64,000 nucleotides of DNA, taken from the NCBI RefSeq assembly GCF_021134715.1, contig NC_060021.1, positions 248,001-312,000 of the forward strand. The letters are read 5' to 3'. This document shows positions 1 through 64,000 of the stretch, in pieces; positions within the stretch are counted from its first letter, which is position 1; each line of letters begins with the position of its first letter. This DNA comes from Daphnia pulex (taxonomy: Eukaryota > Arthropoda > Branchiopoda > Diplostraca > Daphniidae). A program made the position numbers and the translations under genes. The notes beneath the pieces are model-generated. The model was not told where the DNA came from, ran no database searches, and saw nothing but the letters and a program-made list of their open reading frames with translations.

Positions 1-27
1 TGATTTACTGATCTTCCCGGTTTTTAG

Positions 28-1359
28 ATTGTTTTCTTTACGTCTTTGCCTTCTTATAACTTGAGAGATGGAGGTAGCAAGTCTGGTATGAAAACACAGC
101 GCCGTAAAGGAACTATGAAAATGGCTGCTGAAGGTGCCAAAAAATTACTCGAGGTACCATTTATTATTATTCTACGTTTATATGCAATTATTTTAAAATT
201 TTGTCTTTACCACTCAGGTTTGCGAGGATATCTGTGGAACTCAAGGCAAGTTTCATTCAGTTGTTATGTTACGGTAAGGTCAGGATTAAACGAAATAATA
301 ATTGATGCAGTTGATTTGAGCGCTTGGCGGTCTAAAATCACTGAAGAAATGGCATTAAAAGGTGACGATGAAGAAGTCGAAATCGGAGAACTTATTCAAC
401 AGGTTTGTGCCATTTAATATTGCAAACTATTGAAATCTTTTTATCAAGTAGTCTTTGGGTTACAGGTAAAGAAACCTGATGTAGGTTTTCATCAACAAGA
501 AAGATTCCAAAGCGGTATGCTGACTATTGGATGTGTTGGACAGCCTAACGGTACTTGTTATACTTAAAAACTTGTAATATTCTTTTGTTTAATTCCCGTA
601 TTTTAATGTAGTTGGAAAAAGTTCCCTTATTAATGCATTGATGGGGAAAAAGGTAAAAATCCTGTCAGTTTTAAAGTCGATTTTGTAAATTAACTTGTTA
701 TCGATATTATTATACAGGTTGTGAGTGTTTCCAGAACTCCAGGTCATACCAAACATTTCCAAACCATCTTCCTGACACCCAATGTGAAATTGTGCGATTG
801 TCCGGGATTGGTTTTCCCCTCGCAACTTCCACGCACGCTGCAGGTGTTGGTAGGAAGCTATCCCATCGCCCACCTACGAGAGCCTTACACAGCTGTTGGT
901 TACGTTGGCAAGTATTTGAATTTGCCGGAATTGCTCAAGATGGGCCATCCTAGTGGCGAGAAAGCAACAGAAGGTCAAGAATGGTCGGCCTACGATATCT
1001 GCGAAGGATGGGCTATCAAACGAGGTTTCATGACCAAACGGGCTGCCCGACCCGACGTGGCTCGTTCTGCCAACCATCTTCTAAGACTAATATTGGAGGG
1101 GAGAATCACTTTGTACTTGCGGCCACCCAACTATAAAGCGGAAGAGTCGAAATGGCAGTCACACCCGGATGTAGCCGAAATTACCAACATTCAAGCACTC
1201 GGTCAAATGAAAGACGATGGTTGGCTGGAAGCAGCCGCAGAGGTGGTTGAAGAGGAAGATTCTAATCAAGAGAGTGAAGAAGAAGAAGATGATGAAAGCG
1301 AGGAAGAGCAAGTCCCTGCGTCTTCGAATAAATTTGCTTTACTGGAAGATGATGATTAA
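28..1359 (+). CDS. GNL1: GNL1-like circularly permuted GTPase, 3' part only
   Basis: The gene enters from the left edge, so its start and its G4 motif lie outside the window. Inferred coding exons are 28-153, 218-245, 311-402, 466-550, 612-652 and 718-1359, all phase-compatible. The G1 loop reads GCVGQPNVGKSS and is split by the intron at 551-611. It is followed by SRTPGHT (G2 region) and DCPG (G3). The order G1-G3 after the upstream part is that of the YlqF/YawG circularly permuted GTPases. The text after G3 (EPYTAVGY, KRG, ARPDVARSANHLLRL) and the acidic tail ending FALLEDDD match the GNL1/HSR1 family, which is implicated in ribosome-related nuclear functions. The intron 246-310 needs a GC donor (GCAAGT) to keep the frame. 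The gene is convergent with NUP153. Confidence 0.88.
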
Positions 1360-2183
1360 AATGTATCAGATGTGTGAGATATATATAACTGAATCACAAA
1401 TCAACGTCGTTTATTTGAAAGAGCACTAGTTGGAACGCTTTTGTTTCTATAACATCGGTTCACATCGCCGTGGTTCCAAAGTAAGATGAGAGCCACTGAG
1501 CAAGGAAGAGAAAATAATTCATTTTATAGAGTCGATCCGCTTACAAAATTTTTCCCACAAGTTCCACAAAGTAAAACTCCCCGACATTATTATATCTAAC
1601 TAACCCCCCCGCAATTCAGAAGAAATGAATTTGTCGGTTGTTCCGGTAATGTATGACGACTTCCAGATTTGAATTTTGTTAGGTAATATGTCAAGAAAAA
1701 AAGCAAACAGGATAAGAGGTTGAATTTAGAGTATTTCACACACCATTAAATTCAACCCCTGGTAAAGAGCAGACACATTAAATATAGATGAAGAAAAAGG
1801 CCGAATGGAAATGCCATGCACATTCTCTCAGATTGCCAAGTATAAGAAATCAGATTGATCTAATTTCGCATTTTACTAATTTCTGTACAGAAAAATCACA
1901 ACGGGTCATCGACGTGTCCCTTCTAATGTAAAAAAAAAAGAGCCCTGAAGCTCCAATTGGCCCCGAGAATGTGAAAGGCAAGTTCAATGCCACATGAAAA
2001 GTTCTGAAAAAGGTAAAGGGATGAAAGAGAGAAGTAATTACACATGGGAATTTCATACATACACTTGCGCGCACACACGCTCTTTTCCGCACACACACAC
2101 ACACACACACAGTTTAAAAAAAAAAAATGTTTTCAAGTCGCTTAATGTTGGGTCATACCCCCACCAAAGGGCTGCTCTCTTGT
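1360..2183. other. Convergent intergenic/3' UTR region
   Basis: AT-rich sequence between the stop codons of GNL1 (+) and NUP153 (-), presumably holding both 3' UTRs. It contains a (CA)n microsatellite at about 2090-2111 and short A-runs. No reading frame here looks coding. Confidence 0.6.
2090..2111. repeat. (CA)n microsatellite
   Basis: Eleven uninterrupted CA units close to the 3' end of NUP153, flanked by a less regular CA/CG-rich stretch. Confidence 0.95.
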
Positions 2184-5100
2184 CTATCTTCGTCGAACTG
2201 CCTTGCGCATTTTCCGGGCTCCACCTGCGCTGCCGGTGTTGTCAAAAGGGTTGGCTCCAGGAAAACCCGCAGCGAACCCGGGAGACGGAGCATCAGGAGG
2301 ATTAAACGTCGCAGCCGGTGGAAAATTGAAACCCGAATTGACGGCTGGTGGAGCGGCATTCATGCCAAACTGAAAGAGGCCGGGCGGTTGTTGAGGCGGA
2401 GCAGCGGGGGCAGGAGCAGCAGCAGACCCACTAAAATTGAAACTAGATGACGCAGTGAAGGCGGATGGAGCAGAAGCCGATGGGGCACTGAATGAAAAAG
2501 GTGCAGCAGCAGCAGCCCCAAAACCTGTCGGTTGTAATGAACCAAACGGAGACGATACTGCGGCTCCAAATGCAGGAGTAGAAGATGGTGTGGCATTGAA
2601 TCCTGAAAACGGAGCCGACGTGGTCTTGGGAGCACCAGTACCGAAAGTTCCAAAAGTAGGAGCAGCGACCGTTGAAGGTGTAGTTTGCTGGGAAGTTGCA
2701 AAGTTAAACTGCATTTTGGGTGCCTCTGAAGGAGTCGTGACCGGAGTGGCAACGTTTGAAGATCCAAAAGCAAATGACGATGGGACGGACGTTGTTGAAG
2801 CACCAAACCCGAATCCACCACTACTAGCGGGTTTGGTGGCATCTTTAGGAAATTGATACGCTGGGGGAGCAGGTGATCCGAAATTGATGAACGATGCGGT
2901 CGTAGTCTGTGGCGTTCCAAACGAAAAAGACATAGACGGCGCAGCGGCCGTAGACGTGCTAGTCGTAGGCGTAGCTCCCGTACCTGAACCGAATGGAAAA
3001 AGGGAGCTAGAGCTTGCCGGAACAGCCGATCCCAAGGTAGATTTCGTGGTAGTAGTAGGTAAACTGAAACTGGGGGGAGCAGCCGTCATTCCAAATGCCG
3101 TGGGGGCGACGGCCGTTGCAGTTTGTGAACCAAAAGTTGGGAGAGATGTTGTAGAGGTCGATAGACCGAAAGCAATCGACGACGCAGTAGTAGTAGGTAA
3201 TCCAAAAGTGGAAGGAGCAGGTGCTGAAGTTGTGATGCCAAAGGGCGGGCTCGTAGACGTTGCGACAGTTGTTGAAGCACCGAAAGTTGGTGCCGATGAA
3301 ACTGAAGCACCAAATACTGTTGGGCCACCAAAATTGAAAGACGGCGCAGTAGCCGGTTTGAATAGCGATAGAGAAGGAGTCGACGTCGCACCTCCAGTGA
3401 AGCTAAACGGAGTTGATGTGGTGGTAGTAGTAGGTATCGACGATGTACTTTTGGGAATCTGCGACTCTTTTTCGGTGGCCTCACCAAAATTGAAGGTTGG
3501 CTTTTCTGTCGATGTCTCTGGTTTGCCAAACGCAAATGTAGGCTTTGTTTGTTCCGTTGCTCCAAAAGAAAATGAGGATGCCGAACTGACAGGAGCCTGT
3601 TTAATGTCCGATGGGGCCGCGGGTTTCTTCCCGAGAATATCCATCACGCTGCCGGTTTCCAGTAAAGACACCTTCGAGTCAGGAACTGCAGGTGCAAAGC
3701 TAAAAATGGGACTCGATTTAGAGGCTGACGATGTGGTTGTCGGTGCAACATTGAACGCTGCTGGATTGGATAGGACCGAAGTTTTGAATTGTGAATCCGC
3801 CACTGTTTTTTTCTCATCGTCTGTCGCCAAGTCCGTCTGACGCCCAAACACAATTGGTTCTTCAGCTTTCTGTGTTGGCTCTTTTGGTTTGATTTGGAAT
3901 AATTCGATGGGTCCTGTGTTTTCAGAAGCTACAGGCGCAGTAGAAGTGATAGCTTTGGTTTCTTCTGGTTTCTTCTCAATTCCAAATTTAAATCCACCGC
4001 TTGTTTCTTCCGTTTTCTTGCTTGGTTCAATCGATGTACCAAATTTAAAGCCTGCTTTTTCAGGAATTTTACTGGGTTCAACGAATTCAACTACTGATTC
4101 GCTAGAAGACGCTTCTATTTTCTTAGAGGGTTCTATCACATTTCCAAACTTGAATCCAGGGGTTACACTTTTATCTTTCAATACTTCAATGCTGGCGCCA
4201 AATTTGAATCCTGAAGAAGAAGAAGAACTTTCTTCCTTTTCGCTAGAAGTCCCAAAAGAAAACCCTTTTGTTTGGGTCAAAGTTGACGATTCCGTTCCAA
4301 ACTTGGGAGCTGTTTGTTGTCCAGGTTGAATGCCGAATTTAAAGGTTGAAACCGAACTGGGTTTAACTGCAGGCTTGGATCCCGGGCGTGCTTCGTCGCA
4401 AGATTTGCATCGATCGTCTTTATCAGCGTTCCTGATCATACACACAGAACATTCCCATTGAGCGGCGGTCATTTTAAATTGATCACCGAATCCTTTTGTT
4501 GGAGGCGCAACAGGAGCAGCAGCAGCAGCAGGAGCAATAGGCATTGCTTTTACTGCATTGGGGGCTGGAGATTCGCATGCCACACACGAAGATTTGTCCT
4601 TGGAATTGGGAACGCAACAGACAGAACATGTCCAAGAATCGGTAGGTGCCTTGAATTTATCTCCAAATCCTGAAAGAACCGGTGGTGACTTAATAACTGG
4701 CTCCAAAACGGGCACAGCTTCTTGACTTTTCCCTCTGAGAACATCAAGGACACTTCCAGATTTCAATTCCACTTCTGCGGGTTTAGTTGGAGTCTCCTTC
4801 TCTGGTGTTTTTTTCGGAGAAGCGTTGACGAGCAATGGGGAGCTGAAGTTGAAACTGAGCGGCTTCGAACTGACGGCTGCATCTACCTTGTACGGACTGA
4901 CGGTAACCAACGGTGCTGAAAACGTGAAAGCTGGACGAGGTGTTGAGGTACTCGTCATTGAAGAACTAACCAATCCATTGGAACTCATTACTGCTGCTGT
5001 TTTCACTGAAGTCTTCGTCGATACAACAGTTGCTTTTTCTACCACCGAGCAAGGAGGTAGCAAGTTGAAACTAGGTAGACCTGCTATACTAATGGGCATT

Positions 5101-6959
5101 GGCACAGCAGTGAGCTCCTCCGACTCTACATCTTCATCCTCTCGAATACGAGGAGCCGATTTGCGAAGTGGTGCTGACATCCTCATTCGCATCTTGCCAC
5201 CAACCTGGGCACTGATGGGGGTGCTCGATACTAGTGCTGGTTCTATTTGAGACAAGTTTGCTGGAGCTGGTCGGGTGACAATCTGTGCCGGAGTACCGAC
5301 AGATAATTTGGAAGTTGGAGGTCCCAAATTTGGACGTCGGCGACTCAAACCAAACCCTTTAAACACAAAGCGAAATTATTATAACGTTAAGCAATTCATA
5401 ACTTTTATCAATTTACCAGTGAACGAAAGTTCTTCGCCTTGTAAAGAAGTGGATCGTTTACTGTTGGATGCAGCAGGAATCCTTTTTGCATCTCTCACTG
5501 GTGTTGACATGGCTTCGAGTGCTTGAAGGATTCGTTGCGCTGAACTACTAAGTACAACATTTGACGAACTGGTAGAAGCAACAGAACTCGAAGTGGATGG
5601 AGCTGAAGACGCAGGCCTAGCCTGAATTCGACTTCGCACGTATGGGAATAGTGCAGCTGAAGGTTGTAAAGTGGCACGGCGATAAGCTGAAGCACCACCG
5701 TAAGTCGTCTTACCAGCATAAAATGGTGAGTCTACAACACTCTCGTTCATTAAAGACCGCCTAGCCTCCTGTTGGAAGTAATAAAAGAATAGAGTCCAGA
5801 CTTTGTTAGTAAATTAAATTCAAGACTTACAGCAGCCGTAGGTCCAAATGAAGTTATATTGAAGCGTGGTCTCTTGCTTCCATACGATGAAAGTTGAGGT
5901 TGGGAAAGGTCTCGCTTGGCAGCTGAACGATTGAGTGAAGTGTCGTCTTTGTCGAAAAATGAGCCACTAGCCTCTTCTACAAATCAAAAACAATACATTA
6001 GACTCATTTGTAAGCAAAATTCTTGACTACAAAATGATGAAAATGTCATTAGAAATCTACCTGTATCCTTGTGGAACCTTGATTCTTCTGTGGGAGTTAT
6101 ACCTGAACTTGTATCATGACCAAAAGTATGAAGGCTGAGAGTTTTGCGTCCACGGCTATTTTTTAGGTCAACTGCTAGGGACTTGCTCAAAGAGCTTCCA
6201 ATGATTTGCAGTGAAGATTGATTAATAGAGAGAGGTTCAGCAACTCCCAAACTTGATAGTTCTATATTTCTGCTCTCCCTCTTATGCTCGAGATGTGGTA
6301 ACAATGAGGAACATCCGCTAGTTGACTCTGAGTTGGAGTCATCATCACCTGTCAGAGGAAATGAGATGTGAGATGTCATAAAAGTTTGAAAATCAGTGTT
6401 TAATACAAACCATTTGTTTGAACGATTTGTTCTCTTGAACTTGATTCAACCACTACTGGCTCTGGAAGTAAGTCCAAAGAAGGGACATTTGGACGAGCTC
6501 TTACTGCAAGTCAAACAAAAAAAGAAGCATGTGTTACACAGTTTGAAGGGAGCAGAACATTGATGAAAAAAACTTACTGTTGCTTTGTTCTTTGGATGTC
6601 CCAGGTGGTCTGCGAAATATGAAGGACTCTCTTTCAACACCTTCTCGGTGGGAGCTGTTACCATTGCTGGATGAACTGGTTGACGGCACAGGTTGTTCTT
6701 CCTCAACTTCATCATTTTCACTATCTTCTTTTTTAGCTGATGTAGATTGTAACCAATTCACCAGCCAAGAAGGTTGTGGTAACAATCCAGTAACTGAATC
6801 TGTTACTCGCCTCAAAATCGACTGATAGACAAAAAGCCGGATATAGTTGGGGTTTCACAAACTCACACAAACGTATTTTAGTCTTACCTTGGGCCTTTCG
6901 TATGGTTTTGAATTTTTGCTCCGCCTTGCCTTGACTTTACCTAAATTATCTTCCCACAT
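2184..6959 (-). CDS. NUP153: Nucleoporin Nup153
   Basis: Seven coding exons on the minus strand: 6959-6888, 6821-6578, 6503-6411, 6348-6061, 5976-5831, 5768-5417 and 5356-2184. All join in frame, giving about 1455 aa, close to the human protein length. Nup153 is the nuclear-basket FG nucleoporin. The N-terminal part carries TDSVTGLLPQPSWL and the Nup153-specific stretch SPFYAGKTTYGG followed by RILQALEAMSTP. The last exon encodes two RanBP2-type zinc fingers (WTCSVCCVPN...CVAC and WECSVCMIRN...CKSC), then a long FG-rich domain (FGFG, SFGA, TFG repeats). It ends in a basic tail RKMRKAVRRR, like the importin-binding end of vertebrate Nup153. Only two zinc fingers are visible, against four in vertebrates. 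The ATG begins MWEDNLGKVKARR, and in-frame splicing from it supports this start. Confidence 0.93.
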
Positions 6960-7852
6960 GACTGTTTTAGAAATTATCAATCAATACGGAAATCAGATAC
7001 TGTTGCAAGAAAACAGCTTTAACCCGTCGCACCACGACCCACACGCGGCGAGGAAAAAAGTGCCGAGAAAAGATGGCGGATTTTTTTTAAGTTTAGAAAG
7101 ATCTGATTGGCGGTTACGAGAAACAAATGAAGAACGATGTTGCTCAAAGAACTTATAAATTTATCAGTAGAGGGCGTTTGTGACGGGCTATAGTTTGGCT
7201 CCAGCGGAACCCTTCTCGACCATTCTCGATGAATCAACCGATCGAACTAAAAGAAATTGCCTAATTCGCATGCGGTAACCCCCTCCCCCCATGCATGAAA
7301 TTAATTTTCATTTTGGCTAGCGCTGTTACATAAAACAGCCACTAGTAATGTGTGCTGCAAATATAGGTATCACGCTGCGCCATGTAAAAAAAAACGCAAG
7401 TTCTTTAATGCAGTAGTGCAGTATTACGTAAAAGTATGATCAGTATGATTGCATAATCTTAGAACTTGCACCCATTTTTTTCTGATTTTCGTTCTTTTAG
7501 TCAACGGTACAGATTATTCATTTTCAAAATTCTTTTTTTTTCTTCCACACATGATAAAGAGTCAGCAAGAGATAAGCTCCTGATTTTATTTGAAAATAAA
7601 TACAAATAACCGTTAAATGAAAAATAATGAAATAAAAAGCTGAACCGTGTACAATGTAGAAGGGGGAAAAAAAGAGTGAAAGACAAAGAAAAATAGTTTT
7701 GACTGCAAACCCACAAATGAATAACAAAAGAAAAATCGTGATAGCGTGCTTGAATATTAAGTTAAATGACACAAAAACTAAATTAAATAGATATGAGACA
7801 ATCTCATTTCAAATCTCAACATATCAAACAGGGCATTATAGGAAAAACAAAA
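6960..7852. other. Intergenic: NUP153 promoter and Staufen 3' UTR
   Basis: Non-coding stretch between the NUP153 start and the Staufen stop, both on the minus strand. The right part is AT-rich and is probably Staufen 3' UTR. The left part should hold the NUP153 promoter. I see no gene. Confidence 0.6.
7070..7079 (+). promoter_or_regulatory. YY1/Pho-like motif upstream of NUP153
   Basis: AAGATGGCGG lies about 110 bp upstream of the NUP153 start codon. It matches the YY1/Pleiohomeotic consensus core (GCCAT on the other strand), often found near start sites of housekeeping genes. This is motif resemblance only. Confidence 0.35.
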
Positions 7853-10767
7853 TTATTGGGGTCCTGTGCTTCGTTGATCTGCGTTTTCTTTGTTGGGACC
7901 AACGGTGTCATCTTGAGACCCTTCAGAAAGCAATTTCATCATATTGGAAGCAGCCTGTGCAAAGAATTAACAAAAAGAACATCAATTAAATAATTAACTT
8001 AAGCTGATTGCCAAAATATAGTCAAGTTATGATTACGTTATCATGGGCTTCTTCCAAAGTGGCACCAAGTCCGTGCGACACTTGCGGAGGATTTGTATTC
8101 AAGGTCACAAGGCTAACGAAATCTCCTTTCTTGCCCTAATAATATTACATTAATTCCAACAGTAAATTAAAATTAGTTTTTAAAATGTTTATTACCTTTG
8201 GAAAATCGGAAAACTCGACCTCGTATTCCAGTACTTGGGCCAAGTACCTTAGACGTATTTCCGGGCGCAACCCTCCAGAAGTCTAAAGATTAAGTAATAA
8301 ATATATGATTTTAAGAAGTGTTGGCAGAGGCATAAGAAAAACATGCCTTGGGCGGACGAGACGATTGAGTAGTTTCTTTAATTCCAGTGGCATTCGATGA
8401 ATCGGTTATGAATGGAGAGTCAATTTTCCTACTCTGTCCGCCTCCTAATAAAAGAAGACCCGGAACCATTTGACGACCTGTGCAATTGCTGTTGGAGAGT
8501 GGCGCATCCTGTAAGAGTGTCTCAACAGCAACTGATGTATCGCTAGAAGCAGATGACTTGCTGGAATCACCAAGAGCATCCAGCGCCTTGAGAGCAGCAG
8601 CGCGTTTGGCGTCTTTTTTTTTAGTTCCAACACCTGTTGCCGTTACCGAGCCAACAGCAACTTCTACAACAAATTCGGGGGACTGACGGGGGATTCCCCT
8701 TTCTGACAAAACAGTAAATACTGGTTCCTTTTCTTTCCTCGCCTGCTGCAGTTGAACTAGTTGAGATATTGGATCTTGAGGTTTTGTGCCAAGGCAACCG
8801 TTAGATGCAGATGTAACATCCTATTAAACACACGGTATAAATAAGCAAGAATGAAATTATTTGAAAGTAATCAGACAAACCTTGACTAAATTGCGTGGCT
8901 TTTTCCTGGCGATGGTTGATTTATTTTTGACGCGGATGCGTGGTGGGCTTACGGTATTTCCTTCCAAAGGACGCAAGACTCCGTTAGGGTGGACTTTCTT
9001 TAATTCATCGATCATGATCTCTGCTGCTTTTCTTTTGGCCACCTAACCCGATCAAATGAATACAAAGAAATTTCCAGATTGAAAAGCGGACCGTATTTAA
9101 AATTATAACACACGACGCACCTTTTTACAGTTTCCTTCTCCTTGAGTAGTAACTTCCCCTAGTTTGCATTGCACGATGAAATTTCTCATGTGGGGCGGTC
9201 CACTCTCATTCAACTAACGATAAAAAAAACTCAGTATTTATTAGATTCACGAATTCTCTTAACGAATCAATTAAAGAAACTTACAACTGTAAATTCTACA
9301 GTTAAATTTAACTTTAGTGCCAATTCGTGAACTAAGGAGACGGGAGATTTTAAATCCGAGTCCGTGTTGGCTTCGCTTATAACTGCAGCCTCTGTAGAAT
9401 GATGATAAGTATAAACGAGGGTACTAAGTAACATTTAATGAGAGAACTTGCCATCCAATTGCACTTTGTCAATCAACGTTTGGCCCCGTAACTGCTCTAG
9501 TGCCTGTTGTGCAGCGTGGTGCCGCGCCGCTTGAGGTTGAAGTCCTTCACCAGTAACGAAAACATGTCCAACTGCTAAAGTAACTCTATGCGTCACTGGT
9601 GCTTGTTGGTAACGATTAAAGTAGTATCTCTAATTATAAGAAAAAAAAAACGTAAGAAGAATTACATGTTTTGCTTGGCTACAAATGAAAAGTACCTGAT
9701 TTGAGCTTGAGGGAAATCGCTGAGACGTGTGAGTATGTTGACGCTGAAAATCGGCGTTTAAAAATCTTTCGTTATGATCCACTTGATTTAATCGAAAGTC
9801 ACCTTTACACACGGGTGATTGCTCACCATCTTCTTGGATCTTGGATTTAATAGACAAAGGCGCCAGATTTGTGTATACAGGTTGAAAATTTAGCTTCATT
9901 GCCAAAGCATTAAGTTCCACAGTTGGGGTAATAGGTTTGTCACATTGAGAGTTTGACATGCATTTCACTTTAGGTTTAGGTTCAGGAACTTGGTAATCAG
10001 TCTTCTTAAGGGCTAGTTCAGCAGCAGCATGTTGTGCTTTCTTAATACTTTGTCCAGTTGCACTATACTGCTCCTCACCTATAAGATATAGAATATTTCA
10101 ATCCTAAATATTACACATATACTGAAATTGCTTTTTTAAAGAGATTTTACCCAATTTCAGGTTCACAACAAATGTTTTCTGATGTGCAGGTCCTGATTCC
10201 TCTGTCAGACGATACTGAGGCTGTATCTGGAAAGAAAACAATTTAAAGGTGACTGTTTAGAAATTTATAGTTGAATTTTCTTTTTGCAGGTCAATAGTTA
10301 CCTTATGGTGGCGAGCAAGCTCATTGACTAGACACATTGGGGTTTTCTTTTTCCCATTCTGCTCAGATTTGTCTTGTAAACCCATTGAGAAATCAGTATC
10401 ATCAGTAGATTCACACCGATTTTCTTTCTCAATGCATCCAACATTCTCAAATGTTTCAATTTTGTGTAACTCTTCAATTGTGTTCTTCAACTCTAAACCT
10501 TGAGCTGGTATCAGGGCTTCTTGTGCACCACCTGACATTTTCCAATTAGGTTCAAATACTGTGAAAACAAAAATACTATTTAGTTTTAATTTAAAATGAG
10601 CAACTAATGTTATATTTTCCTCTTTAATCTTTCACATTTCAAGATAGATACTTGTAACACATCACATAAAATAATTTCAAATATTTTGCAAGTATATGAA
10701 ACATACCCTGATCTTTAACATCTCTGTTTCTTGATTCATAAGCACTTCTTTCTTGAACATTATTCAT
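7853..10767 (-). CDS. stau: Staufen double-stranded RNA-binding protein
   Basis: Twelve phase-consistent coding exons: 10767-10707, 10558-10302, 10226-10151, 10078-9696, 9629-9452, 9391-9285, 9213-9121, 9042-8881, 8820-8347, 8282-8196, 8135-8037 and 7954-7853, giving 692 aa. Five dsRNA-binding domains appear in Staufen order. dsRBD1 starts [14 protein letters not shown] and continues [15 protein letters not shown]. dsRBD2 is split by a long insert, as in fly Staufen. dsRBD3 contains [19 protein letters not shown] and [17 protein letters not shown]. dsRBD4 runs [17 protein letters not shown] to [14 protein letters not shown]. The C-terminal dsRBD5 contains [15 protein letters not shown]. Staufen binds structured mRNA for localisation, translational control and decay. 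Two introns (9451-9392 and 8346-8283) require GC donors. The MULE begins 268 bp upstream of the ATG. Confidence 0.93.
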
Positions 10768-11034
10768 TATAAACAATGAGAATAAGTGCCTTTTTTAGTT
10801 CAATCATAAGAAAACCAGCAGTTTTGTTGAATCTTCTCGACACTTGAAATAACCACAAAAAGTTGGTTTGACTCACAGAATATGTTACAAAACTGTTGAG
10901 GAATATTTGAGAAAAAAATATCAGTACGATTCCATTACAATTAATAGTAAATAAGTGTACGACGAGAAATTTGACGTACTATAGTCGCAAATAAAGCCGT
11001 TTCCTATGATTTATGGAATCCACTTAGGTAAAAT

Positions 11035-11137
11035 CTATTGCACTCCGGAGTCCGGAGCGCTCTAGTGTCAAAAGTGGCTATTGCACTCCGGAGTCCGGAG
11101 TCCTCTAGCGTCAAAAGTGGCTATTGCACTCCGGAAA
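11035..11137 (+). repeat. MULE left terminal inverted repeat with tandem 43-bp subunits
   Basis: The TIR is made of two 43-bp tandem units, each beginning CTATTGCACTCCGGAGTCCG and ending TCAAAAGTGG, followed by a partial third unit (CTATTGCACTCCGG). The palindromic core ACTCCGGAGTCCGGAG recurs in each unit. Confidence 0.93.
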
Positions 11138-11433
11138 GGAAATATGTAGTACTTTCATTTGGCGACCGATGGCATTCTGTTTCTGTGTTTTGAAATTTGA
11201 ATGGATTAGATTTGAATTCTTTGGAAATTCAAATAAAATGTATTTATAACAATCAAATATATTTGAATCTCAATAATAAATAGAAATAGTCAGTGTATAG
11301 AAGGAACTTTTATTTCGTTATCGTTAACTTAGCTAGAGTACAATGTCCAACATTGAATCAGTACCTTACAATTCAAATTGTAAATATTTATAAACATTTC
11401 AATTCAGGGTGATATTTCTTGTTAACCAAACAG

Positions 11434-11616
11434 GTTGTTAAACACGCTATAAACGCACGACATAGTGAGTCACCCTCTGTCGCCCCCTTACTTGCCTGAA
11501 GGTCGAGCCGGAGTTCTCAGAACGGGGCTTCAAGGGGTTCTTTGTGACCTTTAAACGCATTGACCAACAACTCACTATTTCTGCTGATTGATTCACACGT
11601 AACGTGTGATTCAGCT
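11434..11616 (+). repeat. 183-bp direct repeat, copy 1 (inside MULE)
   Basis: Starts GTTGTTAAACACGC and ends with the small palindrome CACACGTAACGTGTG followed by ATTCAGCT. It recurs nearly unchanged 223 bp downstream. No coding frame is shared, so it is probably a sub-terminal structural or protein-binding repeat. Confidence 0.9.
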
Positions 11617-11656
11617 ATATTACACAGAGATCATTATATTCAAAGTATAAATTTAT

Positions 11657-11839
11657 GTTGTTAAACACGCTATAAACGCACGACATAGTGAGTCACCCTC
11701 TGTCGCCCCCTTACTTGCCTGAAGGTCGAGCCGGAGTTCTCAGAACGGGGCTTCAAGGGGTTCTTTGTGACCTTTGAACGCATTGACCAGCAACTCAAGA
11801 TTTCTGCTGATTGATTCACACGTAACGTGTGATTCAGCT
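11657..11839 (+). repeat. 183-bp direct repeat, copy 2 (inside MULE)
   Basis: Second copy of the unit at 11434, with only a few substitutions, including the terminal CACACGTAACGTGTG palindrome. Confidence 0.9.
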
Positions 11840-12345
11840 GATTTCACGCTATAAACCATGCAATGCCCGTGTCTCTTATTCCAATAAACTAACAGCTAAA
11901 CACGTCTTTCATATCTTGAAACAAAACAATACAAAACTAAGTTAACATGCAGATGCAGTTTACTTTATTATAGTGAGTGTTATAATATCAAAAGACATTT
12001 TAACTGAATTGTGAGTGCGAAAAAATACTTGGTATTTTCGTGTTTAATTTCAATCGGTGCTTTGTCATCACATGAATGAACTGACAATGAAAAAGTAATT
12101 GATTTAAGAGGGGGAAAGAATTGGCACATGGTGCGGCGTCAATCAAAGATCCTTTAAGAGCGGAATATGGAAGCGCCTTGTCCTTTGATGATGGATTGCT
12201 TTGGGTTCCAACGCCGCGGAGATAATCATAAACAAAGTTAACCACTCCTCTTTTTGGCTACCAGTATTTTGTAACATCTATCTCCCTTATATAATAATGT
12301 TGGAAAAAGAATATTCCTCAATAGAGTTCAGTGCCTCATCTCAGA

Positions 12346-15300
12346 ATGTCGTTGCTAAAATCACTTGCCTTAAATCAGACTTTTGATAGTAATTCAGAGA
12401 TTGTAGAGTTTATTAAGCAGTTAGAGACAGAAAATGTATATTTGCGTCGTGGTCATTGTGAGTCAATTAGTAGTTACAACAATGACCGAAGAAATCAAAT
12501 CGTACTTGACGAAAAGTTTGAGTTTAAAAGAATTCAATACATGTGCCCTCATTTTGGTACTCACAAATCACGATCAAAGGGTTCACGACTGAACCAAAAT
12601 GTGATGCCAAACAATTGTCCAGTGCAGATTAGATTTGTTTTTAATCCAGTTAGTGAAAAGTTTGAGATCAAGGTCTTGGAGTTGGAGCATAAAGACCACC
12701 CTGTTTCTGCGGAACATGTCAAGACCTATGCAAGAAAAAGGTAAGATTTACTTTTACATTGGTTTCCAAATTTCATTAATGTGCTAGAACTATTTACTTT
12801 ACATTCCGTGTGATGTAATAAGGTTTTGTTGTATGTTCGATTAAATGATTGGATTTCATGTTATATATTTCCTGGAATGACCTTGTCGACCTTGTTGCAC
12901 GTTATTACAGGCATATGAATGACGAGGCCCTTAGTTTCGCCAACGGTGCGCTTTCTGCCGGCGCTCAACCGACTAAAATTCGCAAGATTCTGCAAGATAA
13001 ATTCGGTTCCAATCTCATTAGCAAGGACCTGATTAATATGAAGCAGAAATTAATAGGTTAGCGAACACACTTAATTTTTGTAAAACCATTTTACTTGAAC
13101 AAATCAAGGACAACTTTTTTCTGTCATTAGGGAATTTGGAAGACGATTGGAGCAATTCAGTTAGCTTTCTTGATAGTCTACAACAAGATCCAAACAACGT
13201 CGTCAAAGTGCTGCACGACCCGGAAGGAGAAGTCACCGCTATTTTCGTGCAGCTAGAAAAGCAACGCAAACTGTACAAAATGTACGGCAAAGTCGTCGAG
13301 GTAGACGGGACTTACAATATTGATCAAGCTGGATTTGCGCTGTATCATTTGCTGATAGAAGACAATAATGGCGATGGTCAACCCGTAGCTATGTTCTTCA
13401 TTAGAGAAGAGACAACGGAAGCGATTTCTGAATGCCTGCGAATATTTGCAGAGGTAATGACTGTCTAAATTAGATTTTAAGTGTTTCTTATAATCAAACT
13501 TGACTGTACCTACAGAATAACGACGTCTCCATGACAAAAGTGACCATATCCGACAAAGACTGCGCTGAGATAGCCGCGTTGGAGAACTGCTTTCCTCATG
13601 GGGTTCACATCCTTTGTCAGTTTCACGCATTGAAGGCCGTAGACGTCTACATAAAGAAACCAAAGGACGGCGAACGCGTAGACAAAGAAAAAATCCACGA
13701 AATTATTAAACACTTTCGTGCGGCTATGTATGCTGAAACGCAGGCTGATTTTGAAACAGCAAAAGCGTACCTGTTGAAACAAGGTGAATCGATAGTTAAA
13801 GATAATCTATAGAATGTATTAAAAATGTGTACATACTTCATAGGTTCCGGACCAGGAAGTATTGCAGCATACTTCGAAAATAACTGGTTCAACATAGCCG
13901 ACAAATGGAGTAACCTTGGACGTCGAAATCTTCCAACGTTTGGTAACAATACCACCAATCGTCTTGAACGGTAAAACACGCTATTAAATTTTCATTTACA
14001 TCACCGATAACTAAATACCTGAATTACATTTTAAGATTTCACCACACTATCAAGGATGTCCTCCAGAAAACCAAGCGATTGTCAGAAGTTCTCCGCAATT
14101 TAATAGACATCGTTTTGATACGCCTTTCTGACCGAAAAATGAAACAGTGCATACGAGAGGTAAAATTCTCCAAGAAGGAAAAGCATCCGTTGATCAAAAA
14201 GTTTGCGGACACCATCTCCCCTTTTGCTTGGGGCCATCTCGAAGCAGAACTGAAAATAATGAAAGAGAATTACAACTTCGTACTTAATGAGGTTAATAAA
14301 TTGTTTGTTATTTTTTTAAATGGATCTAATTTATAAATTCTGCTTAGGAATCATCAACGTACCACATAGTTTCACGCTACACTACGTACAAATTGAAACA
14401 AGATCTCACTGGCTGCACGTGCAAGTTTTTCTTGGATTTTCAACTGCCTTGCCGCCACATTATCAACTTCCACATCAAAGAAAACACCGAAGTTCCAGTG
14501 GGATCATTTTCTAATCACTGGTTAAATGAATGTCTGGAGGTAAAGCAAAGTTAAAATGATTATCGATAACTAAATTTATTTTTTAAACATTTATTTGTTA
14601 CAAGAATGATGCGGTCGTTTCCGCAAGCGTTTCATCGCCATCTGGAGTTCAGCGTCCGAAAAAGACCCGGCTGCGTGCAACGGGGAAAAGCCAATATATC
14701 ATGGCCACTAACGTTTTCCGTAGGATGGCCGACACGATGAGTGGACTAGCAGCCTCCGACTTCGAAGTCCAATTGCACTTCTTCCTTAACATTCACAAAT
14801 TAATGAAAGAGGGGAAACTCCTTCGAGTAATGGAAGACGAGAAGCAGGAGACCGAGAATCCTTCGAACAACTCACTGGTTGATTCTCCGACTGTTGCGGA
14901 ACGTATTGAAACATCTACAGCAAGGACCAAGGCAAATATTTAAAACAATCGAACAAACATATGGTATTCTAACAAAAAATACCTTTATAGGTTTTTGCTC
15001 AACCTTGGGCATCGCTCCGTCTTCCCGTTGCCCCTGTTAAAAGAGGCAGGCCAAAACAGGACAAAGGATATTTTACTGCTTACAAAAAGAAGTCGAAGAC
15101 AACGCGTGACGATGTTTCAGTGGTGGATCCAGATCCAGATGAGAAGAACGTGAAGCCTAGGAAACGATTGAGAACAGAAAACGTAAGCAAATGTCTTATA
15201 CATCCTAACAATACGTATAATAACTGTACTGTGTTTCTCACTTTTGTTTAGATGGGTGGAATTATGAGCAGAGAGATGGAGGAAGTGCTAATTTTGGCTG

Positions 15301-16563
15301 AGGAAGAAGAACACATGAAGGATTATTATAATCAAGATTCGTCATCACAGCTTCAGGAATTACCTAGTACATTAGAGGTAAACAAGTATTATTAATCCAT
15401 TGAAAATTATCCAAGTTAATACTAATTGATCTTCAATAGATAACTATCGACGCTCCCATCATACCTACACCCAGCGTAGTTTCACCTGTAAACAAAACAG
15501 ACGTTCGCATCACCACAGCCGCTGATGTTCCACCAGTCGATGAAGTGGACGTGTCCATCATTGATCACAACTACACATTGATCACAACTACACCCAGCGA
15601 AGTTTCACCTGTAAACAAAACGGACATCAGCATCACCACAACCACTGATGTTCCACCTGTCGATGTCACACTGATCACAACTGCATTACCCGATAATTCT
15701 GTAGAGGTAACAAAATGATATTTGGAAGAATTTCAGAAAAATGATTCGAATTTCCTTACTTCCTTTAATAGCTTGTGTCTTCGACTGATGGTTGCCTCCG
15801 AAAAAACCGAAATAGACGGGACAGGAGTAAACAACCCTATCTTTTCTTGGACAAGCCGCAAGTATTAACAAAGACGAACAAACTCATGTCAGGCGACATC
15901 AACAAGGCGCAGGCAATCCTGAAAAAGCAACATCCAGAAATAGGTGGTCTGTTCTGCTGTACAATTGGAGGCAGCCTTGAATTCCCCCGAGCGCAGGGCG
16001 ATCAATGGTTGCAGATCGTTCATGACGGATCGGATCACTGGGTATTAGTTGCCAAAGGGTTTATTCAACGTGAACATGTACTGGTGTATGACAGCAGTCC
16101 CGGCAATCCATGGAGAAACGAGCATGTCCTAAGTTGTATGTCCAGTCTCCTCCAATCACCTGAAAAGGAAATGACATACATCATCAAAGATTGTCAACGG
16201 CAGAGCAATGGGTATGATTGCGGGGTATTCGCGATTGCTTTTGCTACGAGCTTGGCATTCGGAGAAGACCCTGCAAAAAGAATGTATGACCCAAAAAAGT
16301 TACGCCCTCACCTTATTCAGTGTATGGATTCCGGCGAACTAACTCCATTCCCATCAGTTGAAAGTCGTGCAACAAGGACTCACGAGACTGTCGAAGCAGA
16401 ATTATTGTATTGTACCTGTCGCAGGACAGGCTGGGAGAAAAATGGATTTGAGTTTATCGGATGTGACACGAATGGTTGCGACGGTTGGTTTCACAAAATG
16501 TGCATCAATAATTGTCCTAAAGATATGAATGATAAATGGTTTTGTATTAACTGTCAATTGTAA
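12346..16563 (+). CDS. MULE transposase fused to SWIM, AT-hook, ULP1 protease and PHD finger
   Basis: Twelve exons join in frame to 1136 aa: 12346-12740, 12911-13056, 13131-13453, 13516-13783, 13844-13970, 14036-14291, 14348-14539, 14605-14931, 14991-15182, 15252-15377, 15440-15706 and 15772-16563. The N-terminus has a C...C...HKDH pattern of the FAR1/FLYWCH kind. The MULE transposase core has VEVDGTY (D about 239), ISDKD (D about 301), HILCQFHALK, and NTTNRLERFHHTIK (E about 419), so the DDE residues are present. A SWIM finger CTCKF...PCRHI lies near 528-542 and an AT-hook KRGRPK near 697. The C-terminal C48/ULP1-like domain keeps H962, D980, Q1017 and C1023 (SDHW, VYDSS, CQRQSNGYDCG). A PHD finger occupies about 1086-1134. 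One intron (14932-14990) needs a GC donor; without it translation would stop soon after the SWIM region, leaving the protease as a second gene. Confidence 0.85.
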
Positions 16564-16879
16564 CTGTCTCAAATAAACTTACTGTACAAAGAAATGTTGC
16601 TTATCACCATTCGTCCGTTTTCCCGCGCATACACCGACCAAGACACTGAGCAGCGTGCAAATAACAGCGGTGTCCTCACGAGTTTTCTATCGAGAAGACA
16701 TGGCGACCTGGTCGTTTCCTTTTGATACGATCTACAGTCGATATAAGAGTTATTTTGACTTGGAGGTTGTAGGAAATTAGGCGTAAATCAACTACCATTG
16801 GCAGAATACATGGCCTAGCCAAAGTCATAGTAAATGACATCATTATGACTGGATGAAAGTCGAGGATTTTGGGATCAAT

Positions 16880-17610
16880 AATGTTGGAGAATCACCATGT
16901 ACAGCAGAAATTTATTTCCTATCATTCCCTCTTCATTAACACACCTATAAATGAGAAATAAGCATTGTTAATCAAACTAATTTCAAACACAATGTTCTAT
17001 GAACCTGGTTACAATCAGAATGCCATCGTAGAGTGTATGGCCTGCTGGAAATCACCAAGTACAGCAGAGATTTAATTGCAATCATTCCCTCTTCATTATC
17101 ACACACCTATAAATGAGAAATAAGCATTGTTAATCAAACTAATTTCAAACACAATGTTCTATGAACCTGGTTACAATCAGAATGCCATCGTAGAGTGTAT
17201 GGCCTGCTGGAAATCACCAAGTACAGCAGAGATTTAATTGCAATCATTCCCTCTTCATTAACACACACCTATAAATTAGAAATAAGCATTGTTAATCAAA
17301 CTAATTTCAAACACAATGTTCTATGAACCTGGTTACAATCAGAATGCCATCGTAGAGTGTATGGCCTGCTGGAAATCACCAAGTACAGCAGAGATTTAAT
17401 TGCAATCATTCCCTCTTCATTATCACACACCTATAAATGAGAAATAAACATTGTTAATCAACTAATTTCAAACACAATGTTCTATGAAACTGGTTACAAT
17501 CAGAATGTCATTGTAGAATGTATGGCCTGTTGGAAATCACCAAGTACAGCAGAGATTTATTTCCTATCATTCCCTCTTCCTTTATGCACACCATAAATAT
17601 TAAATGTTAA
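16880..17610 (+). repeat. Sub-terminal tandem array, about five units of 162 bp
   Basis: Units contain ATCACCAAGTACAGCAGAGA, CATTCCCTCTTCATTA, CACAATGTTCTATGAACC and a GTGTATGGCCTG block. They start near 16886, 17046, 17208, 17371 and 17532. The middle units are almost identical and the outer ones more diverged, as expected for unequal crossing over. The array ends just before the right TIR. Confidence 0.92.
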
Positions 17611-17750
17611 TCAAACCAATTGACTAACGAGAAATTGCGAATCCAATTGAACGAGGCAATTGCGAAGAAAGAGGCAAAAAGTTTTAACGAGGTGATGAGA
17701 GTCAAAACACAGAATCAGTCGTTATTTGATTTGCCATTCGTCGCCATAAA

Positions 17751-17853
17751 TTTCCGGAGTGCAATAGCCACTTTTGACGCTAGAGGACTCCGGACTCCGG
17801 AGTGTAATAGCCACTTTTGACACTAGAGCGCTCCGGACCCCGGAGTGCAATAG
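17751..17853 (-). repeat. MULE right terminal inverted repeat
   Basis: Reverse complement of 11035-11137 with two substitutions, including the same two 43-bp subunits and partial third unit. Confidence 0.93.
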
Positions 17854-18621
17854 GCGTGACCATCAACTTATTCGTTTACGCATTAACTATTCCAATATTT
17901 TTGTAAAGTTTCGCAGTTCCTATGAATATTCGTGCACGAAGTACTTCACTAAATTATACAGAGGTCTTTCTAATGTAAATGTAATTAGCAGTGCGTCTGC
18001 AAGAACTGCCGCATTTCCTATGTTATGTTACCTCAACAACACTGTTTATACGTGGAAAGGAAATATGGAAGTGGGAAGTGATCATAGTCTACTCTATTTG
18101 AAGAAGCCGAAAGGTTACCGTGTCGGAAAGTGAAGCAAATTTTGCTTATACCCTTTCCTCCAACTTTCCTGCCTGGATATTACTCTGCCATCTAGTGGTC
18201 GATGTAATATTTCTTTGAAAAAATTCGGACGTTTTTCTAGAAAAGCAAGAAGTTAACGAAGCGAAAAAGTGGGTGACTCAATGGAGCGAGAGATAGCCTT
18301 CAAAGTTTAGTACTACCAATTTTCCGTAATAAAATTCATTTTGGGATTAGACATTTAGACATCCATAACTCCTCCTCCTCGGATGGTCTGTGTTGATTGG
18401 TCCTGCTCACTCCCGTATAGTCCCGTAATTACGTCGTCTGCTATTCAAGATTTTTATGTTTGTTTGTTTTTTTTCAAAAAGGTCCTGTCTAATTCGCTGT
18501 GGAATTAGTGAATTACATTTTATGCCGGTTGGATTTCCTCAGTATCATTGATCATATATATTTTATTGTTGCATTACTTAGTAGTTAGGCTACTTGAGAT
18601 TGTTTTCAAGAAACGACGGCG
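17854..18621. other. Intergenic, upstream of ALKBH6
   Basis: Flank of the transposon and presumed ALKBH6 promoter. An open frame across 17870-18133 runs out of the TIR and resembles no protein I know. A CCATCTAGTGG motif is present near 18188. No gene is called. Confidence 0.5.
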
Positions 18622-19569
18622 ATGGAAATATATCGGCTAGAAAAGGTAGAACAATATAACTGAATGTCATGAACACAGATCTGATGAGTAAATGCTAACC
18701 TTATTGTTAATGATTTCTATTACAGTGTCCAAGTAGTGCATATTACATTAAAGATTTTCTTACTGTGGAAGAAGAGGTGTTCTTATTGAAGAATGTATAC
18801 AATGTTCCTCAAACAAAATGGACTCAGTTATTAAGAAGAAGGTAAGGTTGATCATGTTGCACGCACTCTTGTATGGATTTAGTATTTACGTAATATAACC
18901 TTCATAAATAGATAAACACAATTTGTCTTAATTTATTAGGCTCCAAAACTGGGGAGGTGTACCTCACCCTAATGGAATGATCCCTGAAGCTATTCCACAG
19001 GTTACAGTTTTTTTATTGTCAGTTGTGAGGTACCATGCATAACTCTTAATGTTTGATGCATTTTACAGTGGCTTCAGACATGTATAGACAAGGTAGTGGC
19101 CCTGAATGCATTCTGTGATGCTCCAAACCATGTATTGATAAATGAATATAAACCCAATGAAGGAATAATGGTAAAAATTTTCTTGGCCAACCTAGTAGTT
19201 CTAATTAAAGTTTTGATCATTTTCTTTAAATAAAAGCCCCATTTAGATGGACCACTATACTCTTCAACAATTGCGACGGTGAATCTTGGCTCTCACACAG
19301 TACTAAATTTCTATGATTCGAAAGACAGAGAAAAGGTTTCATTCTCGTTGTTTCTGGAGCCACGAAGTTTATTAGTCCAACAAGGGAATATTTATGAAAC
19401 CTATTTACACGGAATCGATGAAAAATACGAAGACATTCTTGACAACTCAATTCTTAATGTGCCTAGCAATTACCAGATGAATCAGTCTTTGAAGAGGGAA
19501 ACACGTGTTTCTCTTACAATAAGACATGTGCAGAAAGTATCAAAACTCAAGATAAAATTGGGGAGATGA
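18622..19569 (+). CDS. ALKBH6: AlkB homologue 6, Fe(II)/2-oxoglutarate dioxygenase
   Basis: Five exons (18622-18645, 18726-18841, 18940-19000, 19069-19170 and 19237-19569) join to 211 aa. The family marker strings KWTQL, LQNWGGVPHPNGM, HVLINEYKPNEGIMPHLDGP and ATVNLGSHTVLNFY are those of ALKBH6. The iron ligands HLD (H-x-D) and the distal H in LHGI are visible. So is the arginine motif RETRVSLTIRHV, whose arginine binds 2-oxoglutarate in the AlkB family. The family repairs or demethylates nucleic acids; the exact ALKBH6 substrate is less certain. Exon 1 encodes only MEIYRLEK. The gene is convergent with RNASEH2C, with 72 bp between stop codons. Confidence 0.92.
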
Positions 19570-19641
19570 GATTAATGATGAATGTTATATGTTGAAATCC
19601 TCTTCATTCAGTTTCATGAATCTAAAAATAAATACACAATG

Positions 19642-20141
19642 TTAATAAGGGCTAAAGAAAATCTTTGAAAAAAAGCTTTTAACCATTTTAGAGAGTGTGA
19701 GCCAATCCATGGATTGATTAATTGAATCATTGTTGACTGGGAAGCAATCCCAGTTCCAATATGTAATTTTATCAAATTTCTTACTGACAACAAGATTTCT
19801 CTCCTCAATGTCAGTCAACGGTTTCTTCATTTCAGTGACCACAATTCCTTTGAAACCATCTGGTATTACAGTTTCTTTTCCTTGCAAAGGATAACCTCGG
19901 AATGAAGCTTGTTTAACTAGATGTAATAAAAAGTGTCACCAGATCAATAAAAAAAATATACTTAAGATAAAAAATTACCTCCATCACTACTATCATCCAG
20001 CTCTTTATTTTCAATGTAGGGTGAAAAGAATCCTGAAACATTTGCTTGACCGTCGTGATTGATTTTACAGGGCATCGAATGAACTACGCAATTTTCGTCA
20101 AGTTTCAAATCAGAAGAATTCACTTGGATGTGTACAGCCAT
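19642..20141 (-). CDS. RNASEH2C: Ribonuclease H2 subunit C
   Basis: Two exons, 20141-19979 and 19916-19642, join in phase 1 to 145 aa. The N-terminal part has the HSMPCKINHDGQANVSGFF segment and the second exon has ASFRGYPLQGKETVIPDGFKG, corresponding to the RNH2C signature (LPC...FRGR.L.G..V.VP.G..G). The C-terminal TYWNWDCFP element also fits. RNase H2C is a non-catalytic scaffold of the trimeric RNase H2 that removes ribonucleotides from DNA. It is short for the family, matching small invertebrate orthologues. It lies tail-to-tail with ALKBH6 and head-to-head with EXT2. Confidence 0.85.
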
Positions 20142-20782
20142 GTTTACAGTGTTTTTGTTTTTTTTCGTGAAGACTAAATAACTGAAAAATTCAAAAATAA
20201 GTAAATAACACAAAGTGTTAAAGAATTTGACAAAGCCTGATTCCCGCCAATTTCATTGAAAAGAAAAAGATGTTCTGCTATTTTGCTTTATCACACGAGG
20301 AGAATTCACAGAGATGGCGTTGGGGCTGGCTGGTTCAGAAATTTAGAGGATGGGACGGTCACGTGACTTTCGAAGGGCGGGACTTATTGGGCGATCCATC
20401 TAGTGGCAAAAGTATCCACCACTAGTTCCGTAGTTCGTTAGTTGACAGATTGACAGTTTACAATCACAATCACAATATCATATTCAGTCTATTTGATATG
20501 AATATACTAAGTCCGAAACTCCGAATATTACATATTATATAGTACACTACATGCTATAAAATATTGCGCAATCAATAACATAGTCGCTTCGCTGGTACCT
20601 AAAACTAAATTCTTTCCCTTAATCTGGTCACTTTCAAAACAGAATAAACTATCATAGCTAACAAGATTGCCTGCAATTAATACATCCCACAATCAACTGT
20701 AGTGTTTCTCATCTAATCTTAAATTTTGAATGCTCATTCTAGTGATCCACTTTGCTTCCTTGATTATTTTTATGTAAAGAAA
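20142..20782. promoter_or_regulatory. Bidirectional promoter region RNASEH2C / EXT2
   Basis: A 641-bp non-coding spacer between divergent start codons. It contains GAGATGGCG near 20312 and GATCCATCTAGTGGC near 20394, which resemble YY1/CTCF-type motifs seen elsewhere in the window. No TATA box is obvious. Confidence 0.45.
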
Positions 20783-23322
20783 ATGAAAGGAAAATGTCCC
20801 AAATCATTTACTGTTTTCACTGAAAATTCCTCATCCTTTACTAATCGGACCATTGTTACTTTTAATTTCAGGCATTTCTTCTTAGGATTTGCTTACCTCT
20901 TGCTGTTTATCTTTCTGGCGCTATCAATTCTATTATGGGTTCCGCTGCACACACGTCATAGCCTAGAACCTTCAGTTTTATTAGAAAGAGCTTCACTTGA
21001 TCATTTACCAGAATTAGTTGTCTTAAATAACTCATTATCATTTGCCACTCAAAAGAATTGCACATACTACACATGTTTCGATGTTTACAAATGTAGTCAC
21101 ACACACAGTGGAAGAATAGGAGTCTATGTGTATCCTGTAGTTGAATTTGTTGACAAAGATAAAGTACCCATAACCAAGAAAATTACGTCAGAGTTTTATA
21201 ACATTTTAAAAGCCATAACCAAGAGTATGTACTTCACATCTAACCCAAATGAAGCATGCTTATTTATCCCTACAATTGATTTACTCAACCAAAACCGAAT
21301 TCGCCCCAAGGATGTTGGAAAAGCTTTGAGCTCACTACCATAGTAAGCTAATACTTGAATTAAATATCCAAAGGTTTCAAAAGTAAATAATAAAAACTTG
21401 GTTTGTTCTAATTTAGTTGGAACGAGGGACGCAATCATTTGATTTTTAACATACTTCCTGGATCCATGCCGGAGTACCATCCGTTTTTGGAGGTTGACAT
21501 TGGTTATGCCATGATGACTAGCGGTGGATTCTCATCTTTGACGTACCGTTCCGGATTCGACGTCTCCGTCCCAGTATACAGTCCGCTAGCAGCCGAGCTG
21601 AGAACACAAAGTTCACTAGATCGAAGTTGGCTCGTCATTTCTTCTCAACCCTATATCCATGAAGACTTTCGTGAAGTTATCTCGGAAATGGCTGCCGAGC
21701 ATCCTGGATTTCTCGTTTTGAACAGCTGCGGATCGAGTCCGTTGGATACGAAACTTCGCTGCCGAGACGAAGAAACCTACAATTTCCCAGACGTATTAAT
21801 GGTATTTGAAGAACTTTCAGTATAGTTACATTTCATTTAAACACTAACAACTTTGTACGTTTTTCTGTTTCAGAATGCAACTTTTTGCTTGGTGGTTCGT
21901 GGCGCTCGACTGGGACAACCCACATTAATGGAATCTCTAGCTGCTGGATGCATCCCAGTGGTAGTGTCGGACTCGTATGTCCTTCCCTACGACGAGGTGA
22001 TTGACTGGAAAACTGCCGTTCTTCAACTCTACGAGGACGATCTCAGTAAAATGATGGACTTGCTACGGGGTGTGTCCTCTGACCGTATTAGCGAAATGCG
22101 TCAAAAAGGAAACTGGATTTACACTCGATATTTCACCTCCATGGAACGAATAGCCTTGACAACGCTGCGCATCATCAACGATCGTGTCTTCCCACACATA
22201 GGGCGATCCTATTCCGACTGGAATGATCCTCCCATTGAACGTCGTCATTTAACTTACAAGACCTTTGCTCTGCCAATGGGACCACCACGTTCGCAAGGCT
22301 TTACAGCCGTCGTATTGACGTATGACCGTCTCGAAAGTCTGTTTCACGTTTTAGAACGAATTTCAAAAGCGCCCAGTCTTGCCAAGATTGTCATTGTTTG
22401 GAACAATCAATTCAAAGATCCTCCGCCTATTTCTTCTTGGCCACGTCTGCCAAAACCACTTCAGGTACAAACGTGTTACATTCATGATTTTGGTAATTGT
22501 TTTAATGGATTCTTTTCTTCCTTAGATTGTTCGAACTAAACGGAATCAACTCAGCAACCGCTTCTATCCATTCCCAGAAATTGAAACAGAGGCTATATTA
22601 GCAATGGACGACGATATTATGTAAGAGAAGAACAGCATATTTTCAATGAAGTTTACACTTTTGTTAGATCGCTAATGATAAATATTCTCCCAATTTTTTA
22701 CTTTCAGTATGTTGACTACAGATGAATTAGAGTTCGGTTTCGAAGTCTGGCGCCAATTTCCAGATCGTATCGTAGGATTCCCTTCGCGAACCCATGTCTG
22801 GGACGGATTTAATCATCGCTGGAAGTACGAATCGGAATGGACCAACAACGTGTCAATGGTACTGACCGGTGCGGCGTTTTACCACCGTGTTTACAACTAC
22901 TACTACAGCAGCGCTATGCCTGGCGACATCAAAAATTGGGTTGACGATCACATGAATTGTGAAGATATGTAAGGATCATTTCTCTAATTTTTATTATTTT
23001 AAAATTCACTTTACTTAATTAATTATTTGCGAATTCTAGTGCAATGAATTTCTTGGTGGCCAATTTAACCGGGAAGGCTCCCATCAAAGTGGCTCCTCGC
23101 AAGAAATTCAAGTGTCCCGAATGTGTCAATGCCGATCTCCTGTCTGTCGATTTGTCAGACATGACTGCTCATATGGCGGAACGATCGGAATGCATCAACC
23201 GATTTGCAGACATCTACGGTCGACTACCCCTTCGGAGTGTCGAGTTTCGAGCTGATCCCGTTCTTTTTAAAGACAATTTGCCAGATGCATTTAAAAGATT
23301 CAACGAAATAGGCAGTCTTTGA
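20783..23322 (+). CDS. EXT2: Exostosin-2, heparan sulfate co-polymerase subunit
   Basis: Six exons, 20783-21342, 21417-21801, 21874-22464, 22526-22620, 22708-22968 and 23040-23322, all in phase, give 724 aa (human EXT2 is 718). EXT2 pairs with EXT1 in the Golgi to polymerise heparan sulfate. A type-II membrane anchor lies near aa 31-53. The luminal GT47 exostosin domain starts with CFDVYKC and includes [26 protein letters not shown] and [15 protein letters not shown]. The GT64 domain contains [12 protein letters not shown], the acidic metal-binding stretch [25 protein letters not shown], and [14 protein letters not shown]. The C-terminus ends NEIGSL as in the family. The first exon could instead begin at an internal acceptor (about 20872), with a start further upstream. 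Confidence 0.94.
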
Positions 23323-23433
23323 AATAATTTAATAATTTGATAAAAAAGTTCAATATATAAAGCGTTAATTGTTTGAATGTTCTAACTATAAAGTGCCAAA
23401 TTCAATGACTTCATTTCTTTGTTGTGTAGTAGT

Positions 23434-23992
23434 TTAGCCTGAACTAATACAATCCATCAGATTTCCAAAGGTGTCTTGAACCCAACCAAAAAATAGCGTG
23501 GGATTTTGATAAGTCAATTTTTTGAAAGTGTAAAACTTATTTTTAGGCCATTGAATGTAAAAAACTCCTTTGGGGTTCAATCCGCACCGAAAGAAAACCG
23601 ATTTCCACTGCAACTGAAAGGCTTTTTGGCTTTCGATCGAAAAGAGTTGTCGTGCTTTATTGGTCCATTCACGTCGTCTTATTGTTTGAAGTTGATGTGT
23701 CATGTCGGTCCAAATATCTAAGAATAGGAAGGGAAGACCTATTCAAATAATGCAGACATAGGTTGTCTAGGATTGGAACAGCACATAAAATACCCAGCTG
23801 AAATAAGCTGGGTCGTGTAAGTAGTGTCAAATAAATTTTCTGTTTCAACAGATAAATTAACGGCGAGGTATGTGTTATTGGGTCGTTAGAAATTCGTTTG
23901 CCGCTGCATTTCCCAAAGAAACAACGGTAGACAATTCGGATATCAGCTTTATATCTACTTTTATCTATAACGGAGTGAATTGTATGAGACAT
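23434..23992 (-). CDS. Possible two-exon small gene, unknown product
   Basis: Two open segments, 23992-23794 and 23717-23434, are linked by a plausible GT-AG intron in compatible phase, giving 160 aa. The first exon starts MSHTIHSVIDKSRYK. The second is rich in basic and aromatic residues (IRRREWTNKARQLFSIE, then WKSVFFRCGLNPKG). I recognise no domain. It lies just downstream of EXT2 in convergent orientation. It could be a real small gene or chance frames; only phase agreement and codon texture support it. Confidence 0.3.
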
Positions 23993-24001
23993 TAATATCA
24001 C

Positions 24002-27000
24002 AAATAGTTTAATTCTAAGCCTGAATGTTTCTTAAATTAGGTTAAATTGAGAAAGATAATATTTGATAGTTGTCACCTTCATACAAGCAACGCCCGATTA
24101 TTAGTATAGGCAAATTTTTTGGAATGATGATACCTGACTAAATTTGTATATTGTTCAGAATTTAGCCGGATAAGACGCTGTTTTTTTTTTCACTTTTAAA
24201 AAAGGAATTGTTTTGCATTTTTTCAGGTTCTTTTTTCTTTTCTTTTATTTTCGGGAGGAGGGAGGGGTTGTGAATCATCGGTGATGGCGTTTCTCAAATT
24301 CCAGTGGATATTTTGTAGTAGAAACCGGAGCAGACTGTCAATGTTTTTGTTGGCATGTAACGTCGAGTGCCAAACTACCCAACGGCACGTGACTTGGATG
24401 CCAAACCACCACACATATTTTCTTACTGTAAAACATGCGAGATCCTATCGTAGGGGCAGCAGCGGTAGAATGTGTTTAAAGTTTTTCGTAGAACAATTAT
24501 TGTGCATCCGGTTTTCCTTTTAACTTTTCATTGTAATGGACGGAAATTCTTCATTTAAACAATTCATTTGTGTTTTGTAAAAGTATTGGCCCAGATTATT
24601 TGCTTAGACGTGAGTTTTAAATTTATTCCCTATTGACTTCCCAGAGGGTCCCAAAGGGTCTTATATTGTAGCGGTCTTAAAGTAATTATCTGAGGGTTTA
24701 ATTTTAAACTAAGTGTAACTTGTTCACCAACTATTAAATAATCCCGACTCGTTCAGCGGATGTCGAGCACCGGTGAGAAAACTTGATCGTTTTTAAGCGG
24801 TTTGGATTTAGCGGGGATATTTTAAATATTTCTATCAAATTCTTTACAAGATGGCGCTAATAGAATAATAGAAACAAAAGGGTCGTCTGCTTACGTTTTG
24901 TTTCCAAGTTTCGAAAAAGAGACTCAAGTTCAAGATTACAAAAGAAAACGGGACGATCACATTTTGGGAAACGTGCACGTGGCTGCACACGAAATAACAC
25001 ATAAAATAAGAAAAATGTGGTCGTCGTGTCAACTCTGGTGTCGTGGCTCTTTAAATAGAATCGCTTCATACACACTCCATGCTGTTTAGCAGGTAAATAA
25101 AACTAAAAATACAAATAGAATGATAATGGAAGCTTAAATAGATGAGGTAAACCTGTTTAACGGTTAAACCCAAAATTGTGAAATGTTAGCTCCTGACTAG
25201 CACTTATCATGAAAGGCCCCCTGTCGATGCATGGCAGTTTGTTTGCACCGTATAACCTTTTTCTTTGTGCAGATTTGAGGCCTGAGTCAGTCATCATAAT
25301 AACAACATGATATGCAACTTTTGCTGGTGCTGCTATTGTCCTGTCAATCAGCAACAATCTCAGTCTCATCGCTTGGGTATATGATTTTCGTTATTTATTC
25401 CTGTGACCTGCTAGATAATTGAATAATGCATGACTTGCATAAAAGCAGTGCATTACATTAAAACCTTAAATTCTCCTATTTATTAGGGTTTTTCCCACTG
25501 TCTCATTTTAAATTTTTCCTTCCTTGTTGAGTTGTTGTTACTGTAAATATTTTTCGTTAACCAATTTTTATTTTTTACTTATCAGACAAACATCATCCCT
25601 GTTGATTGGAGATTCTACCCATGGCCGAGCTACGTATCTCTTCCTTCCTTCCCCTTTCTTTAAATGTCCTCGTGTACACTTCATGTGAGTGTGGGTGTAT
25701 TCACGAGGACCCCCTTTTCTCTCTATCCCGACTGGTGGATTCAACTTTTCAGCGGATGGATGGAGCACTTGTGGAAGGATGCCTGGCTGCATTTCCCAGA
25801 CATCAAGGTAGGAAACATTTATCTCTTTTTCCCTACTACTCCGACTATTGGGTAGCGTTGATTATAAATAGTTGGTATGATTATTCCTGAGCTAGGCCGT
25901 TATTGACTGGAACTGTTTTCTCTTGCCGTTTTCGTTGACTCGGTCAGGGTTCATTAGTTAGCTCATAATATGTAGAACGACTGCAGATCAGGCTTATTTT
26001 GTTTTGTTTTGTATCGCACAACTCTGTGAAGAAAACAATTTTCAAAATATTTGAACTTGGACCCAAAAGAGACCTGCCCCCACACCTGCAGCTGCCCCCT
26101 CTTATTTGCAGTTATATTGCACATATTTGAAATGGTCAAGGATATTTATGTCTATTTTTCTGTGTCATGATCTGCCATTCTATACTCATATTATTTTCTG
26201 TTCTGTTTTCAAATTTCCACTTGGCACTCGCTTCCGTGTGTCACGCGCGTTACCCTTGTGTTCTTGTGCAGACACGCAAAGGTGCATTATCAACCTTATG
26301 CCAAATTGAATGCGTAAACCACCATAACTTTCATTTAGGTAAAATTGAAAATGCTAAATTCTCATTTTTACTTCAATTAATTTTTATTTTGGCTTTTTTG
26401 TCATTTGAAACGTTCAAAATAAGCCAATTCAACAATAGTTTATTTGAAGCGAGTTTCATTGGACATGACTAATTAGCTTCAATCCTAAAGCTTTATAATC
26501 AAATGAATTTACGGTCTTAGACTACTTGGAACTCAACATTGTGTAAATGGGGAAATCGGGCATTAAAACTTGGGATTTTGACTTCGACTATCAATATCCA
26601 GGGCTTTAAAATCTAGTTTCTGCCACGCCTATTTCTAGTTTTGTCAGCTTGACTAGAAATCTGGTCAACCAAATTGCGCCAACACGTTATAGTTAGGTCT
26701 AAAAAAAGAGTCCACATGTTTCAGCTACAAATTCGAGAGCCTTTTGAATTTATTTTTTTCGGTCATAATAAAATCTAGAGCTTGGGAAATTGAATTGATC
26801 TTTTCATTCAAAAAATGATCTCCTTATTTAGACATTTTTTGAAGGACTAAATGGCCTTGACGAAAAGTGTGCGCAATTTCCATATATCAAACGGTGAAAT
26901 ATTTCATTTCCTTTCCATCAAACTGAATTATCTATGCATGGCTTGAATGTTCTGCGTGCGTGTCTCCGATTTCTTGTCTCGATGTACAACAACCATTGTA

Positions 27001-30000
27001 CATATAAGATCACAGCATGTTTGTGTGTGTGACCATCACGGGCGAGTTAGGTGGACTAATGCAATTAAAACGACTGGAAAGAGAACATTGCGCGCGTGCA
27101 TGTGTGTGACGGTGGTGAAGGTTAGTCTCTCATGCAATGGACATTTTTTTATTCACGATGAGTCTCGTGTTGTAGGTATCCTTTTTTAGTTTGATTCGTC
27201 ACTCATCAAAATAGATAGTATCACATCTAGAACTTTGATGAAAAACCCGTTTGCGGGCGTATTCGAAAATTTCGAACCAACTTTTTATGTGCATCTAATA
27301 AATCGGTTGTGGACAAAATAATAATAAAACAATTTTTTTAAAAAAAGGGCGACGAATAAATCTTTGAGCGTGAATTTCGCAGCGTTATTTTCTTTGAAAA
27401 TAAAAAATAAAAAAAGGCTGGAATGGATATCACCTGCGTAGGAGTGACTAAAATGGTTTTTAGGCCAACCGTTTTGAACCAGCCTGAGTTTAAATGTCTT
27501 TTTTTTTTGTTTTTCTTTTTTTCCCGAGAACTTATATATCCCGAACTGCGTCTGACTATCATTACCAAGCATCTGGCCTGCATTCTGTCAAGCCCCAAAG
27601 CAGTGGAGATCTATTTCGGTCGACACGGTAACGAAAATTTCCCTAATTAGTACAGTTTCTCTTAAGGTTCCCCACCTCTCTCTCTCTCTGCTGTATGTTT
27701 ACTCCCGTTAAATGAGTCACCTCTCACATCTCCAAGGTATCCGCGCGCGCTAATACCAACATTTCACCCGACGACCCTCACATTTTTGTCTCATTACTTT
27801 TGCAAAAATTTGTCTATAGTAAATATGGGATCCAGACTAAACAGGCGAAAGGATATCAATAGACATGTGAAGTTCATTTGACGTCACTTTGAGCATCTTA
27901 GTTTATAATACGGTTGATTTGTTTCATTTCCTTGTGGTGAACGTCTCAATTTACACCCTCTCCTTTTTTTTTAAACGGGAGTAATTGGCCTTGTTTGGAC
28001 GACTATACTTTGGTGCAAGCGAAATTTTTGCGGCAGCCCTTGGTGATTTTAATATATTTCCGTTCTTTTTCCCCCAGCCAAATTTCAAATGACCATCATT
28101 GTATAGCGCCTATTAGAATCCTTCCGCTGGTGTTGGCCGAAATTTTTTGGTGTGTGAAAATGACTCAACCGTTACATTAATTAACGCTTGATTTCATTTT
28201 CAATTTTTTTTTAAACTCGTTTGAAATTCAAAAATCTTTCATCATCAACTTTCATTATACCGAAAAGGAAGTGGACAACAAATTTCCTACGCCCATTCCC
28301 GTTGTCGCATTAAAGATTTGACCGATTGTTGATAGGCCTACTTACATGGTAGTAAACACGGCACGCAACTTATCCATTCAAAATGCAAACGCGATTTAAA
28401 AAACAAATTTGATTAAAGTGATTTGTAATTAATTTTGAAACTCCTTTCCAAACAAAGTTCAAAAATTTATTCCCGTTAAAGTAATTGATGCGGCTGTGCG
28501 ATGTTATTAAATATTATTCGTATTTTGACAATAAAGAAAGTCCAGGAAATGTAGCGACAAATGATCCGATCGATTAATTCCCCGTAAATAAATTAGCGAA
28601 ACAAAATCTCGACGTAGTATATATTTGCTTTGGCCTCGACTGACTCGTCCAATTGAGTTTCATCATAATAATCTGATTTCAACATCTCTCGCCGATCGGC
28701 CACTTGAGCGGCTTGGCGGTCAAGCCGGTCATCGTAAATCCTTTCACCAGAGCAGTCTCGACCCAAGAAATCGTATATAACCCAATAGTTATTGCAAAGC
28801 TGATGAGGAGAAGGAATAAATATACAGGAACCAAAAACGCACAGCAGCAGCGAAGGGGAAAGAGTTGACCCACTTCCATTTCTTTTCAGCGCCACCTTCA
28901 ACACACTATATATCCAAACAGGAAAATGAAAACAGAGCCCAAAATGATATACTAAAAACGAATATAAAACTATCAAACACATTTGACGTTGAAGACGCGC
29001 CAATTTCAAAAAAAAGGTTCGAGCCTATAAAATGGCCAAGTCTAATTGAATCATACACAAATTTGATTTTCCTTATTACTAGTGGTAAATACAGCAGTTT
29101 CGCCTTGTTTTTCCTTGAAGCTGCTTCCCAATTTTGCATGTGGCCTCGGAACCACCTCGGGGTAGTACAGTATATAACGTTGTTTGAAGAAAATAAAAAA
29201 AAAGCCAGGCTCTCCTTTATATATATGGCCTCATTTTCTTATTTCTTGAAAAAGTCTGAAAAATCAACTGAATTCGCACGTGGTAGTCATAACGTGCTGC
29301 GGACGCGATCGTGATGTATGCGGTACTTTTTGGGCAGAAACACATACCAGCAGCAGCAGCAGCAGCACGGGCTGTCTGACATTGACCCACTTGCTGTTTT
29401 ATAACCAACAGTTTGCAACTTGTCCCAACACATTCCTTCCTGCCACTTCATTATTCGCTCTCTCGCTATAGCTATAGCTATAGCTGCCTGTATTATGTTT
29501 CGCAACCTTAGTGTTGTTACTATCTCTCTCTCGTTTGATTAAACGATTTCCTTGAAAAGATTCGGACGTGTAGCGCGCTAGCATAGCCTCCGGTCTTGTT
29601 TCGCTTATTTGCCAATAGAAATTCTTGGCCTTTTCCGCATTAGAATCAAGCGCGTCATTTGATTTGATTTTTTGTTTTCTTGATTCAAAAAATCTGATGC
29701 AAGTTGCAAGAGTGACCTATTAAAAAAGTCCCTGCTGCTGCATGTGGTCTGTTGTTTCTTCGCGGGAAACTCAAAGTTGTACAGCTCGGGTCCCGCCAAA
29801 TCATTTGAATAACAAGACTCTGGGCTTTTGAAAATAACAGCAGAGCCCCGGCTGATCACAAAATGATTCTGCAAGAAAATAAAATAAAAATCTCGAGTCA
29901 CTCATGAGCCAAGCACATCACAAACACTCCTTCAGACTTGTCTTGTGAAAGCTGCACACACACACGCCATTCACCATACAGCGCCCATTTCTTATTTTAT

Positions 30001-33000
30001 CATTTTATCATTTCAACATTTGAAAAAAGTATAAAAATCACTCGTGGTTTATTTTTAAGTGCCAAAGAAGATTTAGATGTGATTCATTCAAATCTAATGT
30101 AATTAGAATGGGCGGCTGCTGCGCATCTACTCCCAATCAGCGAAAGAAAAGAAAAAAAGTTGCACGAATGTGTTTTGTGTGGACACAGTCGACCGACGAG
30201 GAAGGCAGGCGCAAACCGTGTGGGCATCTCTCGGCATTGACCTACTAATTGAACCGCTCCTCTTTGCTCTTGCCGATTCTTCACGAGATATGCGCGAATT
30301 TTTTTTATCTTTTTTATCTTTTTCTTTTGTTGGTTGATGTCACGTCACGACATTTTCTTGACGTCAAGAAAACTCACGACTTTGTTTCATCATTTTGATT
30401 CCACCGGATGTCCATCGCAAATTTCTGTCGGATCAATTATTATAAAAAGGAAAAAGTTGAGGAATGGATGGATGACGTAATTGATAGGGACAATTAAATG
30501 ATTGGCGATTTCTGTTTACAGGTAGTAGTAGCCGAATAAGGAAGAGTTGATTTTGTCTGATTTAAAGGTTGTCAAGTGGTTCCTGTTGACCTCAATATAC
30601 TGTACTAGTGAGATGAAGGAATTAAATGTTGGTTGTGGCGCGCGCCAAAAAAGGGCCCCGCAGATGCCGACGATGTCCTGACTAATCGACGCCAAATGGG
30701 CCGATCCTTACACATTGATTCAAGGCCTCCTTCTCCGAGACGAGAGTTCACCTTGGGAAGTAGAGGTCGCAGCTTTTGGGAGTTTACCACCAGCAGCAGA
30801 ATCAGCCAAAACAATAGAGTCTCACACGCTTTTCATCGCCCCAGCAGCACACAGCGTATAACCTTGCTCATGATGGAACCTCAATGGGTCCGGCGTCGTC
30901 ACGTTTAGTGGCCAACAACTTTTTATTTTAAAGACATTCGAAATTTGCGCTCATCGAATTTGCCAAATGTCAAACATAATTATAATTTAACCTTTTTACA
31001 TCATTGGGAATTAGAATATAGAAGCGGACGCTACAAGTTCCTAGCGCACCTTAGGTGGTCTCCCGTTTCGGGTATAGAAGACCAAATGGGTGTAATGCCT
31101 GTCTCAATAAAATATGCTATTTCAGTCATGTATATATATCCAAAAGAATCATGTTTCTTTTTTATTTTTATGGCTGGATATAATATGTGTTCAGTCAAAA
31201 GAAAAATCTGATATATATTTTTGTTTCAATCTGTTTCTTCTTTCGTGGGCAGCACTTATTTTGTATCACTTGGGGCTTTCCTATATATGGTCGGCTACCG
31301 GAAGTTGTTCTGGTCGACTCTGAGCTCTGCTGGGCTAGCCAAAAAAAGTGAGGTGGGTCGCACACACACTCAAGTCCCAGTCAATGAAAATGTTCTCCGC
31401 TGTGGCTCAAGTCACTACCAAGGTCGGATACTATTCCCCCTCCAAGCCCACAGCCAAAAGAAAATCAGAAAGAATAAGACATGGGAGAGAGGATGACATG
31501 AGTCAGCAGCAGTTGTATAGAACATACAAGAGGTTTATCCTATAGACTCGAAAAACTTGTAAGACACGGATGAGGCTGCCTAATTTAACCAACTAACATG
31601 CTTTAATATTTTATAAAAATATCCAAGTCTATTTTGCACAGTGAAAGGTTGATGGCACCTCAGATAAGACAGCAGCATTTGGTTTTTATGAATTGTTTAT
31701 CGTCGTCGCAAGGCAAACAAGAAACTCTTTTCGGGGTGGTATAAGAATTGGAACCAAGGCTGAAAGTATTGGCGGAATCACAGATCTAAAGGTTAAGGTA
31801 AAAAGGTGCACACCAAGAAGAAGAAGAAGAAGGTCGTTATTTATTTATAATATGCGGATGGGTTGTCTATACCAAAATGACAGTCGGTCATGGTCTCTGA
31901 TGCCTCCCTTGTCAACTCACCGATAATAACACTGAGCTGATACTTACATCATTTAAATTTTTAAATTTTCCCGCGCGTTTGGACAAATTCAAAAAAATGT
32001 TTATCAGGATTTTATCTGGTGGAATATCTAATAGACTGTAGAGATATGAAAAAGGGTGTAGTAAGAGCGGCACTTAGTGTGGGGCATCCATCATGTCGTA
32101 GAAAAGTTTTGATTTGTGTTTCCCCTGTTCATCCCGACGTGGTGGTGTCGTGATGCGTAACACCTGCACCTGCATTAGTATGCCGGTATCGGCTGCACCC
32201 AGCCCCAGCTGCTGCTTAGAATTTCAATGAAAAATGTATAAAGCCCATTAGGAGTGTTTTTTCATCTCTCTTTCTTAACTAGAACCTTTAGAAAGTTGGT
32301 TTTCTTTTGTGTGTGGGGATGTACGTACGTATACGACGCGTGGGCAGTTTCCTAGGTGCTGCCTTGTTAACTCACCCATAAGCCGGCCGCACATCTATAA
32401 GCCCAGGCACAACAAAAGGCCATGCAATTATAATAATACAAACCAGAGAGATGAATGTCCAACAATTTCTCGTTTGTGACAAATTTTTCGTGTCTGTTTG
32501 AACTGCGCGTTTTTTATCATGTAGAAAGTTTGGCTTGGATTGAGGCCAAAAATCTTCACTTCTTCTTGGGTTTCATGTACACATTTTTTTGTATTTTATT
32601 TTCAGTCCTTCCGGAGGCCACACGACGCTTTTTTTGTTTATTTTCTTCTTCTTCTTTTTGCGTAAATACCCGACTAAATCCCAGGCGCCAAGCTGTCTAG
32701 CAACAGCAGTCTCAGCAGCAGCAACAGCCGTTTGGGGGGATTTTTATAAAAATCTCTTTTTTAAGAGAGTCCCGCACTAATTTTCCAACCTCGGAATTGA
32801 TGTGCGTCTACTGTCGGTCGCACCCAGAAATGACAATGAATGTGTTACGGATGTGACGCAATGAAACCAAATGATGAAATCTAGCTCAGCTCTAGTGATA
32901 TTGAGAAGTGTGGTGCTAGTGTCAGCAGAGTCTGATGATCAAATAGGAGAGTCGATTACCTTTTTTAGTTGCCACCATCAGATAAGCCGAAAAAACTCAA

Positions 33001-34005
33001 TTGTTGTTCTGGTTGGATATTTTTTTTTGAAAAACTCCGCCTTCAGCAGCGCACCTTAATAATATTCCAGTTCCTACTTTCATTTGTTGAGTATATCTGT
33101 GTGTGATTTAATTATCACTGTAAACAAAGGCTTGATTAAACAAGCCCATGTGCTGGTATTTAAAACAAAAACAAAAACCCGAAGAAAGAAACAAAAAGGG
33201 CCTTACAAAGACAGATAGGGTAAGTGGAATGGAAAATGATAGATGTTCTCTTAATAATAACAACACCGGGAGGGAAATGACGAAGAAACATAGTGGCCAA
33301 GCCTTGGTAGTTTACGTCATTATTTTTTCTCAGCAGAGTCGTGGTTGGTTGGATCATTCAACGGGTTTTTATGAATAAAAAACCCAACGAAAGAAAAATG
33401 GGCGCCACCACACACACACAACTCTTCAATATGCATAAAGTATACATATATACAAAGGCCTACCCCTTTTTTTTTGTCCAGCGTCAATTATATAATAATA
33501 CAAGCGAATTAGCCCAAAATCCCGTGACAAATCTCATCATTTTCATTTTTCTGTTGTGCCATTGACAAGAAAAAACGGAAAGGCCAAAAAAAGAGAAAAA
33601 CGAATTTTGTTGGTCAAGCCCCTTCAATTGAACTCGCCTTTGGCACGGAAATGAAGGATATGTGTGTGTGTGTGAAAATAGCGTGACTAGGTATCCTACA
33701 CACACGCCCGGCCTGCCCTGGTGGCTGTGTCCCTTACACAACGTGAACAGCCAGCTAGCTAGCGAGCAAGTCTCAGCTCTTTTAATGGGTTGTGTGGCCA
33801 CTATCCGAGCTCAGTCGCTAGCCAGACGGCTTGCAAGTCACTGATACTTTCTCCTTCTCTCACACACATTTGTCGATCCGTGCCAGCCTGTTAGGGTTCC
33901 CCTCAACTGCGGCCGCGCCAATTTCTCTATTTCTCTCTGCACATTCTCAACTCTCTCACCCGTTTAGAACCTTTACTTCTTCGTCTACTACTTGTATTAG
34001 TCACG
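24002..34005. other. Long non-coding interval with simple repeats
   Basis: About 10 kb without a convincing coding exon. It contains the diverged repeat at 24650-25890, a (CAG)n run at 29348-29367, a (CTATAG)n run at 29466-29484, short CT and GT runs near 27677 and 33661, and many T/A homopolymers. It may include distant promoter, first exons or introns of the spondin gene on the same strand. One frame on the minus strand near 28600-28820 has acidic, protein-like text but no family resemblance. Confidence 0.5.
24650..25890 (+). repeat. Diverged copy of a 1.3-kb repeat with exon-like blocks
   Basis: Shares ordered blocks with 50870-52290 and 61970-63390: CGGTCTTAAAGTAAT, CAGTGTAACTTGTT-like text, GTCGTGGCTCTTTA, CACTCCATGCT, TGCATGGCAGTTTG, TTTTTCTTTGTGCAG, CATCCCTGTTGATTGGAG and GCCGAGCTACGTATCTC. 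The best-preserved blocks are bounded by splice-like signals (donor at 25093, acceptor before 25273, donor near 25376, acceptor near 25585, donor at 25808). This suggests a spliced, perhaps non-coding, transcript family. No frame is open and conserved across all three copies. Confidence 0.65.
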
Positions 34006-37000
34006 ATGTGGTATGTTGTCAGAACAACGAGCCATGTGCTTCCATTCTTGGTGATTTTGCTGATCGTCAGCCTGGCCACGGCCAAGCCGCGCTCCACCAA
34101 ACGATCGCCGCCCAGCTCATTCGTCTCCACCGCAGCAGCAGCAGCAGCAGCCACGGCCAAAGAGAGGAGCCCTTTCCTCTGCGATCCCGACAAGTTGATG
34201 GTCTACAAAGTGACGCTGGCAACCCACTGGTCGCGAACGTTGTTCCCAAAACAATATCCGGAATGGCGACCTCCCGCTCAATGGTCCAAAGTCATCGGTA
34301 AGCGCTGCACACAGCCATTCCTTTCGCTATTTCTTTATGAATGTCAAGTTCGTTTCGGCCTTGAACTAGTTGCAAACCCGAAGAAAATATTGCACACACG
34401 CAAACAATTTCGCCATGTACATATATGTGCGAGTCATCAACCGCTTTCTCATTCAGCAGTTTGGCCCTTTTTTTCATTTTTGAAATATTTGCATTGGCCT
34501 TTTTGGCGCGCGTGTGTGTTATACGAGCATACGTCATCTTCTTTTTTTTATTAACCAAATTAGAATATTTGTCGAGTACTACTCTTTATTATTGAATAGC
34601 TGAGCTGCAATATTATATACAAGGTCGATTTCATTCAAGGACACCTTCCATGTATCATGTACAACATATATACGTTTTAGATCTGGTAAACTAATCAAAA
34701 GAGGTTAGGCACTAGAGATCTAATGAGGTCGACTCGTCGCTTATGCCGCTCCTTAAAACATTTCAAAGCTTCCTAGAGCTCTGAAAAATTAAAAGAGTCT
34801 ATATGCTGAGAGCTTTAAATTATAAGTTGTTGGGGTTGTTGTTTCTATTTCAACAGACAAATAGTTGATGTACACACCTTGATGTGTAGCTGTGCTGTGG
34901 GGGATATACCAATTTAGAGTCACAGATGTTTGCCTAGTTTAGATTTATGGTTGGGCCGGTTGCACACGAGTGCCTTGAATAACTTGCTGGGTTGTGGTTG
35001 GGTTTTTTGATGGATGATATTCTTTGAAATTGTTTTTTTTTCGTTTCCCCCTCCCCCCAAAAGTTCTTTCACACTGTAATTCATTCTTTTTTCTTAATTT
35101 GATATTCATCAAATAACAGCCCCAATTTTGTTTCTTTCGTTTTTCTATTTGGAATTTAAATTAAAACGAGCCTTCAATTAATTGATGAAATTAAATACCG
35201 AAATTGCCACACAACAGGTCGGTCTCACGACTCTAGCTACACCCTGTTCCGAATCAGTCAGGCGTCCACCGAAGGATTCAAGGAGTTTACCGAGACGGGC
35301 AGAAGCGACACTTTGGACGCGCAGTCGCAAGGAGAGGGCGGCATCTTTGACGAGTTCAACGCCCCGCCCGTCACGGCCGGCGAAGGCAAAACTGAAGCCG
35401 AATTCTTTGTCGATAGCAATCATTCGAGGGTAAATTCAATTTCATATTTTTATTTGTTCGCCCTCGTTACGACTTTTGAATTTTTTAAATTTAATTTTTA
35501 GGTGTCGCTGGCATCAAGAATTGTTCCTTCGCCGGATTGGTTCGTCGGACTGGACAGTTTCAATCTGTGCATCGATGGACAATGGGTTGACAGTGTTGCG
35601 ATCAAGGTACGGATTTTAATCAATTTAAATTGAATGCCAAGTTTGGTTAAAACTTTTTTATTATTATTATTTTTAAGGTTGGACCAATGGATGGTGGAAC
35701 TGACAACGGATTCACTTTCACCTCTCCCAATTGGCCGTCGGATCCGACGGAAAAAATTTTCCGCATCACGTCCAACATGCCAAACCATCCGGCCAATTCC
35801 TTTTACTATCCAGATCTCAATGATCTGCCTCCTATTGCCACATTTTTCTTTGTCAAGGTAATCAAAACCTTCATTTTTATTTTTATTTTAAAAAGAAAAA
35901 AGTAAAAGGATTTGCATTAGCCTTAATTGTGCTGTGCTAGGAAAACGGCAAGTGTGTTGCGTGTGAGACCCTCACCTCATTCCGAGGTCGGGATTCCGGA
36001 AATTCAACTCGGGGGTTTTCTTAGCCACTCATGTTTGATATCAGCACTTGGTAGAGCTCATACTGAATGCTGGGAAATGGGACTGGGTTTCCTGGCTTTT
36101 GATTTATGTTTACGCAAAATGGGCCCGCTGTAGATTATTGAATGGACACTTTGACTCTACTGAACCATTTATTTATTTTTCATCGACTTATAACTATAAA
36201 ATATGCTGAAGTAATCCAAGTTGATGCCGACGATTCAGTAGCATCAATTTACAGGACGCGCTAATTATTTTGGGTTGACCCTAATTACTTGCGGAAGTGA
36301 TGCGCATAGCACTGTTAAAAATGCTGACGAATTTGTGAGTTATTAACAACGAGTTATTTGTGCAAAGGCTTGGCCTCCCACCAAAACATTTTGTTTGCTG
36401 ACAACTAAAAATGAGCCCTAGAAACATTTCAGCAATTTAAGTTGAAGCCATCACAATTAAAATAAATTTGTTAGCATACAATTGCAATGTCTACAATAAT
36501 CTAATCCTATTTGTTTTGTTTTTTAAATTAGGTGAAGGAGTACGCTCTGGCTGAAATCTTTGACGCCGTGACTCTGGCGCCCACCAGTGATACGCCAACG
36601 CCGCAGCTGGAAGATGTTCTTCTCACACAGCAGGGAGTTGACACATCGTCAACTTCCAGCACCACCACCTCAACGACAGTTCCTTCTGAGAGATACGTCG
36701 AGCAAGCCGACCGTGAAGAAAGTGAAGACGTGGACGAACAAAACAACGAAACCCTGCGGAAAAAGAGCAACAAGAAATCGTCGTCTGGCGCCAAATCCAA
36801 AAGCGAATCGACCAAAAAATCGTCGCTACTCAAATCTCTCGTCACCGACTACAGTCGCGACGAAAGAGCAAAGAAAAATAGACGAGGGCGCAAGTGGTCG
36901 AATTTGAGTAAGTCACGCCCTAAAAATAGAAAAAGCATCTCCAATTAATAAAGATATTACCCTGTAGAATCATCTGATTTTTCTGGTTTTTGATTATTTC

Positions 37001-37414
37001 AATTTTTGGCTTTTTGATTTCAACAATTGTATTCATCAGCTTTTAAAAAGATAATTTGGGCATTTTCAAAATTACACTTGAATTTGGTTTCGTGCATTCA
37101 ATTATTTTCACTTGTCCAGTCAGAATCCCGATTGTTATTCATTTTAAATCTCTTTTTTTTTTAAATGCATGCAAGTTTTATAAAAATGATTACTTTTTTC
37201 TACCCCCAAATAAGCAGGTGGGCCACGCCATTGCATCGTCAGCGAATGGGGAGCTTGGTCTGCCTGTTCCAAGAGCTGTGGCATCGGTGAATCTACACGT
37301 GTTCGAAGAGTCTTAACTCACGCCCGTCGAGGTGGAAACCCGTGCCCACCTTTAGAGGAAAACAAATGGTGCGGGTCCTCTCGCGATTGTTCACACGCTT
37401 ATTTCGACTGGTAG
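34006..37414 (+). CDS. Spondin-2/mindin-like secreted matrix protein
   Basis: Six exons, 34006-34297, 35218-35429, 35502-35606, 35678-35857, 36532-36907 and 37218-37414, join in frame to 453 aa. A signal peptide (hydrophobic LPFLVILLIVSLATA) is followed by a Ser/Ala-rich stretch. A spondin-N domain follows, with the typical YKVTLATHWSRTLFPKQYP start, PSPDWFVGLDSFNLC, and DGGTDNGFTFTSPNWP. A Ser/Thr- and Lys-rich linker leads to one C-terminal thrombospondin type-1 repeat with WGAWSACSKSCGIG and paired cysteines. This order (signal, spondin domain, single TSP1) is that of spondin-2/M-spondin, an extracellular matrix and cell-adhesion protein. The linker of about 125 residues is long for the family. 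The first intron is about 0.9 kb. Confidence 0.9.
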
Positions 37415-37750
37415 TGCAGCTGGCGGCTCTTTAATTTTATTTTTTATTCAAAAACTGAATGTTAATGAACAAAAACGTAAGTCCCGAGAATTTATGCAAA
37501 TTCCCTTTTTCTCCATTAACCAAAAAAGAAGAAATGGGAGCTAGAGTAAATGTCTTCATGGACATGATTGGATGTGAGTTTATTTAAGGAAAATGGACGT
37601 GTACGATAACTAAAAAAAAAATCTAATCTTTTTTTTTTATAATGAATAACCCCATGCTGCTTGTGTTGTATTTATGAGACTCGTTTAAATTAGCAAAGTA
37701 ATCGCGTTCAACGAACTCATCTTACATTTTTTTTAAATTTCCTACGGCCA

Positions 37751-38197
37751 TCAACTGCTACCCCCGTTCAAAAAAAGACAAACAAATTTTTGTGAATAGT
37801 CGTTACCTTCATTGATAGTGCACGTCCCCATCATTTCGAAGTAGTTGTTATTACAAAATTGAATTGACTTGAGCCAATTGTTGTTCGAAAAATATGGCGA
37901 AAAATAGGCGGATGAGAAAGAGCCAAGTCGATGAGCTATCCACACGCTTTTGATGCTGTTTTTATCGCAATTGAAAATGTTTTTCGAAATCACAAAATCG
38001 ACAAAAATATAAATGACTGCAATTACATCCGAGGGTTTCCAATGTAATGCGGACGTGGCCATTTCACTGCCATAATATTTGATCAAACGAATATTTGTGT
38101 CCTTTTCGAGTTCTACGTTGTTCGTCGTAAAATTGCACACTGTATGACTAACCAGAAACGTCCATAAATATATACTTGTACCAAATTGACTTTTCAT
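37751..38197 (-). CDS. Possible small secreted protein, single exon
   Basis: A 148-codon frame with a real ATG and a hydrophobic N-terminus (SIYLWTFLVSHTVC) that could be a signal peptide. Cysteines occur in the remainder (NIFNCDK, QFCNNNY, GTCTINE), and there are hydrophobic segments. I recognise no family. The frame is unusually long for AT-rich non-coding DNA, but there is no further support. Confidence 0.35.
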   Translation of the reverse strand: MKSQFGTSIYLWTFLVSHTVCNFTTNNVELEKDTNIRLIKYYGSEMATSALHWKPSDVIAVIYIFVDFVISKNIFNCDKNSIKSVWIAHRLGSFSSAYFSPYFSNNNWLKSIQFCNNNYFEMMGTCTINEGNDYSQKFVCLFLNGGSS

Positions 38198-41100
38198 ATC
38201 GTCTTTGAATTTCTTTTTTATCTTTTTTCATCCGTAAAATCAGAATCAGTTCTTCAGCAATATTTTATTGGTGAATTTTCTTTTGAAGATATAGTGCCGA
38301 CCTAGTGACAGAAATAAAACGCGTAAGAATTAAATTAAGCTTTGGAAGGCCAAATCAAAGACCATTTTTGTATAGAAATGTGAAATTCAAATTTTTGGCG
38401 ACTCCACTTAAATGCCCAACACTAGATGGCGAAAAAGTTGTCGCCATCTCGCGGCCGTCATCGAAGCAGGATACCAAATGCGGACGTTTTTAATTGCAAA
38501 ACTGAAAATGGCAATGTTGCGCCTTGCACGTTACTTTCAAAATGGCTGCTGACAGTCCGACGGCCTCGGCCTGCCTCGGCGTAATAATAATCACCTAAGT
38601 CAACTCAACTTACTCAACTTACTCAACTTAGTTTCCCTGACATTATTCGTCTAAAAATGGTAACTGCTTGTATTCATTTAAGTCTATTCATTATTTAAGT
38701 AAATTTTTGTGCGGTGCATTCACAGATAACATAGTCTACAATTTACACTTGGCAATTCCATCTGATCATGTAGCCTGAAACTGCTGTTTCCCAAAATGTC
38801 GTCTCTTGCTGCACGTACCGGCTGTGCGTTTCGTCACATTTCGAAATACTTCACGAAAGTAAAAGTAATCATGTTAGTGTAATCCTGAGGTTACACATAT
38901 AGTTATTTGATGATCTTGTTTCTGATAATAATCGAGTTTTTGTTTTTCTATTAACAGCACGGTGAAGTCTGAGCTTCTTCATTGCAGTCCAATGCAATGT
39001 ACAGTGTGATTTGTTGCAGCCAGCTGGCAAAAGGTTTTCCTCTTGCAGGCTTGCTACCTGTAGCGTTTGTAGCTTTTGTCACACGCAGAAACACTTCTGA
39101 ACCATTTAAAGTAAGTGAGTTGATCAACTTTTTACAGTAAGGCTACATATTAAATTTGTTGATAACTAGCTCTTTGCTTTACATCTGTTGACTTTGCAGT
39201 TAAGAATGTTTTAAAGCTTGCCAACTGTTGATGCCTTTGTAAAAGTAATTCTTAGAGATTTCTTAGTTGAACTATTCTTCTTTTATTTTCTCATGTTACA
39301 CGCCAATTGTTTTCTGATAGTAATTGAGTTTTTTTTCCAAATTAGGATTAACAGCCTCTTGAGGTCTGAGCCTCTTTGTTGCACTCCAATGTTCACATGA
39401 ATTTAGTGCAGCCAGCTAGTAGTGAACGGTGTGGTGAGCTGTTGCATTGCAGACTGGTGTTGGTGTCGTTCGTTCATTTGACTATGGACCGTTTAGTCGT
39501 TCGTTTATCGTAAGAAATCTGTCACTTGTCGTAGGTGTGTAAAATTGTGTCGACTAGGTAGCAAAGTAGATTAGCATTTCTTTCTTGATGTCAAAGACAA
39601 ATTACATCTTATTTCGGATTTCTAAATAAGCGCTTTTGTGGCAAGTACGTGTAAAGAGTTGCAAACTTTTGTTGATGAAACATAACAGAAATTTCCTTGG
39701 TATTTTAAAGGGGAAATGAAATTTTTATCATATTTTGATCATCTTCTTCATTTCTTTTTCTCTAGTTTCAAGTAAATCATTATTGGTATCTATTTTACAT
39801 TTCAAATTTTATTGGTTCATTTATGTTCTATTTCTTTATAGATTTCCATGGTCAGTTTTATGTTTGAGCTGTTGATTGCTGTTTGGGGTACAGTGGTTTT
39901 TCAGTCATTTTCCATTTGAGAGATGCGCTGAAATGGAGCTTGTGCGGACTTGCAGTTGAACAACATACTTCAATGTGTCATTTGTCTATGTTGGTGTCCA
40001 TGCAGTGGTGAACTGTTGTGCAAAATAGTCGATGTTGCCTGATGCTTGTTGGGCTTATTTTATCGGCAGCATTTTGTCGATATGTCGTCTCTTGCCACCT
40101 GTACCGCCATTGAGGTAATGCTCGATGAACAGTCACATTTAATTATTGACTTTAAGCTAATATCTCCGTTTTTAAATTTCAGTTGATTGTTTGCCGCCGT
40201 TCCTTAGACCTGATCCACTGGTGAAACTAAGAAGACGTTGCTGAAATTCAAGATTGATCAATTAATAATGTTTAGAAATTACAAGTGCATATCTGGGCTC
40301 CGGCTCCCTTCTCAGTGGCCCCGTTTCCCTAATTAACCACTAACCAACGCCCACCGGTGGTCACTCACTCGCTGTGACAACCAGGAGGAAGGGAATGGAC
40401 TGGTCGAACGGGGACTTGCAAGGCGCATGATTCGATGAAATCTGTTGGAGGGTCATGAGTCTAAGCCGGAAGCCTACTAAGATTAATCGCTCTCGTAATA
40501 ACTGTTCCTCGGCTCTCTTCGCTCTTTTTCCGGTTTCTCTTAACCATGGCCGGGTAATCTCCTGGTCGAGTCAGTGCGGGCAATAAGAATTTTAAGCTGG
40601 AACAACGCCTCCTTTGAGCGGTCCGGACAATCCTGAATCCTTTAGGGTTGCCATTCCATCGAGGCTGAAACGAGGGTACGTAATTACACGTTAGTCAATT
40701 GCTAAAGCTATAAATACGATTGTTTGTATTACCCAGATGACGCGGAGGTGTTGCCCATTGAGGGGTTTTTGTGACAAGGAGTCACTGAACGAAACGCTAA
40801 ACCAAATGAAAAAAGGTAATGACATGAAGCTTTTGCTTTCGCAGGAAATAATTTGAATTTGTTTGGAGCCAACGATCCTTTATATATCCGAGCCGAGTCC
40901 TTTCCGTCTACATTCGGTGTGAAGAGCAAAACCCAAATTTCAACACATTTTACTGCTTAGCAACGAAAACAAAGCGAGTTTCAAAACATTGTTTTACTTG
41001 CGCATACTTTATTGTGGCAGAAACGAGTTGGTCATGTAACAGGGTGGAATTTTTTTCCCTTTTGTTCATGCAGCATCAAACGACACGCGATAGGTTCCGG

Positions 41101-41740
41101 CGGTAATCAACTATTCAAGATGGTAGACATGTCAATGTAAAAGACAGGGTAAGGGTAGCTCCTGTAAATGTTATTCATTTATGTTAAATAGCTGCTAGTA
41201 GGATCTCATTGTTGATTTGCGGTTACAAAATGCCCTAGAATTCAGGTATTGTCAATCAATCATTTGATTTGCGTTTTAAATCCTCCTAAATCAGTTGTGG
41301 AAATACGATTCCCCCCGCTTCTCCTGGATGGTTACTTAGGATCATTTAAGTTCATTTTTGAGTTATTCGTTGTGAACGTAGCGGACGAACTCTGACAGTC
41401 TATCGAGCTTTAGCAATTGCGTCTAATTTCTTATTTTATTCAACCGTTCTATGAGAAGCTTTGATTTCTATTTTGTTATATTAATAATTTACCTTTTTTT
41501 ATCTTTTTTTAGATTGTCTTCTCCGACCGCAGGTGCAAGGAATATGTTTGAAACTTAGAAAAGTTTGCAGTAGAAAATAAAAAAAAAAGCCAACTGTCCT
41601 TCAAACGGTTCGAAATGGAAGATTTATTCATTTGACACCGAAGAAACGAGTCAAAAGTCAAATGTGGTATTTTTAAAGTGACTAAAATTTAAGCCATTAT
41701 CATTTATGATTTGATATTTATTTTGACATTGGTTTTTGTT
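38198..41740. other. Non-coding interval with local duplication
   Basis: No supported gene. A segment at 38918-39029 (TTCTGATAATAATCGAG to CAGCCAGCTGG) is repeated in diverged form at 39309-39418. The string ATGTCGTCTCTTGC appears near 38796 and again near 40082. A more GC-rich patch at about 40290-40680 has no recognisable product. A paired AGATGGCG / CGCCATCT motif lies at about 38424-38449. Confidence 0.45.
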
Positions 41741-41743
41741 GAC

Positions 41744-42094
41744 CCATCCCCAGCAACGTCAACCTGCTGAAAGAAAAAGGCCAGTTTCTATGACCTTGAC
41801 GCTCGAAGGTCACGGAGATCATTACGTAAAACGTGTCATGCAGTGGTGTAGAGGTTGGGTGAGAACGGGACGTTTTGCTTCATTATCAAAAAGGTACAAT
41901 AGCCGCAAGTGTAAGCTTTTTGGTATTCATTTTGATATTGGTTATTGTAGACCCATCCCCGGCAAAGTCACCTGCAGAAGGAAAGGGCAGTTTGCATTTC
42001 AATCGAAGGTCATGGAGATCATTACGTAAAAGGTGTCAGGCATTGGTGTAGAGGTTGGGTGAGAACGGGACGTTTTGCTTCATTATCAAGAAGG
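41744..42094 (+). repeat. Tandem duplication upstream of the YYT cluster
   Basis: Two direct copies of about 150 bp (41744-41895 and 41951-42094), each starting ACCCATCCCC and ending with a CGTTTTGCTTCATTATCAA block. They sit directly upstream of a TATA box and may have been cis-regulatory. Confidence 0.85.
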
Positions 42095-42139
42095 TAAAAT
42101 ATAGCCATTAGGCTTAAGAGGAGGGGTGAGAAAAAATTG

Positions 42140-42175
42140 TATAAAAGGCGAGAGAAAAGTTGACAGGGATCAGTC
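42140..42175 (+). promoter_or_regulatory. TATA box and arthropod-type initiator
   Basis: TATAAAAG at 42140-42147 and TCAGT at 42170-42174, about 30 bp apart, form a canonical core promoter ahead of the first YYT-family copy. A decayed version of the same promoter text recurs near 42410-42440 (TTAAAAGGAAAGAG). Confidence 0.7.
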
Positions 42176-42235
42176 GAGTGAACATCTCCGACACGGCAAT
42201 AACTCCATATTTCGTCGTAATATCAGTTCGCAATC

Positions 42236-42410
42236 ATGGGTAAATGTTCATTTTTATTTCGAGTCGTAAATCTATTCTATCTTGTTATTAGTTGTTGATG
42301 CGACTAGTTACCTTCGAAAAATAATTTCCTATTGTTTATTACATAGTTAATTATGGCATTGTGTTGCTGTTGGGTGTTGTATCGTTGATGTCGACCACGA
42401 GAGAAAATCT
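42236..42410 (+). pseudogene. YYT-repeat protein family, copy 1, truncated after signal peptide
   Basis: Exon 1 is ATGG (42236-42239). Exon 2 begins at 42347 and encodes a signal-peptide-like VNYGIVLLLGVVSLM. The sequence then runs directly into the promoter/5' UTR of copy 2 instead of the Tyr-rich repeats. The mature coding region is therefore missing, probably by unequal recombination between tandem copies. Confidence 0.65.
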
Positions 42411-42438
42411 TTTAAAAGGAAAGAGAAAAGGCAACAGA

Positions 42439-42999
42439 AGTCAATCGAGTGAGCATCTCCGACCCGGCAACAACTTCATTCTTCGTCGTATTACCAGGTC
42501 GCAATCACGGGTAAATAATTCGTATTTCTACGTGGAATTTTGTATCAATTTTCATTTTTTTTTTCTATTTGATAATATGTCCGTTATATTGTTGAAATTT
42601 AATATTGTCTAGTTAACAATGCCGTCATGCTGCTATTGCTTGTTGTATCGTCGATGGCTGGGTCGATCACTGGTGTACCAACGTATCCTGGTTAAGGCGG
42701 ATACCAAACCGCAACGCAACCGCCTTACTAAACAACATACGCAATGACCAGATACTACACCGAGGTTGCACTGTTGGGTTTACAGTTAAACCACCAAGGA
42801 TCCAGATGATTACACCACAACTTGTGCTGCTCCTCGAGCTACACTACCAAAGCGCTACAGTACTACACCGAGGCACCTACTGAGACTACGCAACTACGTA
42901 TGCTGCCCCAACCTACGACACCGAGGCTCCAGCTTATTACATCACCAAGGCTGTCGGATTCTACACTGGAGCGCCCAAGTACGACAGAAATCAGTCAAG
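42439..42999 (+). pseudogene. YYT-repeat protein family, copy 2, nonsense-mutated
   Basis: The 5' UTR matches copy 1 but the start codon is ACG (42507-42509) instead of ATG. Exon 2 from 42613 encodes a good signal peptide (NNAVMLLLLVVSSMAGSI) and the GVPTYPG start of the mature protein. In-frame TAA codons at 42693 and 42729 replace expected Tyr codons. The remainder has frame-shifted YYTEAP and YYITKA fragments. The family is a secreted Tyr/Thr/Pro repeat protein, possibly cuticular or mucin-like; the function is inference. Confidence 0.75.
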
Positions 43000-43960
43000 T
43001 GAGCTTCTCCGACACCCAACACGGCAACCCCGAAGTTTCGAATAAACTTCGTTTCAAACAGTGGAACGGCAAAGAGTGAAGGTGAGTTCTTAATTATTGT
43101 AATTTTGTGCAACATGTACTAATGACTTGTTTTCCTTCCTTGTCTGTCTTTCAAACAAGATGAATTCGACTGCAATCGCGTCGAATTGAATAGCAAAGAT
43201 AACATATTCGTACGTGTACACAGCGCCGTTAAACTTGACATTGTCGGTCGGCAAGCCGCACTTGACGATGGCCGTACCATCACCTACGACAAGTGCGTTA
43301 TTGCCACAGGTAAACATTTTATGCCAAACGAAATTATGGAATGCTGAATAACTTTGATAATCTTCCTGCTCGATAGTATCTAAGAGTCTATTTAAATTGC
43401 TAGCAATTTATTTCTGTGAATTAGTTCTACGAATAGAATTAGTTCTACGAATTCCTCTAAAAATGGCCTTTATTTTGTTAGGTGTTAAACGAAAATCTTT
43501 TCCAATCCCTGAGCGGTGCCCTTAAAGATGCCCACGAGCACGTAGCGCTGTTCCGCAACATCGATGGCGGTAACATAGGTCCAGTTCCCCGTTCTCCTAA
43601 ATATTTGAGCCAATGGACAACCGAGAAGGTGAAAGCGGAAAGTGTTAATGTTTTGCCCAAAACTAATGTTGAGGGTGTAATTTTGGAAGACTACAAGGTC
43701 GCATTGACCTTAAACAATGGTCAAAAGGTAAACAGTTATTTCTGTACATGTTTTAGCGATGTTAATTAAAATCTAAAAATTATTTCAGCAGATTTAAACT
43801 GACAATGTCGTCGCTGCTGTCGGTTGGGACGCAAACACGGATTTGGCTGTTGCTTTTGGTTTGGAAATAGAGGAGAGGAGATTTTGGTGGTTATCGAGTG
43901 AATACCGAGCTTGAAGCATGATCGAACGTTTGTTTGGTACGGTTTCGTAAGAATCCTTGA
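43000..43960 (+). pseudogene. AIFM1-like (apoptosis-inducing factor) pseudogene fragment
   Basis: Three pieces align with the oxidoreductase AIF family in order. The first contains KLRFKQWNGKE and ends at TGA (43077-43079). The second, about 43140-43310, contains LDDGRTITYDKCVIATG with a proper donor. The third, about 43482-43728, contains FRNIDG and PKYLSQWTTEKVKAE. A last piece reads VAAVGWDANTDLAVAFGLEI. The central NAD-binding GGGFLG-type segment is missing, and an in-frame TAA precedes the last piece. The left edge fuses into text resembling the YYT 5' UTR (TCAGTCAAGTGAGCTTCTCC). It is therefore a broken, chimeric copy. Confidence 0.75.
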
Positions 43961-44209
43961 ACATTTTATTTCATATTAATTGTGCTTTTGTGATTAAAAC
44001 TTGACCAACATTGACTGCTCTAATGTTGTTGTTAGATAGTATATGAAGTTCTTGTTAAATTAGATTCTAATTATTGGGTTTGGACTTTATTTTTTATTAG
44101 ACTGGAGATGTTACGTTCTTTTGTGATATCAAATTGGGTCGCTGTTGTATGGAACATGTTCACCATGCTGTTGTATCTGGGCGATTGGCTGGAGAGAACA
44201 ATACTGGCA

Positions 44210-45226
44210 AAGAAACATGGATGAAAAACTGCAGTGCACTGTTACCGAGTGCATTCTTCGTCGTATTATCAGTACGCAATCGGGTAAATATTCTGTTTCA
44301 CGGAGTTTTTATAAATTATTTGTTTTCTATCTGTTTGTGTACCATATTGAATATTAATGTTCAAATTATTTACCGCACAGTTGATGTGATGTCGTGATGT
44401 TGCCGTTTGCCGTATCGTTGAAGGCTGGGTCGATCACTGGTTGTACCGATGTCTCCTGGGTATGGCGGATACCAAAGCACCACGCCGCCGCCTTGCTACA
44501 CAACGACAACATTCGCAAAAACCGGTTACTACACTGAGGCACACTATTACTACACCACCAAGGCTCCAGAGTATTACACCGAAGCTGATGCTGCCCCGAG
44601 TTACAACATCAAACGTACTACACCGAGGCTCCAAAGTACTAAAACCACCAAGTCACCGGAGAATTACACGTATGTTGCCCCAGCTTGCTGCACCGAGGCT
44701 CCCAAGTATTACCTAGTTCCTAGCTACTACACCGAGGCTCCAACTTATTACACCACCAAAGCGGCTGAATACTACACCGAGCCGCCCAAGTACTACACCA
44801 ACAAGGCTCCAGAGTATTACACCACAACTTGTGCTTCCCTGAGCCTCTACACCGAAGCCCCGAAGTATTACTCTGCCCTAAGCTACACAACTACAACTGA
44901 GCCCCAACTTACTACACAGCGGCTGCTCCTTCGTACTACGTTGAATCGGAATACTACACCTAGGCTTCAGTTTACTACACCACAACCTATGCTACACCGA
45001 GGCCCCTATGTACTACACTACCAAGGCACCTGAGTATTATAACACTACTTACGCTGCTCCGACCAACTACACCGAAGCTCCGAAGTATTACTCTATCCCG
45101 AGTTACTACACCACTAAGGCACCTGAATATTACACCACACCTTACGCTTCTCCAACTTACTACAGGGACGCTCCTAAATATTATAAGTATGTTCAGATTT
45201 GTCGGTCATATCTTAATAGTTTCTAG
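44210..45226 (+). pseudogene. YYT-repeat protein family, copy 3, frameshifted
   Basis: The decayed 5' UTR and lost start (CAATCGG where copy 1 has CAATCATGG, near 44279) are followed by an intron-like gap and exon 2 from about 44382. Recognisable mature text includes MSPGYGGYQSTTPPP, PEYYTEA, EAPKYY and YYTTKAPEYY. The reading frame changes around 44900-45010, so the repeats continue in another frame. Copy 3 preserves the most repeat units but cannot encode one continuous protein. Confidence 0.75.
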
Positions 45227-45230
45227 TCAC

Positions 45231-46347
45231 TGGGAATTGTTGATCTTTAATAGGGAAATAATTTTTTTAAAACCTGGGTTATCATTGTGTACGACTTCTC
45301 TTGCCACCTAAAAGCCTTAAGACATTGCGACGTTTTCTTATTTTGGTTGGGTCTTTCCTATTTCGTATGTTGGAGGTGATTATTGCTCTAGTCTCTCCGC
45401 ATTCCGACATATTCTAGTGTTTAGACAACTTTCATTTACAGGGCAAGTTACGAAAGAGACGTACTGTGTGGTGTTTACTAAAATTGATTGATGTTGACAG
45501 CTCTCTTTTTAACTTAAGTTGGTGTAACAAAAGAGTTTGAGATAATGTGTGGTTTATCATAGAAGTTTATTTGAAGAATGTGGAGTTTATCAGTTGCTTG
45601 CCTATATCTTATGTAAAACTTGAAAGTTGTAAAAAATACATAAAGTCGTAAACTAAACATTTTTTTATTACAAGTTATGAAAAATAGCAAACAAAAACAT
45701 TAAAAGGAATTGCTTTATTGTCCCACCTCCACCCACAATTCCACCACATTTTACAATCACATACATACAAGTTAACCCGTTGGCTGCCACGCCATACAAC
45801 CCGTAGGTTGCTCTCTACTACTCTACGCGCCACGTCTGAAGGATCTATGACCAAGGTGGAACTTGCCATTGCTGACAAGTCCGGGCTGACACGGTGACAG
45901 AAGAATCCATCACCGCATCGACAAAGGGGAACTAGGTATCGTGCATTGCCTAATAGGCGCCTTGCGGCAAGTTTTGGGCTGGTGCGACTTTCCGACCCCT
46001 CGGCATGAAAACCACGAGGCCGAACAGCGCACGCAGCCCGTGCTAAGGAGCAGGGGAGAACAAAGGCGTGGCAACCAACAAGTTAACTAACACTAACACA
46101 TATTACCAACAACAAATAATGATCCGCGCTGACACTTTGGAGATACCGGCGATGTTTTGGTGTCAATCTTCTCGACGTCTCCTCTGCATCATCTGAAGAA
46201 AGAGAAAAAATTCTTATTAGAGTGACATGCCAATAAAAGTTACATAATACATGTAGGTACATCAATCTGTTATTTTTGGCTCACAACTTAAAAGGCACGC
46301 TTTCAATTTCTTAAAATCTAGCTAACAATATTGAAAACTGTACACAT
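45231..46347. other. Non-coding interval
   Basis: No gene seen. The stretch at about 45770-46070 is more GC-rich than its surroundings (around TAGGCGCCTTGCGGCAAG) and might be a decayed mobile-element end or RNA-derived sequence. I could not identify it. Confidence 0.4.
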
Positions 46348-46735
46348 AACAAAGCTCACTTGCTAGTCTTTAAAAAAAATTCCGGAAGTCAACCGGAAGT
46401 AGCCACAGCTCCTCAACCATTGAGCTGTTGTCAAATTAAACCACATATTCGTGATCTCCATGAAATTTGGGGTCGATTAGGTGTGATTTAAACGAAATCC
46501 AAAATTTGGCCAAAATCGAGAATTTTCCTGAACTATAGTTCAGGAAAATTTTCAAAGCCGGAAGTACGAAAACGTACAAAACGAAACATGAACTTTACCA
46601 CAAATTCGACGAGGATCACGAATATGTGGTTCTTTTGTGCGTCAGATGAATATTTACTGAACTACTGACTGAAAAGAGTAAACCGGAAGTAGAAAAAAAA
46701 AGCAATTTTCGAAAATTTAACAAGTGAGCTTTGTT
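46348..46735. mobile_element. Fold-back MITE
   Basis: A 388-bp element with 15-bp terminal inverted repeats (AACAAAGCTCACTTG and its complement), a second perfect inverted pair (CCACATATTCGTGAT at 46441-46455 and its complement at 46615-46629), and a perfect 30-bp palindrome at 46521-46550 in its centre. The arms are mirror images about position 46535. There is no coding capacity. It carries four CCGGAAGT motifs (ETS-type core). No clear target-site duplication was found. Confidence 0.75.
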
Positions 46736-47554
46736 GGGGGAATAATAATCGTCAGTTATCACTAAATATTTCAACAAAATAACTGTCGATAAATGTTTAA
46801 AGAGATGTTCAAAGTAACAGAAACTGACTGTTTTGACAGCTGTTTAGACTGCAAATTATCAAAAAGCCATCTAGCGTTAGAAAATAGAAACGTCCAAGTA
46901 AACTGTTTGCGCGCAAGAAGGGCCTAATTTTGGAAACTATTACACAGACACAGTCTAACGCAACTAGACTATTGGTAGATAACCTAAGAAATTAAGTCAA
47001 TTGTCGGTACCTAGGCATAATCCCGTGGTGAGTGACTGCAGGTGTGTAACAGCTGACGGAAGCGATCTTGAAGTGGTCCAGAAACTCGCCAAGTCGTCAG
47101 TGAAGTAAAACAAATCTTGCTTAAAAGCAGTGAAGCTAGATGAGCGTGCGTCGCGAAGATAAGGATGGAGAAGAATGTTGTTGAAAATCCTTCTTCCGTC
47201 ATGGACAAAGGTCAGCATTGGCAAAAGAATCTCCGTGCTCTGTAAAACAAATTTTTACATTATTGAAAATATAACAATGAATAAAGCATTTACCATTTAC
47301 CTTTTTTTAAGAAGCACACTGAAATGCTCACGATGAAAAAACTGTAAAAATTGAATTCACAGCAACAAACAGCATTACTCCTTAGGTTGATGTAAATTTC
47401 CTGATGTCAAAGAAAGTGTCATGAAGTATTGCAGTAGCATCCATAACAACAAACATGGTGTTGCAGGGTGCGTCACAAAAATTGCAAGATTCAGAAAAGT
47501 CTTATGGTTTAGGATACCTATGCAATAAATAATAAGAAAATATGAATTGTAATG
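46736..47554. other. Non-coding interval
   Basis: No supported gene. A 75-codon frame on the minus strand (46997-47224) has acceptable protein texture but no family resemblance and no confident partner exon. Confidence 0.4.
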
Positions 47555-47959
47555 GTCTGGTAGCAGTAATGGGGAAATACCTTATCTCGGCAGATTTGTA
47601 TTCCACTACATGTGATCTTCAAACATGATTTTTAGGCTTTTGACAGCATGATGGGCCTAATGGATGGAAATTGACTGAGCGCTAAGTCAACTTGTTGGAA
47701 TGACTGACACTGACAGTATGCATCTAGAAGACTAGAATTTGAAGAAATAAGTTGGTACAGTATAAAAATAAGGAAACTAGGTCAAGATAAACCTACATAT
47801 GATACGAAATTCAATTTGGTAATTGAAATCACAGGAATATAAGTATAAATTAGCTACAGTTTGGTTTCGCCCTTTTCGGCTTCGCCTCGTTTGTAACAAG
47901 CTAACAACAACAAAGGCGACACTGGCGACATCTTGAGTTTTGAATCCTAAGTTGGTTGC
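47555..47959 (+). repeat. Long inverted repeat, left arm
   Basis: Pairs with 48118-48510 on the opposite strand. Shared blocks include GGTATTTCC, GCATACTGTCAGT, GACTTAGCGCTCA, ATTCCTGTGATTTCA and GCAACCAACTTAGGATTC. The arms have diverged, with several indels. Confidence 0.88.
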
Positions 47960-48117
47960 ACAGTCGCAGTTCAAATTATCGGAGTTCTACTGTCTCCGTG
48001 TCTCGTAGTGGAGTTCTACTGTCGAGCACTGGAGTTCTATTGTCGGGTATTTTAAAATAAAATATTGGGGTTCTATTGTCGGTGGAGTTCTATTATCGGG
48101 TATCTTTAATAATATTG
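47960..48117. repeat. Spacer with short GGAGTTCTATTGTCGG repeats
   Basis: The loop between the inverted arms holds about five degenerate copies of GGAGTTCTA(C/T)TGTCGG. Confidence 0.8.
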
Positions 48118-48510
48118 CAACCAACTTAGGATTCAAAACTCATTACCAGATGTCGCTAGTGTCGCCTTGTTGTGTTTACATCGTGAAACCAGGAAAAAAG
48201 GGGTGAAACAATTGGATGCGAATTAATACTTATATTCCTGTGATTTCATATACCAAATTGAACTTCGTAACTTGTATAGGTTTAACTTGACCTACTTTAC
48301 TTATTTTTATACTATACCAACTTATATCTTCAAATTTTAGATGCATACTGTCAGTCATTCCAAAAAGTTGACTTAGCGCTCACTTTCCATCCAATATACC
48401 CATCATGTTGTCAAAAGCCTAAAACTCATGTGTGAAGCTCACATATTGTGGAATACAAATGTGCAGGGACAAGGTATTTCCCTCTTACTGCTACTACACC
48501 AACCACACCA
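48118..48510 (-). repeat. Long inverted repeat, right arm
   Basis: Reverse complement of the left arm. It ends about 20 bp before the start of the tandem segmental duplication at 48530. Confidence 0.88.
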
Positions 48511-48863
48511 CGTCTAATGCCTTACTAACTAAGATCGTTCAGGTTATATTTTAAGAATTCAAATTTCAGTTACTCCATACTCCACTCGATGAGAGACGAC
48601 GTGAAACTTTTGATACCATATCTGACCAAATATTGTTTGACAACCGTTTTCCCGTAAACTAAAATCAGTAACAAAACTCGTTAACGTTAATCACTTTTTC
48701 TTTTAATTGGTTTATTTCGAGATCTTTTTGGTGTTTGTTTTATAATGGAAATAATTGGACATTATCATGAAAAAAGTACCTTCCGTATAATCAATGAATA
48801 TTGCAAAAGTTGCCGGGAATATGCGTGTTAGTTGCTTCTTTGTTCCCTTTATCGAATTCAAGT

Positions 48864-49418
48864 TCAAGACGAATTCAAGATCTCCACCTCAAGATAAGCT
48901 TTGCCGATAGGATAGAAATTGTTTTTGAACAGTTGCAGTTTATAGACTTGATTTACTTCCAAGGCGGAGACGTAAATTCTGACGGAGCCGACCGTGGACG
49001 TCTTCAAACCCAATTTCGATGACTTTTTCAGTTTAATTGTTATTAGGCACGCTTCCGGATTGAGAGTCTTGATGGGAAAGTCTTGATTCCATTCCGGCTG
49101 GCTGCCGCGGATCGTTTTGGTTTTGCTGACTTTCTTGTTGTTCTTGTCCTGTTCGCGAATCTTGCCGTCCCATTCCTGGACCCGCGTGGAAACTGAAAGG
49201 TAATATTTGTCAGAATCCTTGGCTTCCGGAAGGTATCCTCTCAGAACTCTGACATTGAAATACTTTGGTGTCTGGTCTCCTTCCTCGCATTCAGACTTTT
49301 CGGGATTTGGGGGCAATGAATGGGGATCTCCACGATTATCACGATATTGATCTTTTTGTAGAAGTGACCACGGATAGAGGAGTTCTTGTGGAATTTTCTC
49401 ATCTGATAGATTTGCCAT
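48864..49418 (-). CDS. Single-C2-domain protein, copy A
   Basis: An intronless 184-aa frame starting MANLSDEKIP. A short N-terminal tail resembles the linkers of the large four-C2 protein (RDNRGDP, PPNPEKSECEEGD). One C2-like domain follows: YFNVRVLRG, then PEAKDSDKYYLS, TKTIRGSQPEWNQDF, KKSSKLGLKTSTVGSV and a final PIGKAYLEVEI strand. There is no membrane anchor or signal peptide. C2 domains usually bind phospholipid or protein. The third loop lacks the usual aspartates, so calcium binding is doubtful (inference). Compared with copy B it lacks 9 nt in the RGVNLPEAKEKDSD segment. The family is not recognised beyond C2. Confidence 0.75.
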   Translation of the reverse strand: MANLSDEKIPQELLYPWSLLQKDQYRDNRGDPHSLPPNPEKSECEEGDQTPKYFNVRVLRGYLPEAKDSDKYYLSVSTRVQEWDGKIREQDKNNKKVSKTKTIRGSQPEWNQDFPIKTLNPEACLITIKLKKSSKLGLKTSTVGSVRIYVSALEVNQVYKLQLFKNNFYPIGKAYLEVEILNSS

Positions 49419-49510
49419 GGCTACTTCTTCAGTTAATTTGATTCGTCAAGCCTTGAAAATGGAAATCACAGACTAAAAGACGATATAACTGCAGACCAAC
49501 TGTCAACCCC

Positions 49511-49520
49511 CTTTATACCT
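49511..49520 (-). promoter_or_regulatory. TATA box of C2 gene copy A
   Basis: GGTATAAAG on the minus strand, about 95 bp upstream of the ATG. The same element occurs at the same distance in copy B. Confidence 0.55.
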
Positions 49521-52500
49521 TCGGAACAGATTGTTGACGCGGCAGCTATTGGAAAGTCACTTTTTGTTAGGCATTTCATAATTTAGAGTAGCCAAATCTT
49601 GTTATTTTGATTGAATTCCAATTTATTTAAATATTTCGAAAAATGTTCAAAAAGAAATTTTGTTTAATTCTATTATCTTTTTTTTACGTTGATTTGAATG
49701 TAGATGATGGGCCAAGACTTGGGTTAGATTGTAGAGGTTGCGAAATCAAGGTTGCGAAATATTATTTCAAAAATGGTTCATAGATGGCTGCTCGAAAAAT
49801 ATCAACTTTCATGAAAATTAATTAATTAAAAATTAAGCCTCTTACCTCATAGTTCGATAAACTATGTTATTCCCCGTATGAAGCTTAATTTTCAATAATC
49901 TTTATGTCCAAATCTCTGCAAATAGAAATTGTGAGTTCATGTTTGGATGTCAGAACTAGAAAAATTGTGAATTAAGATGGAGCAAAGGCAAACTACTCAT
50001 CAATTGTGTCTCCTTTTAATTAATTAATTGGATCACTTAATTTTCTCCTGCAGGCCTACCACAAACAACAAAGTGCTGCTGTTGAATTCAATGCAAGAGG
50101 GCTGACTTGAAATGCTGTGCAACTGTCGTCAACAGCTTTTTCGACTCTTTGTGGCAACCCAACTTGGGTAAGCCAAAATGTTGGAATCATTTTGTCTTTA
50201 GTATCTCCAAAGATTTTGTATCTGCTAGCGAATTTCATTAAACCTTTTAAAATATCTTAAAATGTAAGCTAATTGTTTGCTTATATAATGTCAATAGTTT
50301 AGTTGGGAATCAGGGATGAAATTAGCAGCTCTATTTCGATGGCCATTTTGGCATCGACTCGAGCCTTCATTCTTCTCGGGACTCCCTGAACAAATTGACA
50401 TCGCAAATCAGCATCGCAAATTGCCAAGTCGGCCGCCGGAGAAAATCATATCGCCACAAATCTGGATTATTTGCTCGGAAACCTTTGACGATCATGAAGT
50501 TCGCGGACACAACTGGGCTCAACATTTACATCGCGTCCAAGGGCGAAAAAAATACCACAGCAAGTCCCGGCCTTCACTAGTTCAGTCCAGCGGCCATTCT
50601 GGACAGCGCTCTAGCATCACCCAGTGGTACAGCGGAGTCAACAGCCAGCACTATTTCGGCTTCCGCGTTCAAATGTACGATACGATCTAGCAAGCTGTTG
50701 CCACCCATCTGACGCGGGTAGGTTAAGAAGGTCTGAACTTATACCAGGTCCAGTCGATCCCGTTCGACCGTGTCATCATCATGGTGTCATTCTGACCAGA
50801 TCAAGCGACGGAGAAGAGGACGAACGTTACCACATTATACATACGTAATTATACATAACGTTTCCATTATTATTCATTGTGCCGGTCTTAAAGTAATAAT
50901 CTCTGCACGGGTTTCGTGCAAATTTTATTTGTATTTTTATCTTGAATGTGGTAGGGGGGCTCAGTGTAACTTGTTGAGATGACAATCAATAATTAGATAC
51001 GTAAATAATCCCATTCATTTTTGATTTGTTTGTTTAATCAGGATCAGGAGAGCTGGAAAGGGGTCGATTGTTTTTTCTATCGATATCTTATTTAGAAAAT
51101 GAAAGTGTCGTCTGCTTTCAATTTGTTGAAAGTTTCAGTGATTCATTTTTTAAGTTTTGGAGAAAAGTCAGAAGACTTAAGAGAGATGAAGTATGATTTC
51201 AAAGCAATTGAAACGATATGTGGCTGCACGAAAAATAGCAGTTCACATCAAATTTAAAAAAAATGTGTTCGTCGAGTAAACTTTGTGTCGTGGCTCTTTA
51301 ATAGAATCGCCTAAATCACACTCCATGCTTTTTAGCGGGTAAATAAGATAAAGTTTACATAAAAGAATGTTCATGGGAGCTTAAGTAAAACAGTTAAGCC
51401 TGTTACAAAGTTGAGAAATGTATTTCCTGTGACTAGCCTTTAACTGCATTTAACTAGCATTCGTGATGTAAGCCTTCTGTCAATGCATGGCAGTTTGTTC
51501 ACACTGTCTAACCTTTTTCTTTGTGCAGATTTGAGTACTGAACCATGCACAGCCATCGTGACAACAAGATATTCCAGTTTTGCTTCTGCTGGATCTGTCA
51601 TCTCAGCAACAACCTCAGCATCATCATTTGGGTAAATAATTTTCAATACTTTTATTCCTGTGACTTGCCAGTTAATGTTTCATTTTCAACTTTGCCTTAC
51701 TTGTTGTCCAAATATTTTTCGTGACTAAATTTTTATTTATTTAGATAAACAGCATCCCTGTTGATTGGAGATTCTAACCATGGCCGAGCTACGTATCTCT
51801 TCCTTCGTCTCCCTTTCTTAAAATGTCCTCATGTACACTTCATGTGAATGTGGGTGTATTCACGAGGACTCCCTTTTCTCCCTATCCCGCCTGGTGGACT
51901 CAACTTTTCAGCGGATGGATGGATCACTTGTGGAAGGATACCTGGCTGAATTTCCAAAGTTCAAAAGTAGGAAAAACATTTATCTCTATTCCTCTTTCTG
52001 GCTTGAGGCTTGAGTGGGCGTTGATTATGAATCGTAACCGAGTACGATTATTTCTGATCTATATGCGGTTATTGACTGGAACTGTTATCTCTTGCCGTTT
52101 TCGTCGACTTGTTCTGGGTTCATTAAATAGCTCATAGTACGACAACAGATCAGGCTTGTTTTTTCCAAAATATTTCAAACTTGAATTCAATCAAAGTTCA
52201 ACTAGGAGATTTTATTGAGCGAGAGGGGGACCTGCCGCCACACTGCGTTCAACTCCTTGTTTACAGATGCTGGTCGGTCATTGTCGGTTTACCGGTTTTG
52301 ATTGCAGTTACTTTTTTTCGGTTCATCTTTCCGGGAAAGGAGAATAGAACAAATGAACATTGTACTGCGCACACGTTGATTGTTTGCGCTGCAATCGATC
52401 GGTCGTTAGTTTTTTCGTTTGAACAGGAAAGAGATGAGACACAAATATCTACAGCACAATTTGGGACCATCGTGATGGGACTTTTGGTGCCATTATGGTA

Positions 52501-52907
52501 CGGTACGGATCATCCACACTAGACTTTTTCTTTCTTTTTTTTCCCGTTTTTTTCGGGAAAGAATAAAAGGGTACCGTGAATTTTTGATTCTTTTTTTTTT
52601 CTCTGTGTGTGTGTGTGTACTGAAATACCGGTTTTTTATTTTGGCGGCGTGTTGCTTTTGTGGCGTCCTGTTTTTCCCTGCGTTTCTTTCATTTCTCTCC
52701 TCCATTCTCGCTGTTCCATCAAAGGATGTGATGATGATGACTTGTCGACTGATGAATGATGATCGAGTGGCTAAGCATTACAGGGTCACGAGCTCATCGG
52801 TTGGGCTTCTGGAACTTGCTGGCCGACATTTAAAAAAAATGAGAAATAACAGCTGTTTTCTTATTTTTATTTTTTACCCCTCTGGCGGTGTATATACCAA
52901 TATGCAC
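49521..52907. other. Remainder of duplicated unit A, no supported gene
   Basis: Mostly non-coding. A GC-richer stretch at about 50430-50700 contains short frames (for example MKFADTTGLNIYIASKGEK ending at TAG) whose frames differ from those of copy B through small indels, so a decayed exon is possible. 50870-52290 is a copy of the 1.3-kb repeat. Confidence 0.5.
50870..52290 (+). repeat. 1.3-kb repeat, copy in unit A
   Basis: Homologous to 24650-25890 (diverged) and 61970-63390 (nearly identical), with the same order of exon-like blocks and splice-like signals. In this copy the frame starting ATGGCCGAGCTACG meets a stop after 13 codons, unlike the 24-kb copy. This argues against that frame being coding. 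Confidence 0.7.
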
Positions 52908-54113
52908 GGAAGATTATATGCTTTTATAAAATGTTGACGGTATGGCATCTGTTGTTTTAGCTGCTGCCAGTTGCTCTGATTCGATTACGTATTAGGCGGG
53001 GGGGTCCTGTATATTTCACTTTTGCCTTGTATAACTTAATGAGAATAGATTGCCTTTTACCACCCAACGAATACGGTACCTGCTATAGACCTGATCAGTC
53101 TGATGCCACGAAACGGCAATCATGAAAGGCCATGGCTTGATATGAAGATGCCGTACTCATTAAAGCAGCCGGCCAGCCGGTATAAAGGAAAGGTAGGTAA
53201 TGGAGAGTGGGGGTTAAAATTGTTTAAAATTTGAAGTTTCAAAGCTAGAAAAGAGAAAAAAGGTATAAATAGTAGAAAAGAAATTGGGTCGGAATTACTA
53301 ACACGTTCACCCAACAAAACTTAATAATTCGACACCAATTATTCGACGCTTCAACAACAAGCAAAGCAACTACATTTCCGCAATGGTGTGAAAATATTTC
53401 GACAACGGATGTAGCGTACAAATACTTTGACCTAACCTAACTTAAACTTAACTTAACTAACTTAACCTAATCTTAAAAAGAATTGTCAAAGTACTTTTGC
53501 TACACTGTGTCGACGTATTTTGTCACCAGTCGAAATGCAGTTGCCTTATAATGTTGAAGGTAACATCAAATGGAAGGTGTCGAATTAAAGTTTGGTCGGA
53601 TGAAACTTGCAATATCTGACCCAATTATGAAAGAAGATGATGAAAAAGATAAAAAGAAATGATGAAGGAAAAGTATTAATGGGTAGAAAAAGAATAAGAA
53701 AGAAAGAATACACGGGTCATCAATTTTCTCATCTTCCGGTCATCCACCCGTCCTGTCTACTTCCGGTCATCCACCTGTCCTGTCTACTTCCGGTCATTCA
53801 CCTGTCCTGTCTAATTCCGGTTTCCACCTTCCCTTCATTTCTCAGATCCTCAATTCTCTTTTCTTTCAGTTCCTTCCCATCCACTCTCGATCTCAACTTC
53901 CTCATCTCTTCTTCTCTTGGCTCCTGGTCCAATCCGCCCTCTCTCCGCCCACCCTCTACCTACTCTCCTCCCATCCGGTACCCAACTGGACGAAACCTAA
54001 AAGTTTACCCTGAAATCAATCGAACAATGGCCCTGTAGATTTGTACTGCCGACGCGTGTAACGACCATCTGGGTATCAGATCGGTATCAGATTCTCCACT
54101 GTTGGAGCAGTCG
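52908..54113. other. Non-coding interval downstream of the large C2 gene
   Basis: Contains TTAACC/CCTAA-like degenerate repeats at about 53430-53475 and a 27-bp tandem array at 53733. A TATA-like GGTATAAAGG near 53178 is followed by no usable frame. No gene seen. Confidence 0.5.
53733..53820. repeat. 27-bp tandem repeat with ACCGGAAG core
   Basis: Three units of CTTCCGGTCATCCACC plus TGTCCTGTCTA, followed by a partial fourth (ATTCCGG). Each carries ACCGGAAG on the minus strand, an ETS-like core also found in the MITE. Confidence 0.88.
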
Positions 54114-57100
54114 TCATTTCGCCTTCCTTGTGAGCTTTTGCCTTTTGACCTCTGCCGGTCTATGAATCTCCACCTCAAGACAAGCGTCGCCCACCCGATT
54201 TTTGGACTTGTCGTACAGTTGCAGCTGAGTGAGGCCTTCGTCACAGGTGGACATTCTAAGTTTAACGAAGCCGACCGTGGACTTCCTTAAACCAAAATTC
54301 GACAACTTTTTTACTTTGGCGATCAATTTAAACCTATACTGATATCTAGTCTTTATGATATAATCTTCGTTCCATTCCGGCTGGCTACCACGGATGGTTT
54401 CGGTTTTTATTTTCTTGAACAGGGTGGGGAACAGGCCGTGCCATTCCTCGACCCGTATGGAAACGTAATATTCGTCTGAATCCTTTGCATCCGGAAAGTT
54501 GACTCCTCTCACAACTTTGATTTGGAAATTCTTAGGTGCTGTCCGGTTTCCTTCCTCGCAATCAGGATGGCCGCATACTGATTGCTTTGGTGCTGCTTCC
54601 GGTTTCTCATCCGTTGCCCGATTCTGTAGAAGCTGAGATTTTTCGCGATTTGGGGGCAATACGTGTAGGTCTTTTGTTATATGACCAAATTGATTATCAG
54701 TGGTATTGGATTGAGCCTTTGATGGCTGTTCCTCAACTTGTTCACTTTCCTCAGGTATAATCGTCTCTTCGGCTATTTCAAGTAGATCAGTTTCACCCAG
54801 CATCGGAGTGTCCTTGTGTTCAGAAACGATCTCTGGTCTTGAAATAACTTCCGTCAGCGGGTACTTTATCTTTATCTCCAGCTCAACACAAGATTTACCC
54901 ACTGGATTGTCAGACTCGTCGTAGAGTTGCAGCGTATTGACTTGATTTTTCATCAAGTTGGACACTTTAAATACGGCGGAACCGACCGTGGACGTTTTCA
55001 AACCCAATATCGACTTTTTCAGTTTAATTGTGAACATCCAATTTTCCGGATACTGAGTATGAGCGATGATCATTTTTTTATTCCACTGTGGCTGGCTGCC
55101 GTGGATGGTTTTAGTTCTGAATTTCCTGGACTGGACGTGTCTCAAACCGAACCATGATTCGGTTGCCTCGGCACGCAACGAAACGTAATAATTGTCCTTC
55201 GCTTCCGGAAGGTTTACTCCACCGATAACTCTGATTTTGATCTCCTTATAAGGGTTCCGGGGTTCGCAATCGCACTTTCCGGGATGCCAATCAGACTTTT
55301 CGGGATTTGGGGGCGATGCGTGTGGGTCTTTTGGTACATGGCGGGGCTGATTGTCCTTCTTGTTGAACAAATTAGATTTTTCGGAATTTGAGGGCAGTAC
55401 CTGTCGATCTCCAGGCTTATTTCGGAATTGATTATCAGCGCTCTTATTGGATTTAGCTTTTGATGGCTGTTCCTCAACTTGTTCACTTTTCTCAGGTATA
55501 ATTGTCTCTTTGGCGATTTCAAGTAGTTTAGTTTCAACCACCGGATCTTCGTTTGTCACATTTCCGGTGTCGTCAATCGTCTGCTGCAAATTATCGGACA
55601 GACTCTCCGGTTCCGGCCTTTTCTCGTCTATTTCAAATCGTTCGTTAGACGAAGGTATTTCAGCCGAAGTCTCCTTGGGTTTAGAAACGATAACTGGGCT
55701 TGGAATGACTACCGGCAGCAGGTACTCGATCTCCACTTCAAGACAAGCTTTGCCCACTGGATTGTAAGACTTGTCGTACAGTTGCAGCTTATTAAGGCCG
55801 TCGTCCAAGCTGGATAAGTCAAGTTTAACGAATCCGACCGTGGACGTCTTCAAACCCAATATCGACGACTTTTTTACTTTGATGGTCATTCGACACTCTT
55901 CCGGATTATGAGTCTTGATGGTAAAGTCTTTGTTCCATTCCGGCTGGCTACCGCGGATGGTTTTAGTTTTAATTTTATTGTCCTGGACGCGGTTCATGCT
56001 GCGGCATTGCTCGACCCGCATGGAAACGTAATATTGGTCAGAATCCTTTGCTTTCGGAAGGTTATCTCCTCTCAGAAATCTGATTTTGAAATGCTTCAAA
56101 GGCTTCTGGTTTCCTTCCTCGCAAACAGGCAGCGGCTGTGGTACTTCCCGTTTCTCATCCATTGCCCCATTCTGTTTCTGTGGAAGTTGAGATTTTTCGG
56201 AATTTGAGGGCAGTACCTGTCGATCTCCAGGCTTATTTCGGAATTGATTATCAGCGCTCTTATTGGATTTAGCCTTCGATGGTTGTTCCTCAACTTGTTC
56301 AATTTCCTCAGGTATAATCGTCTCTTCGGCGATTTCAAGCAGTCTAGTTTCAACCACCGGATCTTCTTTTGTCACATTTCTGGTGTCGTCAATCGTCTGC
56401 TGCAAATTCTCGTTCAAACTCTCCGGTTCCGGCCTTTTCTCGTCCGTTTCAAATTGTTCGTTAGACGCAGGTTCTACAGCTTCAGGCGTGTCCTTGGGCT
56501 TAGAAACGATCTCTGGGCTGGGTTCTTCCGGTTTCTCATCCATTGTCTGATCATTAAGAAGTTCTGGTTTTTCAGGAATTTGGGACTGCACCTGTGGATC
56601 TCCATAATTATCACGGAATTGAGCCTTTGATGGCTGTTCCTCAATTTGTTCACTTTCTTCTAATATCGTCTCTTTGGCTTTTTCAAGTAATTCAGTGTCA
56701 CCTACCGCATCTTCATTAGTCACATTTTTGCCGTCGTCTATCGTCTGCTGCAAATTCTCGGTCGGATTCTTCGGTTCAGGATTTTTCTCATCCGTTTCAA
56801 GTTCATGTTCATTAGACGGAGGTACTTCAGCGGGAGTCTCCTTGGGTTCAGAAACGATCTTTGAGCTGGGAATGACTTCTGGCAGGTAGTCGATCTTGTA
56901 CTCAACCTCAAGACAAGCATGTCCCACTGGAGAATAACAGTCGTACAGTTTCAGCCTATTGATTTCATTGACTTTCAATTGGGATACGCAAATAACGAAT
57001 GAAAAGACCGTGATTGACGTCTTCAAACCCCATTTCGACAACTTTTTGAGTTTAATGACCAACACCCACTTTTCCGGATTTCGAGTCTTGATGGTAAAGT

Positions 57101-59033
57101 TTTGATTCCACTGTGGCTGGCTACCGCGGATGATTTTGGTTTTGATTTTCTTGAATTGGACGCGGTTCATGCCGTGCCATTCCTCTAACCGCATGGAAAC
57201 GTAGTAGTACTTGTCAGAATCCTTTGCTTCCGGAAAGTTTACTCCTCTCACAACTTTGATTTGGAAATGCTTGGGCGTCCTTTTTCCTTGCTTGCAATCA
57301 CGCAGCGGCTCTGGTGCTTCCGCTTTCTCATCCATTGCCCCATTCTGTTTCTGTGGAAGTTGAGATTTTTCGGGATTTGAAGGTAATGCGTGTGAGTCTT
57401 TTGGTACTTGGCGGGGCTGATTATCAGTGGTCTTGGATTGAGCCTTTGATGGCTGTTTCTCAACTTGTTCACTTTCCGCAGGTACAATCGTCTCTTCGGC
57501 CATTTCAAGTAGTTCAGTTTCACCTAGCACCGGATCTTTGTTAGACATATTTTTTCCGTCGTCAATAGTCTTCTGCAAATTCTCGTTCAGACTCTTCGGT
57601 TCCGGCTTTTTCTCGTCCGTTTCAAGTTGTTCGTTAGACGGAGGTACTTCAGCCCGAGTTACCTTGGGTTTAGAAACGATCTCTGGGCTGGGTTCTTCCG
57701 GTTTCTCATCCAATGTCTGATCATTTAGAAGTTCAGGTTTTTCAGGAATTTGGGACTGTACCTGTGGATTTTCAGGCTTATGAAGGAATTGATTATCAGT
57801 GCTCTTATTGGATTGAGCCTTTGATGACTGTTCTTCAACTTGTTCACTTTCCTCATTTATAATCGTCTCTTCGGTGATTTCAGTTAGTTCAGTTTTACCC
57901 AGCACCGGATCTTTGTTAGACATATTTTCGATATCGTCAATGATCTCGGGCAAACTCTCCGGTTTCGGCTTTTTCTCGTCCATTTCAAGTTGTTGGTTGG
58001 ATGGACGTTCTTCAACCGGAATGTCTTTGGGTTTAGAAACTGGCTCTTCTGGCGCTTCCAGTTCCTGATTCTCGGCTTGCATTTCGTTGGATAAACTCTC
58101 GGTGGCGTAAATAGCTTCCCGTGTTTGAAAGTTGAGACTCTTCGGGTTGTTTTGGAGCATTTCAAATTGTTCTTTCACCAGCCCATTTGGTTTTTCGACT
58201 TTAATGCCGACTTCCTCGCCATTCCTCGGGGTCAGACTACTCATTTGATCTCCCAGTTGCTCGATTGTGTCGGTCTGGTTGTTAAGGGATGCTCGTAGTT
58301 CTTCCACTTCCGCCTTACTGGATAGAAGAAGACGATTGGTATCTTCCATTTTTCGCCTCAATTGTGAATCGTTTTCGGCCAAACTGCGATTTTTCCTTTC
58401 AAGTTCAGAAATGGTTCTACTCTTTAACTCAAGCTCACGTGTAGCCACGGCCAACTCGCGCGTGTCTAATTGTTGTTCGGCAAGGCAAACGCGGAGATTT
58501 TCCAATTCCGCCCGACTGGATGCGATAAGGTTATCCTTGTCTTTTATTTCTCGCCTTAGCTGCGAATGCTCATTTGTCAAGCGGAGATTTATCTCTTTTA
58601 TGTCAGAAATTTCTCGTTTATTTTCTTCGAGTTCGCTCTTGGTAGTTGCCAACTCGTCGTGTACGTTCTGAAACATTTGCAGCTTTGATGAGGAGTCTGT
58701 CAGTTTGGATTGAAGCAGACTCAACTCATTCTCCAAGCGTTCATTTTCCAATACAGTCTGGTTTTTATCATCGTCTTTCGCCATCAAAGGAAGACAACTT
58801 TGTTGGTTCAAGTCATCTCCGCTGGGAGTCGAAAGACCTTTGTCAATTGCAAGTTTGGTTGCGCATAAAACGTCAGGTTCAATCATCTTCAGGTTAACAG
58901 CCGAAAGCCGAGTTTGTGATTCGGTCGATCGACTGAATAAATCCATCAAGTTGCAATCTCTGCCTATATCCCAGCAGACATAAGCAAAAAGCAAAGCCAA
59001 TATAGTGACTGCCAAAATGTCTATAACGATCAT
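54114..59033 (-). CDS. Membrane-anchored coiled-coil protein with four C2 domains
   Basis: One uninterrupted frame of 1639 codons from the ATG at 59033; the frame extends three codons further, but only to a GTG. aa 2-23 form a hydrophobic anchor (VIDILAVTILALLFAYVCW). aa 92-270 are strongly heptad-like with E/K/L-rich text, a probable coiled coil. C2-like domains lie near aa 587-714, 980-1103, 1262-1389 and 1500-1624. Each has the pattern I.VLRG.N.P.AKDSD.YYVS, TKTIRGSQPEWN, GLKTSTVG, and VGKACLEVE. Six linker repeats precede or separate them (motifs SNEQLETDEK, NLQQTIDD, EETIIPEESEQVEEQPSKAQS). The loop equivalent to the calcium-binding D-x-D is basic. Anchor plus coiled coil plus tandem C2 recalls membrane tethers, but no known family is recognised. 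It is intronless, unlike every other confidently called intact gene here except its small paralogues. Confidence 0.85.
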   Translation of the reverse strand: MIVIDILAVTILALLFAYVCWDIGRDCNLMDLFSRSTESQTRLSAVNLKMIEPDVLCATKLAIDKGLSTPSGDDLNQQSCLPLMAKDDDKNQTVLENERLENELSLLQSKLTDSSSKLQMFQNVHDELATTKSELEENKREISDIKEINLRLTNEHSQLRREIKDKDNLIASSRAELENLRVCLAEQQLDTRELAVATRELELKSRTISELERKNRSLAENDSQLRRKMEDTNRLLLSSKAEVEELRASLNNQTDTIEQLGDQMSSLTPRNGEEVGIKVEKPNGLVKEQFEMLQNNPKSLNFQTREAIYATESLSNEMQAENQELEAPEEPVSKPKDIPVEERPSNQQLEMDEKKPKPESLPEIIDDIENMSNKDPVLGKTELTEITEETIINEESEQVEEQSSKAQSNKSTDNQFLHKPENPQVQSQIPEKPELLNDQTLDEKPEEPSPEIVSKPKVTRAEVPPSNEQLETDEKKPEPKSLNENLQKTIDDGKNMSNKDPVLGETELLEMAEETIVPAESEQVEKQPSKAQSKTTDNQPRQVPKDSHALPSNPEKSQLPQKQNGAMDEKAEAPEPLRDCKQGKRTPKHFQIKVVRGVNFPEAKDSDKYYYVSMRLEEWHGMNRVQFKKIKTKIIRGSQPQWNQNFTIKTRNPEKWVLVIKLKKLSKWGLKTSITVFSFVICVSQLKVNEINRLKLYDCYSPVGHACLEVEYKIDYLPEVIPSSKIVSEPKETPAEVPPSNEHELETDEKNPEPKNPTENLQQTIDDGKNVTNEDAVGDTELLEKAKETILEESEQIEEQPSKAQFRDNYGDPQVQSQIPEKPELLNDQTMDEKPEEPSPEIVSKPKDTPEAVEPASNEQFETDEKRPEPESLNENLQQTIDDTRNVTKEDPVVETRLLEIAEETIIPEEIEQVEEQPSKAKSNKSADNQFRNKPGDRQVLPSNSEKSQLPQKQNGAMDEKREVPQPLPVCEEGNQKPLKHFKIRFLRGDNLPKAKDSDQYYVSMRVEQCRSMNRVQDNKIKTKTIRGSQPEWNKDFTIKTHNPEECRMTIKVKKSSILGLKTSTVGFVKLDLSSLDDGLNKLQLYDKSYNPVGKACLEVEIEYLLPVVIPSPVIVSKPKETSAEIPSSNERFEIDEKRPEPESLSDNLQQTIDDTGNVTNEDPVVETKLLEIAKETIIPEKSEQVEEQPSKAKSNKSADNQFRNKPGDRQVLPSNSEKSNLFNKKDNQPRHVPKDPHASPPNPEKSDWHPGKCDCEPRNPYKEIKIRVIGGVNLPEAKDNYYVSLRAEATESWFGLRHVQSRKFRTKTIHGSQPQWNKKMIIAHTQYPENWMFTIKLKKSILGLKTSTVGSAVFKVSNLMKNQVNTLQLYDESDNPVGKSCVELEIKIKYPLTEVISRPEIVSEHKDTPMLGETDLLEIAEETIIPEESEQVEEQPSKAQSNTTDNQFGHITKDLHVLPPNREKSQLLQNRATDEKPEAAPKQSVCGHPDCEEGNRTAPKNFQIKVVRGVNFPDAKDSDEYYVSIRVEEWHGLFPTLFKKIKTETIRGSQPEWNEDYIIKTRYQYRFKLIAKVKKLSNFGLRKSTVGFVKLRMSTCDEGLTQLQLYDKSKNRVGDACLEVEIHRPAEVKRQKLTRKAK

Positions 59034-59100
59034 TTTCACCACTGGTAGTTAGGGTGTTTGCAATTGAAAACTGCTGTGTCTGCTATTGCTGTTGGGGTTG

Positions 59101-59110
59101 CCTATATAGA
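59101..59110 (-). promoter_or_regulatory. TATA box of the four-C2 gene
   Basis: TCTATATAGG on the minus strand, about 70 bp upstream of the ATG at 59033, consistent with a 5' UTR of roughly 40 nt. Confidence 0.55.
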
Positions 59111-59609
59111 CTTGCCAGGGGAATCCCTTTTCGCACTGTCTATTTCCACTGTTTTTATCAGATTTCTAATTACGAAAATGGTTTTTAACTTTTCGTATTG
59201 AATTGTATTCATACAGTAAGGGCTAACGCACATTGTTCAATTAGTTTAAAATGTATTGCAATTCATTTTAATCTTTTAATTGGATTTTGAAATGAAAGTT
59301 TTCGGAATTCCGGTTGGGATTCAAATGTTGCCGGTCTGGACATGTCTGGGAAACGACAGGGCGCCCGTAGCGGTAAGTCCACCAACTAAGAAGAATAAAA
59401 GTTAAAGGAATCATTTTTCATTGAATTGAGATTCTACACGGCAATTATTTTGTTTCTAGTTGGGTTTGCCCTAAAAAACCGATAACGAAATGATAAATGA
59501 AGTTACATGAATACATGACCCCAAGAAGTCGTTAATTTAATCGTCTGCGTGTTGTCTAGCCTAATGGAAGTGTGTAACGAGGTAAGCCGTGTTAAGCTCG
59601 TTAGGGCGT
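59111..59609. other. Intergenic upstream of the four-C2 gene
   Basis: AT-rich non-coding sequence between the large C2 promoter and duplication unit B. No gene seen. Confidence 0.5.
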
Positions 59610-59943
59610 TAAGATCGTTCAGGTTATATTTTAAGAATTCAAATTTCAGTTACTCCATACTCCACTCGATGAGAGACGACGTGAAACTTTTGATACCATA
59701 TCTGACCAAATATTGTTTGACAACCGTTTTCCCGTAAACTAAAATCAGTAACAAAACTCGTTAACGTTAATCACTTTTTCTTTTAATTGGTTTATTTCGA
59801 GATCTTTTTGGTGTTTGTTTTATAATGGAAATAATTGGACATTATCATGAAAAAAGTACCTTCCGTATAATCAATGAATATTGCAAAAGTTGCCGGGAAT
59901 ATGCGTGTTAGTTGCTTCTTTGTTCCCTTTATCGAATTCAAGT

Positions 59944-60507
59944 TCAAGACGAATTCAAGATCTCCACCTCAAGATAAGCTTTGCCGATAGGATAGAAATT
60001 GTTTTTGAACAGTTGCAGTTTATAGACTTGATTTACTTCCAAGGCGGAGACGTAAATTCTGACGGAGCCGACCGTGGACGTCTTCAAACCCAATTTCGAT
60101 GACTTTTTCAGTTTAATTGTTATTAGGCACGCTTCCGGATTGAGAGTCTTGATGGGAAAGTCTTGATTCCATTCCGGCTGGCTGCCGCGGATCGTTTTGG
60201 TTTTGCTGACTTTCTTGTTGTTCTTGTCCTGTTCGCGAATCTTGCCGTCCCATTCCTGGACCCGCGTGGAAACTGAAAGGTAATATTTGTCAGAATCCTT
60301 TTCCTTGGCTTCTGGAAGGTTTACTCCTCTCAGAACTCTGACATTGAAATACTTTGGTGTCTGGTCTCCTTCCTCGCATTCAGACTTTTCGGGATTTGGG
60401 GGCAATGAATGGGGATCTCCACGATTATCACGATATTGATCTTTTTGTAGAAGTGACCACGGATAGAGGAGTTCTTGTGGAATTTTCTCATCCGATAGAT
60501 TAGCCAT
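59944..60507 (-). CDS. Single-C2-domain protein, copy B
   Basis: A 187-aa intronless paralogue of 48864-49418, nearly identical but with the longer RGVNLPEAKEKDSDKYY segment. The four-C2 protein has RGVNFPEAKDSDKYY at this place, without the extra residues of copy B. Copy A therefore seems to have lost part of the loop text, and copy B to carry a small K-E insertion. The rest of the C2 domain (TIRGSQPEWNQDF, KKSSKLGLKTSTVGSV, LEVEILNSS) is unchanged. Same TATA element, same distance. Confidence 0.75.
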   Translation of the reverse strand: MANLSDEKIPQELLYPWSLLQKDQYRDNRGDPHSLPPNPEKSECEEGDQTPKYFNVRVLRGVNLPEAKEKDSDKYYLSVSTRVQEWDGKIREQDKNNKKVSKTKTIRGSQPEWNQDFPIKTLNPEACLITIKLKKSSKLGLKTSTVGSVRIYVSALEVNQVYKLQLFKNNFYPIGKAYLEVEILNSS

Positions 60508-60600
60508 GGCTACTTCTTCAGTTTATTTGATTCGTCAAGCCTTGAAAATGGAAATCACAGACTAAAAGACGATATAACTGCAGACCAACTGTCAACCCCC

Positions 60601-60610
60601 TTTATACCTT
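60601..60610 (-). promoter_or_regulatory. TATA box of C2 gene copy B
   Basis: AAGGTATAAA on the minus strand, about 95 bp upstream of the ATG, conserved with copy A. Confidence 0.55.
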
Positions 60611-63600
60611 CGGAACAGATTGTTGACGCGGCAGCTATTGGAAATTCACTTTTTGTTAGGCATTTCATAATTTAGAATTGCCAAATCTTGTTATTTTGAT
60701 TGAATTCCATCTTTTTTTATATTTCGAAAAATGTTCAAAAAGAAATTTCGGTTTAATTCTATTATCTTTTTTTTACGTTGATTTGAATGTAGATGATGGG
60801 CCAAGACTTGGGTTAGATTGTAGAGGTTGCGAAATCAAGGTTGCGAAATATTATTTCAAAAATGGTTCATAGATGGCTGCTCGAAAAATATCAACTTTCA
60901 TGAAAATTAATTAATTAAAAATTAAGCCTCTTACCTCATAGTTCGATAAACTATGTTATTCCCCGTATGAAGCTTAATTTTCAATAATCTTTATAACCAA
61001 ATCTCTGCAAATAGAAATTGTGAGTTCATGTTTGGATGTCAGAACTAGAAAAATTGTGAATTAAGATGGAGCAAAGGCAAACTACTCATCAATTGTGTCT
61101 CCTTTTAATTAATTAATTGGCTCACTAAATTTCCTCCTGCAGGCCTACCACAAACAACAAAGTGCTGCTGTTGAATTCAATGCAAGAGGGCTGACTTGAA
61201 ATGCTGTGCAACTGTCGTCAACAGCTTTTTCGACTCTTTGTGGCAACCCAACTTGGGTAAGCCAAAATGTTGGAATCATTTTGTTTTTAGTATCTCCAAA
61301 GATTTTGTATCTGCTAGCGAATTTCATTAAACCTTTTAAAATATCTTAAAATGTAAGCTAATTGTTTGCTTATATAATGACAATAGTTTAGTTGGGAATC
61401 AGGGATGAAATTAGCAGCTCTATTTCGATGGCCATTTTGGCATCGACTCGAGCCTTCATTCTTCTCGGGACTCCCTGAACAAATTGACATCGCAAATCAG
61501 CATCGCAAATTGCCAAGTCGGCCGCCGGAGAAAATCATATCGCCACAAATCTGGATTATTTTCTCGGAAACCTTTGACGATCATGAAGTTCGCGGACACA
61601 ACTGGGCTCAACATTTACCTCGCGTCCAAGGGCGGAAAAAATACCAAAGCAAGTCCCGGCCTTTACTAGTTCAGTCCAGCGGCCATTCTGGACAGCTCCA
61701 GCATCACCCAGTGGTACAGCGGAGTCAACAGCCAGCACTATTTCGGCTTCCGCGTTCAAATGTACGAGACGATCTAGCAAGCTGTCTAAATCTATCTAAT
61801 CTAAACCCATCTGACGCAGGTAACAGGTTAAGAAGGTCTGAACATATACCAGGTCCAGTCGATCCCGTTTGACCGTGTCATTCTGACCAGATCAAGCGAC
61901 GGAGAAAAGGACGAACGTTACCACATTATATACATACGTAATTATACAAAACGTTTCCATTACTATATATTGGGCCGGTCTTAAAGTAATAATCTCTGCA
62001 CGGGTTTCGTGCAAATTTTATTTGTATTTTTATCTTGAATGTGGTAGGGGGGCTCAGTGTAACTTGTTGAGATGACAATCAATAATTAGATACGTAAATA
62101 ATCCCATTCATTTTTGATTTGTTTGTTTAATCAGGATCAGGAGAGCTGGAAAGGGGTCGATTGTTTTTTCTATCGATATCTTATTTAGAAAATGAAAGTG
62201 TCGTCTGCTTTCAATTTGTTGAAAGTTTCAGTGATTCATTTTTTAAGTTTTGGAGAAAAGTCAGAAGACTTAAGAGAGATGAAGTATGATTTCAAAGCAA
62301 TTGAAACGATATGTGGCTGCACGAAAAATAGCAGTTCACATCAAATTTAAAAAAAATGTGTTCGTCGAGTAAACTTTGTGTCGTGGCTCTTTAATAGAAT
62401 CGCCTAAATCACACTCCATGCTTTTTAGCGGGTAAATAAGATAAAGTTTACATAAAAGAATGTTCATGGGAGCTTAAGTAAAACAGTTAAGCCTGTTACA
62501 AAGTTGAGAAATGTATTTCCTGTGACTAGCCTTTAACTGCATTTAACTAGCATTCGTGATGTAAGCCTTCTGTCAATGCATGGCAGTTTGTTCACACTGT
62601 CTAACCTTTTTCTTTGTGCAGATTTGAGTACTGAACCATGCACAGCCATCGTGACAACAAGATATTCCAGTTTTGCTTCTGCTGGATCTGTCATCTCAGC
62701 AACAACCTCAGCATCATCATTTGGGTAAATAATTTTCAATACTTTTATTCCTGTGACTTGCCAGTTAATGTTTCATTTTCAACTTTGCCTTACTTGTTGT
62801 CCAAATATTTTTCGTGACTAAATTTTTATTTATTTAGATAAACAGCATCCCTGTTGATTGGAGATTCTAACCATGGCCGAGCTACGTATCTCTTCCTTCG
62901 TCTCCCTTTCTTAAAATGTCCTCATGTACACTTCATGTGAATGTGGGTGTATTCACGAGGACTCCCTTTTCTCCCTATCCCGCCTGGTGGACTCAACTTT
63001 TCAGCGGATGGATGGATCACTTGTGGAAGGATACCTGGCTGAATTTCCAAAGTTCAAAAGTAGGAAAAACATTTATCTCTATTCCTCTTTCTGGCTTGAG
63101 GCTTGAGTGGGCGTTGATTATGAATCGTAACCGAGTACGATTATTTCTGATCTATATGCGGTTATTGACTGGAACTGTTATCTCTTGCCGTTTTCGTCGA
63201 CTTGTTCTGGGTTCATTAAATAGCTCATAGTACGACAACAGATCAGGCTTGTTTTTTCCAAAATATTTCAAACTTGAATTCAATCAAAGTTCAACTAGGA
63301 GATTTTATTGAGCGAGAGGGGGACCTGCCGCCACACTGCGTTCAACTCCTTGTTTACAGATGCTGGTCGGTCATTGTCGGTTTACCGGTTTTGATTGCAG
63401 TTACTTTTTTTCGGTTCATCTTTCCGGGAAAGGAGAATAGAACAAATGAACATTGTACTGCGCACACGTTGATTGTTTGCGCTGCAATCGATCGGTCGTT
63501 AGTTTTTTCGTTTGAACAGGAAAGAGATGAGACACAAATATCTACAGCACAATTTGGGACCATCGTGATGGGACTTTTGGTGCCATTATGGTACGGTACG

Positions 63601-64000
63601 GATCATCCACACTAGACTTTTTCTTTCTTTTTTTTCCCGTTTTTTTCGGGAAAGAATAAAAGGGTACCGTGAATTTTTGATTCTTTTTTTTTTTCTCTGT
63701 GTGTGTGTGTGTACTGAAATACCGGTTTTTTATTTTGGCGGCGTGTTGCTTTTGTGGCGTCCTGTTTTTCCCTGCGTTTCTTTCATTTCTCTCCTCCATT
63801 CTCGCTGTTCCATCAAAGGATGTGATGATGATGACTTGTCGACTGATGAATGATGATCGAGTGGCTAAGCATTACAGGGTCACGAGCTCATCGGTTGGGC
63901 TTCTGGAACTTGCTGGCCGACATTTAAAAAAAATGAGAAATAACAGCTGTTTTCTTATTTTTATTTTTTACCCCTCTGGCGGTGTATATACCAATATGCA
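60611..64000. other. Remainder of duplicated unit B, no supported gene
   Basis: Same content as 49521-52907: mostly non-coding, with a possible decayed exon at about 61520-61790 in which indels relative to unit A shift the frame, then the 1.3-kb repeat at 61970-63390. Confidence 0.5.
61970..63390 (+). repeat. 1.3-kb repeat, copy in unit B
   Basis: Nearly identical to 50870-52290 and homologous to the older copy at 24650-25890. Confidence 0.7.

Follow-up and report, generated by a model that had tools for sequence, protein, structure and literature searches.

Some plant MULEs carry accessory genes as separate units, and those carrying ULP belong to different MULE clades from the Daphnia pulex element described here, often encode ULP as a separate gene and, to our knowledge, contain no PHD finger. 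These plant elements (Kaonashi/KI-MULE and those of melon and rice) share with it the combination of a MULE and a ULP1 protease (PMC2836005). In animals, Mutator transposons with an Ulp1 domain are known from hydra and lancelet through Repbase reports; as compared by description only, they resemble the D. pulex element in this combination but have cnidarian and cephalochordate hosts, and the legend to Fig. 1e of the same paper refers to an alignment of Ulp1 domains and of PHD domains from 'Ginger1 TPases, Mutator TPases' (PMC2836005). Ginger1-9_HM is listed there with Ulp1 and PHD, both C-terminal to the transposase as in the D. pulex protein, whereas its core is Gypsy-integrase-like and its target-site duplication (TSD) is 4 bp, as against a MULE core and a 9-bp TSD here; Ginger-5_HM contains a GC-AG intron, like intron 8 of the present gene (PMC2836005). 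Rehavkus elements possess terminal inverted repeats (TIRs), a 9-bp TSD, a PHD finger and, ahead of the 3' TIR, a minisatellite (PMC6446971); the D. pulex element has every one of these features. The termini of Rehavkus-1_TC contain a 164-bp repeat, compared with a 162-bp unit here; however, a protease goes unmentioned in the available parts of these accounts, and the likeness is one of descriptions, not of aligned cores (PMC6446971; PMC10218199). Phantom elements count crustaceans among their hosts, have a TSD of 8–10 bp where given and contain SWIM in some cases, while those of aphids have a minisatellite after the ORF, as found here (PMC6446971). Unlike the present element, and as compared by description only, Phantom is presented with neither a protease nor a PHD finger in the available parts of the sources (PMC6446971; PMC2884549). 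Ten Mutator families are reported from D. pulex itself, the representatives of which are all called Phantom-like (PMC2884549). Unrelated transposons (MULEs and Ginger1) carry ULP or OTU proteases and PHD fingers; an active role of the proteases in transposition has been offered as one possibility (PMC2836005).

The window, the whole 64,000-nt stretch of D. pulex DNA analysed here, contains a 6,835-bp transposon of the Mutator superfamily (positions 11027–17861). It is flanked by a 9-bp TSD, whose left copy (ATCCACTTA; 11018–11026) has one mismatch to the right copy (ATCAACTTA; 17862–17870), and is bounded by 111-bp TIRs, the inner 103 bp of which are 98% complementary. The left TIR (11027–11137, +) starts with GGTAAAATCTATTG and contains 2.3 copies of a 43-bp unit, while the right TIR (17751–17861, −) terminates with GCGTGACC. 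A 223-bp tandem repeat (1.8 copies; 11434–11839) lies in the 5' non-coding part, and a minisatellite of 4.4 copies of a 162-bp unit (16885–17598) lies immediately inside the 3' TIR. The features by which Mutator elements and MULEs are recognised, namely a TSD of about 9 bp, a MULE DDE domain with its triad and long TIRs, are thus found together. The ends of the element, its other copies and its target duplications had no place in the initial annotation of this DNA.

Three full copies of the element (that of the window, L007 and L008) are located on three contigs, each with its own TSD, and contain zero differences across the gene (12346–16563); L007 exceeds the window element by exactly 162 bp. 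The 9-bp duplication is perfect in four of the five copies examined, including L007 and L008, while the window copy has 8 of the 9 positions matching. Among 40 TIR matches in the genome, 33 share at least 97% identity; the three full copies account for six of these, and the remaining 27 fall into 12 pairs and three singles. The 12 additional pairs look like non-autonomous offspring; two of them were read (L078 and L079), and both contain the 223-bp tandem repeat. As identical full copies with perfect duplications occur alongside TIR-sharing derivatives, the family appears to have moved recently, and the element looks recently active and autonomous; since three identical genes lie in three copies bounded by TIRs and TSDs, the gene is also beyond chance. 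The best explanation as a whole, which we regard as probable, is a DNA transposon of the Mutator superfamily that has been active recently, is apparently autonomous and has one gene for a fused transposase, whose parts would have the roles proposed below. This element gives a handle on why transposons carry host-like protease and histone-reading domains, and because it is intact, exists in three identical copies with clean target duplications and has TIR matches at many sites, that question is directly testable.

The gene (12346–16563, +) is composed of twelve exons (12346–12740, 12911–13056, 13131–13453, 13516–13783, 13844–13970, 14036–14291, 14348–14539, 14605–14931, 14991–15182, 15252–15377, 15440–15706 and 15772–16563), which splice to 3,411 nt and 1,136 aa with zero internal stops, as the initial annotation had it. 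The introns are 56–170 nt long with a GC content of 18–31%, and 10 of the 11 are GT-AG, the exception being intron 8 (GC-AG). The predicted protein contains, in order, an N-terminal finger, the MULE DDE core, SWIM, an AT-hook, a C48/ULP1 protease and a C-terminal PHD finger. Its description as fitting no described family was too strong, since Ulp1-carrying Mutators, Ginger1 with Ulp1 and PHD, and Rehavkus with PHD and minisatellite are already described; what stands is that the exact combination was not found described, a MULE-SWIM-C48-PHD protein being absent from the literature searched, with Repbase and most subscription papers outside its scope.

The transposase half begins with a ZSWIM3_N-like zinc-finger region (aa 9–116; 12370–12693), which scores 24.5 bits against a Pfam cut-off of 27.8, followed by the DDE/RNase-H MULE core in exons 3–5 (13131–13970), where the Pfam matches (aa 197–328) to the ZSWIM1-3 RNaseH-like domain (PF21056; E = 4.6e-26) and MULE (PF10551; E = 1.3e-14) exceed the curated cut-offs. 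The core contains D239, D301 and E419, which we take by motif to be the catalytic DDE triad, and the insertion motif C322/H325. In the structure database, the matches listed for the core had E values of 0.09 or worse and were taken as chance, none being a credible counterpart. The SWIM motif CTC...CRH in exon 7 has its CxC...CxH ligands (C528, C530, C540 and H542) complete, and an AT-hook was identified by motif (KRGRPK, aa 695–700, with the core RGRP at 696–699; 15039–15056). By analogy with their families, the zinc-finger, SWIM and AT-hook regions are predicted to contact DNA of the TIRs or of the target, and cut-and-paste transposition is predicted to be the task of the DDE core.

The Peptidase_C48/ULP1 domain (aa 955–1039; 16015–16269) was found by Pfam at E = 4.9e-5 (23.7 bits against a cut-off of 20.7) and contains the putative catalytic residues H962, D980, Q1017 and C1023, while the C-terminal Cys4-His-Cys3 PHD finger (16411–16554) has all eight ligands (C1087, C1089, C1104, C1109, H1114, C1117, C1131 and C1134). 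All residues that had been listed for the triad, SWIM, protease and PHD were thus located. Profile searches, which had been named as the check on these domains, returned MULE and C48 above the Pfam cut-offs, but SWIM (15.0 bits against a gathering cut-off of 19.6) and PHD (16.3 against 24) fell below theirs with their motif ligands complete. The PHD call is nevertheless supported by a phmmer search of the PDB, which finds known PHD fingers, the best matches being those of KDM5A (PHD3, 2.4e-5), ING4 (3e-5), ING5 and BPTF (2.4e-5 to 9e-5 overall). The PHD fingers of KDM5A, ING4, ING5 and BPTF are specific for H3K4me3. Three aromatic residues of the window PHD (Y1086, F1101 and W1112) lie by sequence at cage-like positions, presumably those of the aromatic cage of methyl-lysine-reading PHD fingers.

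A profile built from six C48-PHD tails for the structure-database search matched 6dg4, OtDUB, SENP1, Ulp1 and SENP8 in its C48 part, and PHF2, EBS, PHF8, SPP1, TAF3, KDM5A and BPTF, among others, in its PHD part. Editing of marks or steering by chromatin through the tail would fit these relatives. The PHD finger may tether the complex to the tails of histone H3, with H3K4me3 at active promoters as the likeliest mark, and the protease would strip SUMO or a related modifier (NEDD8 and ubiquitin being possible) either off the transposase or off the chromatin and repair factors at the site, which would ease integration or repair. It is possible, if rather unlikely, that element and protein are as described but the protease instead targets NEDD8 or ubiquitin or self-cleaves the fusion, and that the PHD finger recognises H3 in its unmodified form or does no more than stabilise the fold. 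SENP8 and OtDUB among the C48 matches favour such other substrates, whereas the top match, 6dg4, is a SUMO protease; as to the PHD finger, the position of W1112 is taken by a cysteine in L023 and in L030, a close copy of it, and is a gap in L028, against which stand the three aromatics and the best PDB matches of the window PHD.

In two MULE groups of this genome, C48-PHD matches, whole or in part, lie downstream on the same strand at 11 of 31 loci of the one (the three full copies included) and at 13 of 30 of the other, and upstream at one and zero loci; at the other 20 and 17 loci, a downstream C48-PHD is absent among the matches listed. TIR-like stretches occur beyond the PHD end in L010 (47 nt at 81%, about 70 nt away) and L009 (44 nt at 84%, about 850 nt away), so the tail lies inside those elements too. 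Most relatives are decayed: all eight PHD ligands are kept in 7 of 17 loci with the PHD aligned in whole or part, and of the 25 distinct loci for which C48 was aligned (33 alignment rows collapsed, some loci being near-identical copies), 17 retain H-D-Q-C complete, a catalytic residue being lost or missing from the alignment in eight. Saturation of dS affects many comparisons; in those that allowed an estimate, dN/dS is 0.096 (L009), 0.12 (L072) and 0.14 (L010) for C48, 0.29 (L009) for PHD, and 0.08–0.19 for the C48-PHD of L019 against L021, L033 and L034. Both domains therefore look constrained between lineages where measurable, while young copy pairs (0.47–1.7, the range to be expected once copies have inserted) lend constraint no support.

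The stretch 13421–15133 is 89–95% identical to L071 and L051/L061, whereas the protease half of L071 shares only about 72% identity with the window. This drop places an approximate boundary at 15133, near which the tail recombined separately from the core, and the tail behaves as a module able to pass by recombination from one MULE lineage to another, roughly at the AT-hook. On a bolder reading, which we consider rather unlikely, the C48-PHD tail would be a portable, chromatin-addressed SUMO/NEDD8/ubiquitin protease that is under selection in transposons, is required if insertion is to be efficient or directed to promoters, moves between MULE lineages through recombination at the AT-hook and may have been taken up once by a pogo-like transposase (L074/L021). 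A pogo transposase with this tail is not a general architecture, as just 1 of 52 pogo-type loci has C48 downstream; only three 12-nt inverted words were found around L074/L021, all of low complexity, and the pairing may be an accidental juxtaposition. That the tail was picked up from host genes as a mere passenger and brings the element no advantage, we consider improbable: capture of gene pieces is known for MULEs (PMC6446971) and many copies here lack intact protease or PHD residues, but the identical domain order recurs in two MULE groups, H-D-Q-C persists at most aligned loci, and the dN/dS of the C48 and PHD stretches with unsaturated dS is 0.08–0.29 between lineages.

The critical junction between the transposase and the protease half is intron 8 (14932–14990, +), whose GC donor is of the rarer type. 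The locus might instead comprise two transcription units, a transposase stopping at 14943 and a separate C48-PHD gene comparable with the accessory genes of plant MULEs, as read-through of the GC donor would end at a stop three codons on, and exons 10 and 12 contain ATG codons. However, exon 9 starts without ATG, and no AATAAA or ATTAAA occurs between the signal at 14295 and the candidate poly(A) signal AATAAA at 16572–16577, 8 nt past the stop codon. Moreover, L009 has an intron at the same position and phase with GT-AG borders, and L019, a distant MULE-associated relative, contains SWIM, C48 and PHD in one 695-aa frame without a stop, its SWIM motif being seen by eye with no Pfam match and its PHD scoring 19.8 bits against the cut-off of 24; in L073, a Pfam MULE domain lies upstream. 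The shared intron of L009 and the SWIM-to-PHD frame of L019 support the exon 8–9 join, and the two-gene reading is disfavoured and judged very improbable. The predicted gene structure and relatives in the same genome lend good support to the proposal that this animal MULE encodes a single spliced fusion.

A domesticated host gene, as the intact multi-exon structure and a best Pfam domain named after ZSWIM1/3 proteins might suggest, is rejected as scarcely credible because of the TSDs and identical copies, three identical genes lying within TIRs and 9-bp TSDs on three contigs amid many TIR-sharing sites. One scan for relatives in viral contigs gave 28 pattern matches, none of which was confirmed. 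Segmental duplication of a chromosome end was ruled out, as the copies resemble the window only as far as the element ends and every one of them is flanked by a TSD of its own; the three full copies begin about 126–259 kb from the contig starts.

The gene at 12346-16563 (+) lies within a Mutator-superfamily (MULE) element of 6,835 bp, which extends from 11027 (GGTAAAAT...) to 17861 (...GCGTGACC), its ends being set by comparison with two other full-length copies, L007 and L008. The terminal inverted repeats (TIRs) are 111 bp long, with 98% complementarity over the inner 103 bp, and a 43-bp subrepeat is present within them. Repeats also occur further in: one of 223 bp in the 5' part of the element, and a minisatellite (162 bp x 4.4) immediately internal to the 3' TIR; the L007 element is longer by exactly 162 bp. 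There are zero differences over 12346-16563 among the three full-length genes. Target-site duplications are 9 bp long and perfect in four of the five copies examined, reading ATCCACTTA/ATCAACTTA at the window copy, AAAAGATTG at L007, GTTTTTTTC at L008, and CAAAACAAA and ATTTACCAT at the non-autonomous derivatives L078 and L079, respectively.

As proposed in the initial annotation, the twelve exons keep one frame, and the spliced translation of 1,136 aa is uninterrupted. The introns are AT-rich (56-170 nt), with GT-AG splice sites in ten and GC-AG in intron 8. Pfam places the MULE and Peptidase_C48 domains above their curated cut-offs, together with a ZSWIM1-3-type RNase-H fold, but SWIM and PHD fall below theirs, as does a ZSWIM3_N match. 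The C48 part matches the SUMO protease 6dg4 in the PDB (4.7e-5) and retains the predicted catalytic set (H962-D980-Q1017-C1023). The 56-residue PHD also retains its ligands, all eight being present, and matches KDM5A PHD3 (2.4e-5), ING4 (3e-5) and BPTF (9e-5), and so remains credible despite its sub-cut-off Pfam score.

The weakest join of the model is that of exons 8 and 9 (14931/14991), which uses the GC donor and where readthrough reaches a stop after three codons. L071, a related locus, shares the GC intron at this join, which is weak evidence for it, as L071 is a close relative. In L009, whose protease part shares ~70% identity with that of the window, an intron occurs at the same position and phase as window intron 8 but has a GT donor, the junction running from ...PKNEK to ISSWAAIHLTVATRKRGRPK, where the window counterpart runs from TARTK to VFAQPWASLRLPVAPVKRGRPK. 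L019 contains a single 695-aa open frame with, in order, a SWIM motif (recognised by eye, without a Pfam match), a basic motif, a linker, a C48 domain that passes the Pfam cut-off (2.7e-5) and a PHD that does not (8.2e-4), and part of this linker could be an intron that stays open; upstream of this frame lies L073, with a MULE domain (PF10551, 1.2e-7, above cut-off). No AATAAA or ATTAAA occurs between 14295 and 16572, both of which are themselves such signals, the latter 8 nt past the stop codon.

Genome searches with the C48-PHD part (the tail), the window-type and L073-type MULE cores and a pogo core gave, after clustering, 62, 31, 30 and 52 loci, respectively, where the two MULE groups are set by query and not by tree, and the 62 C48-PHD loci are whole or partial matches. 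A C48-PHD match follows in the same orientation, no more than 5 kb downstream, in 11/31 window-type loci (the three full copies are among these, as are several near-identical ones on C8) and 13/30 L073-type loci; it lies upstream on the same strand in 1/31 and 0/30, and nearby on the opposite strand in 0/31 and 1/30. The tail lies within the elements L010 and L009, as TIR-like stretches are found beyond their PHD ends (47 nt, 81% identical to the window TIR, ~70 nt past in L010; 44 nt, 84%, ~850 nt past in L009). Among the matches listed, 20 window-type (n = 31) and 17 L073-type (n = 30) MULE loci have no C48-PHD neighbour, and 38 of the 62 C48-PHD loci have no MULE of either type upstream; these unpaired loci probably reflect truncation and limits of the search. 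Residue states were read from 33 rows with duplicates, collapsed by count to distinct loci that include some near-identical, non-independent copies: H-D-Q-C is kept in 17 of 25 loci with C48 aligned, and all eight PHD ligands in 7 of the 17 whose PHD is fully or partly aligned. In L074 and L021 (G000 C8:5950158-5957200, minus strand), a transposase frame (Pfam DDE_1, 2.8e-13), which we take to be pogo-like, precedes on the same strand a GRKRPRP motif and, resembling that of L019, a C48-PHD tail. As only one of the 52 pogo loci has a C48-PHD match downstream, the pairing may be accidental or reflect a single fusion.

By the Nei-Gojobori method, applied between lineages and between recent copy pairs, dN/dS of C48 is 0.096 for window versus L009 (second stretch), 0.12 versus L072 (first stretch) and 0.14 versus L010, and that of the PHD is 0.29 versus L009. 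Values are 0.17 for L019 versus L021, 0.08-0.19 for L019 versus L033 and L034, and 0.24-0.78 for the MULE core of window versus L071; dS is saturated in all remaining between-lineage stretches. Recent copy pairs give 0.47-1.7, as expected for post-insertion decay. Over 13421-15133, introns included, the window is 89-95% identical to L071 (which lacks ~14500-14628) and L051/L061, whereas the L071 protease half is ~72% identical with saturated synonymous sites. As a uniform history would not give such a difference, the alignments indicate that core and tail differ in ancestry, with the break in exon 9, past the AT-hook. L071 (C12:3332400-3337000) and L051/L061 (~C12:2.508 Mb) are decayed; their similarity to the window transposase half begins at one common point, and window aa 1-270 have no match in the sequence examined at either, which suggests a non-autonomous lineage with a replaced 5' part.

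ULP1-bearing plant MULEs, invoked in the initial annotation, are indeed described, the Ulp1 domain being reported from Mutators in plants as well as in hydra and lancelet, and the same source shows Ginger1 and Mutator transposases in a joint alignment of their Ulp1 and PHD domains and lists Ginger1-9_HM with Ulp1 plus PHD (PMC2836005). Rehavkus is described with a PHD finger, a TSD of 9 bp and a minisatellite ahead of the 3' TIR, and some Phantom members have SWIM, with a minisatellite in aphids (PMC6446971); the termini of Rehavkus-1_TC carry a 164-bp repeat (PMC10218199). The kind of element is thus known in its parts. Ten Mutator families of D. pulex have representatives all called Phantom-like, in a paper whose main text does not mention PHD, protease or SWIM (PMC2884549), and the main text of a 2026 MULE survey of 4,268 arthropod genomes does not mention protease, PHD, SWIM or Daphnia (PMC13359780). 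The statement in the initial annotation that the combination could not be placed in a described family is therefore justified only in part: its components are known, but no description of a demonstrably mobile arthropod MULE uniting all of them was met with in the portions of the literature covered, Repbase lying outside that scope.

Judging from their families, the N-terminal finger, SWIM and AT-hook would bind DNA, and the DDE core would carry out cut-and-paste transposition with 9-bp staggered insertion. When six tails are combined into a profile, its C48 part matches 6dg4 (Ulp1-like SUMO protease), OtDUB, SENP1, Ulp1 and SENP8, and its PHD part PHF2, EBS, PHF8, SPP1, TAF3, KDM5A and BPTF, as well as KAT6A and KMT2D among others. 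Several of the first seven PHD proteins are H3K4me3 readers; KAT6A and KMT2D are not known as such. From these relatives, the most likely role of the tail would be to dock on H3 tails at active chromatin, where C48 would locally strip SUMO or a relative from transposase or host factors.

In the genome searched (133.19 Mb, 13 contigs), the left TIR has at least 40 matches, at least 33 of them with ≥97% identity across the aligned part. The three full copies account for six of the 33 such matches listed; the remaining 27, apart from three singles, group into 12 pairs, which span 1.6-2.0 kb in 11 cases and 5.7 kb in one. Together with the identical genes of the full copies, these pairs, which resemble non-autonomous derivatives, indicate recent movement of the family. 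Two of the 12 pairs were read in sequence: L078 (1,816 bp) keeps the non-coding element ends and nothing of the gene, and L079 (G000 C8:5509650-5515420), the 5.7-kb pair, is a similar derivative with a large nested insert, whose 440-aa opposite-strand frame resembles a hAT transposase in its motifs (no Pfam match).

In the region 9630-11026, a minus-strand gene has its candidate start codon ~260 bp from the window copy, which lies upstream of it; a double-stranded-RNA-binding motif (Pfam, 21.7 bits against a cut-off of 23) is present in the product, which is, we assume, Staufen-like. At L008, the distance from the element to a candidate start codon downstream, that of an unnamed 253-aa frame, is ~80 bp. 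The L007 copy (C9) sits between two parts of an apparent single BTB/POZ frame (L007 1265-1606 and 8607-9416, flanks read separately; Pfam 3.5e-21), which it seems to interrupt. All three full copies are thus in or close to reading frames, a number too small to claim site preference. They are found at C5:259027 (window), C3:125514 and C9:155607, all <260 kb from the contig start, and the other TIR sites are scattered along the contigs. Elsewhere in the window, AT skew computed in 2-kb steps is strong over 54001-58000 (-0.22 and -0.30), more so than in any of the remaining steps, which range from -0.17 to +0.14.
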